From NCBI RefSeq assembly GCF_016185115.1, contig NZ_JACPOF010000015.1:434001-498000 (forward strand): a stretch of 64,000 nt of DNA, written 5' to 3'. The translations under genes and the position numbers were made by a program. The notes beneath the pieces were generated by a model. The model did not search any database and was not told the DNA's origin. It was given only the letters and a program-made list of their open reading frames with translations. Positions 1 to 64,000 of this stretch are shown here, piece by piece (positions within the stretch are counted from its first letter, which is position 1; each line of letters begins with the position of its first letter). Source of the stretch: Polaromonas sp. GTDB lineage: Bacteria; Pseudomonadota; Gammaproteobacteria; Burkholderiales; Burkholderiaceae_C.

Positions 1-1024
1 TGGAGTGCTTTTTCCAACTAAAACCATTAATGGCAAACAAGGCGTTCAAGGCGCGCAGTTGGCTGCCGACATGGTTAATGCATCCGGTGGTGTCCTTGGC
101 GGGCGGAAACTCGAAGTCGTGGCCTACGACACCAATTTGAATCCGGTGGATGGCGTGGCTGCAACGCAGCGATTGATTGACCAGGATCGAATCAAGATCA
201 TTACCGGTGAGCTGAGCAGCAGCGTTGCGCTGGCGGTGATACCCGTAATCAAAAGCGAAGGAGCCATGTTCATCGCGGCCGTTCCGAAGCATCCCGACGT
301 CACCAAGTCGGGCTACGACAAGGTCTTCCGCTTGAATTCGACCAGCACCATGGATGCCGCCGCCTTTGATGCAATCCTGAAAAGGAGAGCCCCTGCAGGG
401 AAAAAGGTCGCATTGATTGCTGAGAACAATGACTACGGCCGCCTTACCACCGATGCCTACAAGAAGTTGTTTGGTTCGCAAGTGGCATTCGCGGATATGT
501 TCGCGATGACCCAGACCGACTTCAATTCCAGTGTGACTAATCTGCGCCAAGTTAATCCTGACTTGACCTGCATCGGTAGTTCTAATGCAGAGCAATGGAG
601 CAGCATATTGCGGGTCATGACCGAGTTCAAGCTTCAGACGCAGCGCTGTATCATGCCGGGCTTCATGAATATGGATGGCGTAAAGCTCGCCGGTGGAGCC
701 GCTGAAGGTTTGTTCAGTGCCGACATCTATACCCCAACGATCAGCACGCCGCTGAATCAGCAATTCGTCAAGGCCTACCAGGCAAAAAACGGCAAAGCCC
801 CTGAGAAAATCGAGGCGTTGGCGTTTGAAGCTGTCTGGATTGCCGCCGAAGCGATCAAGAAGGCTGGTACCGCGGACGATATGACCAAGCTTGCGACCAC
901 CATGCGCGCAGGCACCTGGAACACTCCCCGTGGTACTGTGAAATTCGACGCCCAGGGACAAGCTAGCTCTGGGGACCTGTTGAGCCTGGAAGTGCGCAAT
1001 GGCGCAATCGTTCAGGCCAAATAA
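1..1024 (+). CDS. ABC transporter substrate-binding protein (branched-chain amino acid type, Peripla_BP_6), 5' truncated by window edge
   Basis: Frame is open from base 2; sequence GVLFPTKTINGKQGVQGAQLAADMVNASGGVLGGRKLEVV is typical of LivK-like proteins; followed by livHMGF. Confidence 0.9.
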   Translation, partial: GVLFPTKTINGKQGVQGAQLAADMVNASGGVLGGRKLEVVAYDTNLNPVDGVAATQRLIDQDRIKIITGELSSSVALAVIPVIKSEGAMFIAAVPKHPDVTKSGYDKVFRLNSTSTMDAAAFDAILKRRAPAGKKVALIAENNDYGRLTTDAYKKLFGSQVAFADMFAMTQTDFNSSVTNLRQVNPDLTCIGSSNAEQWSSILRVMTEFKLQTQRCIMPGFMNMDGVKLAGGAAEGLFSADIYTPTISTPLNQQFVKAYQAKNGKAPEKIEALAFEAVWIAAEAIKKAGTADDMTKLATTMRAGTWNTPRGTVKFDAQGQASSGDLLSLEVRNGAIVQAK

Positions 1025-1073
1025 GAACCAATGATTGGGGTAGCGCGGTCCTTCAAAGTACTGCGCAAAATTC

Positions 1074-1943
1074 ATGATTGATCTACTTATCCAACAGCTC
1101 GCCAATGGGCTGGCTCTGGGCATGTGCTACGCCTTGGTCGCACTTGGACTTACGCTTGTGTTTGGCGTGTTGCATGTCATTAATTTTGCGCACGGAGAGT
1201 TCTATATGCTCGGTGGCGCCTCCGTCGCACTACTGTCATCGAAAGCCGGCGTCCCCTACGGCTACGCATGTGTTGCGGCCATCCTCATCGTTTGCGTGGT
1301 CGCGTGGGTCGTTGATCTTGTGGCTGTAAAACCTGTGCTGGAAAAGAAGGACGGCATTACCACTGTGCTGTTGACGACCTTTGCGATCAGCCTTTTGCTC
1401 GAACATGGTGCGTTGGGATTTATCGGACCCGCTCCAATTCGCGTAGATGGCTTAGAGGGTTCGCTTGAGGTTGGCAAAATTCTGATGACCTGGCAGCGTG
1501 TGTTGGTGATAGTAGTCGGCATCGTGTTGCTTTGCGGAATAGAGCTGATCCTACGGAAAACACTCCTGGGCAAAAGAATTCGTGGAGTCGCCCAGAGCGC
1601 GCATGCCGCGCGTGTTGTAGGCATCCGAATCGACGCAATCAAAACTATCACTTTTGTAGGTGCGGCAGCAACCGCGGCGCTTGCCGGCAGTTTGTTGACA
1701 CCTATAGTCTTGTTCACACCGGTTATGGGTCAACACATTGTCATCAGCGCATTTGTGATTGTGGTTATTGGCGGTATGGGAAATGTTTCTGGTGCTGTCA
1801 TCTGTGGACTTCTGCTTGGAGCCGTGGAATCGCTGTCCAGCGTTTTCCTTCCACAAGAACTCGCAGCCGCTGCTATCTACGCGCTTTTGTTGCTTACCTT
1901 ATTGGTTAGGCCGCAAGGATTGTTTGCAAAGGGGCGTAGATAG
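1074..1943 (+). CDS. livH: Branched-chain-type ABC transporter permease (LivH)
   Basis: Hydrophobic protein with NGLALGMCYALVALGLTLVFGVLHVINFAHGEFYMLG. Confidence 0.93.
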   Translation: MIDLLIQQLANGLALGMCYALVALGLTLVFGVLHVINFAHGEFYMLGGASVALLSSKAGVPYGYACVAAILIVCVVAWVVDLVAVKPVLEKKDGITTVLLTTFAISLLLEHGALGFIGPAPIRVDGLEGSLEVGKILMTWQRVLVIVVGIVLLCGIELILRKTLLGKRIRGVAQSAHAARVVGIRIDAIKTITFVGAAATAALAGSLLTPIVLFTPVMGQHIVISAFVIVVIGGMGNVSGAVICGLLLGAVESLSSVFLPQELAAAAIYALLLLTLLVRPQGLFAKGRR

Positions 1944-3718
1944 TGCGCTACTTCGTTTGGACCATTTCCATACTGTTGCTCGCGGCAGTAGTACTTGCAA
2001 CCCCTTTGCCAAATTACTACCTCGGAATATTGGTTTATGGCGTAGTGCTTGGACTCCTGGGAACAAGTGTCAATCTGACACTCGGGTACATCGGGAATAT
2101 ATCGTTTGGCCACGCTGCATACTTCGGGCTGGGTGCATATACGGCCGGTTTACTAAGCACCCTGGTGGGTGTCTCATTTTGGTCAGCCGTTGCTATTGCC
2201 GTTTTTCCGGGTGTGCTGTTAGGAGCCTTGGTGGGTTTCGCTTCTATCCGCGTGGGTGGAGCGTATTTCGCGATCGCAACCCTCACGGTGGCAGAATTTT
2301 TGAGGCTCGTTACCCTCAATTGGATAGACCTCACGCGAGGTCCGCTCGGCATCCTTGTTCCGCGTCCAAGAATCGGCTTTCTGGACGGAATGGGCCTGGA
2401 TTTCCAGCGCTACTACCTTCTTATTTGCATCGCATGCCTGCTATTGAGCCTGTTCATCATTCGCAGATTACTTAATAGTCCGTACGGCCGTGCGTGGGCA
2501 GCCATAAAGGAAGCCCCTGAGTTGGCGGAAAGTGTGGGCATTCGCACGCTGAAATACCGTGTTGCCAACACTGCTCTTTCTGGTGGACTGGCAAGTCTTG
2601 CGGGTGCACTTCTAGTGCCAAAAATTCTGGTTCTCACGCCGGATCTGTTTGGCTCGATGACATCAGCAACAGGACTTCTCGTAGCCATCCTCGGCGGTAA
2701 GGCTACGCTCATTGGTCCAATCTTAGGCGGATTGGTATTCGCGGGCTTGCCCGAGGCATTGAGATTTGTGGACCAGTATCGAATTGCAATTTTTGCCGCT
2801 TTGCTCCTGATCTCTATACGCGTGCAGCCGGGCGGCATCATGGCGATGATTCCAAGGCGAACTCGCAAGAAAGTGAAACTGCCCACTGCAGCAATTGAGT
2901 TGATGCCGGTCTCTGAGCGCGTCCATACCGACGTAGCCATGACTGTGGAGGGGATCGGGCGTTCATTCGGCGGTCTTCGCGCGGTGGATAACATCTCATT
3001 CGAGGTCGTGAAAGGTAATCTTGTCGGGTTGATCGGGCCGAATGGAGCTGGCAAAACAACCTGCCTGACCCTGTTGAGTGGCTTTGTATCGGTAGACACC
3101 GGAAAGGTAGTGCTGAATGAACAGCCTATTTCGGGCCGGCCTGCACACTGGGTGGCAGCCCAAGGAGTCGTTAGAACTTTCCAGCAGGCTTTGGTTTGCG
3201 GGCAACTTACCGCTTTCGAAAACGTACTGATTGGTACCCACCTGCACGGCACCGAAAGCATTGTCTCCTGCGTGATCCAGGGAGCAGCATTCAGGAACAG
3301 AGAGCGCGCGCGCATTCAATTGGCCACCCAAAGCCTAGCTTTGGTGGGGTTGCTTCACCGGGCAGACACCATCGCGGCGGATATGCCATACGGTGAGCAA
3401 AAGATGTTGTCTATTGCCATTGCCCTCGCCGCACAGCCGCGTCTCTTGTTGTTAGATGAGCCAGCCGCCGGCTTAAACCACACCGAGGCAGCGGGCCTTG
3501 CGAGCGTATTGCTGAAGCTTCGCGGCGCTGGATTGACGCTGGTTGTTGTGGATCACAACCTACGGATGATGATGAAGTTGTGCGACAGGATGATTGTGAT
3601 GCATGCCGGAAAAAAGCTTGCGGAGGGCAGTCCAGAAGAAGTCCGTAATCATCCGGAGGTGATCCGGGCATACCTTGGTGAGCGTAAGCATCAAGTGGCT
3701 GGAGACGCATATGCTTGA
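1943..3718 (+). CDS. LivM permease fused to LivG ATPase
   Basis: N-terminal LivM (GYIGNISFGHAAYFGLGAY) followed in the same ORF by an ABC ATPase with Walker A GPNGAGKTT and Walker B LLLLDEPAAGL. Confidence 0.92.
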   Translation: MRYFVWTISILLLAAVVLATPLPNYYLGILVYGVVLGLLGTSVNLTLGYIGNISFGHAAYFGLGAYTAGLLSTLVGVSFWSAVAIAVFPGVLLGALVGFASIRVGGAYFAIATLTVAEFLRLVTLNWIDLTRGPLGILVPRPRIGFLDGMGLDFQRYYLLICIACLLLSLFIIRRLLNSPYGRAWAAIKEAPELAESVGIRTLKYRVANTALSGGLASLAGALLVPKILVLTPDLFGSMTSATGLLVAILGGKATLIGPILGGLVFAGLPEALRFVDQYRIAIFAALLLISIRVQPGGIMAMIPRRTRKKVKLPTAAIELMPVSERVHTDVAMTVEGIGRSFGGLRAVDNISFEVVKGNLVGLIGPNGAGKTTCLTLLSGFVSVDTGKVVLNEQPISGRPAHWVAAQGVVRTFQQALVCGQLTAFENVLIGTHLHGTESIVSCVIQGAAFRNRERARIQLATQSLALVGLLHRADTIAADMPYGEQKMLSIAIALAAQPRLLLLDEPAAGLNHTEAAGLASVLLKLRGAGLTLVVVDHNLRMMMKLCDRMIVMHAGKKLAEGSPEEVRNHPEVIRAYLGERKHQVAGDAYA

Positions 3719-4409
3719 TGTCCAAAACCTTGTTGTGAACTACGGCGCAGTTCAAGCCGTCAGGAGTGTGGACCTAAATGTAGCCACAGGTGAAGTGGTC
3801 GCCCTTATCGGGGCAAACGGCGCCGGTAAATCTTCCATACTGAAGGGCATCGCAGGGCTTGCAAATGCCGGTGGGCATGTGATGCTCAACGGCAGGAAGC
3901 TCCAGGGCCTTCCAACCTACAGACGCGTGGCCTTGGGGATCGCTCTTTCGCCCGAAGGCAGGCACGTCTTTTCTGGTTTAACGGTGCTCGAAAATCTCGA
4001 GCTTGGGTTTCGCAAAATACCAGGTGTAGATCTGCATAGCCGGGTGAATGAGATGTTTGCGCTTTTTCCCAAGTTGCGTGAGCGTGTTTCCCAGCAAGCG
4101 GGACTTATGTCAGGCGGTGAACAACAGATGCTGGCGATTGCTAGAGCGCTGATGTCCTCGCCGCAAGTCCTCATGCTTGATGAACCGACTCTGGGCCTGG
4201 CACCGATCATTGTGCAGCAGCTGGAAGATTTGCTCCTCAATCTAAAAAAAACTGGACTGGCTGTGCTGCTTGCTGAGCAGAACGCCGAAATGGCGCTTAA
4301 TTGTTCCGACAGGGCTTATATCCTTGAGACCGGGGAAGCCGTAAAAAATGGTGTTAGTTCGTTGCTTGCAAACGATCCTGTCATTCAGGAATCGTTTCTC
4401 GGAATTTGA
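3711..4409 (+). CDS. livF: LivF ATP-binding protein
   Basis: GANGAGKSS, LMSGGEQQMLAIARAL, LMLDEPTLGLAP; ATG at 3711 overlaps the previous stop. Confidence 0.92.
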   Translation: MLDVQNLVVNYGAVQAVRSVDLNVATGEVVALIGANGAGKSSILKGIAGLANAGGHVMLNGRKLQGLPTYRRVALGIALSPEGRHVFSGLTVLENLELGFRKIPGVDLHSRVNEMFALFPKLRERVSQQAGLMSGGEQQMLAIARALMSSPQVLMLDEPTLGLAPIIVQQLEDLLLNLKKTGLAVLLAEQNAEMALNCSDRAYILETGEAVKNGVSSLLANDPVIQESFLGI

Positions 4410-4459
4410 TATTCGTTGAATCTAATCTGACCTAATCAATCTTTTCTAAGGAGTCACCA

Positions 4460-5284
4460 ATGACAATTTCTTTCACACCCATTACGAGCACCGTTGGCGT
4501 GCGCGTAGAAGGTTGCGACTTGGGTAAACCGTTGGATGAAGAGACAGTAACCACTTTGCGGCAGAAGATGCATCAACACGGGCTGCTGCTTTTTAAGCAC
4601 CAAGACATCACGGACCAGGATCAACTGCGATTTGCAAAGTATTTTGGCAACATCTCTAAACAGGGGCCAATTCAGAAGACTGCTCCCGAAGTCACCTACG
4701 TTTCAAACACCCGATCCGATGGGACTTTTGGTAAGGGAGAACTCAGCTTCCATTCAGACCAGTGCTATTACCAGCACCCGATGAAGGCCATCATGCTGTA
4801 CGGCCTTGATATTCCTAAGGTTGGCGGTGAAACCTTGTTTGTGAATGTCGCTGAGGTTGTGGCTTCTATGCCAGAGGAAATGAAAAAAGATCTGGCTTCT
4901 CGCAAGGTGCGTCACGAATTCGACTACGGCATGCTCGACTATGGTGATGAGATGAAGAAAACGGTCAAGGCCGTTGTCGTGTCTGCAGAACATCCAATCA
5001 TTGCAAAGCATCCTTGGTCGGACAAGCTCACCCTAATGTCCAACTCCAACACGGCTAAGTGCATTGTTGGAGTTGAGGCTGACGAGAGCCAAAAGATACT
5101 CGACATGCTGGACAAAATAGTCAGCAATCCGCAAAACGTATACGCCCACAAGTGGGAAAAGATGGACCTGATTGTTTGGGACAACCTGCTTCTTCAGCAT
5201 GCACGGAGCAACTTCGACGCCGCCGAAACACGCACGTTACGCAGATGTGCCATTGGCAATGAAAACGAATCAATCAGTGTCTGA
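4460..5284 (+). CDS. TauD/TfdA-family Fe(II)/2-oxoglutarate-dependent dioxygenase
   Basis: HxD motif FHSDQ, distal His in LLQHARSNFD and Arg in RTLRRCAIG. Confidence 0.88.
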   Translation: MTISFTPITSTVGVRVEGCDLGKPLDEETVTTLRQKMHQHGLLLFKHQDITDQDQLRFAKYFGNISKQGPIQKTAPEVTYVSNTRSDGTFGKGELSFHSDQCYYQHPMKAIMLYGLDIPKVGGETLFVNVAEVVASMPEEMKKDLASRKVRHEFDYGMLDYGDEMKKTVKAVVVSAEHPIIAKHPWSDKLTLMSNSNTAKCIVGVEADESQKILDMLDKIVSNPQNVYAHKWEKMDLIVWDNLLLQHARSNFDAAETRTLRRCAIGNENESISV

Positions 5285-5296
5285 AATCAGGGTCAA

Positions 5297-6463
5297 ATGA
5301 TGTCCAACGAATCCAATAGGACCTATATCGGCCTTCCTACGCCCGTAAGGCACGATATTACAGCTACAAAGTACTTCGTCCAGGCGCTCGATATTTTTTC
5401 CCGGGTATTTGCCATCAGGCCTGAAGACAAAGTTCTAATTCTTGCAGATCCACTTCTGGATCCGCGGGTAATCGACGCAGTCATCGGCATCGCCAAATCT
5501 AGGGGTGCAACCGCAAGAATTTACATGGAGCCCAGTACGCAAGTTGCAGCTATCCCGGGAGATGTTCACGCGTTGCTTAAGAATGCGACGTTTGTCGTGT
5601 CAACCTGGTTCTGTTCGATATTGGATCCTTTGGCAATTGAAATGAGGCGCAAGGGACAGCGCTGGGTCAAGATTACGTATTTTCGTGACTACGATCTTTT
5701 GCATACCCCGCAGGCGCGCTTTCCAATTGAAGTCATCGGGGAAATTGTCAGAGCAACTGCGGCAAGGTTCCCAAAGGGACAAAACTTCGACTTGCGATTT
5801 ACCGACGAAAGGGGCAGCGACTTCCGTATCGCTTTTACCCCTGAAATGTGCGTTAACCAATTGGCTACGAACAGGTGGCGCGGCAAGATGCTGGCCGATG
5901 AAGACGGATGCTATGTGCACTATCTGCCTACTCATGGGCCGAACTTTTGGGACCATAACTCGGTTAAAAATGACTTCAGTGCGGTTATCCCAATGTCGGG
6001 GGTTTTGTATCCTCAGTGGGCGGTGGGTTTCAGCAAGCCATTTGAAGAGAAGATTGCGGTGCGCTTCAGTGGAGACACTGTCACCTCTGTTGACGGCGAA
6101 TCGCCCGATGCGGTCATCTTGCGCGAGATGCTGGTCGGCGGCCGCATGATTGAAGGCGGAGGCTGCGGATTTAACCCAAAAGCACCTCGTCACACTGTTT
6201 ATCCCGCAGGGTCGAACTCACCAGGGGCACTGCACTTTGGAATTGATCTTGCTAAGCCGTCTGAGTACATTCGCAAGGTTATGCCGGATTGGGAGGAACC
6301 TCCAGTGCATATGGATCTAATAACTTTTGACTCCACGGTGACTGCCGGAGAAAATCTGTTGGTGGACAAAGGTTTTCTGTGCGCATTACGGGATGATGCA
6401 GTTGTGGCAATGGCTAGCCAATACGGCGATCCCATCGAAATTCTCGAGGCTTTCGTTTACTAG
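5297..6463 (+). CDS. M29-aminopeptidase/2,5-dihydroxypyridine 5,6-dioxygenase (NicX)-like protein
   Basis: 388 aa; overall layout resembles the M29/NicX fold (VLILADPLLDPRVIDA, GSDFRIAF, HFGIDLAKP); family call by eye. Confidence 0.45.
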   Translation: MMSNESNRTYIGLPTPVRHDITATKYFVQALDIFSRVFAIRPEDKVLILADPLLDPRVIDAVIGIAKSRGATARIYMEPSTQVAAIPGDVHALLKNATFVVSTWFCSILDPLAIEMRRKGQRWVKITYFRDYDLLHTPQARFPIEVIGEIVRATAARFPKGQNFDLRFTDERGSDFRIAFTPEMCVNQLATNRWRGKMLADEDGCYVHYLPTHGPNFWDHNSVKNDFSAVIPMSGVLYPQWAVGFSKPFEEKIAVRFSGDTVTSVDGESPDAVILREMLVGGRMIEGGGCGFNPKAPRHTVYPAGSNSPGALHFGIDLAKPSEYIRKVMPDWEEPPVHMDLITFDSTVTAGENLLVDKGFLCALRDDAVVAMASQYGDPIEILEAFVY

Positions 6464-6471
6464 GTTTTGAA

Positions 6472-7185
6472 TTGGCATCACAAATTTCAGTTGTTGTAGA
6501 TGGCTTGAAGCGGAGAATTCTCGCGGGCACCTACGCGCCCGGAGAACGACTGGTGGAACTTCAAGTGGTTGACGAACTAGGGGTGTCTCGAACTCCCATT
6601 CGACTGGCATTTGAAGAGCTTGAACGGCAGGGATTTCTGGAGCGCTTACCGACTCGCGGCTTTCGCGTGCGAGGTATATCACCGGATGACATTGCCGACG
6701 CGATTGATGTTCGCGGAAACCTAGAAGGGATGGCCGCCAGGCTATTGGCTCAGCGTGGCGCCGGTGATGGCGTTATCGAGGAGCTTCAAATGTGCGTGCG
6801 AGAAGGAAGAGAATTACTCCGGGAAGCAAAGGGTAATCGCCATTTGATTGATGCTTCACGGTGGGTCCCAATGAATGGAAAATTCCACTCAATTCTTGTT
6901 GCGGCTGCGGGCAACCAGGTCCTCCAAGCAGCTATTGATCTGGTTGGCAAAAATCCCTTGGCAGGTCCAGCCTCTCTTACCTTAAGCGGTGACTTCCCCC
7001 AACTTGAATTTAAACTTATTGAGCGTGCGCAAGAAGACCATGAGGATGTGTTGGCGGGAATCGTTGCTCGCGACGGTGCGCTGGTGGAACTCCTTATGAA
7101 AGAGCACGCAAGACGCAGTAGGGACAACAAACGGAGATTGCTTGAAGGAGTGAGGCAGGTAATGCAGGACCGTCACGTAGCCTAA
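6472..7185 (+). CDS. GntR-family transcriptional regulator (FCD type)
   Basis: wHTH: LKRRILAGTYAPGERLVELQVVDELGVSRTPIRLAFEELERQGFLERLPTRGFRV; TTG start. Confidence 0.92.
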   Translation: MASQISVVVDGLKRRILAGTYAPGERLVELQVVDELGVSRTPIRLAFEELERQGFLERLPTRGFRVRGISPDDIADAIDVRGNLEGMAARLLAQRGAGDGVIEELQMCVREGRELLREAKGNRHLIDASRWVPMNGKFHSILVAAAGNQVLQAAIDLVGKNPLAGPASLTLSGDFPQLEFKLIERAQEDHEDVLAGIVARDGALVELLMKEHARRSRDNKRRLLEGVRQVMQDRHVA

Positions 7186-7303
7186 GCAGTTAGAGCCCTC
7201 AGGCGGTATGTTGCCAAAACCAGCTGCCCTGTACGCCTGATTTAAGCTCAGTTTTCCAGAAATTTAGGTTTTCAGGGTCATAACGAAGAGATCCTAAGCG
7301 GAT

Positions 7304-7350
7304 CAAGATCTCTCTCGGCTCTCTTAGCCCCGAATACCGAGAGAGTCTTG
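7304..7350. promoter_or_regulatory. Stem-loop in the GntR to solute-binding-protein intergenic region
   Basis: caaga(t)ctctctcgg / ccgagagagtcttg: 14 bp with one bulged T, 18-nt loop, no T-run. Confidence 0.5.
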
Positions 7351-7497
7351 GACTTACGGCATAAACAAGTCCAAGTTTTTGTACGCACTCCCCACTCCAG
7401 TATCGGAAAACTTAATAGAGCGTATCGTTCCTGCGTTATTGTTTCCTAGGTCAGCTGCTTGCAAACTCTATTGAGACTTAAATCAATAGGAGACAAG

Positions 7498-8466
7498 ATG
7501 ATCAAATTGCCAGCGCTGGTGCTTGCGTCCGTTTTTTTTCTGCCTGGACTAGGGAAGGCACAGGAAGCCGGGTACCCCACCAAGCCGATCAAGCTACTGG
7601 TGGGGGCCACGGCAGGGGGGCCCAGCGACGTCATTGCAAGATTAATGGCACAGAAGCTCAGCTCGGCCTTGGGACAGCAAGTGGTTGTAGAGAACAGGGC
7701 CGGGGCTGGGGCGACATTGGCTGCTGCAATGGTGGCTAAATCACCTCCGGACGGCTACACACTCTTCTTGACGCCTAGCGCCCATTCGTTGGCACCAAGC
7801 ATGTATGAGAAGTTGTCGTTCGACCCTGTGGCTGATTTTGAGTCAGTGGGCGAGTTTGGCATCGTGCCCTTGGTCATGATTGTCAACAAGTCGTTCCCGG
7901 CCAATTCCTTGAAGGATTTTGTGAGTCTGGCGCGAGCCAAACCAAACTCCATCAATTTCGGGTCGGGTGGTAACGGCACTTCACAGCATCTTGCTGGAGA
8001 ACTCTTGATGTCCATTACGGGTATTCAGATGTCTCACGTACCTTATAAAGGGTCGGCATTGGCCATGACTGATTTGTTGGGAGGGCAAATTCAGGTAATC
8101 ATCGAGCCCCTGTTGTCTGCACTCCCTCAAATTGAGAGCGGGCGAGTCAAGGCTCTCGTGGTGACAGCTCCACGCCGAGCCAGTTCTTTGCCAAATGTGC
8201 CGACGACTAAAGAAGCCGGGATGCCCGAACTAGATGTAAGTGCCTGGTACGGCCTGTTGGCGCCAGCCAAAACACCTGAAGGTGTGATTAGCCGGCTCAA
8301 CGCAGCCCTCAACAGCACCCTTTCCGAACCTGCAACCAAGGCATCCTTGCAAGCACAAGGTGTCGAAGTCGTCTTCGGACCTCCAAAACTATTCACTGAT
8401 TTAATCGTCAGCGAAATTGCACGCTGGAAACCCATTATCAAAAAGTCCGGCATCAAGGCCGACTGA
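7498..8466 (+). CDS. Tripartite tricarboxylate transporter-type solute-binding protein (Bug/TctC)
   Basis: Signal peptide; YPTKPIKLLVGATAGGPSDVIAR, HVPYKGSALAMTDLLGGQI; RBS aggagac before ATG 7498. Confidence 0.92.
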   Translation: MIKLPALVLASVFFLPGLGKAQEAGYPTKPIKLLVGATAGGPSDVIARLMAQKLSSALGQQVVVENRAGAGATLAAAMVAKSPPDGYTLFLTPSAHSLAPSMYEKLSFDPVADFESVGEFGIVPLVMIVNKSFPANSLKDFVSLARAKPNSINFGSGGNGTSQHLAGELLMSITGIQMSHVPYKGSALAMTDLLGGQIQVIIEPLLSALPQIESGRVKALVVTAPRRASSLPNVPTTKEAGMPELDVSAWYGLLAPAKTPEGVISRLNAALNSTLSEPATKASLQAQGVEVVFGPPKLFTDLIVSEIARWKPIIKKSGIKAD

Positions 8467-8494
8467 TAACAATTCCCTAAGGTTGGATGTCTTT

Positions 8495-9412
8495 TTATAG
8501 GTCGGAGTGGAGGTCAAAAATCAGACTTCTCAACCATTGATTGGCGGGGTCCTTGTGGTACCGGGCATGCCAGAAAAGGTTGATAGCTATTGTTGGAAGT
8601 TTTACTGGATGCGCTACATGCGTCAGGTTGAAAGGCTGCACCATGCTCTCGGCAAGTCGTTCTGGGACTGTCGCCACCATATCGGTTGATTGGAGTATGT
8701 GGCCGACTGCTACAAAGTGAGGCACAGTCAGGTTGATTTTCCGCTTGTTGCTCTTGCTGTCAATGATCTCGTCAACCTTGCCATGACCAGTGCCGGCCGA
8801 AACGATTGCGACGTGGTCGGCACCGAAAAATTCGGCAGCAGATATCTTGGCTTTATCGAGTTTGTGTCCCTTCCGGAACATGCAGACGTATTTCTGGACG
8901 AACAGGCGACGCTGGAAGAAGCTACTCTTTAATTGCGGAAGCAGCCCAATTGCCAAGTCAACATGACCGGCCTCCATTTCGTCCTTCAAATTTGTGGCGG
9001 TATTGCGAACGGTACTGATGGTTGTAAGGGGCGCCTGACGGCTAATCTCCTTCATTAAGCGCGGCAGAAAATATATCTCTCCTATGTCTGTCATGCCTAG
9101 AGAAAACCGACGCTGGCTGGTTGCAGGATTAAAAGAGGCTTTCTGATTAATCGCGCCATGGATCATGCCAAGCGCATAGCTAACCGACTCTGCGAACTGC
9201 TCCGCGAAAGGCGTCGGTTCCATGCCTCTGGGAGTTCGTAAGAAGAGCTCGTCACCTAATAACTTGCGCAGTCGTGCGAGGGAGTTGCTTACAGCGGGTT
9301 GCCCCAAGCCAAGATTTTCTGCGACTTTGGTGACTTTTCGTTCAGTCAGCAACTGATCAAAAAGTACCAGCAAGTTCAGATCAATGTCCTTAAGTTCCAT
9401 ATTTTCATTCAT
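8495..9412 (-). CDS. LysR-family transcriptional regulator (NahR/NodD-like)
   Basis: DLNLLVLFDQLLTERKVTKVAENLGLGQPAVSNSLARLRKLLGDELFLRTPRGMEPTPFA. Confidence 0.93.
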   Translation of the reverse strand: MNENMELKDIDLNLLVLFDQLLTERKVTKVAENLGLGQPAVSNSLARLRKLLGDELFLRTPRGMEPTPFAEQFAESVSYALGMIHGAINQKASFNPATSQRRFSLGMTDIGEIYFLPRLMKEISRQAPLTTISTVRNTATNLKDEMEAGHVDLAIGLLPQLKSSFFQRRLFVQKYVCMFRKGHKLDKAKISAAEFFGADHVAIVSAGTGHGKVDEIIDSKSNKRKINLTVPHFVAVGHILQSTDMVATVPERLAESMVQPFNLTHVAHPVKLPTIAINLFWHARYHKDPANQWLRSLIFDLHSDL

Positions 9413-9503
9413 TGATTGGGATGATGACGGCAATCATTTTAATTGCATTGACTGATATAACCTGAGCATCGATGATTTGCTAACCACGACGGAGGCAAAA
9501 AAA

Positions 9504-10484
9504 ATGGAAGTACAAATACGCCCCCTCGCGCGATCTATTGACGTCGAACCTGGCGGAAATCTGCTCGAAGCTTTGAGGGCCAATTCGGTCCCGGTGTCTT
9601 ACAGCTGCCTTGCGGGTCGTTGTGGCACATGTCGTTGTAAGGTCGTGCGCGGTAGCGTACTGGAATCAGGTAGCGATGGCTCGCGTCCTTTAGACGGCGA
9701 GCAAGGTTTTGTTCTCGCATGCCAGACATTTATTACGGAACCTTGTGCAATAGAAATTCAGGAACCTGACGAGGTTGTTGTTCACCCGGCTCGAATCATC
9801 AAGGCGACGGTTGCCTCCATAGAGGATGCAACTCACGATATCAAGATATTGCGTTTGAGGCCCTCCAAACCACTTGACTTCTCGCCTGGTCAATACGCCC
9901 TATTGCAATTCACGCCTGAACATATTAGGCCGTACTCGATGGCTGGTCTCTGTGGGGACAGCGAGCTGGAGTTCCATATTCGATTGGTGGATCGTGGGAG
10001 GGTTACGACCTTTGTTGCCGACGAATTAAAAGTGGGTGATTCCGTGAGGGTGAGTGGCCCCATGGGGTCAGCCTATCTACGGCGCAAAGAAGGGCCAGTA
10101 ATCTGCGTTGCCGGTGGCACCGGGTTGGCACCCATCCTCTCAATTATGAGAGGAGCGCTTGCTGAGGGAATGCGCAACCCTGTGCACCTGTATTTCGGTG
10201 TGCGTTCCGAACGCGATGTCTATGGTCTAACCTGGATTAATGCCATCAAGAAAGACTTCCCGCAAATCCAGGTACATGTAGTCTTGAGCACCGGAGCTGC
10301 TGAAGGTTACAGGTTCGGACTGGTCACGGAAGCGATCCAATCTGATTGGTCCAGCTTGGAAAATTTCCGAGCCTATCTTTGCGGCGCTCCGCCAATGGTT
10401 GAGGCTGCAACTGCGTTGGTCCAGAAGCTCGGCGTGCATCCAGATAAGGTGTATGCGGATGCTTTTTATGCCAGCGGGACATGA
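9504..10484 (+). CDS. Oxygenase reductase: N-terminal plant-type [2Fe-2S] ferredoxin plus FAD/NAD(P)H reductase domain
   Basis: SCLAGRCGTCRCK cysteine cluster, RPYSMAG FAD motif, GGTGLAPILSIMR; RBS ggagg before ATG 9504. Confidence 0.92.
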   Translation: MEVQIRPLARSIDVEPGGNLLEALRANSVPVSYSCLAGRCGTCRCKVVRGSVLESGSDGSRPLDGEQGFVLACQTFITEPCAIEIQEPDEVVVHPARIIKATVASIEDATHDIKILRLRPSKPLDFSPGQYALLQFTPEHIRPYSMAGLCGDSELEFHIRLVDRGRVTTFVADELKVGDSVRVSGPMGSAYLRRKEGPVICVAGGTGLAPILSIMRGALAEGMRNPVHLYFGVRSERDVYGLTWINAIKKDFPQIQVHVVLSTGAAEGYRFGLVTEAIQSDWSSLENFRAYLCGAPPMVEAATALVQKLGVHPDKVYADAFYASGT

Positions 10485-10565
10485 TGGCTCAACGCAGGCG
10501 ATAGCCTAATTTTTGATCGTCGTTGATTTTTCAATAATTCTCAAATCAAGTTTTAGAGGTAGAAA

Positions 10566-11261
10566 ATGAAATATGTCCTGCAACCTACCGCCATTACGAC
10601 GTTGGCTGTAACGGGCACAGATGAACGATTTCCTGTCAATCGAATTTTCTGTGTAGGGCGGAATTACGCCGCTCATGCCAGGGAAATGGGAAAGGATCCC
10701 GACCGCGATCCTCCGTTCTTTTTTATGAAGCCTGCAAACGCTGCGGTAGATGCTTCAGTCGCGGTGGCGGTGCCCTATCCATCACAAACAAAAAATTTCC
10801 ATCACGAAATAGAGCTGGTGGTCGCGATTGAGAGTGGCGGTCGCAATATTCCGGCAGACAGTGCGCTTTCACACGTATTCGGTTATGCAGTAGGACTGGA
10901 CATGACCCGGAGAGACCTCCAACTGGAGGCTCGCGATAAAGGGCGGCCGTGGGAATTTGGAAAATCCTTTGCACTGTCCGCACCCATAGGCAGCATATCT
11001 AGAGCTTCGCATGTTGGGCACTTGAATATGGGATCTATCGCGGTAACGGTCAATGGCCAGTCCCGGCAGTCCTCTGATGTGTCGAAGTTGATATGGTCAG
11101 TCGCCGAGTCAATTGCATATTTGTCGCAATACGAAGCTCTGGAGCCGGGCGATCTGATCATGACTGGAACACCAGAGGGAGTTAATTCTGTTGTGCCTGG
11201 CGACGTGATGAGGGGGAGTATTGATGGCCTGGCCAGCATAACGGTTAGTGTGAAAGATTGA
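10566..11261 (+). CDS. Fumarylacetoacetate hydrolase family protein (fumarylpyruvate-hydrolase-like)
   Basis: FPVNRIFCVGRNYAAHAREMGKDPDRDPPFFFMKPANA; GDLIMTGTPEGV. Confidence 0.88.
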   Translation: MKYVLQPTAITTLAVTGTDERFPVNRIFCVGRNYAAHAREMGKDPDRDPPFFFMKPANAAVDASVAVAVPYPSQTKNFHHEIELVVAIESGGRNIPADSALSHVFGYAVGLDMTRRDLQLEARDKGRPWEFGKSFALSAPIGSISRASHVGHLNMGSIAVTVNGQSRQSSDVSKLIWSVAESIAYLSQYEALEPGDLIMTGTPEGVNSVVPGDVMRGSIDGLASITVSVKD

Positions 11262-11286
11262 ATTTTCTTAAGCGAGAGGAACAAAG

Positions 11287-12558
11287 ATGACGATATCCAC
11301 AGCGACCGCTAGCGGAACCTTCCCGAAAGAACTTCAATGGGAGTCCGACGGCACCAGCCGCATTCCCTTCATGGCTTACACGGGTGAAGAGCTTCACAAA
11401 AAAGAGCTGGAACGTTTCTTTTACAAAAACCACTGGTGCTACGTCGGCCTGGAAGCCGAGATTCCCAATCATGGCGACTTTAAACGCACGGTGATAGGCG
11501 AGCGCTCGGTCATCATGGCGCGAGGCGGCGATGGTGAGATCAACGTGGTCGAGAACGTCTGCGCGCATCGCGGCATGCAGTTCTGCCGCGAGCGCCATGG
11601 CAACAAGAAAGGCTTTGTCTGCCCCTACCACCAGTGGGGCTACAACCTCAAGGGCGACCTGCTGGGCGTGCCTTTCCGGCGCGGCGTGCGGGTGGACGGC
11701 AAGGTCAATGGCGGCATGCCGGAGGATTTCAAGACAGCCGACCACGGCCTGAACAAACTGAAAGTCGCCACGCGCGGCGGTGTGGTGTTTGCCAGCTTCG
11801 ACCACGACATCGAGTCACTCGAAGACTTTATGGGTCCGACCATCCTCGGCTACTTCGACCGCCTGTTCGACGGCCGCAAGCTCACCATCCTGGGCTATAA
11901 CCGCCAGCGCATTCCCGGCAACTGGAAGCTGATGCAGGAAAACATCAAGGACCCCTATCACCCGGGCCTGCTGCACACCTGGTTTGTGACCTTCGGCCTC
12001 TGGCGTGCCGACAACAAGTCCGAACTGAAGATGGACGCACACCATCGCCATGCGGCCATGATCTCAACACGCGGCAGCGCCGGCAAGTCAGAGCAGGTCA
12101 CGCAGGTGTCCAGCTTCAAGGAGAGCATGGAACTCAACGACCCGCGCTTCCTCGACATCGTGCCCGAGCCCTGGTGGGGCGGACCGACGGCGGTGATGAT
12201 GACGCTGTTCCCGAGTGTCATCCTGCAGCAGCAAGTCAACAGCGTGTCGACCCGCCACATCCAGCCGCTCGGTCACGGCAAGTTTGATTTCGTCTGGACG
12301 CATTTTGGTTTTGAAGACGACACGCCCGAGATGACACAGCGCCGCCTGCGCCAGTCCAACCTGTTCGGCCCTGCCGGTTTTGTGTCGGCAGACGACGGCG
12401 AGGTGATCGAGTTTTCGCAGCAGGGCTTTGAGCAAAAGCCCTTTCACCGCACGCTGGCCGAACTGGGCGGTCGCGGTGTGGAAGACACTGACCACATGGT
12501 GACGGAAACGCTGATACGCGGCATGTACGAGTACTGGCGCAAAGTCATGGAAGCCTGA
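11287..12558 (+). CDS. Rieske ring-hydroxylating dioxygenase, alpha subunit (salicylate/anthranilate/terephthalate-type)
   Basis: Rieske ligands CAHR...CPYH; catalytic region ENIKDPYHPGLLHTWF. Confidence 0.93.
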   Translation: MTISTATASGTFPKELQWESDGTSRIPFMAYTGEELHKKELERFFYKNHWCYVGLEAEIPNHGDFKRTVIGERSVIMARGGDGEINVVENVCAHRGMQFCRERHGNKKGFVCPYHQWGYNLKGDLLGVPFRRGVRVDGKVNGGMPEDFKTADHGLNKLKVATRGGVVFASFDHDIESLEDFMGPTILGYFDRLFDGRKLTILGYNRQRIPGNWKLMQENIKDPYHPGLLHTWFVTFGLWRADNKSELKMDAHHRHAAMISTRGSAGKSEQVTQVSSFKESMELNDPRFLDIVPEPWWGGPTAVMMTLFPSVILQQQVNSVSTRHIQPLGHGKFDFVWTHFGFEDDTPEMTQRRLRQSNLFGPAGFVSADDGEVIEFSQQGFEQKPFHRTLAELGGRGVEDTDHMVTETLIRGMYEYWRKVMEA

Positions 12559-12560
12559 AC

Positions 12561-13040
12561 ATGATTTCCATCGACTTTCAGGACTACTTCCAGCTCACGC
12601 AGCTCTACGCCAACTACGCCAAGGCCGTCGATTCTGGCGACTGGGACTTGTGGCCCGAGTTTTTCACCGAAGAATGCTCTTACAAGCTGGTGCCGCGTGA
12701 AAACCACGAACGCGGCTTTCCGCTGGCCACGCTGATGTTTGAAAGCAAGGGCATGCTGAAAGACCGCGCCTACGGCATCCGCGAGACGCTGTTCCATGAC
12801 CCGTACTATCAGCGCCATGTGGTCGGTGCGCCCGTCATCCACAAGGCTGACGGCCGGCGTTTTGAAAGCGAAGCCAACTACGCGGTCTTTCGCACCAAGC
12901 TCTCGCAGGAAAGCACGGTGTTCAACACCGGCCGATACCTCGATGTGGTGGTCAAAACGCCGGACGGGCTGAAGTTTGAATCGCGCCACTGCATCTACGA
13001 CAGCGAGATGATTCCGAACTCCATCATTTACCCGATCTGA
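12561..13040 (+). CDS. Ring-hydroxylating dioxygenase, beta (small) subunit
   Basis: 159 aa directly downstream of alpha; FFTEECSYKLVPRENHERGFPLATLMFESKGMLKDR typical of beta subunits. Confidence 0.9.
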   Translation: MISIDFQDYFQLTQLYANYAKAVDSGDWDLWPEFFTEECSYKLVPRENHERGFPLATLMFESKGMLKDRAYGIRETLFHDPYYQRHVVGAPVIHKADGRRFESEANYAVFRTKLSQESTVFNTGRYLDVVVKTPDGLKFESRHCIYDSEMIPNSIIYPI

Positions 13041-13041
13041 A

Positions 13042-13362
13042 ATGAATACTGAATCTTGGATAGACGCAGTTGCGCAGGCGGACATACCGAAGGACGATGT
13101 GATCGGGCTGATTATTGGTGGTCGCGACGTTGCCCTTTACAACGTCGATGGAGCAATCTATGCCACAGCAAACGCTTGCACCCATGGTAAAGCTAGGCTG
13201 TGCGACGGGTTCTTGGACGGGCATGAAATTGAATGCCCGCTTCATCAAGGAAAGTTCGATGTTCGAGACGGGCGAGGTATGTGCGAGCCCATAGATACCG
13301 ACGTCAAAACTTACCCTGTCCGAATTGAAAATGGGCGCGTGTTTTTAAGCATGCAAGATTAG
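13042..13362 (+). CDS. Rieske [2Fe-2S] ferredoxin component
   Basis: CTHGKARLCDGFLDGHEIECPLHQGKFDVRDG. Confidence 0.92.
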   Translation: MNTESWIDAVAQADIPKDDVIGLIIGGRDVALYNVDGAIYATANACTHGKARLCDGFLDGHEIECPLHQGKFDVRDGRGMCEPIDTDVKTYPVRIENGRVFLSMQD

Positions 13363-13404
13363 CGCGAGCTTCACCGTGTTGTTTACAAAAATAAGGAGAC
13401 TGGG

Positions 13405-13482
13405 ATGCAAACTGAGAGCTTCCACCAACTGCCAGTGAGTAACAAGCAGCCCCTAAAACTGTCAGTGAGGGCTTCAGTATGA
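13405..13482 (+). CDS. Possible 25-aa leader ORF translationally coupled to livH
   Basis: ATG 13405 preceded by aaggagactggg; translates MQTESFHQLPVSNKQPLKLSVRASV*; its TGA overlaps the livH ATG as ATGA. Confidence 0.4.
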   Translation: MQTESFHQLPVSNKQPLKLSVRASV

Positions 13483-14396
13483 GTAGCACGATATTCTTCG
13501 CGCAGCTCTTAAATGGACTGCAATTCGGCGTATTACTTTTTCTTCTAGCCGCTGGTCTAACTCTGGTGTTTGGCATCATGAGTTTCGTCAACCTGGCGCA
13601 CGGTTCGCTATACATGATGGGCGCTTATTTTGCGGCCACAGTTTTTGGTTACACCGGCAGCTTCACATTGGCCGTCTTAGGTGCCATGCTCGGTTCTCTC
13701 ATCTTGGGACTTTTGCTCGAAGTGGTAGCGATTTCAAAGCTTTACAGGCGTGATCATCTTGATCATGTACTGGCCACTTTTGGTTTGATTTTGTTCTTTA
13801 ACGAGCTGGTACGCATCATCTGGGGATCCCAGCCGCTTTTTCTTGGGGTGCCAGAATCTCTGAGTGGGGCAGTGGATATCAATGGATTTACTTATCCGGC
13901 GTACCGCTTCGCAATCATTTTTTCTGGTTTAGTTGTAGCAATCGGCTCTTACTTCTTAATCAACAAAACCAGGGTTGGCATGCTCATTCGGGCCGGCTCA
14001 GTGAATCCCCGAATGGTTGGCGCCCTCGGTGTGAACATCGGCTTGCTCAATGCCATGTTATTCGGAGTCGGCGCAATGCTCGCGGGGTTTGCCGGCGCAA
14101 TCGCTGGCCCCATTCTTTCGGTGCAGTCGGGTATGGGTGAACCGGTATTAATCACGACCCTTGTGGTCATAGTCATCGGCGGGATTGGATCAGTTAGCGG
14201 CGCGTTTTATGCCTCGTTGATTGTTGGAATCGTTGACACGCTCGGGCGAGCTTTTCTCCCCTTTCTTCTCAGGCAAGTAACGGAACGGTCTCTTGCAGAT
14301 GCAGCAGGTCCAGCACTCGCATCCATGCTTATCTATCTGCTAATGGCTGTCGTGCTGGCTTGGCGCCCGCAGGGGCTTTTCCCCGCAAACAGGTGA
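13479..14396 (+). CDS. livH: Branched-chain-type ABC transporter permease (LivH)
   Basis: NGLQFGVLLFLLAAGLTLVFGIMSFVNLAHGSLYMMGAY. Confidence 0.93.
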   Translation: MSSTIFFAQLLNGLQFGVLLFLLAAGLTLVFGIMSFVNLAHGSLYMMGAYFAATVFGYTGSFTLAVLGAMLGSLILGLLLEVVAISKLYRRDHLDHVLATFGLILFFNELVRIIWGSQPLFLGVPESLSGAVDINGFTYPAYRFAIIFSGLVVAIGSYFLINKTRVGMLIRAGSVNPRMVGALGVNIGLLNAMLFGVGAMLAGFAGAIAGPILSVQSGMGEPVLITTLVVIVIGGIGSVSGAFYASLIVGIVDTLGRAFLPFLLRQVTERSLADAAGPALASMLIYLLMAVVLAWRPQGLFPANR

Positions 14397-14399
14397 CTT

Positions 14400-15380
14400 A
14401 TGAAAAAACTTATATCGCGGCCTAGCACCTGGGTCCCCTTACTCGTCTTGGCATGCCTGGCAGGTGTGCCCTTTTTCGCACAAATGACGGGGCAGATGTT
14501 CTATGTATCGTTCTTTGCACGGATCATTATTTATGCGATTGCCGCATGCGCTTTGAATGTCGCGCTGGGGTACGGTGGACTGATCAGTTTTGGACATGCC
14601 CTTTTTCTAGGGCTGGGGGCCTATGCTGTCGGTCTGTCGTCTTACTATGACGTCGGAAATGGATGGGTTCATCTGTTGGTGTGTATAGGCACTTGTGCAC
14701 TGGTTGCACTGGTGACTGGGGTTGTAAGCCTGCGCACTACTGGTATTGCATTCATCATGATCACTCTGGCCTTCGCGCAAATGGGATATTTTCTGTTTGT
14801 GAGTTTGAAGATCTACGGCGGTGACGATGGTTTGCCAATCTCGAGTGCCAGTAAATTCGGAACATTCAGCCTTGGCAGTGCTGCGAATATTTACATAATC
14901 GCTTTTCTTGTACTTGTCCTTTTTCTCTGGTGGTTTGCGAAGCTGCGGGTGGCGCCATTTGGTATGGCGCTGCGAGGGGCCAGGCAAAATGCGCGGCGCG
15001 TTAAAGCTTCTGGTGTGCCAGTTTTCAACGTCCAGTTGTTGGCCTATGTGGTTTCTGGGGTAGCTTGTGGAATTGCGGGCTTTCTACTTGCCAACTTGAA
15101 CGCTTTTGCTTCACCAAATAACCTGTCCTGGATTGTTTCCGGGGAGTTGATTGTTATTCTTGTAATAGGCGGAATAGGGTCAGTTTTCGGTCCCCTGCTC
15201 GGAGCAATTGTTTTTCTCGGCTTGGAAGAAGTCTTGAAGCTCTACACGGAGCATTGGATGGTCATCTTCGGGCCTCTCATCGTGTTAGTTGCAATCCTGG
15301 GTAAGCGGGGAATTGTTGGCGTTCTTCAACGTTTCGACAAACCGGTCGATCGTTACACCGCCGAGGGAGAAAAGCTGTGA
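14400..15380 (+). CDS. livM: Branched-chain-type ABC transporter permease (LivM)
   Basis: ALNVALGYGGLISFGHALFLGLGAYAVG. Confidence 0.93.
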   Translation: MKKLISRPSTWVPLLVLACLAGVPFFAQMTGQMFYVSFFARIIIYAIAACALNVALGYGGLISFGHALFLGLGAYAVGLSSYYDVGNGWVHLLVCIGTCALVALVTGVVSLRTTGIAFIMITLAFAQMGYFLFVSLKIYGGDDGLPISSASKFGTFSLGSAANIYIIAFLVLVLFLWWFAKLRVAPFGMALRGARQNARRVKASGVPVFNVQLLAYVVSGVACGIAGFLLANLNAFASPNNLSWIVSGELIVILVIGGIGSVFGPLLGAIVFLGLEEVLKLYTEHWMVIFGPLIVLVAILGKRGIVGVLQRFDKPVDRYTAEGEKL

Positions 15381-16129
15381 GCACGATACTCCGTACCGAT
15401 AACCTGACCAAACGCTACGGCTCGCTTGTCGTCACCGATGGCGTTTCCTTAACCGTAAACCAAGGTGAGTTGCATGCTGTGATTGGGCCCAATGGTGCAG
15501 GGAAAACCACGCTGATTAACCAAATCAGTGGTGAGCTTTCCTCTGACGGAGGCCGTGTGTGGTTTGACGGCAAGGACATCACGAGGTTGCAGGCGCATCA
15601 CCGCGCGCGTAGTGGCTTGCTGCGTTCCTACCAAATCACATCCATATTTGAAGAGTTTACGGTCCTCGAAAATGCGACGTTTTCTGCGTTGGCCGCGCGA
15701 GATCATGTGTTTAGTTTCTGGAAGCCGATGCTGGAAAACGTCCAAGGACGGGGTTTTGCAGAGGAGGCTCTCGACGCAGTTGGATTGGCGCACCGGGCTT
15801 CAACCTCTGCAAGTGAGCTTGGTTATGGAGAGCGACGTCAACTAGAGCTGGCAATGAGCCTGGCTGCAGGCCCAAAGTTTTTGCTTCTTGACGAGCCAAT
15901 GGCCGGGATGAGCAGTCAAGAATCAGCGTCGGTTGTTCAGTTGCTCAAGAAGTTAAAGCAACGCTACGCAATTCTTCTTGTGGAACACGATATGGATGCC
16001 GTATTTGCTTTAGCAGACCGCATCAGCGTGCTCGTTTACGGAAAAGTGTTTTTTACAGGCACACCCGAGGAAATCAAGCGCAACCATGAAGTTCGAGCAA
16101 TTTATCTTGGTGAAGAATCAGCCGATTAA
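15377..16129 (+). CDS. livG: LivG ATP-binding protein
   Basis: GPNGAGKTTLINQISGEL; LLLDEPMAGM; overlaps livM stop. Confidence 0.93.
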   Translation: MSTILRTDNLTKRYGSLVVTDGVSLTVNQGELHAVIGPNGAGKTTLINQISGELSSDGGRVWFDGKDITRLQAHHRARSGLLRSYQITSIFEEFTVLENATFSALAARDHVFSFWKPMLENVQGRGFAEEALDAVGLAHRASTSASELGYGERRQLELAMSLAAGPKFLLLDEPMAGMSSQESASVVQLLKKLKQRYAILLVEHDMDAVFALADRISVLVYGKVFFTGTPEEIKRNHEVRAIYLGEESAD

Positions 16130-16138
16130 AGGAACGTC

Positions 16139-16849
16139 GTGACTAAATTTCTATCCATTGAGCGGCTGCAAGCCTCGTACGGCAAGGCGCAAGCCCTCTT
16201 TGACATTTCGTTAGAAGTGTCTGAGGGGGAGGTGATAACTCTGCTCGGGCGAAACGGGATGGGGCGTTCAACTACAGTGAACTGTCTTTTCGGTCTACTT
16301 CCCACCCTTGGTGGGACGATAGAGGTGAGGGGGGCTTCAGTTACTACGCAACCGTCCTACCGCATAGCCAGGCTGGGTCTAGCACTCGTACCAGAGGGTC
16401 GTCAGGTATTTCCCAACCTGACTGTTGCTGAAAATCTAGTTGCGACTGCGAGAGTCGGGAACACCAAACAGGGTTTGTGGACACTTGAACGTGTTTACAA
16501 ATTCTTCCCTAGACTGCAGGAGCGATGCCGGAATCTTGGATCTCAGCTTTCCGGGGGCGAGCAACAGATGCTTGCTATTGGCAGGGCCTTAATGACGAAT
16601 CCCAATCTTCTTGTACTTGACGAAGCCACTGAGGGGCTGGCTCCAGTTATACGCCAGGAAATTTGGCACGCATTGGGCGAGTTAAAAAAAGAGGGACTGT
16701 CCCAAATTGTCATCGACAAAAATGTAAAGGCATTATTGGGTTTGGCTGACCGACACTACGTGATTGAAAAAGGCAGAACTGTCTGGGAAGGAAGCTCGGA
16801 GCAGCTGCGTGCAACGCCAGAAGTAATTGAGCAGTATCTCGGGGTATAG
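16139..16849 (+). CDS. livF: LivF-like ATP-binding protein with non-canonical Walker A
   Basis: LSGGEQQMLAIGRALMTNPNLLVLDEATEGLAP; Walker A reads GRNGMGRST (Arg in place of Lys). Confidence 0.9.
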   Translation: MTKFLSIERLQASYGKAQALFDISLEVSEGEVITLLGRNGMGRSTTVNCLFGLLPTLGGTIEVRGASVTTQPSYRIARLGLALVPEGRQVFPNLTVAENLVATARVGNTKQGLWTLERVYKFFPRLQERCRNLGSQLSGGEQQMLAIGRALMTNPNLLVLDEATEGLAPVIRQEIWHALGELKKEGLSQIVIDKNVKALLGLADRHYVIEKGRTVWEGSSEQLRATPEVIEQYLGV

Positions 16850-17113
16850 CTTGTCGGGATGCTGCTTTAGCGCATTCCTTTACGCATAAGTTTGGCTGAT
16901 ACCGAGTTATAGCTCTGGGACTATTGCGAAGGGCGAGTCGCCACTAGATACTTGTGTATCCCGCTCAGGCCTAGGCAAATAAAACATTGCTTAGTGGGGA
17001 ACAAAATAACTAGATTGGAGACGGTAGTGAAGATTCTCTTTAGGCGGAGCAATGCTGGCCGAAGTACTGGTGGGCGAGATCTCTATCGTCTTCCCCGGCA
17101 CATCAATACTTGC

Positions 17114-18235
17114 ATGAGGCCGCTACTTTTAAGCACAGCATTGCTCTTTGTAAATGCGGCATTCGCCGAAGTGGGCGTTACTGACCGGGAAATTGTTTTG
17201 GGTCAGTCCACAGCTTTAACTGGCCCTCTTGCTCCTGTCGGTCTTGAGTTTTCTGGTGCCGCGAAGGCCTACTTTGAAAAAATCAACACTGAGGGCGGCA
17301 TTCATGGCCGCTCGATACGGCTAACAACTGTTGATGATGCGTACGTTGCGGACAAAACAGCAAAAAATGTGACGCAGCTGATCGAGCAGGAAAAAGTTTT
17401 CGCATTGTTTGGTCTATTGGGAGTTGCCAATACAGCAGTGGCTTTGCCGATTGCTACTGAAGCTCGGATCCCGTTGCTATTTCCAATGAACGGCGAGCCG
17501 ACTCTTCGCAAAGTTCCTAACCGGTACATGTTTACTCTGACGGCTGGATTCGATGACGAAATTTCTAAAATTGTCGACCACCTGCTCACGATAGGGGTTA
17601 AGAGAATCGCAGTTGCCCACTTTTCCAACCCCTTTGGAAACGCTATCAAGGCTGCGGCTGAACAGGCACTGGAAAAGAAGTCACTGAAACTCACTGCGTC
17701 TGTTTCATTCGATATCTCGGGAGGTACGACAGTGGCTGCCGCTACCCAGTTATCTAAAGTCGCTCCCGATGCCATTATCGTGGGCGCGGTTGCAGCTGGA
17801 GCTGCAGACTTCATTTCAGCCTATAAGAAGACTGGGGTGAACGCCCAATTCCTCACCTTCTCAGGTGTTGGTACCGATGTCTTGGTGAAAAAACTGGGGC
17901 CTGCGAGTGCAGGGATAGTTGTTTCCCAAGTCGTTCCATATCCTTGGGCACCGACCAACCCTTTGGTGCGTGATTATCAGGCGCTGATGAAGGCAGGTGG
18001 TCGGCAAGAAGTTTCTTATTTGGGTATGTGGGGCTACATCTCTGCCAGAACTACCGTGGAAGCACTGAAGAAGACGGGTAGAGATCTGACGCGTGAAAGA
18101 CTCGTGACAACCCTTGAGGGTATGCGTGGCCTGGATTTGAATCGTTATCTGCTGGACTTCTCACCCTCAAACCATCACGGCTCACGATTTGTAGACATCA
18201 CTATGATCGGGCCGAATGGGAAGATACTTAAATAG
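17114..18235 (+). CDS. ABC transporter substrate-binding protein (Peripla_BP_6)
   Basis: Signal peptide MRPLLLSTALLFVNAAFA then EVGVTDREIVLGQSTALTGPLAPVGLEFSGAAKAYFEKINTEGGIHGRSI. Confidence 0.92.
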   Translation: MRPLLLSTALLFVNAAFAEVGVTDREIVLGQSTALTGPLAPVGLEFSGAAKAYFEKINTEGGIHGRSIRLTTVDDAYVADKTAKNVTQLIEQEKVFALFGLLGVANTAVALPIATEARIPLLFPMNGEPTLRKVPNRYMFTLTAGFDDEISKIVDHLLTIGVKRIAVAHFSNPFGNAIKAAAEQALEKKSLKLTASVSFDISGGTTVAAATQLSKVAPDAIIVGAVAAGAADFISAYKKTGVNAQFLTFSGVGTDVLVKKLGPASAGIVVSQVVPYPWAPTNPLVRDYQALMKAGGRQEVSYLGMWGYISARTTVEALKKTGRDLTRERLVTTLEGMRGLDLNRYLLDFSPSNHHGSRFVDITMIGPNGKILK

Positions 18236-18245
18236 GTCTCTGGAC

Positions 18246-19139
18246 TTATCCGAACGAGGCCTCTTGCCCGATGAAGTCTCGCAGCCATTTGTTTGCGGGG
18301 TCACGGTGAAACCGGTCATGCCAATACAGCCCAACTTCAAATTCGGGGATATCAATTGGAAGCGCTTTCATTACCAATGGATAGTGCGCCGCCAAAGTTT
18401 CGGCCAGAATGGCTGGCGCGGTCCATAGAAGATTGGAATTTACGACAAAGTGCGGCGCTGAAAGATATTGAGGTAGGCGCACCTTGATCCGGTTCTTGGC
18501 GCCTGCATCGTTCAAGGCCCGCTCTAGAACCATGTGACCGCTGCCCGCATATTCCACAAGCAAATGATCCTGCTTGCGAAATAGATCGAGACTCAGCTTG
18601 CTCCGTGCCAATGGGTGACCTTGCCGCATAACGCACACGTAGTGCTGACTCATCAATACCTTTCGATGTATGCCGGACTCCAGGGATGGGAGGTATCCAA
18701 GAGCAAGATCGATTCGTCCGCTAGCCAAGCCGGCGACAGTCTCTTCAATGGGCTTGAAGACAGTTCGCAGACGAATCTCAGGAGCGAACTCTGCGAGCCT
18801 TCGAATCATTGGAGGAAAACATACCACCTCGCCAATGTCTCTTGTCCTTATGGTGAACATCCTGTGAGATGTTTTGGGGTCAAACTTTGGCGGGCTGAGC
18901 TTTGTTTTTCGGATCGAAGAAAGCGCGTCCAACACCTGATTTGCAATGCTGGTTGCGAGAGGAGTGGGCTCCATCTTTCGCCCCGCCAAAGTAAACAACT
19001 TGTCGTCGTATTCCTCGCGCATCCTCTTCAAGGAGCCGCTCACTGCTGCTTGAGTCAGGCCAAGTTTTTCGGCGGCGAGGGTTACCGAACGGTCTCTCCA
19101 GAGTGCCTCAAACACATAGAGAAGATTGAGATCTTTCAT
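18246..19139 (-). CDS. LysR-family transcriptional regulator
   Basis: MKDLNLLYVFEALWRDRSVTLAAEKLGLTQAAVSGSLKRMREEYDDKLF. Confidence 0.93.
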   Translation of the reverse strand: MKDLNLLYVFEALWRDRSVTLAAEKLGLTQAAVSGSLKRMREEYDDKLFTLAGRKMEPTPLATSIANQVLDALSSIRKTKLSPPKFDPKTSHRMFTIRTRDIGEVVCFPPMIRRLAEFAPEIRLRTVFKPIEETVAGLASGRIDLALGYLPSLESGIHRKVLMSQHYVCVMRQGHPLARSKLSLDLFRKQDHLLVEYAGSGHMVLERALNDAGAKNRIKVRLPQYLSAPHFVVNSNLLWTAPAILAETLAAHYPLVMKALPIDIPEFEVGLYWHDRFHRDPANKWLRDFIGQEASFG

Positions 19140-19238
19140 TGGCCAAGTATAGCTGCGGCTTATACCAAGGAATAATCAAATCGGTATGGATTTCCTGTTG
19201 AGAAAGACTGACACTCTCGGGATAAATTGGAGACAAAG

Positions 19239-20156
19239 GTGACCACACCTAAACAAACTATCGGAATGATCGGCATAGGTCAGCTCGGCCTTCCAATCGC
19301 AATCAATCTCATCAACAGTGGTTACAAAGTCGTTGGATACCGGCGCACTGACCGAGAGGCATTTGCGGCCTGTGGTGGCGACGCAAAAGACTCAGTGGCA
19401 GATGTAACACGCGAATCTGACGTGCTGCTGCTTTGTCTGCCCAATGAAAAGGCTCAGCTTGACATTCTTGAGCAGCCTGAAGGCGTTCTCGCAAACCTCA
19501 AGGCAGGCCAGGTGATTATTGAATTGGGTACGTATCGCCGCGAATTCAAATTGGAGCAGGCCCGGAAGATTCAAGCGCTTGGTGGACTGGTCCTTGAGGC
19601 GGAGGTAAGTGGCTCTCCTCAAATGGTCGGGGAGCGCAAAGCGGCCCTCTACATTGGCGGCAGCAAAGAAACGCTGGATCGTTGCTCAGAAATTCTCGAT
19701 GCGATCACTGCGCATCGCTTCCATCTAGGTGACTACGGCTCCGCGGTGGCTATGAAGTTGATAGCCAACCAGCTGCTAACGATACATACGCTGGCTGCCG
19801 CTGAGGCCATTAACCTGGGCGTTAGTGCTGGTTTTGATGCGCACCGGGTAGCAGAAGTAATAAAACAGGGCGCTGGAAACTCCACGATGTTTTCCATACG
19901 AGCTCCAATGATGGCCTCGCGAAAATTTTCACCTGCTCCCGGCCCGTTTGACACCCTTGAGAAGTATTTGGACCTCACCGGCGAGATGGCAACAAAACTT
20001 GGTTGTGCTACGCCGCTTTTTAGCGCATCGGTGCCCTATTTTCGACGAGCACTGGAGGGTGGTATGGGCGGTGAGGACATTTCGGCTGTCATCAAGTTCA
20101 TAGAGGCTGATTCAGCTCTGCAGAAGTTAGACAAATTTAATAAGGATATCCAATGA
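19239..20156 (+). CDS. NAD(P)-dependent 3-hydroxyisobutyrate/beta-hydroxyacid dehydrogenase family
   Basis: IGMIGIGQLGLPIAINLINSGYKVVGYRRT; GTG start with ggagacaaag upstream; MKLIANQLL catalytic-Lys region. Confidence 0.88.
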   Translation: MTTPKQTIGMIGIGQLGLPIAINLINSGYKVVGYRRTDREAFAACGGDAKDSVADVTRESDVLLLCLPNEKAQLDILEQPEGVLANLKAGQVIIELGTYRREFKLEQARKIQALGGLVLEAEVSGSPQMVGERKAALYIGGSKETLDRCSEILDAITAHRFHLGDYGSAVAMKLIANQLLTIHTLAAAEAINLGVSAGFDAHRVAEVIKQGAGNSTMFSIRAPMMASRKFSPAPGPFDTLEKYLDLTGEMATKLGCATPLFSASVPYFRRALEGGMGGEDISAVIKFIEADSALQKLDKFNKDIQ

Positions 20157-20467
20157 TTGTCGAGAAGAGAACGTACAGGATCAAGCCTGGTTCAATGCAC
20201 GAGTTTTTGAAGGCATATGAGGACGGTGGATTGCAAATACAGTCACAAACTCTTGGCAACCTCCTTGGGTACTTTTCATCAGAAGTAGGTGAACTCAACA
20301 CGGTTGTTCAGTTGTGGGGTTTCGACTCCTACGAGGAGCGTGTCCGCAGACGGACGGAACTCTCATCTAAGCCTGAGTGGCGCACTTTTCTCGGTAAAGC
20401 GGTAGCAATGGTTGAACATCAAGAGAATGTTCTGCTGACTCCCACTTCTTTCTCGCCAATCAGGTAG
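20153..20467 (+). CDS. NIPSNAP-family protein
   Basis: MIVEKRTYRIKPGSMHEFLKAYEDGGLQIQSQTLGNLLGYFSSEVGELNTVVQLWGFDSYEERVRRR. Confidence 0.88.
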   Translation: MIVEKRTYRIKPGSMHEFLKAYEDGGLQIQSQTLGNLLGYFSSEVGELNTVVQLWGFDSYEERVRRRTELSSKPEWRTFLGKAVAMVEHQENVLLTPTSFSPIR

Positions 20468-20475
20468 GAGTTCCA

Positions 20476-21405
20476 ATGATTCGCTCGCTATTGCAGGTTG
20501 GTATTACTGTTCCTCAACTTGAAGTTGGGCGCGCGTTCTACGAATTGTTTGGACTTGAAGTTCGGGTCTCCGGCAAGGATCTGGTTTTCCGTTGTCCTGG
20601 TCGGGCTCAGGATCAGATTAGGCTCATGGAAGGACCGAAAAAGAAACTGAGCTTCATGTCGTTTGGAACGAATCAGATCGGCATGCAGTCTTTGTTGGGT
20701 CGCCTCAAGAGTGCCGGCGTAGTTGTTCTCGACAAATCTCCATTCCATATACCGGTGGAGGGCATTTGGTTTCAGGACCCACACGGGGATTGGCTAAATG
20801 TCCAGGTCGCTGAGCCAGAAACAAATACTACAAAGTCTGGACCTGAAATCAATTCTCACGGACGTTATCGGCGTATTGGCGAACGTGCCTGTGGCGTCGA
20901 GGCATTGAAGAAAAGAGCCATGCCGCTGCGTCTAGGGCACGCAATCAAATTCACTCCCGATGTCGATCGATCGGTGGCTTTCTACACTGAAGTACTCGGC
21001 CTGAAGGTTAGCGATCGGGCGCATGACATCTTGGCTTTTCTCCGTGGAAGTGCAGGTGGTGATCACCATATCGTCGCATTTGCAAAAAGCAGTCACACAG
21101 GATTGCACCATATAAGTTTTGAGGTTAGCGATCTCGACCAAATAGAAATTGGAGCACAGACACTTCTGCGTGCCGGCTACAAAGATGGGTTCGGACTTGG
21201 GCGGCACGTTGGCGGATCGAATTACTTTCACTACATTCGCGACCCTTGGAATAGCTTGGTCGAATATTTTTGGGATATCGATGTAATCCCTGAGGACGAT
21301 TCGGCTTGGGTACCTCTAAACGTGGGCCCGGAAGAAATAACGGCAGTTTGGGCTGCAACTCCACCGCCTCCTGAGTTCGTCGCCAATTTCGAAGAGCGAG
21401 ATTGA
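20476..21405 (+). CDS. Two-domain VOC protein resembling type I extradiol dioxygenases
   Basis: Domain repeat; second domain carries LGHAIKF, GLHHISFEV and SLVEYFWDID as candidate His/His/Glu metal ligands. Confidence 0.75.
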   Translation: MIRSLLQVGITVPQLEVGRAFYELFGLEVRVSGKDLVFRCPGRAQDQIRLMEGPKKKLSFMSFGTNQIGMQSLLGRLKSAGVVVLDKSPFHIPVEGIWFQDPHGDWLNVQVAEPETNTTKSGPEINSHGRYRRIGERACGVEALKKRAMPLRLGHAIKFTPDVDRSVAFYTEVLGLKVSDRAHDILAFLRGSAGGDHHIVAFAKSSHTGLHHISFEVSDLDQIEIGAQTLLRAGYKDGFGLGRHVGGSNYFHYIRDPWNSLVEYFWDIDVIPEDDSAWVPLNVGPEEITAVWAATPPPPEFVANFEERD

Positions 21406-21780
21406 ATGAATCAGCAAACTTCTCAAGAAATGTTGGCAGGAATGTTGAACAAGGAGCTCTACGTGGCTCTTCGGCAACCTGCAGATATCTCAAAAATGTC
21501 GGACTTGCTTAGTTCGCATTTGCATTGGGCCGTTGCTGCTGAGGGGCGTGGTGAGCTGTTTGCTTCTGGCCCCTTTGCCAAGCCTGGTAGCCCGCCAGGT
21601 TTCGGTGGGGGCATGACCATTCTCCGCGCAGAGTCGGTAGATCACGCAATGAAGATACTGGAAAAGGACCCGTTTATCGCCCAGGGTGTGTTCACCGTTG
21701 AGGTGAGGAAATGGGTGGTCATGGAAGGGTCCGTCACTTTAACCGTCCGCTTCTCCGATCAATCGAGCCGGCTTTTGTAG
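21406..21780 (+). CDS. YciI-like protein
   Basis: LLSSHLHWAVAAEGRGELFASGPFAKPGSPPGFGGGMTILRAESVDHAMKILEKDPFIAQGVFTVEVRKW. Confidence 0.7.
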   Translation: MNQQTSQEMLAGMLNKELYVALRQPADISKMSDLLSSHLHWAVAAEGRGELFASGPFAKPGSPPGFGGGMTILRAESVDHAMKILEKDPFIAQGVFTVEVRKWVVMEGSVTLTVRFSDQSSRLL

Positions 21781-21835
21781 CTTGGATATCGATGCCGATC
21801 GGTTCTATTCCCCATCTCTCTCCTACCGAAAACAT

Positions 21836-22789
21836 ATGAAATACCAGCTATTCAGATTCGCCAAGGGTGGCAAACAGGCCACTGGAATGCTTGTAAATGA
21901 CAAGCACTTCGACCTGAATGGATTATCAGTTGCTATGGCGATGCCGACATTGGCGAATCAGAGCATTGACGCTTTGCTGGAAGACTGGTCGGGGTCACAT
22001 CTCCTCCTAAAAGAGCTCGCAAAAACAGTAGCTGGTGACTCAGCGAGAGCTTCCGGCAGTCAGCTTGAAGCACAGGTTATGCATTTCAAGGCGCCATTGG
22101 GGCGCCCCGGTGTCATATATGCGGCGGGTGCGAATTATCGCGATCATGTGGAGGCAATGGGGCGCGCTTTTAACATGAAGCTGGTGCTCGATCCAAAAGC
22201 CGAAGGTGTTGATCCTTGGCATTTCATCAAAGCAGGGCGAGGAACACTTTCGGGTCACGGAGAGAGTGTTGCATTTCCTCCGCATACTCAAAAACTTGAC
22301 TGGGAAGCAGAACTCGCTGTTGTGATCGGGAAAACGGCGTCGAAGGTTTCTGTTGGAGACGCATTGTCCTATGTCGCCGGATATTCCTGTGCCAACGATC
22401 TATCGGCGCGTGACAACTTGACGCGTGCACAAGTCGACCAGTCGTCCCCGTTTAGGTTTGACTGGATTGGTCATAAGTGCTTTACGGGTGCTTGCCCGGT
22501 GGGTCCCTACTTGACTCCGGCTGAGTTTGTCACTTCGCCTGAAAGTCTTGGGATCAAGCTCTGGGTCAACGATGTGCTGAAGCAGGACTCGAATACCTCA
22601 AATCACCTGTACGGAGTCGCAGAACAGATTTCATATCTGAGTCATCGGCTCGATCTTTATCCTGGCGACATTTTGTTGACAGGCACGCCCGCTGGCGTGG
22701 GCATGGAGACGGGAACATTTATCGCTCCAGGAGATGTTTTGAAGGTTTGGGTAGAGGGACTGGGCGAGCTTAAAACGCAGATTATCTAG
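21836..22789 (+). CDS. Fumarylacetoacetate hydrolase family protein
   Basis: GVIYAAGANYRDHVEAMGRAF; DWEAELAVVIGKTASKV; LTGTPAGVGME. Confidence 0.9.
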   Translation: MKYQLFRFAKGGKQATGMLVNDKHFDLNGLSVAMAMPTLANQSIDALLEDWSGSHLLLKELAKTVAGDSARASGSQLEAQVMHFKAPLGRPGVIYAAGANYRDHVEAMGRAFNMKLVLDPKAEGVDPWHFIKAGRGTLSGHGESVAFPPHTQKLDWEAELAVVIGKTASKVSVGDALSYVAGYSCANDLSARDNLTRAQVDQSSPFRFDWIGHKCFTGACPVGPYLTPAEFVTSPESLGIKLWVNDVLKQDSNTSNHLYGVAEQISYLSHRLDLYPGDILLTGTPAGVGMETGTFIAPGDVLKVWVEGLGELKTQII

Positions 22790-22842
22790 TCTGCTCTATC
22801 GGTGTTCTTCACGCGGAATTTATAAAGTAAAGGAAATGAGAC

Positions 22843-24009
22843 ATGAGTAAATTCAAGATTATTTTTGCAGCTACAGCCATGGCCATAGCTGCTCAGCAAG
22901 CGGTGGCCGACGTCAAGATTGGCTTTCTCGCAACGATGAGTGGTCCCTCATCAGAGGTGGGTCGTGACCAACTTGACGGGTTTAACTTGGCGTTGGAGCG
23001 GCTAGGCGGGAAGCTTGGCGGGACTACTGCGACGGTTATCCGTGAGGACGATCAGCAAAAACCTGAGATTGCCCTCAACGCCTTGTCCAAGCTATTGGAA
23101 AAGGACAATGTCGATATTGTTACGGGCCTTACTTTTGCCAATATCCTGATGGCCATGCAGCCAAAGATTGCGGCGACTGACGTTCCATTCGTTGGATCCG
23201 TCGCAGGACCTTCACCGACCGCCGGTGCGCAATGCAAGCCGAACCTTTTTGTCATGTCTTGGCAAAGCGACTCGCCGGCAGAGGTGGTTGGAAAGTATTT
23301 TGCAGATAAGGGCGTGAAACGACTTAGTACCCTGACTCCCAATTTCGTTGGAGGAAAAGACAAAATCGCAGGGCTCAAACGCTTTTATAAGGGCGAAATA
23401 GTTGATGAGATCTACACACCTCTTAATCAGCTCGACTTTTCAGCCGAACTAACTCAGGTCTCCAGTTCTAAGCCAGATGCAATCTATGCGTTTTATCCGG
23501 GCGCTCTGGGGATTGCATTTGTGAAGCAATATCAACAAGCCGGTCTTTTGGGCAAGATCCCTTTCTACTCGAGCAATACGATAGAAGGCTCTGCCCTAGA
23601 TGCAATGGGTAGCGCGGCAACTGGTGCCATCGTCGGCGACAGCTGGACGCCAGGCCTGCAAAACCCGGAGTCAAAGCAGTTCGTGGCTGCCTTCGAGAGC
23701 CGCTACAAGCGAGTACCGTCTGCGTATGCGGCATTCAGCTACGACGCGGCGATGCTATTGGACTCCGCCCTCAAATCACTAAAGGGCAATGCCAGCGATC
23801 GTAAAGCCCTTACGAAGGCAATCGCCATCGCGAAGTTTAAGTCTGTACGTGGATCGTTCAAGTTCGGGAAGAACAACTATCCTGTTCAGGACTACCACGT
23901 CTTCCAGATCGCAAAGAGCGGAGCCGCGAAGCCCGAGTTCAAACTTCTAGCGTCTAACGTCTTGAAGGGCCACTCCGATGCTTACGTTGATCAGTGTCCG
24001 ATGAAGTGA
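22843..24009 (+). CDS. ABC transporter substrate-binding protein (Peripla_BP_6), no adjacent permease
   Basis: Signal peptide; DVKIGFLATMSGPSSEVGRDQLDGFNLALERLGGKLGG. Confidence 0.92.
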   Translation: MSKFKIIFAATAMAIAAQQAVADVKIGFLATMSGPSSEVGRDQLDGFNLALERLGGKLGGTTATVIREDDQQKPEIALNALSKLLEKDNVDIVTGLTFANILMAMQPKIAATDVPFVGSVAGPSPTAGAQCKPNLFVMSWQSDSPAEVVGKYFADKGVKRLSTLTPNFVGGKDKIAGLKRFYKGEIVDEIYTPLNQLDFSAELTQVSSSKPDAIYAFYPGALGIAFVKQYQQAGLLGKIPFYSSNTIEGSALDAMGSAATGAIVGDSWTPGLQNPESKQFVAAFESRYKRVPSAYAAFSYDAAMLLDSALKSLKGNASDRKALTKAIAIAKFKSVRGSFKFGKNNYPVQDYHVFQIAKSGAAKPEFKLLASNVLKGHSDAYVDQCPMK

Positions 24010-24071
24010 TTAGTCATTGATCTGCCATCAGTTGGGTTGAAATTGCTGCGCAGACTCAGCTACTACATTGT

Positions 24072-24101
24072 GTTGTCCGGCCGAAATTTCGGCGGGACAA
24101 C
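24072..24101. promoter_or_regulatory. 30-bp near-perfect palindrome
   Basis: gttgtccggccgaaa|tttcggcgggacaac, one G-G mismatch per arm position 8. Confidence 0.6.
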
Positions 24102-24136
24102 GTACTTTCAGAATCAAATAATTATTAAAGAGACAT

Positions 24137-25144
24137 ATGAACAAGATAGTAAGTGCGGCGATGTTGAGCCTGGCACTGTTGGTGTCTGCCTGTGCCATTC
24201 CCAACAAGGAACCTGCTCCCCCTAAAGAATTGCAGGTAATTGTGTTCCCCGGAGGCTTTAACTGGCCAATCTGGGCTGGATTGGAGAAGGGCTTTTTTGC
24301 CCGTCAGGGTGTCCTGCCAAAGATAACGCCCACACCGAATTCCAGATTCCAGCTTACTGGCTTGATAGACGGCAAGTTCGATATAGCGATGACGGCTGTT
24401 GACAACATCGTGGCCTATCGTGAGGGTCAGGGTGGCATAGAGATTGATGGCTCGGAACTGGTCGCAGTAATGGGCGGAGACAACGGGTTTTTGCGGTTGG
24501 TTGGTCGTGAGGATATCAAACAAGTTGCCGACTTCAAAGGTAAGCAACTCTCCGTTGACTCACTTACTACAGGCTACGCATTCGTTCTGCTGGAAATCCT
24601 CGAGAGGAATGGATTGGTGCTCAACCGTGACTATCAGACTGTCGCGGCAGGAGGGGTTTTGCAGCGTTATGACGCTCTTGTGGAACGTAAGCATGCCGGT
24701 ACTCTCTTGGTGTCTCCATTTGAGGTTATGGCCAAGTCCAAAGGGCTCAATCAAGTTGTGGATGCGTCATCTGCGCTCGGCAGCTACCAAGGCCTGGTTG
24801 CCGGAGTGCGACGGTCGTGGGCGGCGGCAAACCAGAATCAAGTAGTTGCTTACATACGGGGATATCAGGACGCGACCGCATGGCTTTACGATCCAAAAAA
24901 TAAAGAGGAGGCATTGGCACTCTTTATGAAAAACGTTCCAAATTCCACAAGACAGTCGGCAGAGGTTTCATATTCAGTACTGCTAGCCCCCCAGTCCGGC
25001 TTCCAAAAGAATGCCGCCATTGACAAGAACGGCGTTCAAACGGTTCTCAATCTTCGCCAAAAATACGGCCAGCCTAAAAGAGCCATCGGAAACGTCAATA
25101 GCTACTACGACTCGCGGTACTTTGATCAAGCCATTCAACGTTGA
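24137..25144 (+). CDS. NMT1/THI5-like substrate-binding lipoprotein
   Basis: Lipobox LLVSACAIPN; GGFNWPIWAGLEKGFFARQGVLPKITPTPNS. Confidence 0.82.
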   Translation: MNKIVSAAMLSLALLVSACAIPNKEPAPPKELQVIVFPGGFNWPIWAGLEKGFFARQGVLPKITPTPNSRFQLTGLIDGKFDIAMTAVDNIVAYREGQGGIEIDGSELVAVMGGDNGFLRLVGREDIKQVADFKGKQLSVDSLTTGYAFVLLEILERNGLVLNRDYQTVAAGGVLQRYDALVERKHAGTLLVSPFEVMAKSKGLNQVVDASSALGSYQGLVAGVRRSWAAANQNQVVAYIRGYQDATAWLYDPKNKEEALALFMKNVPNSTRQSAEVSYSVLLAPQSGFQKNAAIDKNGVQTVLNLRQKYGQPKRAIGNVNSYYDSRYFDQAIQR

Positions 25145-25159
25145 ATCAAAAGGGGCACT

Positions 25160-26812
25160 GTGAGCGACTCCCTTTTGCCAACGAGGATTGAAACTGTCCT
25201 GATGGAGGACGGCACCGAAATCGCTTTGGCGGTTTACCTGCCATCTGTGAAGCCTGGTGAGGTGTTCCCCACCCTGCTAGCAGCATCTCCCTATCGCTTT
25301 GACAATAATCTCGCACCAGCGACGCCAATCTTCTTGTGGCGCGAAACCGGCCCCATTGAGTGGTATCTCACTGAGGGCTATGCCTTTGTGCACATGGACG
25401 TCCGCGGTACCGGAAGATCTAACGGCGAATATAGGTACATGGATGCTTCCGAGCAGCATGACCTCTACGAAGTTGTGGAGTGGATTGCTGAACAGTCTTG
25501 GTCGAACAAGAAGGTTGGAGGAATTGGGCAATCTTATTACGCGAGAATGCAATGGTTCATGGCGATTCAGGCTCCGCCCCATCTGGCATGTGTGGCACCG
25601 TACGACGGTAACGTCGATACCTATCGCTGCTCAGCCTACACAGGGGGAATTCCAGGTGATTTTCCTGGAACGACCTGGTTCAATGCAACTGTTCGCGCCA
25701 TCAACCAGTATCCAGCCTCCGGCCCCTCCAAGCTAATTGAATGGGACTATGCATTGGCCGTACGGCAACATCCGACGTATGACGAGTTTTGGGTTGAGCG
25801 CGCGGCCGCAGAGCGACTTCACGAGATTTCAGTTCCAGTATTTTCTATCGGTGTGTGGCGAAAAGTGGATCTGCATCTCAATGGAAACATCATCGGCTTC
25901 CAGAGGAGCGGGGGGCCGAAAAAGCTGTTGGTGTTTTCTTCCGCTAATGTCCAAGATGCTGTTCAAGATTACTCAAGCGTCGCGTTTCATAAACAATACC
26001 TTCTTCCGTTTTACGACCGTTATTTGAAAGGTCGTGAGACGGGTTACGAAGCTCAGCCGGCTGTGCGCTACTTTCCTGGCGGTAGCAAGGCGCTGCGTAC
26101 TGCACAAGCATGGCCTCCTGAAGACATCAGTCCGAAAGTTTTTTATCTTGCATCTGGGCCGACCGGGAGTGTTCAGTCTTTGAATGACGGACGCTTAGTG
26201 GAGGCTAAGGTGAGCGAAAGCGCTGGCAGCACTGACTTTCATTATCCCGATCCAGGTTGGCGTCTTGGCGTCGTAGGGCCTGGCCCTGACGGGAAGCCAG
26301 ATCCAGCAAGACGGGTTCTGACATTCACGACGGACATTTTGACGGACGACGTTGAAATTGCCGGGCCAATGAACCTAATTCTTTATGCGAGTTCTACGCA
26401 GCGTGACACGGATTTCATTGTGAAGGTCAGTGAGCAGTATGCGCCTGACGATAAGGGCACTGAAAACGGTCTGAACCCTGGCTACCAAGTGGTATCTAAA
26501 GGTTGGTTAAGAGCGTCTCATAGACAGTTGGATGTGAATCGCAGCACGCATTTGGCCCCCTACTATGTTCACACGTCGCCGACAGCAATAGAACCAGGTG
26601 AAGTCTATTGTTTTGAAATCGCCATCATGCCTTCGGCGCATGTATTCAAGAGTGGCAGTCGAATTAGGCTGGAAGTTGCCAACGGAGACTCCAGCGTTAC
26701 TGAGTATGTGTTTCCGCACGAATATTCACCGTGGAAAGTTGGCGTGGACACATTTTTCCACAGTAGCACTTATCCATCGCGTCTAGTCCTTCCACTCAGA
26801 CCCTCACCTTAA
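25160..26812 (+). CDS. CocE/NonD family hydrolase (X-Pro dipeptidyl-peptidase S15-type)
   Basis: HMDVRGTGRSNGEYRYMDASEQHDLYEVVEWIAEQSWSNKKVGGIGQSYYARMQW; C-terminal jelly-roll region. Confidence 0.92.
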   Translation: MSDSLLPTRIETVLMEDGTEIALAVYLPSVKPGEVFPTLLAASPYRFDNNLAPATPIFLWRETGPIEWYLTEGYAFVHMDVRGTGRSNGEYRYMDASEQHDLYEVVEWIAEQSWSNKKVGGIGQSYYARMQWFMAIQAPPHLACVAPYDGNVDTYRCSAYTGGIPGDFPGTTWFNATVRAINQYPASGPSKLIEWDYALAVRQHPTYDEFWVERAAAERLHEISVPVFSIGVWRKVDLHLNGNIIGFQRSGGPKKLLVFSSANVQDAVQDYSSVAFHKQYLLPFYDRYLKGRETGYEAQPAVRYFPGGSKALRTAQAWPPEDISPKVFYLASGPTGSVQSLNDGRLVEAKVSESAGSTDFHYPDPGWRLGVVGPGPDGKPDPARRVLTFTTDILTDDVEIAGPMNLILYASSTQRDTDFIVKVSEQYAPDDKGTENGLNPGYQVVSKGWLRASHRQLDVNRSTHLAPYYVHTSPTAIEPGEVYCFEIAIMPSAHVFKSGSRIRLEVANGDSSVTEYVFPHEYSPWKVGVDTFFHSSTYPSRLVLPLRPSP

Positions 26813-26824
26813 GACAGGATTTAT

Positions 26825-27820
26825 ATGCTTTCTAGCTCTAAGATTTTGGTAGTGCTTGCCAGTCTTTGTTCTGGTTTGGCGATGGCGCAGCCGAGTTCCA
26901 ACTCAGGTGTGGACTCGTGGCCAACCCGGCCAGTAAAAATAGTCATAGGCCTGCCTCCTGGAAGTGGTAGTGATCTACTGGCGCGGGCTTTGGCCCAGGA
27001 ACTCGCTGATGTGTGGAAGCAGCCGGTGATAGTGGATAACAAACCGGGTGCAAACGGCATTCTCGCTGCCAATACAGTAGCGAAGTCTCCGCCAGATGGC
27101 CACACATTGTTTCTTGCTATTGATGGCAATTTGACTACTAATCCGTTCGTGTATAAGTCATTGCCTTATGACCCGATAAAAGACTTCTCTCCGGTGACTA
27201 TGCTGATCACTTTCAGCACGGTGCTTGTTGCCCATCCGACTTTCCCCGCACAGTCAGTTTCTGAAATGGTCGCAAAGGCAAAAGCTGCTCCAGGATCATT
27301 TTCCTATGCCTCTATTGGCAGCGGCAGCAACATGCACTTGTTGAGTGAGACGTTTGCTCAGAACGCTGGCATTAAGCTCCTGCATGTTCCGTACAAGGGC
27401 ATTCCGCAAATGTCTACCGCGCTGCTGACCGGCGAAGTCAATCTTGGATGGTTGGGCGCCTTCACGGCAAAGCCGTTGATTGCAGAAGGGCGGATCAAAG
27501 CTATCGCCATTAGTGGAAACAAAAGATCTTCAATGTTGCCTCAGGTACCGACTTTCGCTGAGAACGGGTATCCGAAAGTTGATATGACGGTGTGGTATGG
27601 GCTCCTGGCACCAGCCGGCACGCCAAAACAGGTTGTAGAGAAAATCCATGCATCAGTCAGTCGATTGATCGCACAGCCGGCATTTCGAGAAAAACACCTT
27701 ATTCCGAAAGGATACGAGCCAAGCGGGATGGGTCCAACCGAATTCTCCGACTACATCAAGAAAGAACTGCCATCACGCGCTGAGATGGTTCGTTTGGCAG
27801 GCGTGACCCAGCAAGAGTAG
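26825..27820 (+). CDS. Tripartite tricarboxylate transporter-type solute-binding protein
   Basis: Signal peptide; WPTRPVKIVIGLPPGSGSDLLAR, HVPYKGIPQM. Confidence 0.92.
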   Translation: MLSSSKILVVLASLCSGLAMAQPSSNSGVDSWPTRPVKIVIGLPPGSGSDLLARALAQELADVWKQPVIVDNKPGANGILAANTVAKSPPDGHTLFLAIDGNLTTNPFVYKSLPYDPIKDFSPVTMLITFSTVLVAHPTFPAQSVSEMVAKAKAAPGSFSYASIGSGSNMHLLSETFAQNAGIKLLHVPYKGIPQMSTALLTGEVNLGWLGAFTAKPLIAEGRIKAIAISGNKRSSMLPQVPTFAENGYPKVDMTVWYGLLAPAGTPKQVVEKIHASVSRLIAQPAFREKHLIPKGYEPSGMGPTEFSDYIKKELPSRAEMVRLAGVTQQE

Positions 27821-27859
27821 GACGTTAGCCTCATTAACTAAACACATCCGAGGATAAGT

Positions 27860-28825
27860 ATGACTAGAAATAAGTGGTTGGCTATTGTCTCAATTTCACT
27901 GTTGAGTTTCTGTGTGCCCCTCATAGCGTCTGCACAGGCGTTGAAGGTAGCAATCGTGTCTCGCACCGTGTTCTACGCTCCTCTCTGGATAGCAGCGGAA
28001 CGCGGATTCTTCAAGCAGGCAGGAATCGATGCAGAAATTGTGGTCTATGACAACGCTGAAAAGATCACCGAGGATCTGAAGAAGGGCGTTGTGCAGATCG
28101 CCATATCGACCCCAGAAGGTGTGATAACCGATGCTTATGCGAATGGTAGTCTACGGATCATCGCGGGCAATGCGGAGAAATTACCTCACTTCATCATCGC
28201 GAAGCCCGAAATAAGGACTCTAGCTCAGATCAAGGGTCGGACTATTGGTGTTTTGTCCACGCAGGAAGGCTCGTCTAATCTCATTCGGGAAATTCTTGCA
28301 AATGTAGGACTCACGCCCAAAGACTACGTGATTGAGCAGGTGGGAGGGGCGCCCACACGCTGGAAGCTTCTAAAGGAAGGCAAGATTGACGTAGGCCTGC
28401 AGCCTTTTCCGTTGAGTTACGAAGCAGACGCAGCCGGGTTTTCGAATTTGGGAGCTATTGCTTCGTTGATTCCCGACTATCAATTCACCAGTGTGAATGT
28501 TGATGATCTCTGGGCCAAGCGAAATCAAAGTGTGGTGATCAACTTTCTGAAGGCTTTGAAGTTAGGCCAAGAGGACATCGCCAAAAACCCCGCGTTCGCG
28601 ATTGCTGTGTCTTCGAAGCAGCTTCAAACCTCTGCGGCGCTTGCAGAGCGCGCGTTGAATGAAACTGCCAGACTAAAGATACTGTCCGGTGACCTATCCG
28701 TATCGCGCCCTGGATTGGGAAAGGTGTTTGAGACGCTTGTCGCTGCGAATCTGGTACCCAAAAATCGTGCTTTCGAATTCCAGAAAATTGTGGATGAAAG
28801 CTACTTGGCGGCGGCAAGCCGCTGA
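27860..28825 (+). CDS. NMT1/THI5-like ABC substrate-binding protein (secreted)
   Basis: Signal peptide ending ASAQ; LKVAIVSRTVFYAPLWIAAERGFFKQAGIDAEIV. Confidence 0.88.
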   Translation: MTRNKWLAIVSISLLSFCVPLIASAQALKVAIVSRTVFYAPLWIAAERGFFKQAGIDAEIVVYDNAEKITEDLKKGVVQIAISTPEGVITDAYANGSLRIIAGNAEKLPHFIIAKPEIRTLAQIKGRTIGVLSTQEGSSNLIREILANVGLTPKDYVIEQVGGAPTRWKLLKEGKIDVGLQPFPLSYEADAAGFSNLGAIASLIPDYQFTSVNVDDLWAKRNQSVVINFLKALKLGQEDIAKNPAFAIAVSSKQLQTSAALAERALNETARLKILSGDLSVSRPGLGKVFETLVAANLVPKNRAFEFQKIVDESYLAAASR

Positions 28826-28965
28826 GTTGCCAGCCGCGAGCCCATCGGAGTATTTATCTAGTCTATACAGCAAATTCGTTTGGTCGCATTGCTGACATAC
28901 GTGTCCAGTCACGACAATGCCAAGAGAACTTTATTGTTCTTCGATCAAGAATATGTAGGAGACAA

Positions 28966-30039
28966 ATGGACTCGCGTCATCAATCCTTTCCCCTGCGCTC
29001 CACCTTTGGCTTTTGCGCAGGTTTCAATGCGCTAAACATTGCTGTCGCTCTCATCTGGGGAGCCATCTCTGGGCTAGCCAATGCGGGCACGCTCGGTGGT
29101 CCAATGCGCTTACAAGATGAAGGCATGTTTTTCGTAAACGGTGCTTTAAAGGATACCAACACTCTTGCGCTCATTCCGGGAACTCCTCCTAAACCTGGCC
29201 AGATTGTGGTTGGTCAGATGTATGTTCATTACCGAGTGCCGCAGGTTCAGAAGTCCAAGGCTCGCAAGCTTCCGATAGTTTTTGTCCATGGCGGTGGTCT
29301 CACTGGTATGACCTACGAGACTACCCCAGATGGAAGGGAAGGTTGGGCGACCTATTTCACGCGTCAGGGTTATACGACATACGTTGTGGACTTTCCTGGT
29401 CGTGGTCGCGCTGGGTTTGATGCGACGAGAGTTGATCCTGCCAAGGTGACGCAAGTTACACAAGAAAATGCTTGGCAGATATTCCGCTTTGGCCCTTCTT
29501 ATGGTCAGGTCAATTCAGGGCTGCAGTTCCCTGTGGATGCAGTTGCGGCTTTGGGCGCGCAAAACGTCCCGCTCGCGGAGACAACTCTGGAAGGGGGTGC
29601 GTTGACAAATACTCCCAACGCACTGGTAGCTCTGTTGGACCGTATTGGACCAGCAATCTTCTTTGTGCACTCGCAATCCGGCCCGATGGTAGATGCGCTT
29701 GTTGGTAAACGACCTGATCTGGTCAAGGCAGTTGTCAATGTAGAAGGAAGTCAGGCCGTAGCCCCAACCGATGCGCAGATCGAGGCATACAAAAATGTGC
29801 CGGCACTCGAGTTGTTTGGCGACTTTGTTCAGCAAGATGTAAACGGATTCGCTGGCAAGCCGCGTTACGACGCAAGGAAGATGGTCGTGAACCGCATTAA
29901 CTCTGCCGGAGGAAAAGCCCAGATTGTTCAGTTGCCTGAAGTCGGCATATCAGGGAATTCGCACATGATGATGCAGGATAAGAACAACCTCAAAGTTGCC
30001 GACTTTATTGGGGCTTGGATTTTGAAGAATGTCAGGTAG
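28966..30039 (+). CDS. Alpha/beta hydrolase (probable exported esterase)
   Basis: FVHGGGLTGMTYETTPDGREGWATYF oxyanion region; FVHSQSGPM nucleophile elbow; hydrophobic N-terminus. Confidence 0.85.
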   Translation: MDSRHQSFPLRSTFGFCAGFNALNIAVALIWGAISGLANAGTLGGPMRLQDEGMFFVNGALKDTNTLALIPGTPPKPGQIVVGQMYVHYRVPQVQKSKARKLPIVFVHGGGLTGMTYETTPDGREGWATYFTRQGYTTYVVDFPGRGRAGFDATRVDPAKVTQVTQENAWQIFRFGPSYGQVNSGLQFPVDAVAALGAQNVPLAETTLEGGALTNTPNALVALLDRIGPAIFFVHSQSGPMVDALVGKRPDLVKAVVNVEGSQAVAPTDAQIEAYKNVPALELFGDFVQQDVNGFAGKPRYDARKMVVNRINSAGGKAQIVQLPEVGISGNSHMMMQDKNNLKVADFIGAWILKNVR

Positions 30040-30111
30040 TCCTTGCACTAATGGGTGTGTGCATGGCTACGGAAATGCGATTGCAGAATAATTTTTGATC
30101 CGGAGACATAA

Positions 30112-31101
30112 ATGAAATTTCGAATACTGAGTACACACTGCTTACTGGCTGTTGCATATGCAGGCTTCACTTTTGCAGCATCGCCAGTTGCTGCGCAGGA
30201 TACATTCCCCACCAAACCTGTTCGGTTGATAGTTCCGTTCACGCCAGGTGGAAGCAATGACGTGATCGCGCGTGTATTGGCTCAGAAGCTGGGTGACATG
30301 TGGCGTCAGCCGGTCATCGTTGACAACAAGACAGGGGCAGCCGGAAATATCGGCTCCGACTTTGTCGCAAAAGCGCAGCCCGATGGTTACAACCTGCTGA
30401 TCACTAACAACAATACCATGTCTATCAATCCGGCGTTGTTGGCTAACATGCCCTTTGATGCCGCGAATGACTTTGCACAAGTCACGCAACTCGGTATCGT
30501 GCCGGTGGTCCTTGTTGTTAACTCCAATGTAAAAGCTGAAAATGTAAAGAGCCTGATTGCTTTGGCGAAAGTTCGACCTGGCGCTCTGACCTATGCCTCC
30601 AGTGGATCCGGAAGTCCACAGCATCTATCTGCAGAAATGTTCAAGTCTATGACGGGGACGAGGATTGTTCACATACCGTACAAGGGTGCGGCTCCAGCAA
30701 TCACGGACATGCTTGGAGGGCAGATTGACATGCAATTTGGCGCCATTAATTCTTTGCTCCCTCACATCAAGACAGGTCGCTTGAGGGCACTTGCGGTGGG
30801 TGGAACAAAAAGAGCAGCCTTGCTTCCCGAAATACCGACGATGGCTGAGGCTGGAGTAGCCGGCTATGACAGTGAGATCTGGTTAGGCCTTGCAGCACCC
30901 GCCAAGACTCCACGAGCGGTGATCCAAAAAATCAATGCTGATGTCCTCAAGGTACTGGCAATGCCTGACGTAAAGGCCAATCTCTCCGAGCAGGGCATAA
31001 CCACCAAAGGTAGCACGCCGGAGCAAATGAAGGAACTGGTTGCAAGCGACTATCAGCGTTGGGCAAAGATTATCAAAGGTGCCGGCATTCGCGCCGACTA
31101 G
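30112..31101 (+). CDS. Tripartite tricarboxylate transporter-type solute-binding protein
   Basis: FPTKPVRLIVPFTPGGSNDVIARVLAQKLG; HIPYKGAAPAITDMLGGQI. Confidence 0.93.
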   Translation: MKFRILSTHCLLAVAYAGFTFAASPVAAQDTFPTKPVRLIVPFTPGGSNDVIARVLAQKLGDMWRQPVIVDNKTGAAGNIGSDFVAKAQPDGYNLLITNNNTMSINPALLANMPFDAANDFAQVTQLGIVPVVLVVNSNVKAENVKSLIALAKVRPGALTYASSGSGSPQHLSAEMFKSMTGTRIVHIPYKGAAPAITDMLGGQIDMQFGAINSLLPHIKTGRLRALAVGGTKRAALLPEIPTMAEAGVAGYDSEIWLGLAAPAKTPRAVIQKINADVLKVLAMPDVKANLSEQGITTKGSTPEQMKELVASDYQRWAKIIKGAGIRAD

Positions 31102-31311
31102 TTGACTGAACCAAATTTTCCAGATCTAAATTGATGGTGAAGCAGGTGAGTCGCCTGCTCTGATCAAAGGCCATCGGGACGGTTGCAAACTTAATGAGCC
31201 GGAATTCAACTCTTGAGCAGCGCACTGATTCGACATGTTCCGGCACCGATGGTCGCCCTACTGCGAGGCTCCCATTTTATGAATAGACGGGATGTCTAGT
31301 GGCGATGCACT

Positions 31312-31334
31312 GTGCAACGGAAAAAAGGTTGCAC
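31312..31334. promoter_or_regulatory. Inverted repeat gtgcaac-N9-gttgcac
   Basis: Perfect 7-bp arms in the leader upstream of the 31448 solute-binding protein. Confidence 0.45.
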
Positions 31335-31447
31335 ACTTTCTGTTTGCTTAGGTCTTAGATACCAAACCTGAGGGCGCGCCTGAACATTGCTAAAAGCTGT
31401 TCTGGGAAGTTTTCACTCAGGGATCCAAAAAAAAGTGGAGACAAAAA

Positions 31448-32461
31448 ATGACGAAATCCAAAGCTAGCCATACAGCTAAATCCACGATATTCAGTGGAAA
31501 GCTCAAAGGAATGCTGACTAGCTGGACCTGGTGCGCTGCTGTTGCACTTATGCCAGCAATGGCGTCTGCCTTTCCAGAAAAGCCCGTGAGAATCGTTGTG
31601 CCTTCGGGCGCGGGAGGGCCTACCGACATGCTGGCCAGGCTGGTAGCTGAGCGACTGGGCCGTGTGTGGAAAAGCGGAGTAATCATCGAGAACAAACCAG
31701 GTGCGGCGCAGATGATCGGAACCGACTACGTGGCAAAAGCCAGTCCGGATGGCTATACCCTGTTGCTGACTTCCGACGGGTCTATAACCATCAATCCCGG
31801 TCTCTATCCGAAGATGCCATATGACCCCATCAAGGACCTGGCTCCGATCTCCAAGCTCGCGACTGTACCTTTGGTGATGGTTGTTCATCCCTCCGTCGCA
31901 GCGAAATCCGTGCCGGAATTCGTGACTCTCGCAAAAAGCACACCGGGCACCATTAACTTTGGATCTGGGGGGAGTATCTCGAGAATTGGAGCTGAGCTCT
32001 TTCGTTCGATGACAGAAATTCAGCTTGTACATGTGCCTTATAAAGGAAGTGGCCCACTTGTTATCGGGTTGCTTGGCAATGAGGTTCAGATGGCCTTTGA
32101 TGGAGCGTCCTCCTCATTACCGCAAATCAAAGCTGGAAAACTGCGCGCTTTGGCCATTTCTAGTAAAGAGCGCCTGTTAACGCTTCCCGATGTTCCAACT
32201 GTGGCTGAAGCTGGAGTGCCGGGGTACGAGTCTGGTGCGTGGCTTGGGCTGTTTGCTCCTGCCGGGACTCCAAAAGATGTTCTTGCAAAAATCAACGAAG
32301 ACTTTGGTCAAGTTATGCGGTCTCCCGATCTCCAAAAGAGAATTGCTGATCTGGGTATGACTTCGACCGCCACATCGCAAGAAGCTTTTGCATCGCAGAT
32401 CAAAACTGACACGGCTAAGTGGACGCAATTGATTAAAAAGACGGGTATGCAAGCGGATTAA
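31448..32461 (+). CDS. Tripartite tricarboxylate transporter-type solute-binding protein
   Basis: FPEKPVRIVVPSGAGGPTDMLARLVAERLG; HVPYKGSGPLVIGLLGNEV. Confidence 0.93.
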   Translation: MTKSKASHTAKSTIFSGKLKGMLTSWTWCAAVALMPAMASAFPEKPVRIVVPSGAGGPTDMLARLVAERLGRVWKSGVIIENKPGAAQMIGTDYVAKASPDGYTLLLTSDGSITINPGLYPKMPYDPIKDLAPISKLATVPLVMVVHPSVAAKSVPEFVTLAKSTPGTINFGSGGSISRIGAELFRSMTEIQLVHVPYKGSGPLVIGLLGNEVQMAFDGASSSLPQIKAGKLRALAISSKERLLTLPDVPTVAEAGVPGYESGAWLGLFAPAGTPKDVLAKINEDFGQVMRSPDLQKRIADLGMTSTATSQEAFASQIKTDTAKWTQLIKKTGMQAD

Positions 32462-32516
32462 ATGCGCCTACCTGAGCACTGGGGTTTAGATAGGCAATTA
32501 TTTGAAATGGAAAAAG

Positions 32517-33272
32517 ATGACATCGGCAAACGTGTATCAAATTAAGCGGGATGAGACCTCTGCGGCCGAATGGCAAGCACGCATCGATCTGGCTGCAACC
32601 CACAGGCTATCCGTGCACTACGGGTGGGGAAATTTAATCTATAACCACATAGCGCTTCGCGTTCCCGATCAGCCGGAATACTTTCTCATAAAGCCGCATG
32701 ACCTGATGTTTGAGGAGGTTACGGCATCAAATTTGTTGAAACTGCGCATGGATGGACAGCCTGTGGGTTGGGAATCGAACGTGAATGCGGCCGGTTTTAC
32801 GATTCACACTTCGATGCTCAATGCTAGGCCCGACCTGGCATGTACTCTGCATGTACACACCAAAGTCGGGATGGCCATGTCTGCACATGGGGGTGGCCTC
32901 TTGCCAATGACTCAAGGGTCCATGCGCTTCTATAACCGTATCTCGTACCATGATTACGAGGGTATCTCTACAGATATCGACGAAGCGAAGCGGCTGGCTG
33001 TTGATCTTGGACCGAAGAATAAAGCCATGATCTTGAGAAATCATGGGCTTGTCACTGCCGGGACAAGTTGCAGTGAGGCGCTGTCCTTAATGCGATATCT
33101 GATCGCCTCCTGTGAGACGCAGCTGATGCTGGAGGCCACAGGCTGCAAAATCATTATTCCAAGCCCCGAGATTTGTGAGCATGCTGCAAGGCAATGGGAG
33201 CTTCAGGGAGGGGAAGACTGGGATGCCTATATCCGCACTGCTGACCGGATTGACCAATCCTATCGAGATTGA
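32517..33272 (+). CDS. Class II aldolase/adducin family protein
   Basis: GWGNLIYNHIALRVPD; CTLHVHTKVGMAMSAHGGG; LRNHGLVTAG. Confidence 0.92.
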   Translation: MTSANVYQIKRDETSAAEWQARIDLAATHRLSVHYGWGNLIYNHIALRVPDQPEYFLIKPHDLMFEEVTASNLLKLRMDGQPVGWESNVNAAGFTIHTSMLNARPDLACTLHVHTKVGMAMSAHGGGLLPMTQGSMRFYNRISYHDYEGISTDIDEAKRLAVDLGPKNKAMILRNHGLVTAGTSCSEALSLMRYLIASCETQLMLEATGCKIIIPSPEICEHAARQWELQGGEDWDAYIRTADRIDQSYRD

Positions 33273-33276
33273 ATGT

Positions 33277-34245
33277 ATGGAAGGGATTTCTCAAGCCGAT
33301 GGCATGCCAAAGATTCGCGTAGGCATCGTGTCCAAGACGTACTACTACACACCGCTGTGGATCGCCCAGGATTGTCATTTTTTCAAGGATGAAGGCATAC
33401 AGGTCGAGATCGAACTGCTTGGGAATCAAAATCCGGCCGAGCTTCTTTACCGACACGAAATACAACTTGCTATTGCGCCGCCAGACAGCGTCTTACAGGA
33501 CGTGGATAAAGGCGGAAGACTTCGATTGCTTGCAGGGAATTCCGATAGGTTGAGTCATTGCCTGATAACGCAGCCGGAAATTACTACGGTAGAGCAGCTC
33601 AAAGGAAAGCGATTCGGCATTCTTTCTCGCACCGAGGGAAGCTTCTTTCATTTTCGGGCATTGGCGAAAGCGCACGGGCTTGTTTATCCTGGCGACTATG
33701 AGCTGGTCGAAACAGGCGGTGCACCTGTCAGGCACCAGATGCTGCTTGACCGGAAGATTGACGCGGGTCTGCAGTCATTCCCGTGGGTCTATGTTGCTGA
33801 GAAGTTGAGCTTCAACAATATTGCCGATATCTCAGACTACTTGCCGCAGTGGCAATTTAATACCTTGAATGCTCACCTCGATTGGGTGGAAGAAAATCGG
33901 GAACTGGTTACCCGTTTTCTCAGGGCGATGATTCGAGCGACCAACTGGTTCTATGAAAATCGTGAGGGTGCAGCTGAAGTAGCGGCACGGAATCTTGGAA
34001 TCAATATTACGGACAGTCAGGCCGGCTGGGATTATTTCGCAAAAACCGAGTGCATAACGCCTGACATGAGCTTGAGTCTAGAAGGTCTGTCACATGTATA
34101 TGCAGCTCTTATCGATGCGAACTTAATCAAACACCCCAATGCGCTGGTGAATAGGGCCTATGACGCGACAAGCATTCTTGACGAAGTGCTACGGCAGATC
34201 CGTTGGGAATCGGGCTTCAAAGGCTCCCTTGAGAAGGTACAGTGA
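33277..34245 (+). CDS. NMT1/THI5-like protein without an N-terminal signal peptide
   Basis: MEGISQADGMPKIRVGIVSKTYYYTPLWIAQDCHFFKDEGIQVEIELLG; paralogous to 27860 and 36425 ORFs; no hydrophobic leader. Confidence 0.82.
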   Translation: MEGISQADGMPKIRVGIVSKTYYYTPLWIAQDCHFFKDEGIQVEIELLGNQNPAELLYRHEIQLAIAPPDSVLQDVDKGGRLRLLAGNSDRLSHCLITQPEITTVEQLKGKRFGILSRTEGSFFHFRALAKAHGLVYPGDYELVETGGAPVRHQMLLDRKIDAGLQSFPWVYVAEKLSFNNIADISDYLPQWQFNTLNAHLDWVEENRELVTRFLRAMIRATNWFYENREGAAEVAARNLGINITDSQAGWDYFAKTECITPDMSLSLEGLSHVYAALIDANLIKHPNALVNRAYDATSILDEVLRQIRWESGFKGSLEKVQ

Positions 34246-34291
34246 ACTCACCGGCAGATGCACCGTTCCTTTTATGAAAGAGCGAAGCTAA

Positions 34292-35449
34292 CTACTTAGC
34301 AACTCTTCGTACCCAGCTGGAGTTCAATGCTTGAACGCTCTCGCAGCCGAGCAATGCAAGGCTTCGATCCAGCTCTGATTGCAGAATTGATAACGCCTTG
34401 GCAACACCAGGTTCACCACCCGCCGCCAGTCCATACAAAGTCGCCCGCCCAAGCAGAATTGCTTTAGCCCCCAAAGCGAGTGCCTTAATGATGTCGCTAC
34501 CTCGGCGAAATCCACCATCGATCAAAACTGGAAAATTATCGCCTGACGCCTGTACGACCTCTTGCAAGACGTCCAGTGTTGCCGGTGCCCCGTCAAGCTG
34601 GCGACCCCCGTGGTTCGAGACAACCACCCCATCCGCCCCTGCCTTCTTTGCAAGGGGGACATCCTCTGCACATGCAATACCTTTGACCAAAAACGGCCCG
34701 CCCCATCGATCCTTCATCCAGGCAATGTCATCCCAGTTCAGGCCCGCGTTTCTTTGAGATCGCGTGAACTCTGCCAGTTGGGAAGCGTTGGATCCAGGAC
34801 CTACAAACTCGGCAACGTTTTCAATTCTAGGCATGCCCCCGCCAGCAAACCAGGTCTTAATCAGCCAGTCGGGATGTGTAATCCCATCCCAAATAACGCG
34901 TGGAGTCAAATGTACTTCGTGGGAAAACTTATTACGTGCATCACGCTCTCTCTTACCAGCAACAAGCGAGTCAACGGTGACCATCATTACGGTATACCCA
35001 GCGGCTTTCGCCCGGTCAATCAGCCGGCCCACCACAGCACGGTCTCCCCACGGATACAGCTGAAACCATTTAGGTCCACTAGATACCTTGGCGATGTCTT
35101 CTAGCGAGTTGGTTGAAGCCGTTGAGACAGTATGTACGGTTTGAGCTTGTTTCGCTGCCTGTGCCAAAGCCAAGTCGGCACCTTTCCAATGCAAGCCGTT
35201 AAGGCCAGTGGGACCAATCAAAAACGGAAGGGACAGCCGATCCCCAAAAAGATCCACGGATAAATTCCTGCTGACATGACCTGTAACAAGGCGTGGTTTG
35301 AACTGCCATTGCTTAAATGCATCAAGGTTGGCACTAAGAGTAATTTCATCTTCAGCCCCGCCATACAGGTAGTCGAATATGACTTTCGGAAGCCGTCGTC
35401 TAGCCATTGATTCCAGATCTGCAATGCTGACTGCTGAAGATATGTCCAT
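34292..35449 (-). CDS. FMN-dependent alpha-hydroxy-acid oxidase/dehydrogenase
   Basis: RRLPKVIFDYLYGGAEDEIT; GVVVSNHGGRQLDGAPATLDVLQEV; LIDGGFRRGSDIIKALALGAKAILLGR. Confidence 0.93.
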   Translation of the reverse strand: MDISSAVSIADLESMARRRLPKVIFDYLYGGAEDEITLSANLDAFKQWQFKPRLVTGHVSRNLSVDLFGDRLSLPFLIGPTGLNGLHWKGADLALAQAAKQAQTVHTVSTASTNSLEDIAKVSSGPKWFQLYPWGDRAVVGRLIDRAKAAGYTVMMVTVDSLVAGKRERDARNKFSHEVHLTPRVIWDGITHPDWLIKTWFAGGGMPRIENVAEFVGPGSNASQLAEFTRSQRNAGLNWDDIAWMKDRWGGPFLVKGIACAEDVPLAKKAGADGVVVSNHGGRQLDGAPATLDVLQEVVQASGDNFPVLIDGGFRRGSDIIKALALGAKAILLGRATLYGLAAGGEPGVAKALSILQSELDRSLALLGCESVQALNSSWVRRVAK

Positions 35450-35462
35450 GATCTTTTAACTT

Positions 35463-36425
35463 CTACTCAGCGCTGATTTTTGCTTCGGTCACAACCTTGC
35501 GCCACTTAGGCAGTTCAGCAGCGATCATTGAGGAAAATTCCTCCGGTGTGCTTCCTACAGCTTCCATGCCGCTGGCGGCGAGCTTGTTCTTTACGTCCGA
35601 CGAAGTTATTGCTTTCCGAACTTCAGCCTGCATGCGGGCCAGAACGGCCGTAGGAGTTCCCTTTGGCGCCATCAGGCCGCTGAAGCTGTTGAACTCAAAT
35701 CCTGAAAATCCTCTTTCTGCGACAGTGGGAATATCCGGCAGTGTCGTCATGCGTGTTGATGACGTGACGGCTAGAGCGCGCAGCTTTCCATCTTTGACAT
35801 GCGGAAGGGCTGCAAGCGGAGTATCGAAGTAGTAGTCTGTTTCCCCCGATATCACTGCGAGTGTGGCTTGTGGCGCACCTTTGTAGGGCACATGTATGAC
35901 ACGAATGTCCGCCATGGTATTTAAAAGTTCACCTGCAAGATGTGGCCCAGTGGCGTTTCCTGCAGAACCCATATTGAGGGAGCGTGGTCTGCTTTTTGCT
36001 GTTGACACAAGCTCGTTTATTGACTTGAATGAAGAACTAGCTTTGGTCACCAACACAAGAGGTTGGCCGGTAAGAATGCTGATGGGGATCAGATCTTTAG
36101 TGGTGTCGTAAGGCATCTTGGCATGCAGTGCTGGGCCTACGACCAGTGGTGTAGAGACAATGCCAAAGGTATATCCGTCTGGTGCTGCCTGCGCGGTCGC
36201 GGCCATCCCCACCAGATGTCCTGCACCTGCCCGGTTTTCTATAATAATAGGCTGGCCCAGGCTCGATGAGAGCTTGTCTGCCAGTACGCGAGCAACTTGA
36301 TCTGTGGGGCCACCGGCAGCGGTAGGCACAATAAATTTGATTGGACGGATTGGCCACGCTTCCTGTGCGAATACCGGGCAGGACACAAGGATAGTCACTG
36401 CGAGGCAGCTAAGAAACTTATTCAT
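35463..36425 (-). CDS. Tripartite tricarboxylate transporter-type solute-binding protein
   Basis: WPIRPIKFIVPTAAGGPTDQVARVLADKL; HVPYKGAPQATLAVISGE. Confidence 0.93.
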   Translation of the reverse strand: MNKFLSCLAVTILVSCPVFAQEAWPIRPIKFIVPTAAGGPTDQVARVLADKLSSSLGQPIIIENRAGAGHLVGMAATAQAAPDGYTFGIVSTPLVVGPALHAKMPYDTTKDLIPISILTGQPLVLVTKASSSFKSINELVSTAKSRPRSLNMGSAGNATGPHLAGELLNTMADIRVIHVPYKGAPQATLAVISGETDYYFDTPLAALPHVKDGKLRALAVTSSTRMTTLPDIPTVAERGFSGFEFNSFSGLMAPKGTPTAVLARMQAEVRKAITSSDVKNKLAASGMEAVGSTPEEFSSMIAAELPKWRKVVTEAKISAE

Positions 36426-37369
36426 TAATGATTCCCTTCAGCGTCCGCACCGCTCTGAGCTCTGGCTTTGATGATGCACTCGGGTGCAAGGTAGAAGTCG
36501 ACAGATGTAGGAGCCTCCTTTGGAATCAGCCCGGCATCTATTTGTGTCTGAATGACAACTTCCAGGCCTTTGCGGTTGACGCTCATATCTCTCGTCAGGG
36601 CATTGGTCTCCGTGTAATAGTCCCATGCCCTCTGCGCATATTCCGACGTGGTCGGCAGTTCTTTCTCCGCAACCATGGACGCTTCGGTTTTATGCTGGTG
36701 GAGCCATTCTGTTGCCCTCAGTAGTACCCGAATGAAGGCCTCCAGTTGTGAGGGGTCTGCACGGAATTTGGACATATCAGCGTTAACCGACACAAACTGC
36801 CAATCAGGAACATAACCCGTGATTTCGCCGAGATTGTTCATTCCCGCCTCTTCTGCGACATAGTTCCACGGTATTGACTGCAGTCCGCCGTCGATAGTGC
36901 CCTCCAGGAGCGCCTTGTGTCGTGGAGGAACACCACCCATTTCTACTACTTCATAGTCTGCAGGATAGTGAAGCCCATGATGGGCGAGCATTGCTTTCAA
37001 CTGAAAAAAGCTGCCTTCCACTTTATTCAGAATACCTAGCTTCCCGCCCTTGAGGGATGTCACAGTTTTGAAGGGAGCCCGTGTGATAAGTGAATGACTC
37101 AGCTTCCCGGTATTGCCTGCCACTATTCTCAAGGGGCCGCCCTTCGCCGCATTCTGCAGGGTCGCTTCTGGAGTGCCGAGAACTACTTGAAGGGAGCCGC
37201 TTAAAAGGGGCTCGACCTGAGAAGCGTTTCCCATTAAAACTGTCTCGACGTCCAGGCCCTCCTGCGCAAACCAGCCCATCGATATACCTGCCCACAGCGG
37301 TACGTTGAAGAACGTCTTGGATACTATCCCGACCCGCCAAGGTGTTAAGTGTGTGTGTTGAAGGTGCAT
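36425..37369 (-). CDS. NMT1/THI5-like protein without an N-terminal signal peptide
   Basis: MHLQHTHLTPWRVGIVSKTFFNVPLWAGISMGWFAQEGLDVETVLMG; no hydrophobic leader. Confidence 0.82.
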   Translation of the reverse strand: MHLQHTHLTPWRVGIVSKTFFNVPLWAGISMGWFAQEGLDVETVLMGNASQVEPLLSGSLQVVLGTPEATLQNAAKGGPLRIVAGNTGKLSHSLITRAPFKTVTSLKGGKLGILNKVEGSFFQLKAMLAHHGLHYPADYEVVEMGGVPPRHKALLEGTIDGGLQSIPWNYVAEEAGMNNLGEITGYVPDWQFVSVNADMSKFRADPSQLEAFIRVLLRATEWLHQHKTEASMVAEKELPTTSEYAQRAWDYYTETNALTRDMSVNRKGLEVVIQTQIDAGLIPKEAPTSVDFYLAPECIIKARAQSGADAEGNH

Positions 37370-37421
37370 TTGAAATTGTTAGATGAGAGCGGTGTGCGCT
37401 CGCAATAGTCAGACTGGGAAA

Positions 37422-38294
37422 TCAAAACCCGTATAGAACTTCAGGGTTCTTCACCAAGATCTTTTGCCTTGTGCTTTCGTCTGGCAACCAGGTGAGCATC
37501 TGGTCAAGCAGGTCAGCTGTGTTGGGCATCTTGCCTTTGAACGACACATGTGGCCAGTCACTGGCCCAAAGCAGACGATCACTCCCTATATCTAGCAGGG
37601 CGTTCACATAGGGAAGCATGTCTACATACGGCGCGGGCATTTTTGACATACGGTAGCTTGAGGACAATTTCACCCAGCATCGGCCAGTCTTGATTAGGCG
37701 AAGCAAGGTCTGAAAGCCAAGTTGGGAGACTCCTTCCTCGGGCCTTAAAGAACCCATGTGGTCGATTACAAACTCGCTTTCAAGGCACATCAAAGTCCGT
37801 TCCATGGCAGCAAGCGGAGCCCCACCGCCGTCATCCATCACATGCAATTGCACGTGCCATCCGAGCTTCGCAATTCGCCTGGACAGAGTGGGCATCTCTT
37901 CAATGGGGACGGCCCCCTTATGTCCGATGTTGTAACGTACCCCGCGGACACCCAATGCGTTCAAGCGAGCTAATTCGTTGTCGGGTGTATCTGCACGAAG
38001 GGCAGCGATCACCCTGGCCGGCCGCCCTAGTTGAGCAGCCGCTTCAAGGTGCCGGCGATTGTCGGTCCCATAGCCTGACGGTTGAACCAAAACCACGCGT
38101 TCAACTCCCAATACATCCATCACCGTTGCCAAGGTGGAAGGGAGAGCGTCAGGAACATCAAAAGATCTGGTTACGGCTGGCGGATACAGTTGCGTGGGTC
38201 CATATACGTGGACGTGACAGTCAGTAGTACCAGGGGGACAGATCAGCTTTGGGCGCCTAATAGCTGCAATTGGCGGCTGACAGAGTTCTAGCAT
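37422..38294 (-). CDS. Amidohydrolase-2 family, 2-pyrone-4,6-dicarboxylate hydrolase (LigI)-like
   Basis: CPPGTTDCHVHVYGP; VLVQPSGYGTDNRRHLEAA; LLWASDWPHVSFKG. Confidence 0.87.
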   Translation of the reverse strand: MLELCQPPIAAIRRPKLICPPGTTDCHVHVYGPTQLYPPAVTRSFDVPDALPSTLATVMDVLGVERVVLVQPSGYGTDNRRHLEAAAQLGRPARVIAALRADTPDNELARLNALGVRGVRYNIGHKGAVPIEEMPTLSRRIAKLGWHVQLHVMDDGGGAPLAAMERTLMCLESEFVIDHMGSLRPEEGVSQLGFQTLLRLIKTGRCWVKLSSSYRMSKMPAPYVDMLPYVNALLDIGSDRLLWASDWPHVSFKGKMPNTADLLDQMLTWLPDESTRQKILVKNPEVLYGF

Positions 38295-38311
38295 GAGAGA
38301 GATGTCATTGG

Positions 38312-38827
38312 CTATTCGAAGAACTTGTCCTCATGCAGGATGTAGGGAAGCTCTTTATTCTTTTCTGAATATCCGTCGAACGGCTTACCTTCCATGTCGA
38401 TGCGGGCAAGGATATCGGCGTCCGGGTCCACCGCAGCGCCTACGCGCAACATAACCAAGGGCTCATCTCCTTTTGCTAAAAACCAGTAGAAAGCTCCACA
38501 TGGAACCAGAACGCAGTCATTTTTGGCGACTTCGCGAGTTTCGTTCCTTGGCCCATAGAAAGTAGCCTCGCCTTGCAGTACAACAAAAACATGGTCTTCG
38601 TTTGAATGGGCATGAATTTCATTCTCGCCACCACTCGCATACGTTTTCAAGACAACATTCATATGTCGTGATGCGCCCAGAACCTGGTTGGTCCGCCCTT
38701 GTTTTGGCAGTTGAGCACGAATATGAAAAAAACTTGGCACCTTTGATTGCGACATTCGCGCCATCTCTGCATTCCACTCCGAAGCGCTATTTGCAATCTT
38801 CGCGAGAGGCTTATTTGGGTCTGACAT
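38312..38827 (-). CDS. Cupin-domain protein
   Basis: ENEIHAHSNEDHVFVVLQGEATFYGPRNET; close paralog of 52597..53106. Confidence 0.88.
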   Translation of the reverse strand: MSDPNKPLAKIANSASEWNAEMARMSQSKVPSFFHIRAQLPKQGRTNQVLGASRHMNVVLKTYASGGENEIHAHSNEDHVFVVLQGEATFYGPRNETREVAKNDCVLVPCGAFYWFLAKGDEPLVMLRVGAAVDPDADILARIDMEGKPFDGYSEKNKELPYILHEDKFFE

Positions 38828-38862
38828 TCAATGATCCTTATTGGTTGGTTTGAACGGATGCG

Positions 38863-39840
38863 CTACTGGACTTTGATCCCTGCTTTATCTATCACCGTTT
38901 TCCATTTTGAAGACTCGCTCTCAAGGAAGGTGCTGAAAGCTTTCGTAGATGAAGGATCCGCGATGAGGCCGGACGCGGACAATTGCTCTTTGACGTCAGG
39001 CATGCTGAGAATGCGGTTGATTTCAGCGTTGAGTTGTTGAGTGATCGCTGGGGGCATTCCCTTAGGTCCTACGAGACCCATCCATACAGCGACGTCAAAT
39101 GTTTGTAGGCCTTGCTCATTTGAGATAGAGGCCAAATCCGGCAATGCCGGAATTTTTGATTTCCCCAGGTTGCCAACTGCCTTGAATTTTCCGCTTTGGA
39201 CGTGCGGCAGCCCTGCGGTGACGCCATCAATAATGAATGTGACGTCATTCGACAACAGACCTTGAACCGTACCGGCGCTTCCTTTGTAGGAAACGCTCAG
39301 CAGGTCAAGTCCCAGGGAGGTTTTTATGAGTTCCCCCCCGAGCTGGGATGTAAACGTTCCGTAGCCATAAGACACCTTGCCCGGCTGCGCTTTGGCACGT
39401 GCGACAAGCGCTGCCATGGATGACGGTCCGGCTGATCCGGTCAGGATGACAAGTGGAGCAATCGCCAGCTTTGCAACTGGTTCGAAGTCTCTGACTGGGT
39501 CGTATGACAGCTTGTTGTAAAGGTATTGGTTCATGACCAAGGTGTTGTCGATCGCTACAAGGAGCGTGTACCCATCCGCTGGCGCTTTGGCCACGGCATC
39601 CGCGCCAATGATGGTGTTTGCCCCGGCCTTGTTTTCGACGATGACAGGTTGGCCAACTTTGTCGGAGAGTTTTTGACCGATAACCCGAGCCAGTAGATCG
39701 GTCGGCCCCCCAGCAGGGAATGGCACAACCAGTTTGATAGGTCGGCTTGGATACGTCGCGGAACCCTGTGCATGCGCACCAGACGTGAAGATAGTTGCAA
39801 TGGTCAGAATCAGCCAGAGCGGACGTAATGGATTTTTCAT
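38863..39840 (-). CDS. Tripartite tricarboxylate transporter-type solute-binding protein
   Basis: YPSRPIKLVVPFPAGGPTDLLARVIGQKLSDKVGQPVIVENKAGANTIIGADAVAK. Confidence 0.94.
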   Translation of the reverse strand: MKNPLRPLWLILTIATIFTSGAHAQGSATYPSRPIKLVVPFPAGGPTDLLARVIGQKLSDKVGQPVIVENKAGANTIIGADAVAKAPADGYTLLVAIDNTLVMNQYLYNKLSYDPVRDFEPVAKLAIAPLVILTGSAGPSSMAALVARAKAQPGKVSYGYGTFTSQLGGELIKTSLGLDLLSVSYKGSAGTVQGLLSNDVTFIIDGVTAGLPHVQSGKFKAVGNLGKSKIPALPDLASISNEQGLQTFDVAVWMGLVGPKGMPPAITQQLNAEINRILSMPDVKEQLSASGLIADPSSTKAFSTFLESESSKWKTVIDKAGIKVQ

Positions 39841-40109
39841 GGTGTCTCCAGAAACTTTTTCTATTTATTCAAGAAGGGCACATTGTCTGCACTCACGCCG
39901 CGTAAGGGCAATTCGAAAAATTGCATTCGCTATATAGACAAATCGAATACAACTTTTAAGCGCGACGCTGAGGCACATGTTTGGTAGGTACTATCCCGCG
40001 CATTGAATGCAACGAATGTAGAGATACTGCACGCTCGTTCCAAAATGCACTTGAGGAGTTGTGCGCACGCGCGCAATGGCCTCAAATCCCAATATCAAAG
40101 GAGTGATAC

Positions 40110-41090
40110 ATGAGAGGCTCGATCCCCACCTGCTTTTTTCAGGCTTTTTTCGTTTTTGCTACCTTCTTGAGCGTGAGCCTGCCGGGTATGGCGCAAAGTT
40201 CGGCGACTCCAGCTATCAAAATGGTGATACCTTTCCCGGCTGGGGGATCCGCTGACTCATTTGGCCGAATTGTGGGACAAGCTCTGGCGCAGCAACTCGA
40301 CCAACCCGTCGTCGTGGACAACAAGCCAGGGGCCGACGGGGCGATCGGCGCGGAGGCGGTGATTAATTCACCTGCTAACGGCTTGACGATATTCCTGGCC
40401 ACAAACTCAGCCATCGTGGCTGTACCAACCCTCAGGCTTAAATCTCCATATGATCCGCGAACCGCATTTAGTCCAATCGGCATGGTCGGGCAGTCGGCAT
40501 TTTTTCTGTTCGTTCACCCTTCGGTTCCTGGGAGTACGCTGCAGGACTTTTTGGCGTATGCGAAAGGTAATCCTGGCAAACTTAATTACGCCACCGCAGG
40601 TGCGACAAGTATCTTGGCGAGTGCGCAGATGCTTCAAATTGCCGGACTCACGATGACTCAGGTGCCATACAAAGGGGAGGCACTTGCGGTACCTGATCTG
40701 GTTTCCGGTAGGGTTCAGGTCATGTTGGGATCCACAACTTCACTTTTATCGCTGGTGAAGGAAGGCAAGCTTAAGGTCCTTGCTGTAGTTGGCGACCAGC
40801 GCAGTGCATTGGCACCAGACGTTCCCACTTTGCATGAAAGCGGCATAAGAGGTGTTTCTGTGGTCCCGTGGTCGGCCGTCTTCGCGCCAGCCGGCACTCC
40901 TTCGCCTGTTGTCGACAGGCTTTCTAAGGCCCTTACTTCCGCTCTCCGGAATCCGGACACAGTGCGCCAGCTTGGGGCGCAGGGCATTTCGGCTGAGGTG
41001 ATGACTCCAGCAGCGCTTAGCACCTTCGTGGCAAAGCAGTACGAAGTGTGGAGCCGGCTTGTAATCGATGTTAAGTTAGAGCGCCAGTAA
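40110..41090 (+). CDS. Tripartite tricarboxylate transporter-type solute-binding protein
   Basis: IKMVIPFPAGGSADSFGRIVGQALAQQLDQPVVVDNKPGADGAIGAEAV. Confidence 0.93.
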   Translation: MRGSIPTCFFQAFFVFATFLSVSLPGMAQSSATPAIKMVIPFPAGGSADSFGRIVGQALAQQLDQPVVVDNKPGADGAIGAEAVINSPANGLTIFLATNSAIVAVPTLRLKSPYDPRTAFSPIGMVGQSAFFLFVHPSVPGSTLQDFLAYAKGNPGKLNYATAGATSILASAQMLQIAGLTMTQVPYKGEALAVPDLVSGRVQVMLGSTTSLLSLVKEGKLKVLAVVGDQRSALAPDVPTLHESGIRGVSVVPWSAVFAPAGTPSPVVDRLSKALTSALRNPDTVRQLGAQGISAEVMTPAALSTFVAKQYEVWSRLVIDVKLERQ

Positions 41091-41105
41091 AGTGAAAGGG
41101 TCTAA

Positions 41106-42086
41106 GTGGTGTTAGCAATTGAACTTGCCTGGCATGGGGATGGAGCTTCGCTTGAAGTCGCAGAGAGACCTATACCTGTAGCAGGCAAGGCCGAGGTGGT
41201 TATACGCGTCTTGGCCGCTGGAATAAACCGCGCCGATCTGTCGCAGCGAAAAAAGGGCTACACACTTCCCCGGGATGCCTCCGACATACCCGGTCTTGAG
41301 GTTTGCGGCACCATTGTTTCCGGTGACGTGGAGGGCAGTGGGTTCGCCATTGGTCAGCGAGTCTGTGCCCTCCTGGAAGGAGGGGGGTATGCGGAGTACG
41401 CATTGGCAAGACTCGGTCAATGCTTGCCTGTGCCAAGCTGTCTGTCGGACGCACAGGCGGCTGCCTTGCCAGAAACATATTTCACGGTGTGGAGCAACGT
41501 GTTTGAACGCGCCAACCTGCAGCCCGGAGAAGTTTTGCTGGTGCACGGCGGGGCAAGTGGAGTGGGGACCGCAGCAATTCAAATATGCACGGCATTGGGG
41601 CACCAGGTGATCGCCACTGTTGGTAGCGAGGTCAAGGTAAGTGCGGTCGAGGCTCTAGGTGTTGTCCGGGCGATCAATCACAGCCGAGAAAACTTTAGTG
41701 AAATAACCCTTTCTGTGACGCAGGGTCGTGGTGCTAATGTCATTCTGGACATGGTCGGGGGCGAGTATTTGGAGCGAAATATTCTTTGCCTTGCTGATGA
41801 TGGCCGCCTAGTGATGATTGCCATGATGGGTGGAATGTCTGCCAACCTCGACTTGGAACAGGTTATACGACGAAGGCTGGTTATTACGGGGTCTACCCTT
41901 CGACCAAGGACTCTGGCATTTAAAACCTCAGTTAGAAACGCCCTCCATGCCCGCGTATGGCCTCTGTTGGAAACTGGCTTGATCGTACCGCTCGTCCATG
42001 CAACCTTTCCATTCCGAAGTGCCACAGATGCCCAAGCGATGTTGGCGCGCAGCGAACACATCGGAAAAATTATCCTGACCTTCTAG
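41106..42086 (+). CDS. NAD(P)H quinone oxidoreductase / MDR-family zinc-independent alcohol dehydrogenase
   Basis: VLAAGINRADLSQRKKGY; LLVHGGASGVGTAAIQICTALGHQVIATVGS. Confidence 0.92.
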   Translation: MVLAIELAWHGDGASLEVAERPIPVAGKAEVVIRVLAAGINRADLSQRKKGYTLPRDASDIPGLEVCGTIVSGDVEGSGFAIGQRVCALLEGGGYAEYALARLGQCLPVPSCLSDAQAAALPETYFTVWSNVFERANLQPGEVLLVHGGASGVGTAAIQICTALGHQVIATVGSEVKVSAVEALGVVRAINHSRENFSEITLSVTQGRGANVILDMVGGEYLERNILCLADDGRLVMIAMMGGMSANLDLEQVIRRRLVITGSTLRPRTLAFKTSVRNALHARVWPLLETGLIVPLVHATFPFRSATDAQAMLARSEHIGKIILTF

Positions 42087-42164
42087 AACTGTTGATTAGT
42101 TCATCTCGCTTCGAAGAGAAGCTCTTCCTGCGTGAGTTTGATGTGTCGCCTAAAGGCGAAAAGA

Positions 42165-43079
42165 TCAACGCTGCTGAAGAGCATTTCTTACCAGTTCTCT
42201 TAGCCATTGGTTGGCGGGATCCGTGTGAAATCGCTTATGCCAGATGTGCTTCACTTCAACTGTTGGCGATTTAAATGGGAGAGGGTAGATGCGCATCCCG
42301 CGTTGGGCTTCGAAAGCTCCCGCCAAATCCATTGGAATGATTGCGATGAGATCTGTGTTGGCAATAATGCTAACTAACCCAAGGTAGTGGGGAACGGTGA
42401 GAAATACATTGCGCACGATTCCGTGTTCCTGCATTGTCTTTTCGATAACCTCCTGACTTCTTCCTTCCGTTCGGATAGCAACATGCGACGCCTTGAGAAA
42501 TCCATCCATTGAAAGCTCGCCCAATGTCAGTATCGGATTCTTATCCCCTACAAGACACATAAATCCGCTGTTTCTGAGCAACTTCTGCTGGAATACACCG
42601 GCAGTCAGATGGTCAGGGAAAAAGCCGATTGCCAAGTCAACCGCTCCTGAATCCAGGCCTTCTTCGAGCTTCTCTGCGATGGGCGAAACTGTACGTAATT
42701 TCACCCTTGGGGCTGCGATGCGTACAGCATTGATTATTTGTGGCAGATAGGATGCCTCTGCGACATCTGTCATGCAAAGCACAAAACTTTTGTCGCTAGT
42801 AGTTGGATCGAAACTCGGTCGATTGAATATTTCGAGTCGCGCAAGGTCTAGTGCCTTCTTTACCGGCCCCGCCATCAACAGGGCTCGGGGCGTGGGTTGC
42901 ATCTGATTTTTCACCCGCACAAACATTGGGTCACCGAAAGCCTTGCGCATCTTGGCCAAAGCATGGCTCATGGACGGCTGACTCATCTGTAGCCGCTCGC
43001 TGGCCTTGGACACGCTCAACGTTTCGAGCATTGCCTCGAAAACTATGAGGAGATTTAGATCTTCATCATGGGTATTCAT
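42165..43079 (-). CDS. LysR-family transcriptional regulator
   Basis: DLNLLIVFEAMLETLSVSKASERLQMSQPSMSHALAKMRKAFGDPMFVRV. Confidence 0.93.
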   Translation of the reverse strand: MNTHDEDLNLLIVFEAMLETLSVSKASERLQMSQPSMSHALAKMRKAFGDPMFVRVKNQMQPTPRALLMAGPVKKALDLARLEIFNRPSFDPTTSDKSFVLCMTDVAEASYLPQIINAVRIAAPRVKLRTVSPIAEKLEEGLDSGAVDLAIGFFPDHLTAGVFQQKLLRNSGFMCLVGDKNPILTLGELSMDGFLKASHVAIRTEGRSQEVIEKTMQEHGIVRNVFLTVPHYLGLVSIIANTDLIAIIPMDLAGAFEAQRGMRIYPLPFKSPTVEVKHIWHKRFHTDPANQWLRELVRNALQQR

Positions 43080-43267
43080 TGTGCTTTCGTCATGTCTCGG
43101 AAGTCGTAGTAATGCCTCGGTATACTAAATTTCAGACAGAGGGACAAGAAGAATAACCATCATCGGTATCGGCCTGGCGTACTATTTTTCATATGCGCCT
43201 GACACCGCTCTGTTCGGCTAACACCAACCTGTCCCGGCCTTTTGCAAGTGCGACGTTTTGGTGGGAC

Positions 43268-44197
43268 TCAGCTTAATCCCTCAAATGCCTCTTGCATTAC
43301 TTCTGATATGAGGTTTCGAAGCCATTGGTTGCCTTTGTCGTTATGTTGACGTTGATGCCAGTACTGATTCACTGTAAAGAACGGAGTGGCAAAGGGCAGT
43401 GGCATTTGCCTAACCCCCGCTACCGGGGACATTGCCTTCACTGTCATGCTGGGGACGCTGGCAAGCAGCTCGGTGTCTCTCACGATTGGCGGGGCTGCGA
43501 GGAAGCTAGGGATCTTCAAAACTACCTCCCGGCGAATCCTAAGACTTTGAAGTGTTTGCTCTAGCAGGTTCGGCGCAACGCCGCTCGGCGCTATTGCAAT
43601 ATGGGACTCAGCACAGAACCTTTTTAGAGAGATCTTCTTTCCAATTCTTGGATGAGCGTTACTCACGAGGCACACAAAGGTATCTTGAAGTATCCGGCGC
43701 TGATAGAAAGTTGATCCAAGCTGAGGTAGATATCCCAAGGCTAGATCTACCTCCCCAGATTCCAACGAGTCACGATAGCGATCCCGCGGAACCTGCACAA
43801 CGGTGATCGTGCTAAGAGGTGCCAGATTTCTCAGGCGCATCATCAATCTTGGCAGGTACAGGACCTGACCGATATCGCTGAGGAGTAGTTTGAAATCGCG
43901 GCTCTCGAGTGCGGGATCGAATGGACTGCTGCCGAGCAAGCCAGACTTCAACATTGCAAGACCTTGGGTAATCGACGGATGCAGGGCAACTGCATACCTG
44001 GTTGGCTCCATGCCAGTGCGGGTTTTAACGAATAAAGGGTCACCTATGTCTGCGCGAAGCCTGCGCAAAGCGGCGCTTACAGACGGCTGCGACATACCCA
44101 GCACGAGACCCGCTCGTGTGACGCTCCGCTCTTTCATCAATGCGTCGAATATGAGCAAGAGATTGAGATCAAAAGAGGAGATATTTGATTTTGACAT
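43268..44197 (-). CDS. LysR-family transcriptional regulator
   Basis: DLNLLLIFDALMKERSVTRAGLVLGMSQPSVSAALRRLRADIGDPLFVKT. Confidence 0.93.
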   Translation of the reverse strand: MSKSNISSFDLNLLLIFDALMKERSVTRAGLVLGMSQPSVSAALRRLRADIGDPLFVKTRTGMEPTRYAVALHPSITQGLAMLKSGLLGSSPFDPALESRDFKLLLSDIGQVLYLPRLMMRLRNLAPLSTITVVQVPRDRYRDSLESGEVDLALGYLPQLGSTFYQRRILQDTFVCLVSNAHPRIGKKISLKRFCAESHIAIAPSGVAPNLLEQTLQSLRIRREVVLKIPSFLAAPPIVRDTELLASVPSMTVKAMSPVAGVRQMPLPFATPFFTVNQYWHQRQHNDKGNQWLRNLISEVMQEAFEGLS

Positions 44198-44274
44198 TTA
44201 GTTCATCGTGATTATCTATTTGACATATGACATACCGCTTTTCACAATCCTAAGTCATAGGAGACAAGACACAA

Positions 44275-45063
44275 ATGACTTCAAGCCAAAGCGCTCGAGT
44301 AAGACAACCGATTAAGAGCCGCATGGGAACAAGTACGGTAGACCGTATTGTCGTGAGGGACCTGGATCTGGTAAATGATCTTCTCGGGAAAGTCGACTTG
44401 GGTCAGATGGCATGGCTTGAGATCACGGGCCAACTGCCAACACCCTCTCAAGCGGCGGTCTTCAACGCGGTTTTGGTGACGCTTGTGGAGCACGGCCTAA
44501 CGCCCAATGCGATAGCTGCACGATTGACATATTTAGGAGCTCCAGAGGCTCTTCAAGGAGCTGTGGCCGCTGGCTTGTGCGGGATGGGCAGCGTCTTTGC
44601 GGGTGGATCCGAGGGAACGGTGAATATGCTTTTAGACGCTCGATCCAAAAATCCTGAGCGCTCAGAGGCGGAAACTGCAAAGGCGATCGTCTCAGACTTC
44701 ATGTCCAACCGTAAGCAGATTCCTGGACTTGGGCACCACTTGCACAAGCCAATCGACCCGCGCTCAAAGAAGTTGTTCGAGATCGCGCAGCAGCATGGGC
44801 TGAGAGGGAAATTTGTTTCGCTGCTCGAAGCCATTCAGGCTGAGGCGGAAGCCAGAACATCCCGCCTATTGCCAATAAATGCGACGGGCGCGATAGGTGC
44901 GCTTTGTTGCGAACTGGGGCTTCCCAAGGCTGCAGCAAGAGGCGTTGCAGTTATTGGTCGGTCAGTAGGTCTTGTCGGGCATCTCGTTGAAGAAGCTCAT
45001 AGCCCTATCGCGAAAGAAATCTGGCTGCGCGCTGAAGAGGAGTCTAGTGAGCCCCAAGAGTGA
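44275..45063 (+). CDS. Citrate-synthase superfamily, citryl-CoA lyase-like protein
   Basis: IPGLGHHLHKPIDPRSKKLFEIAQQHGL; 262 aa, short CS-like fold. Confidence 0.8.
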   Translation: MTSSQSARVRQPIKSRMGTSTVDRIVVRDLDLVNDLLGKVDLGQMAWLEITGQLPTPSQAAVFNAVLVTLVEHGLTPNAIAARLTYLGAPEALQGAVAAGLCGMGSVFAGGSEGTVNMLLDARSKNPERSEAETAKAIVSDFMSNRKQIPGLGHHLHKPIDPRSKKLFEIAQQHGLRGKFVSLLEAIQAEAEARTSRLLPINATGAIGALCCELGLPKAAARGVAVIGRSVGLVGHLVEEAHSPIAKEIWLRAEEESSEPQE

Positions 45064-45094
45064 TTGCATCAGTAACAAAGTAACAGGAGACAAA

Positions 45095-46069
45095 ATGAAA
45101 ATTCAGTTCAAAGTTCTTAACCTAGCTGTGGCCCTTATTGCTGTATCAATATCCTCGGCCTCCCTCGCGCAGGCGTGGCCTTCAAAGCCGATCAAACTGG
45201 TGGTGCCATATCCACCCGGCGGCGGTACTGATGCCGTTGTACGGTTGATAGCACCGAAGATCTCTGCTGCACTTGGGCAGCCCCTTGTTATTGAAAACAA
45301 GGGCGGTGCCAACACCATCATCGGAACGGACGTTGTGGCTAAGGCAGCGCCCGATGGCTACACATTTGGGGTGATCACAGACTCCCACTCCATTAATCCA
45401 AACTTTCAGAAACTTCCTTACGACTCCGTTCAGTCGTTTCAGCCGGTAAGTCAGTTGGTCTTTGTTCCATTCGCCTTGGTCACGAAAGCAGGCTCGGAGA
45501 TTACGTCGGTGGCATCCCTGGTCAAACTTGCCAAGTCGAAACCTGGAAAGATCAGCTATGCGTCATTGGGTGAGGGTAGCCCGCACTACCTGGCTATGGA
45601 GTGGTTCCGCTCTCTAGCGCGGGTAGATATCAATCACATTCCCTATAGAGGGGTCGGTCCAGCTCTCACTGACGTGATTGGTGGGCAGGTAGATTTGATG
45701 TTCACCGGTCTTTCGACAGCGATCCCGCAAGTCAAAGGAGGTAAAGCATTAGCTTTGGCCGTATCTAGTCCCAAACGCCAACCGAGCTTGACCGGTATTC
45801 CTACGGTAGCAGAGTCTGGTTATCCCGAATTCGACTTTCGAACCTGGTATGGCATTGTGGCTCCGGCTGGTACGCCAGCGGACGTGGTTGCAAGAATGAA
45901 TCAGGAAATCAAGAAGGCCATTGACTCTGCAGATGTCCTTGAAAGATTCGAGGTTTTGGGAGTTGATGCCGCGGTGTCAACGCCACAGCAGTTTGCAGAA
46001 TTCATGAGACAGGATGCACGCAAATATGCCCAGATCATTAAGGCGACCGGGGCTAAAGGGGGGAACTGA
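45095..46069 (+). CDS. Tripartite tricarboxylate transporter-type solute-binding protein
   Basis: WPSKPIKLVVPYPPGGGTDAVVRLIAPKISAALGQPLVIENKGGANTIIGTDVVAK; RBS aggagac before ATG 45095. Confidence 0.93.
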   Translation: MKIQFKVLNLAVALIAVSISSASLAQAWPSKPIKLVVPYPPGGGTDAVVRLIAPKISAALGQPLVIENKGGANTIIGTDVVAKAAPDGYTFGVITDSHSINPNFQKLPYDSVQSFQPVSQLVFVPFALVTKAGSEITSVASLVKLAKSKPGKISYASLGEGSPHYLAMEWFRSLARVDINHIPYRGVGPALTDVIGGQVDLMFTGLSTAIPQVKGGKALALAVSSPKRQPSLTGIPTVAESGYPEFDFRTWYGIVAPAGTPADVVARMNQEIKKAIDSADVLERFEVLGVDAAVSTPQQFAEFMRQDARKYAQIIKATGAKGGN

Positions 46070-46070
46070 A

Positions 46071-47027
46071 ATGAAGGCAATTTATTCTGCTGTTCGATAT
46101 TTATTTGTTGCTTTTGCGTTTGTAGCTGCTGGCTGCGCCCAGCAACCTGTTCAAGGTGTCACTGCAGTAGTTGGTCAGGCCCCACCCGGAAGTTTCTTTG
46201 AGAATCTCGCTCTGGGCCCTGATGAAGCCTTCTACATCACCGACTACACCAAACGTCGCGTGATGAAATTTACCGAGAGCGGAGGATTGGTTGAGCATGC
46301 CAAGCTCGATGCCTACCCATTGGGTATCGAGTTTGACTCGGATGGCATCATGTACCTAACCGCGCAGGAAAAGGATTTGTTCGGTGGTGGTGGCGATATG
46401 ACCAATGCGAACTGGATTTATCGGGCGCTGCCGGGTCAAAGTCCCGTTAAGTTCTTGCAAGTATCTGGGGCCAACTTTCTGAACGGCATGATTCGCCAAA
46501 GCCCAGGGAAGATTCTCATTGCGGACTCGCGGGGCGGAACAATTTGGTCGCTGGACACACGCAACGCACAGGTCTCGAGGTTTTTCACCGACCCGCGTTT
46601 GGATGCAACGGACACAAAATCGCAAACACCCGCAGCGAACGGATTAAAGCTGCACAAGGGAAGTCTGTATATCTCCAATACGGTGTCGGGCGTGATCTAC
46701 GCATTGAAGCTATCGGATCTAGGCTCGCCCCTTGATCTAAGCGTGTTCGCAAATGGAATCCGTGCGGATGATTTTGCATTCTCTCCGAATGGAACATTCT
46801 TCTATACCACCCACCGGGACGTGGTGATGATGTTGGATTCGGCGGGTAAACCGCAAAAGGTCGCGGGTGCAGAAACTGGTGTCAATGGTAATACTGCATT
46901 GGGATGGGACAGGCGGGGACGCGGTCCGTACGTTATTTCCGATGGTGGATACGTAGCCAACAAATGGTACGGCGGTCCTGCTCCGGGTCCTGCAACCATT
47001 GTTCGCTTGACCGTTGCGCCTAACTAA
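46071..47027 (+). CDS. SMP-30/gluconolactonase/NHL-type beta-propeller lipoprotein
   Basis: Lipobox VAAGCAQQ; FENLALGPDEAFYITDYTKRRVMKF; ANGLKLHKGSLYISNT. Confidence 0.78.
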   Translation: MKAIYSAVRYLFVAFAFVAAGCAQQPVQGVTAVVGQAPPGSFFENLALGPDEAFYITDYTKRRVMKFTESGGLVEHAKLDAYPLGIEFDSDGIMYLTAQEKDLFGGGGDMTNANWIYRALPGQSPVKFLQVSGANFLNGMIRQSPGKILIADSRGGTIWSLDTRNAQVSRFFTDPRLDATDTKSQTPAANGLKLHKGSLYISNTVSGVIYALKLSDLGSPLDLSVFANGIRADDFAFSPNGTFFYTTHRDVVMMLDSAGKPQKVAGAETGVNGNTALGWDRRGRGPYVISDGGYVANKWYGGPAPGPATIVRLTVAPN

Positions 47028-47039
47028 TTCTGGAAAAAA

Positions 47040-48206
47040 ATGTTGCAAAAAATTCGCGTGCTCGACTTGGGATCGTTCATTACCGCTCCATATGCCGCCA
47101 TGCTTTTGGCTGAGTTAGGTGCCGAAGTAGTTAAGGTTGAAAGACCTGGGGGGGGGGACCCTTTCAGGGCATTCGACGGCAATCTGTACAGTCCCCAGTT
47201 TCAGGCCCACAACCGCAATAAGAAAAGTATCTTGCTGGACTATGGCCAACCTGCGGGCAAAGACCTGTTGCTTGATCTCATACAGAAGGCGGATGTTCTG
47301 ATCGTTAATATGCGCCCAGGAGGTGCAGAGCGATTGGGAATTGGCGCCGAAGAGGCCATGCGACTCAATCCCAAGCTTGTCTATTGTTCAATTACCGGAT
47401 TTGGTGAGGATGGGCCCTACAAAGACCGGCCGGCATATGACACCGTTGGACAGTCCCTTAGCGGGTGGCTTAGCTTGTTCCATGATTCAACGGATCCACG
47501 TATTGCAGGGCCAGCCGTGTGTGATGCGCTCACCGGCATGTTTGCGTGCAACGGTGTTTTAGCTGCTCTGGTAGAGCGCAGCCAGACCGGTAAAGGCCGC
47601 AAGGTTGACGTGAATATGGTGGAGGCCAATTTGGCTTTCGCAGCCGAACCGCTGGCTCAGTTTTTCGCCACTGGAAAAAACGTGTCGCCTTTTGGCCGAA
47701 CAGCCTTATCCCAGTCGTTTGTGCTTTCCTGCTCTGATGGAGCCAGAGTGGGAGTACATCTATCATCACCTGAGAAATTCTGGCTGGGCTTGGTTGCCGC
47801 AACTAATGCCGATCAGCTCAAGGTCGATGAAAGATTCAGCACACGTGAAGGGCGTGTACGCAACTATCAAGCGCTTTCTAATGTTTTGGCCGAGATATTT
47901 GCTACCAAGACAAGCCACGACTGGCATGAACGGCTTAAGGCCAACGACGTACCTTTTGCTCCCGCACTTAGATTTGATGAATTGATGGGCAACGAGCATG
48001 TGCGCCACCTGAACCCTTTTTACACGCTGGAGCATCCTGTTTACGGAGCAGTGCAAGGCGTGAGAAATCCATTGCGTTTTGATGGTGAGCGCTGTGAGGC
48101 GCTCCTCCCACCTCCCGCACTTGGCGAACACTCCTCGGAAGTGCTGAAAAGCTGGCTGGGTTTAGAAGAGCCGGCGAGCGCAAAGAGCGCTGCCTCGCAG
48201 GAGTAA
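47040..48206 (+). CDS. CaiB/BaiF class III CoA-transferase
   Basis: VLDLGSFITAPYAAMLLAELGAEVVKVERPGGGDPFRAF; NRNKKSILLDYGQPAGKDLL. Confidence 0.93.
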   Translation: MLQKIRVLDLGSFITAPYAAMLLAELGAEVVKVERPGGGDPFRAFDGNLYSPQFQAHNRNKKSILLDYGQPAGKDLLLDLIQKADVLIVNMRPGGAERLGIGAEEAMRLNPKLVYCSITGFGEDGPYKDRPAYDTVGQSLSGWLSLFHDSTDPRIAGPAVCDALTGMFACNGVLAALVERSQTGKGRKVDVNMVEANLAFAAEPLAQFFATGKNVSPFGRTALSQSFVLSCSDGARVGVHLSSPEKFWLGLVAATNADQLKVDERFSTREGRVRNYQALSNVLAEIFATKTSHDWHERLKANDVPFAPALRFDELMGNEHVRHLNPFYTLEHPVYGAVQGVRNPLRFDGERCEALLPPPALGEHSSEVLKSWLGLEEPASAKSAASQE

Positions 48207-48255
48207 TAGCATTTTGCAGCGCATTTTTTGACCATGCGTTGCAATCCGGCCGCTG

Positions 48256-48669
48256 CTATTCTTGCTTTTCCACCAGCTTTAACTGATTGCCGTCAGGATC
48301 CCGGAAAAATACAACGGACATCTTGAGTTCGGGGAATACCTTAATTCCCCAAACAGGCTTGACACCATGAGCGGCTAAATCGGAGATTGCATTCTCCAGG
48401 CTCGGGACTCTTAAAGCGAAATGTGTGATGCCGCGTACTGCCGCGTGACGCGGCGCGTCCGGGAATTGGGTGCCAGCCGCAGAACCCCCAAACTTAATCA
48501 GCTCAATCTCGAAATCGCCTTGCTTCAGGAATGCGATTTCCAGCTGCATTTCAGGATAGGAGTTTCTATAAAACTCTTGGAACCCGAATACATCCCGATA
48601 CCAGGCGATGGACGCATCAAGATCGGAGACTGAGAGATTTACTGAATGTGGTGCAAACGTTGCAGGCAT
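48256..48669 (-). CDS. VOC/glyoxalase-family protein
   Basis: HSVNLSVSDLDASIAWYRDVFGFQEFYRNSYPEM; FRDPDGNQLKLVEK. Confidence 0.9.
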   Translation of the reverse strand: MPATFAPHSVNLSVSDLDASIAWYRDVFGFQEFYRNSYPEMQLEIAFLKQGDFEIELIKFGGSAAGTQFPDAPRHAAVRGITHFALRVPSLENAISDLAAHGVKPVWGIKVFPELKMSVVFFRDPDGNQLKLVEKQE

Positions 48670-48832
48670 TGAGGTCGATTGTGTGGATTGAAATTAGAAG
48701 ATGTCCAGACACCATACTGTGCCTCATAACGGTTTTGTCCCTTCCATGACTTACCCGGATTGATGCAGTTTCAAGATTGACCGTGTCTGCGGGGGCTTTT
48801 AGAGTTCATTTCCACCCTAAATTTCCACGCGA

Positions 48833-49981
48833 ATGCTATCCCGGCCAAAGCTCATCAGTTTCAGCGATCTCCATCGGGAGGCAAAAAAGAGGCTTCCCAA
48901 GATTCTTTTTGATGTCATTGAAAGTGGCGTTGAAAACGAACATCTGCTGGCCCGCAACGAGGCGGCATTCAAGGATCATCTCTTAACGCCAAGGTTGCTC
49001 GTAGACGTCGGAGTACGTACGCAACAGACAACCATTTTCGGCAAGCAATACGCAGCACCGATAGGGATCGCGCCTACCGGCCTTGCTGGAATGTTTCGAG
49101 CGGGAGCGGAATCAATGCTCGCAAGGGCCGCAGTCCAGACGGACGTTCCATTCATCCTCTCGGGTGCCTGCATCGAGGAGCTGGAAAAAGTTTCAGCGAT
49201 ATCTCCAGATAGAACGTGGTTTCAGCTATATGCGGCTAGAGACAGAGCTGTGACGGAGGATCTGCTTACACGTACCAGAGATGCCGGCATAGAAACCCTT
49301 GTGCTGACCGTCGATACGCCTGTTCTTCCAAAGCGAGAGCGGGATATGCGCAACGGATTTGGTCTTCCCCTGAAGCCACCGTTGCCGCTGATGTTAGAAG
49401 CACTTGCCCATCCTGCATGGATCGCCCACTATTTGCTTAATGGTGGCCTGCCATTGATGAAAACCTGGGCACGATATGCCCCGAAGGATGCTGGCGCGGG
49501 TGAAGTTTTTACATACTTTAGATCGCAAAGCCCTTCTATTCAGACATGGAAAGATCTCGACTTCTTCCGTTCTAGATGGGACGGTAATCTGGTGCTTAAA
49601 GGGATCCAACATCCCGCAGATGCGATTCGTGCTGCCGAAGCTGGGGTTGACGGAGTCATTGTTTCAAATCACGGTGCAAAGGCGATGGATCAGGGGCCAG
49701 CGGCAATTACCTGTCTACCCGCTGTGGTGCAGGCCGTAGGTTCAAGGGTGGTCGTGATGATGGACAGTGGCATTCGCCGTGGTGCCGACGTCGTCGTTGC
49801 ACGCTGTCTGGGCGCTCAGTTTGTTTTCTCCGGCCGTGGACCTCTTTATGGAGTGATCGCAAGAGGCGTTGAAGGCGCTGCAAGCTGTATCGAAATTTTT
49901 AAAGATGAAATTGATCGCACGTTGGGCCTCATCGGCTGCCCAGACGCCAGGCTGCTTTCAACAGAGTACTTGTCGAAGTAG
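48833..49981 (+). CDS. FMN-dependent alpha-hydroxy-acid oxidase/dehydrogenase
   Basis: KKRLPKILFDVIESGVENEH; GVIVSNHGAKAMDQGPAAITCLPAV; MMDSGIRRGADVVVARCLGAQFVFSGR. Confidence 0.9.
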   Translation: MLSRPKLISFSDLHREAKKRLPKILFDVIESGVENEHLLARNEAAFKDHLLTPRLLVDVGVRTQQTTIFGKQYAAPIGIAPTGLAGMFRAGAESMLARAAVQTDVPFILSGACIEELEKVSAISPDRTWFQLYAARDRAVTEDLLTRTRDAGIETLVLTVDTPVLPKRERDMRNGFGLPLKPPLPLMLEALAHPAWIAHYLLNGGLPLMKTWARYAPKDAGAGEVFTYFRSQSPSIQTWKDLDFFRSRWDGNLVLKGIQHPADAIRAAEAGVDGVIVSNHGAKAMDQGPAAITCLPAVVQAVGSRVVVMMDSGIRRGADVVVARCLGAQFVFSGRGPLYGVIARGVEGAASCIEIFKDEIDRTLGLIGCPDARLLSTEYLSK

Positions 49982-50055
49982 CTCTTTTTGCAAGCCAGTA
50001 ATTGTTGAGTTTTGGCATTGAGCCTTTCAGTTCTATAACCCCCATGGAGACATAA

Positions 50056-51108
50056 ATGAATAAAGAAACCTCACCACAAATCGCTGGAAAATCCCCAAAA
50101 CTCTCCACGCGCGAATCGGCAATAACCCGCCGCACTGTTATCGCCAACGGCGCCGGCCTTCTTCTAGGGGCCTCCCTTAGTGGCCTCGCGTCCGCGCAGC
50201 CCGCAGGCAAGTGGCCGGCACAACCGATTAAATGGGTGGTAGCTTACCCAGCCGGCGGCGGCTTAGATGTCATGACCCGGTTGCTCGCGAATGAGATGTC
50301 GCCCAAATTGGGTCAGCCGATTGTGGTCGACAACCGCGCAGGTGCTGGCGGCACGATCGGCGCTGCATTTGTCGCCAAAGCGCCGGCCGACGGCTATACC
50401 CTCATGACCATTGATATTGGCGGATATACAACTGCTCAATACCTCTACAGTAACTTGCCTTACAGCCCACCTCGCGACCTTCAAATTATTGGGACGATGG
50501 TCCGGCTTCCCTTTGTATTGGTGGTGAACGCCAATAGTCCTGCGAAGACATATCAAGAATTCATTGCCCTTGCAAAAAGGAGCCCCGGGAAACTGAACTA
50601 TGGAACCTCAGGGGTGGGCAATCCTCTCCACATCAGCATGGAGCTCTTGCAGCGTCGAACAGGCATTAGCATGGCGCACGTCCCTTATAAGGCAATGGTC
50701 GGGATGGTTGCCGATCTCGTCGGCGGCCAGGTAGATGCTGCAATCGGGGACTTTGGTTCTTTCAAATCTTTTATTCAGAGCGGAAGACTGCGTGCTCTTG
50801 CGGTTGCAACGGACATCAGGCTTGAGTTGCTCCCGGATGTACCTACATTCGACGAGGTTGGCCTTAAGAATTTCCCAATTTCTGTCTGGCTTGCTCTCGC
50901 TGCTCCCAAGGGCCTCCCTGCACCCATAGTGGAACAACTCTCGGTTGCCCTCAAGGAAGCTGTTCAGTCCGATACCGTTAAGCAGAAATTGGCTGTCGTT
51001 GGTGTGGAACCCTTTTATAAGGGTGGGCGAGAGGTGGAAACGTTTGCCAAGAGCCAGGTCGAATTGTGGGCTGATGTAGTGAAGCCGATGAATATCAAAC
51101 TGGATTGA
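50056..51108 (+). CDS. Tripartite tricarboxylate transporter-type solute-binding protein, Tat-like leader
   Basis: ITRRTVIANGAGLLLGASLSGLASAQ; WPAQPIKWVVAYPAGGGLDVMTR. Confidence 0.92.
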   Translation: MNKETSPQIAGKSPKLSTRESAITRRTVIANGAGLLLGASLSGLASAQPAGKWPAQPIKWVVAYPAGGGLDVMTRLLANEMSPKLGQPIVVDNRAGAGGTIGAAFVAKAPADGYTLMTIDIGGYTTAQYLYSNLPYSPPRDLQIIGTMVRLPFVLVVNANSPAKTYQEFIALAKRSPGKLNYGTSGVGNPLHISMELLQRRTGISMAHVPYKAMVGMVADLVGGQVDAAIGDFGSFKSFIQSGRLRALAVATDIRLELLPDVPTFDEVGLKNFPISVWLALAAPKGLPAPIVEQLSVALKEAVQSDTVKQKLAVVGVEPFYKGGREVETFAKSQVELWADVVKPMNIKLD

Positions 51109-51154
51109 CTGCGACCCAGCTTCAGCAGTGGGATGGACGTACCTGTAATTCGCC

Positions 51155-52513
51155 ATGAAACCGACAGTTGCAGACCTCCTTGCTCAATACACATGCAATC
51201 TGCAGTTCTCAGAAATTCCCGGAGATGTTGCAACCCTGGCAAAGCTTGCTATGCGAGATGGGATCGGATGTGCAATCAGTGCGGCAAATGAGCCTCTTAT
51301 CCAGATGCTTTTTGATGAGGCGGCAGAAACCGGCGGAGCGCCGCAATGTAGCGTCATAGGCAGAAATGAATTGCTGCCGCATTGTTCTGCAGCGCTAGTG
51401 AACGGCACTGCTGTCCAGGCGTTTGATTTTGACGATGTGAGCATGGTGTTCAGTGGACATCCCACGGCAGTACTGCTGCCAGTTGTATTGGCGCTCGGAG
51501 AGTTTGAAGGCAGGAGCGGCAAGGAAGTGCTGACTGCCTATCTGTGTGGCTATGAGGTTGCGTGCTCGATATCGCGTCTCATATTGCCGAGTAGTCAAAA
51601 CCGTGGCTTTCACATGACCGGGGTTGTTGGTACCTTGGGCGCGGCAGCAGCAGCGGCGCGACTCCACGGCCTCTCCCCATCCCAGACCGCGCATGCTCTG
51701 GGGATTGCCGCCAGCCATGCGTCAGGACTTCGGATCGACGGCGGAACCATGTGCAAACCTCTTCACGCCGGCCGGGCTGCTAGCAATGGAATATTTGCAG
51801 CACGAATGGCTCTCAGGGGCTTCACCGCCCGAATTGACTTCCTGGAAACTCAGCGCGGATTTGTAGAAGCCTACAGTGACGAAAAGCGTTGTGGCGTGTT
51901 TCGTCCACATGGGACGGACTACTATCTTCGGCAGCACATTTTTAAAAGGCATGCAGCATGCTTTTATACGCATAGTGCGATAGAGTGCGCGCGCTTTTTG
52001 GGTAGCAGCATGCGTGAACGCAATTCCCCTCGACCTCTGCACATCGAAATTGAGGTCAATCCGTCCGCGCAATTGGCATGTGGATTTCTGCGACCTGAAG
52101 ATGAGTTGGAAGCAAAGCGAAGTTTTCCTCTCGGCGTTGCACTTGCCTTCGATAATGCTGATACAGCCGATCAAGGCAATTTTCGGAAAGTGGAGAATTC
52201 GGATAGGCGGTTGTTAGACCTTTTAGATATTATCCATTTGACCTCTGCCGACGATCTCGCAGAGACCGCCGCCAGGGTGATGATCACCTATGCAGACGGA
52301 TCAAAAGACTCACATTTTTGTGACGTGGCAGTCAGTCCCACGACTCGTGATGCTTCAGAACAATATTCCCTTGACCGAAAATTTGAAAATCTGGTCACTC
52401 CTGTGCTGGGTTCTGAAAGCGCTACTGATTTAAGTGAGTCTGTACTTCATCTTGAGCAGCAATTGGACATGCGTCATTTGGCAAAGAAATGGCAAGTTCC
52501 TGAGCGAATATAA
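51155..52513 (+). CDS. MmgE/PrpD family protein
   Basis: GTAVQAFDFDDVSMVFSGHPTAVLLPVVLALGEFEGRSGKEVLTAYLCGYEV; KPLHAGRAASNGIFAARMALRGFTA. Confidence 0.92.
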   Translation: MKPTVADLLAQYTCNLQFSEIPGDVATLAKLAMRDGIGCAISAANEPLIQMLFDEAAETGGAPQCSVIGRNELLPHCSAALVNGTAVQAFDFDDVSMVFSGHPTAVLLPVVLALGEFEGRSGKEVLTAYLCGYEVACSISRLILPSSQNRGFHMTGVVGTLGAAAAAARLHGLSPSQTAHALGIAASHASGLRIDGGTMCKPLHAGRAASNGIFAARMALRGFTARIDFLETQRGFVEAYSDEKRCGVFRPHGTDYYLRQHIFKRHAACFYTHSAIECARFLGSSMRERNSPRPLHIEIEVNPSAQLACGFLRPEDELEAKRSFPLGVALAFDNADTADQGNFRKVENSDRRLLDLLDIIHLTSADDLAETAARVMITYADGSKDSHFCDVAVSPTTRDASEQYSLDRKFENLVTPVLGSESATDLSESVLHLEQQLDMRHLAKKWQVPERI

Positions 52514-52596
52514 GGCTTGGGGATTTGGAGGCTGGGACCAACCCATGGGAAAGTTAGTTGAGTACAAGGTGTCTTACAACTCCCTATCTCGTAACG

Positions 52597-53106
52597 CTAC
52601 TCAAAGATTTTGACCTCATCCAAGATGTAAGGCGCTTCTTTGTTCTTTTCAGAATAGCCGTCGAATGATCGGCCCTCAATATCAATCCTTGCCAGAATAT
52701 CCTTATGCGGATCCAGCGCGGCCCCAACGCGAAGCATGACCAGCGGCTCTTCCTCTTCCGCTTGAAACCAGTAGAACGCACCTGAAGGAATAAGAACGCA
52801 ATCATTCTTTTCGACGCGCTTGGTCTCGTTTTTGGGACCATAGAAGATTGCCGACCCCTGCAGCACAACAAATAAATGATCCTCGTTCGAGTGGGCGTGG
52901 AGTTCATTTTCACCACCCGTGGCATAGGTTTTCAGGACAACATTCATGTATTTGGAGGCGCCCAACACTTGATTGGTGCGCCCTGCTTTAGGCAGGCGAG
53001 CTCTAATATGAAAAAAGCTAGGTACGGTTTTCTGCGACAACCGATCCATTTCGGCTCTCCATTCGTCGGCACTGTTGGCGATTGGAGCAATTGAAGTAGA
53101 AGTCAT
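52597..53106 (-). CDS. Cupin-domain protein
   Basis: ENELHAHSNEDHLFVVLQGSAIFYGPKNET; close paralog of 38312..38827. Confidence 0.88.
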   Translation of the reverse strand: MTSTSIAPIANSADEWRAEMDRLSQKTVPSFFHIRARLPKAGRTNQVLGASKYMNVVLKTYATGGENELHAHSNEDHLFVVLQGSAIFYGPKNETKRVEKNDCVLIPSGAFYWFQAEEEEPLVMLRVGAALDPHKDILARIDIEGRSFDGYSEKNKEAPYILDEVKIFE

Positions 53107-53126
53107 TGGTGTATTGCAGGAGATTG

Positions 53127-53585
53127 TTAAATTGACAGACCGAGAACACGGTCGAGGGAGAAGGGGCCGCCACCGTGGACCACGAAATACATGCAGCAGA
53201 TTGCCCATAAAGCGTAGTGCTCAAAGCCGTTCTGATTAGCAAAATATCCGTCTTTCCGGAGATGGTGACATGCGGAGAGGATCAGTAGCAGAGCGCAGCC
53301 CAGTGCGGCAAATCGTGTAAATAGTCCGACTGCCAGTAAAGCGCCACATACCAGATTGTTGATAGTCGACGCCACTGCCCAAAACATGCCTGGCCGCCAG
53401 CCGAACCGCTCCAGGTACTCTGCGGTACCCCGAAGGTCACCAACGGGCATACCAGTATTTTTGAAGAACCCGAAGCTTGCTCGCAGCGCGTACGGAACGA
53501 GTGCAGCGCCGACGCAGAAACGGAAAAATGCGTCCATCCACGGTGCCAAAGCCAAAAACATTTGATTAAGGTTCGAACTCATCAT
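53127..53585 (-). CDS. DoxX-family membrane protein
   Basis: DAFFRFCVGAALVPYALRASFGFFKNTGMPVGD; GLFTRFAALGCALLLILSACHHL. Confidence 0.82.
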   Translation of the reverse strand: MMSSNLNQMFLALAPWMDAFFRFCVGAALVPYALRASFGFFKNTGMPVGDLRGTAEYLERFGWRPGMFWAVASTINNLVCGALLAVGLFTRFAALGCALLLILSACHHLRKDGYFANQNGFEHYALWAICCMYFVVHGGGPFSLDRVLGLSI

Positions 53586-53630
53586 GGGCGCGCACCAAAG
53601 AGACATTTAGTGTGTGAAGCTTTCGAAATC

Positions 53631-54476
53631 TCAGGCTTCATGAGGCGTATCCTTCTGAACGCTGGCCCAGTTTGCAATCTCATCTTTTCGCATGAACACA
53701 ACGCCGTCGTGGCTTTGCGCGTAGTCAATGAAATCGCTTAGTGCTTTCACTATTGCTGGTTGACCGGCTATACGGTCGTGCGCACTAACTGACATCAAAC
53801 GACGTCGCTGTGTTCCTTCGGAATAAAGGACATCAAATTCATCCTTCAAATCCGAAAGGAAATCCTTGGCCGAAATTGAAAGCTGGTGAAATCTGTCGAT
53901 GTCATTGTTGCGGCGCGTATAGGGGACGACCATGAATGGCTTGCCGGCTACGGAAACAGAAAATGGCTCGTCGCGGCTGACGTCATCGATGTAGTATTTG
54001 AACCCTAAGGACTGAAGAATTTCCAGAGTATTTGGTCCGTTCCTTAAAGCAAATGCATTGAATCCTGTGGGCCGGACGCCGGCAGCACTTTCTATGGCCC
54101 TGATATTTGCTTCATAGGAGGCACGCTCTTCATCCGGCTGCATTCTCCAGTGGGGTTCCCACTTGTGACCATGTGCTGCAGCTTCGTGACCTCTATTGAC
54201 GATTTCCTTGACCAGCGCGGGGCTTTGCTCGACAGCTTTGCCGACCATATGCGAGGTAACTTTTATTCCCTTTTGATCCCAAAGATTCAGAAGCCGAGGG
54301 ATACCTTCCTTCAATCCATATTCAAACCATTTCACAGTAGCCGGATTGGGCGTCTCCGCGTCCATTTCGGCGAATGGACTATATGGCGCATGGGCTGGTT
54401 GCGCCCCGGCTTCCAATTGCATAGAGATGGATATTGCCAAACGTGCACCGTTTGGCCAAAAGCTTTTTTGCGACAT
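53631..54476 (-). CDS. Polysaccharide deacetylase / PuuE-like carbohydrate esterase 4 family
   Basis: WPNGARLAISISMQLEAGAQP; GHEAAAHGHKWEPHW; RBS gagg before ATG 54476. Confidence 0.87.
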   Translation of the reverse strand: MSQKSFWPNGARLAISISMQLEAGAQPAHAPYSPFAEMDAETPNPATVKWFEYGLKEGIPRLLNLWDQKGIKVTSHMVGKAVEQSPALVKEIVNRGHEAAAHGHKWEPHWRMQPDEERASYEANIRAIESAAGVRPTGFNAFALRNGPNTLEILQSLGFKYYIDDVSRDEPFSVSVAGKPFMVVPYTRRNNDIDRFHQLSISAKDFLSDLKDEFDVLYSEGTQRRRLMSVSAHDRIAGQPAIVKALSDFIDYAQSHDGVVFMRKDEIANWASVQKDTPHEA

Positions 54477-54672
54477 TTTTTCCTCGGTGGGATGCATCGT
54501 TGAGAATATTCGAGCATCAGGCTTGGTGCTCCCGTCAAGGCAAGAATCTAATCCTATCTAGCAGGTGCTTCAATCTTGATTCGTGATCAATACGGGTATG
54601 CGAGGAGGAGTCGTATAAAGCTTGCAACTATGGACATGTCGCGGCAATATTCGGTCAAAGAGGATACTGAAT

Positions 54673-55983
54673 ATGGCTCAAAAACAAAAACTGAACTTGG
54701 ACGGGATCGCATCCCAGAACTCTCAGGAAAAGCAAGACTATGTGAGCGCCGCAGAGGCGATGAAAATGATGGGGGTTCGGCAGCAGACCTTGTACGCCTA
54801 TGTGAGCAGGGGGTTAATTTCAAGTTTGGCGCAACCTGGCAGTAAAGAGAAACTATATTTGCGCAGCGATGTGGAACGCATGTGTATTCGCTCCCTCGCT
54901 AGGACCGGTCATGGGGCGCTAGCGGCTTCAGCAATGAATTGGGGTGATCCGATCGTCCCGAGCACCATAACGGAAATAACTCCTTCAGGTCATCGCTACC
55001 GTGGGCGGTCGGCTGCGGAACTCGCACGCATGAAAGTTTCCTTTGAATCCGCAGCTGAACTGCTGTGGACAGGCACTCTTCTTGATGAGGCTATTACTTG
55101 GCCAGTCCTAGAACTTACTCCTGAGCTAAAACGTATCACTGACTCGCTGGAGAGCCAAAATCCAGCAGATCAATTGCTGGAGATATTCTCAATTGTCACC
55201 TTGCATTTGGGCGTAGCTGCAGGGGCGGGCGGAGCTACGGCGGAAAGGGGCCAGGGCGGGCGCACATACGACGCAGCGCGCCAGATCATCCACTCACTGG
55301 TGGGATGTTGTGGATACGCAGGTCCGTTGGAGAAATTCGTTCCCATGACACCTGGTTCCTCGGTGGTTCAAGGTCTGATCGACGCTCTCCAGATTGAGAG
55401 TTCGGATTCGAACATTGAGGCACTCAATGCAATTTTGGTAATCATGGCAGACCACGAACTATCCCCTGGAACCCTTTGCGCCAGGGTATGTGCGTCTGGT
55501 GGTAGTGCCTTGCACAGTTGTCTGGCTTCCGGCGCTTGCGCGATCGCAGGTCTGGGCATTGGACGGCAATATTTGCGAGTTGATGCTTTTCTGCAGGCAT
55601 CTAGCTCAAGAGAGCTCATGCAGCGGGCCAAAGATGCACATGCTAGAGGGGCTGTCGTCCCTGGATTTGTTCATCCGATGTATCCGCGCGGCGACCCCCG
55701 AGCAAAATACCTTCTGTCCGTACTGCAGCGCCGTCCTCTACTTTCGAAAAGCTCTAAAGCTCTCTTAACCTTTGTTGACCGGATGGAGGATGAGTTGAAT
55801 CTGCATCCTAGGCATGAACTCGGAATAGTCGCAGTTTGCAGAGAGATGAATTTGCCAAAGCAGTTGCCAGGCGCACTGTTTGGGCTTGCGCGAACGGCTG
55901 GATGGGTTGCTCATATACAAGAGCAGAGGTTGACGGGGTCTTTGCTCAGGCCTCGGGCCAAGTTTGAAGGTACTTCCGTGTAG
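54673..55983 (+). CDS. Helix-turn-helix (MerR/HTH_17-like) domain fused to citrate-synthase-like domain
   Basis: N-term YVSAAEAMKMMGVRQQTLYAYVSRGLISSLAQPGSKEKLYLRSDVERM; C-term MADHELSPGTLCARVCASGG and VPGFVHPMYPRGDPRAKYLL. Confidence 0.82.
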   Translation: MAQKQKLNLDGIASQNSQEKQDYVSAAEAMKMMGVRQQTLYAYVSRGLISSLAQPGSKEKLYLRSDVERMCIRSLARTGHGALAASAMNWGDPIVPSTITEITPSGHRYRGRSAAELARMKVSFESAAELLWTGTLLDEAITWPVLELTPELKRITDSLESQNPADQLLEIFSIVTLHLGVAAGAGGATAERGQGGRTYDAARQIIHSLVGCCGYAGPLEKFVPMTPGSSVVQGLIDALQIESSDSNIEALNAILVIMADHELSPGTLCARVCASGGSALHSCLASGACAIAGLGIGRQYLRVDAFLQASSSRELMQRAKDAHARGAVVPGFVHPMYPRGDPRAKYLLSVLQRRPLLSKSSKALLTFVDRMEDELNLHPRHELGIVAVCREMNLPKQLPGALFGLARTAGWVAHIQEQRLTGSLLRPRAKFEGTSV

Positions 55984-56151
55984 AGCTTCTTGACCGGGCA
56001 GAGATCGGTCAGAAAAGGGGGTTGCTACACAGGGATGTGCTTTCCCGTATTGATAGGAAATCAAGATTGAAGTCTGTTGACTGCGGCAATACGATTCCCG
56101 GCCGGCACATCTTGTCGCCGAGGCGAATTAACACAGCATCAGGAGACCACG

Positions 56152-57135
56152 ATGGATTTTCAAAAGCGACTGACATTGAAGCGTACGCTCGGAACAGCCG
56201 TTGCAATGGCGGCGTTACCCAGTTTGGCTCAGACATTCCCTACTAAACCCATTCGTTGGATCGTCGGCTATCCGCCGGGTAGCGGACTTGACTTTGTCGC
56301 TCGTGTGGTTGCTGAAGGGATGAGCAAAGAATTGGGGCAACCCGTTGTTGTTGATAACAAAGCAGGTGCTGCAGGGGCTATCGCCGCCGCTGCACTTGCC
56401 GCTGCACCTAGCGATGGGTATAGCCTTCTTAGCGTGGATATGGGTGCTTATTCCCTGAATCCTCATCTGTACACAAAGCTGGCGTATGACCCACGTCGGG
56501 ACTTTGCAATGACCGGCATGATGGTGACCTTGCCCATGGTCATGTTTGTTCCCGTATCACTTGGCGTATCGACAGTGGCCGAATTCGTGGCTTACGTAAA
56601 GTCAAAGCCAGAGAAGTCAGTCAATTTTGCATCGTCAGGGATGGGAAATCCTGTGCATCTGACCATGGAAATGTTCCAGCGCAAAGCCGGACTCAACATG
56701 GTTCATGTTCCTTACAAGGGCTCGCCTCCGGCGGTCGCCGATCTTGCCGCAGGGCTGGTGTCCGCCATGTTTGTCGATCCGAGTACCGCCATGCCCTTTG
56801 TGCAGTCAGGCAAGTTGCGCGTCATTGGAACAAACACTTTGGCGAGACTGCCGACACTCCCTGATGTTCCTACGCTCAAAGAGTCAGGCTACGACGTATT
56901 CTTCCCGGTCTGGCTCGCCATGGCGATGTCTGCCAGCACGCCGAAGCCACTCGTTGAACGTATCAACCACAGCCTTAACGAGACAATGAAGACGCCCCAA
57001 GTCAGCAAGCGCCTGAGCGATGCGGGCTTCATCGTAGGAGAGCGGATGAGCGCTCAACAAACCGAACAATTTGCGCGCAGCGAGTACCAGAACTGGGGAA
57101 AAACATTGGCTCCGATGAATATCAAGCTTGAGTGA
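56152..57135 (+). CDS. Tripartite tricarboxylate transporter-type solute-binding protein
   Basis: FPTKPIRWIVGYPPGSGLDFVARVVAEGMSKELGQPVVVDNKAGAAGAIAAAALA. Confidence 0.93.
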   Translation: MDFQKRLTLKRTLGTAVAMAALPSLAQTFPTKPIRWIVGYPPGSGLDFVARVVAEGMSKELGQPVVVDNKAGAAGAIAAAALAAAPSDGYSLLSVDMGAYSLNPHLYTKLAYDPRRDFAMTGMMVTLPMVMFVPVSLGVSTVAEFVAYVKSKPEKSVNFASSGMGNPVHLTMEMFQRKAGLNMVHVPYKGSPPAVADLAAGLVSAMFVDPSTAMPFVQSGKLRVIGTNTLARLPTLPDVPTLKESGYDVFFPVWLAMAMSASTPKPLVERINHSLNETMKTPQVSKRLSDAGFIVGERMSAQQTEQFARSEYQNWGKTLAPMNIKLE

Positions 57136-57970
57136 CAGGCTAGCTCAGACTCTGAACATGAGAGCGTTGATCGGCAGAACTGCCATTGTGTGTGGCGCTG
57201 GCGCCATTGGTCCGGGATGGGGAAACGGGAAAGCGACTGCGGTGGCGTTTGCCAGGGCGGGCGCTAAAGTCCTGGCAGCGGATGTGAGCGCTGATTCAGC
57301 AAGGGAGACTCAGGAGATCATTCTGAGCGAGGGTGGGAACTGCGAGATTTTTGCAGGTGATTTATCCGATAGTGCGTCGGTCGAAAAGATGGTCGCGGTG
57401 TGCCTGAGCCACTTTGGAAGTGTTGATATTCTGCATAACAACATCGGGGTTATGTTCCCCGGTGACGTAGTTTCTCTCGAAGAGAAAGATTGGGATTTGG
57501 CGTCGAGGCTAAATATCAAAACGCTTTTTTTATCTTGCAAGCATGTAATACCAGTCATGCTCTCCCAAGGATTCGGGGTTATTACCAACGTCGGCTCAAT
57601 CTCGGCAAGTCGGTATTTGGGAATGCCGGCTATCGCATATAGCACTACGAAAGGTGCGGTGCACTCATTTACGTCAGCGCTCGCCGCTCAGTATGGGCGT
57701 CAAGGCATTAGGGTCAACACCATCACCCCAGGAATAGTTGATACGCCAACGTTAGAACATGCATCCGCAAAAATTGCCGAAGCGTTACAAATCAGCGATA
57801 TCGCCTCTGCACGGGCCGCGAGAGAGAACTCGGTGCCGCTAGGTCGGTTTGGAACTGCCTGGGATGTGGCAAATGCAGCGGTTTTTCTTGCTTCAGACCA
57901 AGCGTCTTACATCACCGGTACTGATCTTCTCGTGGATGGCGGACTTTCGTGTGTAGCGCCACGGTCGTAA
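57128..57970 (+). CDS. Short-chain dehydrogenase/reductase
   Basis: AIVCGAGAIGPGWGNGKATAVAFARAGAKVLAADVS; YSTTK active site; ATG at 57158 is an alternative start. Confidence 0.9.
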   Translation: MSDRLAQTLNMRALIGRTAIVCGAGAIGPGWGNGKATAVAFARAGAKVLAADVSADSARETQEIILSEGGNCEIFAGDLSDSASVEKMVAVCLSHFGSVDILHNNIGVMFPGDVVSLEEKDWDLASRLNIKTLFLSCKHVIPVMLSQGFGVITNVGSISASRYLGMPAIAYSTTKGAVHSFTSALAAQYGRQGIRVNTITPGIVDTPTLEHASAKIAEALQISDIASARAARENSVPLGRFGTAWDVANAAVFLASDQASYITGTDLLVDGGLSCVAPRS

Positions 57971-58007
57971 ATGAATTAGCTGAACAAGAAAACTGAAAGA
58001 AACTGAA

Positions 58008-58742
58008 ATGAGACTAAGAGATCGTTGTGCCTTTGTGACCGCGGCGGCGCAGGGAATTGGCAAAGCAGTGGCTTTGCAACTAGCCGCTGAAGGGGCGACG
58101 GTAATTGCCACCGATGTCAATGCCGACATGCTGCAAGAGCTCAGGAGTGAACGCATTCAGGTACGTTCCCTTGATGTTCGCGAGCACTCCCGCATTCTGG
58201 AGTTGGCCCATGAGTTTCAAGAAGTCGATGTGATAGTTAATGTGGCTGGGTGGGTGCATCACGGCGACATACTTCACTGCTCCGAAGAGGATTGGGATCA
58301 AACCTTTGACATTAATGTCAAGTCAATGTTTCGGATCAATAAGGCCTTCATCCCATCGATGATTCGGCGAGGTCGGGGCTCGATCATCAATATAGCTTCT
58401 GTGCAGTCTTCCATTATTGGAAATGCGACCCGCTTGGCGTACGGCGCGAGTAAGGGCGCTGTTATCGGACTAACCAAAGCGCTTGCAATGGGGCACGCAA
58501 AAGACGGTGTGCGTTGCAACGTAATTTGTCCAGGTGTGATTGATACGCCGACCGTTGCGCAGCGGGTCGCCGCGTGCGTTGATCCTGAAGCTGAGCGCCT
58601 CGCCCGGGTAGCCGCACATCCTATTGGGCGCTACGGTTCGCCAGCCGAGATTGCTTCCGCTTGTGTTTATCTTGCAGGCGATGAATCAGCATTTACGACC
58701 GGGTCTGTACTTGTTGTTGATGGCGGCTACTCCGTTGGATAA
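58008..58742 (+). CDS. Short-chain dehydrogenase/reductase
   Basis: CAFVTAAAQGIGKAVALQLAAEGATVIATDVN; YGASKGAV. Confidence 0.92.
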   Translation: MRLRDRCAFVTAAAQGIGKAVALQLAAEGATVIATDVNADMLQELRSERIQVRSLDVREHSRILELAHEFQEVDVIVNVAGWVHHGDILHCSEEDWDQTFDINVKSMFRINKAFIPSMIRRGRGSIINIASVQSSIIGNATRLAYGASKGAVIGLTKALAMGHAKDGVRCNVICPGVIDTPTVAQRVAACVDPEAERLARVAAHPIGRYGSPAEIASACVYLAGDESAFTTGSVLVVDGGYSVG

Positions 58743-58879
58743 GTAAAGTGAACCCCACAGATCAAGCGGATACTGAAGGGCCTGCGACTTGGCTTTTTGG
58801 ATACAAACAATTTTCCTGTGATTGACCACGACCTTGCTCTATTGCGTTAGGTCGTAAGTCAATCTTTTTCGAGGAATGT

Positions 58880-59632
58880 ATGAAACAAAATCGTGTCGTT
58901 ATAGTTACTGGTGGGGGCCGCGGTATTCCCGCTGCTGTCGTTAAGAGGTTTTCAGCAGAGGGCGCGCGTGTCGCTGTCGTGGACCTCCTGCTCGAGCGAG
59001 CTCAGGACTGCGTGCAACAAGTCAATGCATCCGGCAAGGGGCAGGCAAAAGCCTTTCAGTGTGACGTCAGATCTTGGGACTCAGTGCAGCGAATGGTGAA
59101 TGACGTCCGGGCTGCTTACGGACCCGCAGACGTCTTGGTTAACGCTGCGGGCAGCTATTTTCAGTATAAGTTGCCACATGAGACTACTGAAGAGGAATGG
59201 GATTCGGTTGTAGATTCCAACATGAAGGGCGTGTTTTTGTGTTGTAAGGCAGTTTTGCCGGACATGATGGCAAACGGAGGAGGTCGAATCATTAACTTCG
59301 CGTCAAACGCCGCCCGTTCCGTTGCAACAGCGCTAGGAATTGAGTACACAGCCGCAAAAACTGGGGTACTTGGCATCACCAGGCATTTGGCCAAGGAGTA
59401 TGCAAAGTACAACATCTTGGTCAATACACTTGCACCTGGACCGACTGATGTGGACCGAGTTAAAGAAACCACGTCCGATGAGTTTTATGCCGCTATCCCC
59501 AAAACTATTCCACTTGGCCGGTACGCTCAAGCAGATGAAATTGCCGCAGTAGTTGAATTTCTTGCGTCGGATGGCGCAAGCTTCATTACTGGCGCAACTA
59601 TAGATGCCAACGGCGGCATCATTATGGTGTAA
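58880..59632 (+). CDS. Short-chain dehydrogenase/reductase with GIP in place of GIG
   Basis: VVIVTGGGRGIPAAVVKRFSAEGARVAVVDLL; YTAAK active site. Confidence 0.9.
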   Translation: MKQNRVVIVTGGGRGIPAAVVKRFSAEGARVAVVDLLLERAQDCVQQVNASGKGQAKAFQCDVRSWDSVQRMVNDVRAAYGPADVLVNAAGSYFQYKLPHETTEEEWDSVVDSNMKGVFLCCKAVLPDMMANGGGRIINFASNAARSVATALGIEYTAAKTGVLGITRHLAKEYAKYNILVNTLAPGPTDVDRVKETTSDEFYAAIPKTIPLGRYAQADEIAAVVEFLASDGASFITGATIDANGGIIMV

Positions 59633-59683
59633 AGACGGAGCTGGTTGATGCGATTGGACGCGCTCGAAGCCTGCTCCAGTCGC

Positions 59684-61006
59684 TCAAGCGCCTCGACGTT
59701 TCTTGCCAACCGCGGGCGAGGAATCAAGCGCCAGGTAAAGCCGGCTAAGCGCGTCCCGGATCTCTTCTTGGTACTGATAGTCATCATAGCTCTGATGCTG
59801 TACACCAGAAAGTCCATGCGATTGGAGATGGCCCCGAGTTTCCTTACTAACCTTTAGGCTGGCGAGTAAAGTCTCAACCCCTGACCTGATTCTTTTGGTA
59901 GAGAAATCTTTGATACCAGCTGCTGCTTCACATGCCCAGTCACTTAGCGTCGTCCCTGCAATGTGAGTTATTCCACCATCAGTAGACAAAGCATACTTCC
60001 CGGTCGAATTGCATTGATCCAGTGCCTTTCTCGCTTGGGGGATGAGGTAAACCGGATGGATTCGAGCGGGACGTCCAGATCTGCCTTTTTTGTCTATTAA
60101 CGTGAATCGGTCTGATTTGATGTTAGCTGTTAGAAGGCGCCCTAGTTGAGCCAATCGTTGAGCGCCAGTAAGTAGGTGAAGTCTTAGAACGGCACCTTTG
60201 AAGCCTGGCATGTCCCTAATAATGGACCAATAAAGTCGAAGTTCATCTAATTCGAGAGGATTTTTGTCCGGCAGATTGTTTGAATTGTCTGGTGAAGTTT
60301 CTGCGGCTGGATTGAACGTAATCTTGAACTTTTCGAAAAGCTTCGGGACAGATGGTTTTGTTTTTACTGCCTTTGCTGTTTGATAGGCGGCGCGCAAATA
60401 AGTCCGCACCTTATTAGCGGTCCTTCCCTTTTTTTGCTCGATAACGCGTCGCATTATTTCGACCACGTGATCGACCGTCATTTCTGAAGCGGGCAGTTCA
60501 GATATGGATGGCCACGGTTCATAAACATGAACCTTGAAGATCGAACGAGCCTCGCTGTGAGATATCTTTTCGTTTTGCTCCAGGTAGTCGCAGTAGGCTT
60601 CCAGGAGGTGCTTAACTGTCGCAGTTTCTTGTTCCGTTGCAGCGAGCTGCTGAACACGTGCGATCTTGGCTTTTTCTGCGAGAAGGGCCGGGCGCCCCCC
60701 TTGGGCCTTGTGATTCAAGTGCTCTTGTGCAAGCTTCTGGGCTTGAAATTCAGCTGCAGCAATTGAGAAGCCTTTGGCCGAAGGAGACAGCGATTTAGGT
60801 GGTGCTGACGAGTCATAACTGCCGATGGGGACCCGCTCACTTTTGAGTCCGAAGCTGTATCGCCAATAAAAGGTTACCGTGCCATTGCTGTGCTTACGCA
60901 CTTGAAGGGCGCCGGTAGGAATGATCTTTCTCAGTGTTGAGAAACGACCAACTGGCGACTGATTAATGAGTTGACTTGGAGTGAGCTTATTGAGGGACGC
61001 TTGCAT
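59684..61006 (-). CDS. Tyrosine recombinase/integrase (P4-like)
   Basis: LRLHLLTGAQRLAQLGRL (Arg I), FSTKRIRSGVETLLASLKVSKETRGHLQSHGLSGVQHQSYDDY (Arg II, His, Tyr); start inferred at 61006 with agg upstream. Confidence 0.82.
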   Translation of the reverse strand: MQASLNKLTPSQLINQSPVGRFSTLRKIIPTGALQVRKHSNGTVTFYWRYSFGLKSERVPIGSYDSSAPPKSLSPSAKGFSIAAAEFQAQKLAQEHLNHKAQGGRPALLAEKAKIARVQQLAATEQETATVKHLLEAYCDYLEQNEKISHSEARSIFKVHVYEPWPSISELPASEMTVDHVVEIMRRVIEQKKGRTANKVRTYLRAAYQTAKAVKTKPSVPKLFEKFKITFNPAAETSPDNSNNLPDKNPLELDELRLYWSIIRDMPGFKGAVLRLHLLTGAQRLAQLGRLLTANIKSDRFTLIDKKGRSGRPARIHPVYLIPQARKALDQCNSTGKYALSTDGGITHIAGTTLSDWACEAAAGIKDFSTKRIRSGVETLLASLKVSKETRGHLQSHGLSGVQHQSYDDYQYQEEIRDALSRLYLALDSSPAVGKKRRGA

Positions 61007-61020
61007 AATCCTGAGGTGTT

Positions 61021-61097
61021 CCGTTGCCAGACCGTTGCCAGACCGTTGCCAGACCGTTGCCAGACCGTTGCCAGACCGTTGCCAGACCGTTGCCAGA
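61021..61097. repeat. Perfect 11-bp tandem repeat, 7 copies of ccgttgccaga
   Basis: Counted directly: seven exact contiguous units from 61021 to 61097, just upstream of the integrase start. Confidence 0.97.
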
Positions 61098-61210
61098 ATT
61101 TTAGCCGATGTTCGTATATCGCATTGGACGTCGTTGAACAATAAAATGTTATATATCAATGACTTGCGTTAATTTAACTTGTCCAGTGGAATCCAATAAA
61201 ATCCAATTTT

Positions 61211-61260
61211 TAGGACTCATAATCCTTTGGTCGTAGGTTCAAGTCCTACACGCCCTACCA
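61211..61260 (+). tRNA. 3' half of a CAU-anticodon tRNA (Met- or Ile2-like), probable attachment site
   Basis: taggactcataatcctttggtcgtaggttcaagtcctacacgccctacca: anticodon loop CTCATAA, T-arm GTAGG/TTCAAGT/CCTAC, 3' CCA; no 5' half upstream. Confidence 0.82.
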
Positions 61261-61277
61261 TTTATCTTTTCTCAATG

Positions 61278-61317
61278 CGCCTCAGCATCCGTTCGGGTCT
61301 GGGGCGTTGCTGTTTTT
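61278..61317 (+). terminator. Intrinsic terminator downstream of the tRNA 3' end
   Basis: CGCCTCAG ... CTGGGGCG stem (one U-G pair) followed by ttgctgttttt. Confidence 0.55.
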
Positions 61318-61344
61318 GTTGTGTGATTTCTGGATAATGAACGC

Positions 61345-61776
61345 ATGAACATCGCCACAGCCCTCAAATCCGAAATCTCCCGCGTCGCCCGCAAGGAAGT
61401 TCGCGCTGAAGTCTCCGCCCTCAAATCGGCATCATCCCGGTACCGCTCCGACATCGCCGATTTGAAACGCCGCATCGCGCAACTGGAACGCCTTGTCGGT
61501 CAACTCAGCAAAGGCACTCGCAAGAGAGTTGCCGAAGCGTCTGATGCCCAACCCGCAACCGTCACTCGCTACAGCGCAAAAAATCTGGCCGCGTTGCGCA
61601 AGAAGCTGGGCTTGTCCGCAGCTGACTTTGGCAAGCTGTTGGGTGTATCCGGCGCCTCGGTCTATCTATGGGAGGACGGCAAGACCCGGCCGCGTGAGAA
61701 GAATATGCCCGCAATTTCCAGGCTGCGGGGGATGGGCAAGAAGGCTGCGCTTCAGCTACTTGCGACGCTCAAGTAG
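61345..61776 (+). CDS. Helix-turn-helix (XRE-like) protein
   Basis: NLAALRKKLGLSAADFGKLLGVSGASVYLWEDGKTRPRE. Confidence 0.85.
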   Translation: MNIATALKSEISRVARKEVRAEVSALKSASSRYRSDIADLKRRIAQLERLVGQLSKGTRKRVAEASDAQPATVTRYSAKNLAALRKKLGLSAADFGKLLGVSGASVYLWEDGKTRPREKNMPAISRLRGMGKKAALQLLATLK

Positions 61777-61815
61777 CGCCTTGTCCTTGCGCCTGGGCTT
61801 GGCGAGTTGCCCCGT

Positions 61816-62853
61816 TCAGGCTATCCGCCCGAACCAGATGACAGACAACAAAGCCCCGCTAGCCGCGATACACGCTGCCACCAGCGCAAGCAGGCCAGAG
61901 AGTTCGGTTTCGCGCCTGTGCACCTGCAGCTGCGAGCCGAGATTTTCATAGACGCTGCGTAATTTTTCTGCCGTGCCGGCGTAGTGATATTCGCCGCCTG
62001 TCATGCGCGCCACTTCGCGCAGTGTCGGTTCATCAAGCTGCAGGTAGATGGGCATGCCTTCGGCCGTGGCGCCATCTCCACCGACAGTACCCAGGCCCAC
62101 GACGTAGATCTTTACCCCGCGGTCGGCGGCCATCTTTGCTGCGGCAAGAGTGTCTACACCGGTGGTGCGGCGTCCATCGCTCAGCAGAATGATGGCGGCA
62201 GAGTTGTACGAGCCCGGCGCTACGGGCGTGATCTCTTTCGGTGGCGGCTTGTCCTTGTCATCCAGGCTGCGTCCGCGCAGCTGCCTGCCGAAGGTCATGC
62301 CGCTCAGGTCGATGCCGTGGTCGGGGAAGAGTTCTGCCAGGCACAGCACGATGGCGTTCCCTACCGCTGTGCCCATCTGCATCTGGAAGGCGTCGATAGC
62401 CGCGACCAGCGACGTGCGGTCAAGTGTTGCGGCCTGGGCCACCTGGGTGCTGCCGGCGAAGGTGACGAGCCCGACCTCAATGCCCTTGGGCAACTCCTTC
62501 AGGAAAGACTTGGCCGCGTCCTGGGCTGCCACCAGCCGGGTTGGTTTGACGTCAGTGACCCGCATGCTGAGCGACACGTCCATGGCCAGCATGATGGATG
62601 ACCTTGCCCATGGCAGCGGCACCTTTGCAACGGGTCGCGCTGCGGCCAGCAGCAGCACTGCGCTGGCAAGTAACAGCAGCACGGGCGGCACGTGCCTGCG
62701 CCAATTGCGTCCGGCTGTGGCGGCACGCACCATAGCCACGCTGCTGTAGCGCAGTGACGTTCTGCCGCGCCGGCGCAGCAGCCACAGGTAGGCCAATGGC
62801 AGCAGGGGCAGCGCAAGCAGCAGCCAGAGGTACTGCGGCCATAGAAAAAACAT
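61816..62853 (-). CDS. VWA-domain membrane protein (BatA/BatB-like)
   Basis: Hydrophobic N-terminus; SIMLAMDVSLSMRVTDVKPTRL MIDAS region; AIILLSDGRRTTGVD. Confidence 0.88.
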   Translation of the reverse strand: MFFLWPQYLWLLLALPLLPLAYLWLLRRRGRTSLRYSSVAMVRAATAGRNWRRHVPPVLLLLASAVLLLAAARPVAKVPLPWARSSIMLAMDVSLSMRVTDVKPTRLVAAQDAAKSFLKELPKGIEVGLVTFAGSTQVAQAATLDRTSLVAAIDAFQMQMGTAVGNAIVLCLAELFPDHGIDLSGMTFGRQLRGRSLDDKDKPPPKEITPVAPGSYNSAAIILLSDGRRTTGVDTLAAAKMAADRGVKIYVVGLGTVGGDGATAEGMPIYLQLDEPTLREVARMTGGEYHYAGTAEKLRSVYENLGSQLQVHRRETELSGLLALVAACIAASGALLSVIWFGRIA

Positions 62854-63022
62854 CGGGCAATCCTGTACGGTTATCGTGAGGAAGGACTGGCTTCGTCGAA
62901 TTTTGCGGCGTGGGGGCACGACATTCCCCGCAACACAGCAATATCGTGCCGCTTATGCCAGCGCTTGGCAAGTACTGGCCCCGCAGGTTTGTTCCGCAAG
63001 CCGGACCTGGGGTGCGATGTGT

Positions 63023-64000
63023 TTAAAGAATGATGTTGTTATTCGGTCTGAGCAGGCTCGGAACATCAGTTTCGCCAAGCATTTGTTTCAGCTCAATCTC
63101 AAGCAATCGGCAAACCTGCGCCATGGGCACATCGTTGGCGCCCCCTTCAAACGGGTTCTCGGTACTCTCCCCAACCTGGTACAGCGAGATATACATCCAG
63201 GAAATGAGCAAACTGAACGGTATGGCAAACCAGCTCATGTTGCCGGCGAGAAAACCGCCAACATGCGCATTGAGCTTGTCAAACTCGACCATGACGCCAA
63301 ACGGCAGCAGCACTGCAAAGCTCCACACAAAAATCGTGTTGATGATGGCGTACTGCCGTGGATAGGGGAAATTCTTTATACGCTCGGCCCTGCTTTGCTG
63401 GTCGATGAAGTCCTTGAGGGTTTTCTGCATTTCGGTGTGATGAAGAACCACCAAATTCTGTGCTGCGTAGAGCGCGCGTATGGCCTCGCTTTGTGCACCC
63501 ATGAGCCATGTCGCCTTGCCCCGCACGTGGGCGATCAATGCAAGCTCTTCTTCCGGCAGGTATTTCAGCAACTCATGGTCCAGCGATGTTTCCGTTTCCG
63601 GTACGGTGAAAAACGTCTTGCCATATTCGGCGTTCGACTGGCTTGATACGCTTTCCCAGATTCTCCGGGTACGAAGCTGGTACCGGAGTGCAGTCAGCCA
63701 GGCGAGATGGCGGTACACCAGCGCCCTTGATTTCTCGCGGTCAACCGGAAAGTCCCTGCTGATCAGGCCCCAGTAACGGCTGCCGGTGGCGATGGCTGTC
63801 CAGACCTGCTGTGCTTCCAGGGTGCGGCCATAAGTCTGCGCGTTCTTGAAGCCAACGATGAACGATGTGGCGGTTCCCAGCACGGCCACCACCACCCAGG
63901 GCAAGGCTACCCACTTCAGATCCAGTAATTGGTAGAGCACCACCGGCACGGTCGTGACAAGCGTAAGCACGTAGATTTTGCGCCGCGTCCAATGAAGAAA
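63023..64000 (-). CDS. Bestrophin-family anion channel-like protein, 5' truncated by window edge
   Basis: FIVGFKNAQTYGRTLEAQQVWTAIATGSRYWG; frame stays open to base 64000 (FLHWTRRKIY). Confidence 0.85.
   Translation of the reverse strand, partial: FLHWTRRKIYVLTLVTTVPVVLYQLLDLKWVALPWVVVAVLGTATSFIVGFKNAQTYGRTLEAQQVWTAIATGSRYWGLISRDFPVDREKSRALVYRHLAWLTALRYQLRTRRIWESVSSQSNAEYGKTFFTVPETETSLDHELLKYLPEEELALIAHVRGKATWLMGAQSEAIRALYAAQNLVVLHHTEMQKTLKDFIDQQSRAERIKNFPYPRQYAIINTIFVWSFAVLLPFGVMVEFDKLNAHVGGFLAGNMSWFAIPFSLLISWMYISLYQVGESTENPFEGGANDVPMAQVCRLLEIELKQMLGETDVPSLLRPNNNIIL

Follow-up and report, generated by a model that had tools for sequence, protein, structure and literature searches.

The 49-bp sequence at positions 61,212-61,260 (+) of the window, the 64-kb stretch of DNA analyzed here (C13:434,001-498,000 of a 4.8-Mb assembly in 31 contigs, 96% complete), very probably marks attR of a genomic island, 149.4 kb in length, in a CAU tRNA gene. 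The island occupies C13:345,895-495,211, between a reconstituted tRNA gene (C13:345,818-345,894) and this displaced 3' half. A preliminary description of the window had recognized a tRNA 3' half from 61,211, with a tyrosine recombinase to its left and at least 60 kb of imported cargo beyond. The half is real, the recombinase is present where claimed, and the imported DNA amounts to 149.4 kb. The description was also right in placing here the integrase-bearing end of a tRNA-inserted island. Against this conclusion, neither an excised circle nor a same-species strain lacking the island was seen, and the T-stem difference described below could in principle post-date insertion. Position 61,261 is an inner junction of a 183.6-kb composite, not an outer boundary, since the chromosome is conserved only from a tRNA-Arg gene 34.2 kb further right.

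Contents of the island and origin of the adjoining segment

The GC content of the island is 0.529, compared to 0.60 for the chromosome and 0.603 and 0.605 for the flanks. The right 61 kb of the island (window positions 1-61,211; GC ~0.52) carries catabolic and transport genes according to sampled Pfam matches, and between C13:379 kb and the integrase the sampled genes serve transport and catabolism. They encode TctC receptors, branched-chain ABC transporter parts, SDRs, Rieske dioxygenase subunits, an aminotransferase, PrpD, and a citrate-synthase-like protein. TctC-type substrate-binding proteins (~325-390 aa) are numerous, both at window positions 1-59,632 and from C13:379,921 onwards. Left of the window, at the left end of the island, lies a CBASS-type defense set (C13:349,697-353,468; L048:15,697-19,468) with a patatin effector, a DncV-like cyclase, and an E1-E2 protein, adjoined by a WYL regulator. 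Replication-type (YagK/YfjJ, G2P-like), DUF932, and YqaJ recombinase genes are also found near the left end (C13:369,668-370,732 and C13:364,615-366,761; L049) and possibly serve maintenance of the island. A VirB4-type ATPase (PF03135) is absent from the whole genome (assembly 96% complete), and by this test the island is not an ICE. It would not be self-transmissible, and its transfer would need help, if it is still mobile. No relaxase was found among the proteins scanned, which cover part of the island, and no phage structural genes were found among the sampled proteins.

The interval from tRNA-CAU to tRNA-Arg spans 183.6 kb here: the 149.4-kb island, then a further 34.2 kb beyond the half. 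This right segment begins with an XRE-type HTH gene (61,345-61,776 (+); HTH_3, E 1.9e-7), followed by genes for a BatA/VWA-domain protein (61,816-62,919 (-)) and a bestrophin-like protein (63,023-63,970 (-), cut by the window end; PF25539, E 1.2e-34); MgtC, CoA-transferase, TctC, AMP-ligase, BKACE, and thiolase genes are also present. Our preferred reading is that the segment is an older, right-truncated insertion. The main rival, that it is native chromosomal DNA relocated by rearrangement, is plausible but less likely. Consistent with relocation, the GC content of the segment (0.604) is that of the host, no integrase was recognized in it, no tRNA half was found before tRNA-Arg, and the closest copies of the BatA/VWA gene in nine relatives (71-78% identity) sit elsewhere, none of them beside a tRNA. 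With host-like GC content and no half before tRNA-Arg, its insertion by site-specific recombination is a conjecture. The segment does begin with a hairpin of the same kind as other insertions there, and the interval holds unrelated blocks in relatives: 34 kb in G066, ~50 kb in G058, 11 and 12.9 kb in G042, and 24 kb in G014. The 34-kb block in G066 is a bounded element with tRNA halves at both ends, for which G083 provides the empty site. The block in G058 (C8, L314-L316) is other DNA with similar transporter genes and no displaced half. Its first ~175 bp, tRNA included, are 93% identical to the left end of the island, with different DNA beyond, and no relative of the integrase was found in the G058 genome. 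In view of G058 and the other blocks, the stretch between tRNA-CAU and tRNA-Arg is a hotspot where insertions accrete and decay. As an older insertion at this hotspot, the 34.2-kb segment would probably have preceded the island and lost its distal att site; conserved chromosome resumes at tRNA-Arg(ACG).

The displaced half and the restored tRNA gene

The displaced half, AGGACTCATAATCCTTTGGTCGTAGGTTCAAGTCCTACACGCCCTACCA, spans the greater part of the anticodon arm together with the variable loop, the T arm, the acceptor 3' strand, and CCA, and includes the proposed attR core AGGACTCATAATCCTTTGGTC and what would be the host's old T-arm, GTAGG/CCTAC. ARAGORN found no tRNA in the 64-kb window, and the half scores 23.5 bits with the Rfam tRNA model, below the gathering score of 29, indicating that 61,212-61,260 is a tRNA fragment. 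A 31-nt part of it had chance matches in 0 of 100 shuffles. Other elements of the preliminary description hold as well: the D arm and acceptor 5' strand were not found upstream, a terminator-like hairpin (CGCCTCAG...CTGGGGCG; RNAfold -20.1 kcal/mol) is present 3' of the half at 61,276-61,308 (+), and the right side is GC-richer, with GC content changing from ~0.51 to 0.59 from left to right across the half. Several relatives have similar hairpins 3' of the intact tRNA or of the half.

A tRNA scan identified a complete CAU tRNA gene at C13:345,818-345,894, on the same contig and strand as the half and 149 kb to its left. A full tRNA had been expected at the unseen left end and was found there, but the further expectation that it would end in the displaced sequence was wrong. 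The full gene and the half have AGGACTCATAATCCTTTGGTC and ACGCCCTACCA in common, and both strands of the T-stem differ (CACAG/CTGTG in the full gene versus GTAGG/CCTAC in the half), each stem being fully paired. Genome searches with the half, either exact or allowing 3 mismatches, matched only the half itself. Such near-exact searches are misleading here because the partner tRNA differs at 8 positions. The identity of the half to the intact gene is only 84% over 49 nt because the T-stem was exchanged. No intact tRNA with this 3' half therefore exists in the genome, a result that the preliminary description had regarded as evidence against insertion, although its inference was right.

Joining nucleotides 1-28 of the host tRNA to the displaced half yields the intact tRNA of four relatives, letter for letter, suggesting that the 3' half now in the restored gene came with the island. 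The present, restored allele is identical to the tRNA at 13 further loci of relatives, and both alleles (the predicted attB and the present one) fold as full tRNAs. On the simplest reading, the incoming island supplied a 3' half and the strands were exchanged within the anticodon arm. The identity core is the 21-bp AGGACTCATAATCCTTTGGTC, beyond which the T-stems diverge, and the match begins at the first loop base in 10 of 17 CAU halves. This pattern points to a crossover within the anticodon arm, as in the anticodon-centered attachment subclass. Exchange of 3' halves was seen directly at two loci, the window and G014 (CACAG left, GAAGG right), and was looked for at G042 and G066 and not seen there. 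Compensatory mutation after insertion, rather than exchange, is an improbable source of the T-stem difference. T-stems do vary in the genus, taking ten forms among 67 intact copies, nine of them fully paired (nucleotides 8-49 are identical in 62 copies), but here all eight differences are paired and both alleles occur letter for letter in other relatives. The locus tRNA is likely tRNA-Ile2 rather than tRNA-Met, as judged by comparison with Escherichia coli, in which ileX scores higher than metU (60.0 versus 52.0); for the other elongator CAU tRNA of the host the order is reversed (51.0 versus 56.0). When this tRNA was searched against E. coli, the best matches listed were all tRNA-Lys.

The empty-site order in G055, G060, G083, G050, G032, and G048 is an hrcA-like gene (named from the protein end), tRNA-CAU, 25-30 bp, and tRNA-Arg(ACG). 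Past tRNA-Arg, these six genomes are ~78-80% identical to C13:529,475 onwards, and downstream order is conserved. Comparison with relatives that lack the insertion, suggested by the preliminary description, yielded at least 12 distinct empty sites with tRNA-Arg within 46 bp of tRNA-CAU; these relatives also lack the 34.2-kb right segment there. The right boundary first described is thus correct as the integrase end of the island and incorrect in taking the genes to its right as original background. The view of 61,261 as the outer boundary, with nothing but original chromosome to its right, draws on the GC content of the right segment (0.604), which equals that of the flanking chromosome. We consider it very unlikely, since tRNA-Arg and the downstream genes lie 25-46 bp past tRNA-CAU in relatives and 34.2 kb further right here.

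The integrase, its repeats, and its relatives

The tyrosine recombinase gene (59,684-61,006 (-); 440 aa; phrog_1 integrase, E 3.1e-18) is intact, lies directly left of the half, and reads leftwards into the island. Its match to Phage_int_M (PF22022; E 4.3e-5) is below the cut-off, and a PDB search by sequence returned no relatives; R284, K307, R374, H397, and Y407 are invariant in an integrase alignment of six homologues. The start is likely the ATG at 61,006, which is preceded by AGGA. A longer open reading frame from TTG at 61,159 was rejected, as it would read through the 11-bp repeat array. A promoter scan found nothing on the int strand.

Seven tandem copies of the 11-bp CCGTTGCCAGA (61,021-61,097 (+)) overlap the int upstream region and are proposed as right-arm integrase sites. 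In 224 kb, the 10-mer CGTTGCCAGA occurs only at the two island ends, with two copies at the left (C13:345,960 and 345,971) and seven at the right (495,022-495,088), all in the same orientation and spaced by 11 bp. When 19,904 random pairs of 400-bp segments from the island were compared, no pair shared a 10-mer occurring twice in each. These end repeats are probably arm-type binding sites of the integrase. The 11-kb island in G042 uses the same tRNA and the same plan with a different 11-mer, TGGTGTCTGTA. Another CAU tRNA 3' half is found in G042 on contig C2 (360,405 bp, matching plasmid NC_007949.1; L056:11,489), with a pair of 11-bp-spaced GTTGCC repeats ~75 bp on, and looks like an attP or a left-end remnant.

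In the mechanism that we propose, the integrase would recombine a circular form of the island into the single-copy CAU tRNA gene downstream of the hrcA-like gene, the strands being exchanged at the anticodon loop or immediately 3' of it. In the predicted attP, AGGACTCATAATCCTTTGGTCCACAG...CTGTGACGCCCTACCA is flanked on one side by the right end of the island, with the repeat array ... TTTTT, and on the other by its left end (TTTATATAGCG...). The island's 3' half (CACAG/CTGTG) would join the host 5' half, restoring a complete tRNA at C13:345,818, and the host's old 3' half (GTAGG/CCTAC) would be displaced 149 kb to 61,212-61,260. At either end, the 11-bp repeats would serve as arm-type sites, and, as they sit just upstream of int, the integrase may act as an autorepressor.

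We assembled integrase homologues from 80 GTDB loci, the majority in Burkholderiales, and most share the layout of half tRNA, 11-bp repeats, and int. A tRNA 3' half with the core CTNNTAATCC precedes int at 54 of the 80 loci (CAU, 16; Lys-UUU, 15; Asn-GUU, 13; Lys-CUU, 10, with isotypes assigned by anticodon), leaving 26 loci without an identified half of this kind. ARAGORN found an intact tRNA within 1.5 kb upstream of int at only four loci, three of which are the neighboring tRNA-Arg. Of 79 loci, counting that of the window, 60 have a perfect (9/9) repeat with a period of 11, compared to 0-5 loci for periods 8-10 and 12-14. Genomes do contain tRNA fragments, but the reading of the half as a chance or decayed fragment with no role in insertion is refuted, to the point of near certainty, by the adjoining integrase, the end-specific repeats, the partner tRNA in the right orientation, the empty sites, and the recurrence of the layout in most of the 80 homologues.

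The tRNA targets are clustered on the tree but repeatedly switched, with 14 changes of target label compared to a shuffled mean of 31. Two Hydrogenophaga loci (L232 and L272) have the CGTTGCCAGA repeats of the window and yet a tRNA-Lys half, so arm and core specificity look separable. In other genera, L242, L247, and L261 have a CAU half directly before tRNA-Arg, which is the same hotspot. We tentatively propose, with slightly less than even confidence, a coherent integrase family, mainly in Burkholderiales, that uses the anticodon-arm core CTNNTAATCC of tRNA-Lys, tRNA-Asn, and CAU tRNA, switching among them, and that sits at the displaced-fragment end behind 11-bp arm-site arrays whose sequence varies between members. 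Its members would rewrite the T-arm of an essential tRNA, present in single copy, as they insert, so that part of the T-stem diversity of this tRNA in the genus would be due to islands and not drift.

Relation to characterized islands

Integration of elements into tRNA 3' ends is well established. Anticodon-centered attP sites (Islander site A) were assigned to 2083 of 3919 islands (PMC4383910), and in the scheme of Williams cited by PMC2647930 such islands correspond to class IA. Islander is the nearest characterized precedent for anticodon-site islands. As its definition describes, an intact tRNA and a 3' fragment flank the present island on the same replicon and in the same orientation, a tyrosine integrase gene lies inside, and relatives have an unoccupied site. 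Crossover in the anticodon region and tandem insertions at one tRNA are further likenesses to site A/class IA islands. In contrast to these, the T-stem of the restored tRNA here differs from that of the displaced fragment, and int is at the fragment end, behind an 11-bp repeat array. PFGI-1 of Pseudomonas fluorescens Pf-5, a 115-kb island in tRNA-Lys (PMC2647930), is also large and has a class IA site over the anticodon and T loops, a repeat including 45 bp of the tRNA 3' end, and a tyrosine integrase near the tRNA sequence. The likeness drawn here is one of layout, and PFGI-1 differs in using tRNA-Lys rather than a CAU tRNA and in being described as a mobile island of the ICE class. The nearest characterized precedent for arm sites over the int promoter is the KplE1 prophage (PMC2951348), in which the arm-type sites of IntS lie between the tRNA sequence and the int start, overlapping the int promoter region. 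Unlike here, int of KplE1 is at attL, and its autoregulation was tested in KplE1 and is only suggested for our integrase by the position of the repeats.

Literature searches, in which coverage of subscription papers was thin and a negative is correspondingly weak, turned up neither this integrase family nor T-stem exchange. Anticodon-site tRNA islands are already known; what is new here is another such island, with a family-wide pattern. The guess of an unseen boundary is replaced by a mapped composite of 149.4 and 34.2 kb, for which att sites are predicted. An island end can escape near-exact repeat searches, since the restored tRNA can receive a different T-arm from the incoming element. The combination of a half tRNA, 11-bp repeats, and int offers a simple, testable rule for finding and bounding such islands in Burkholderiales.
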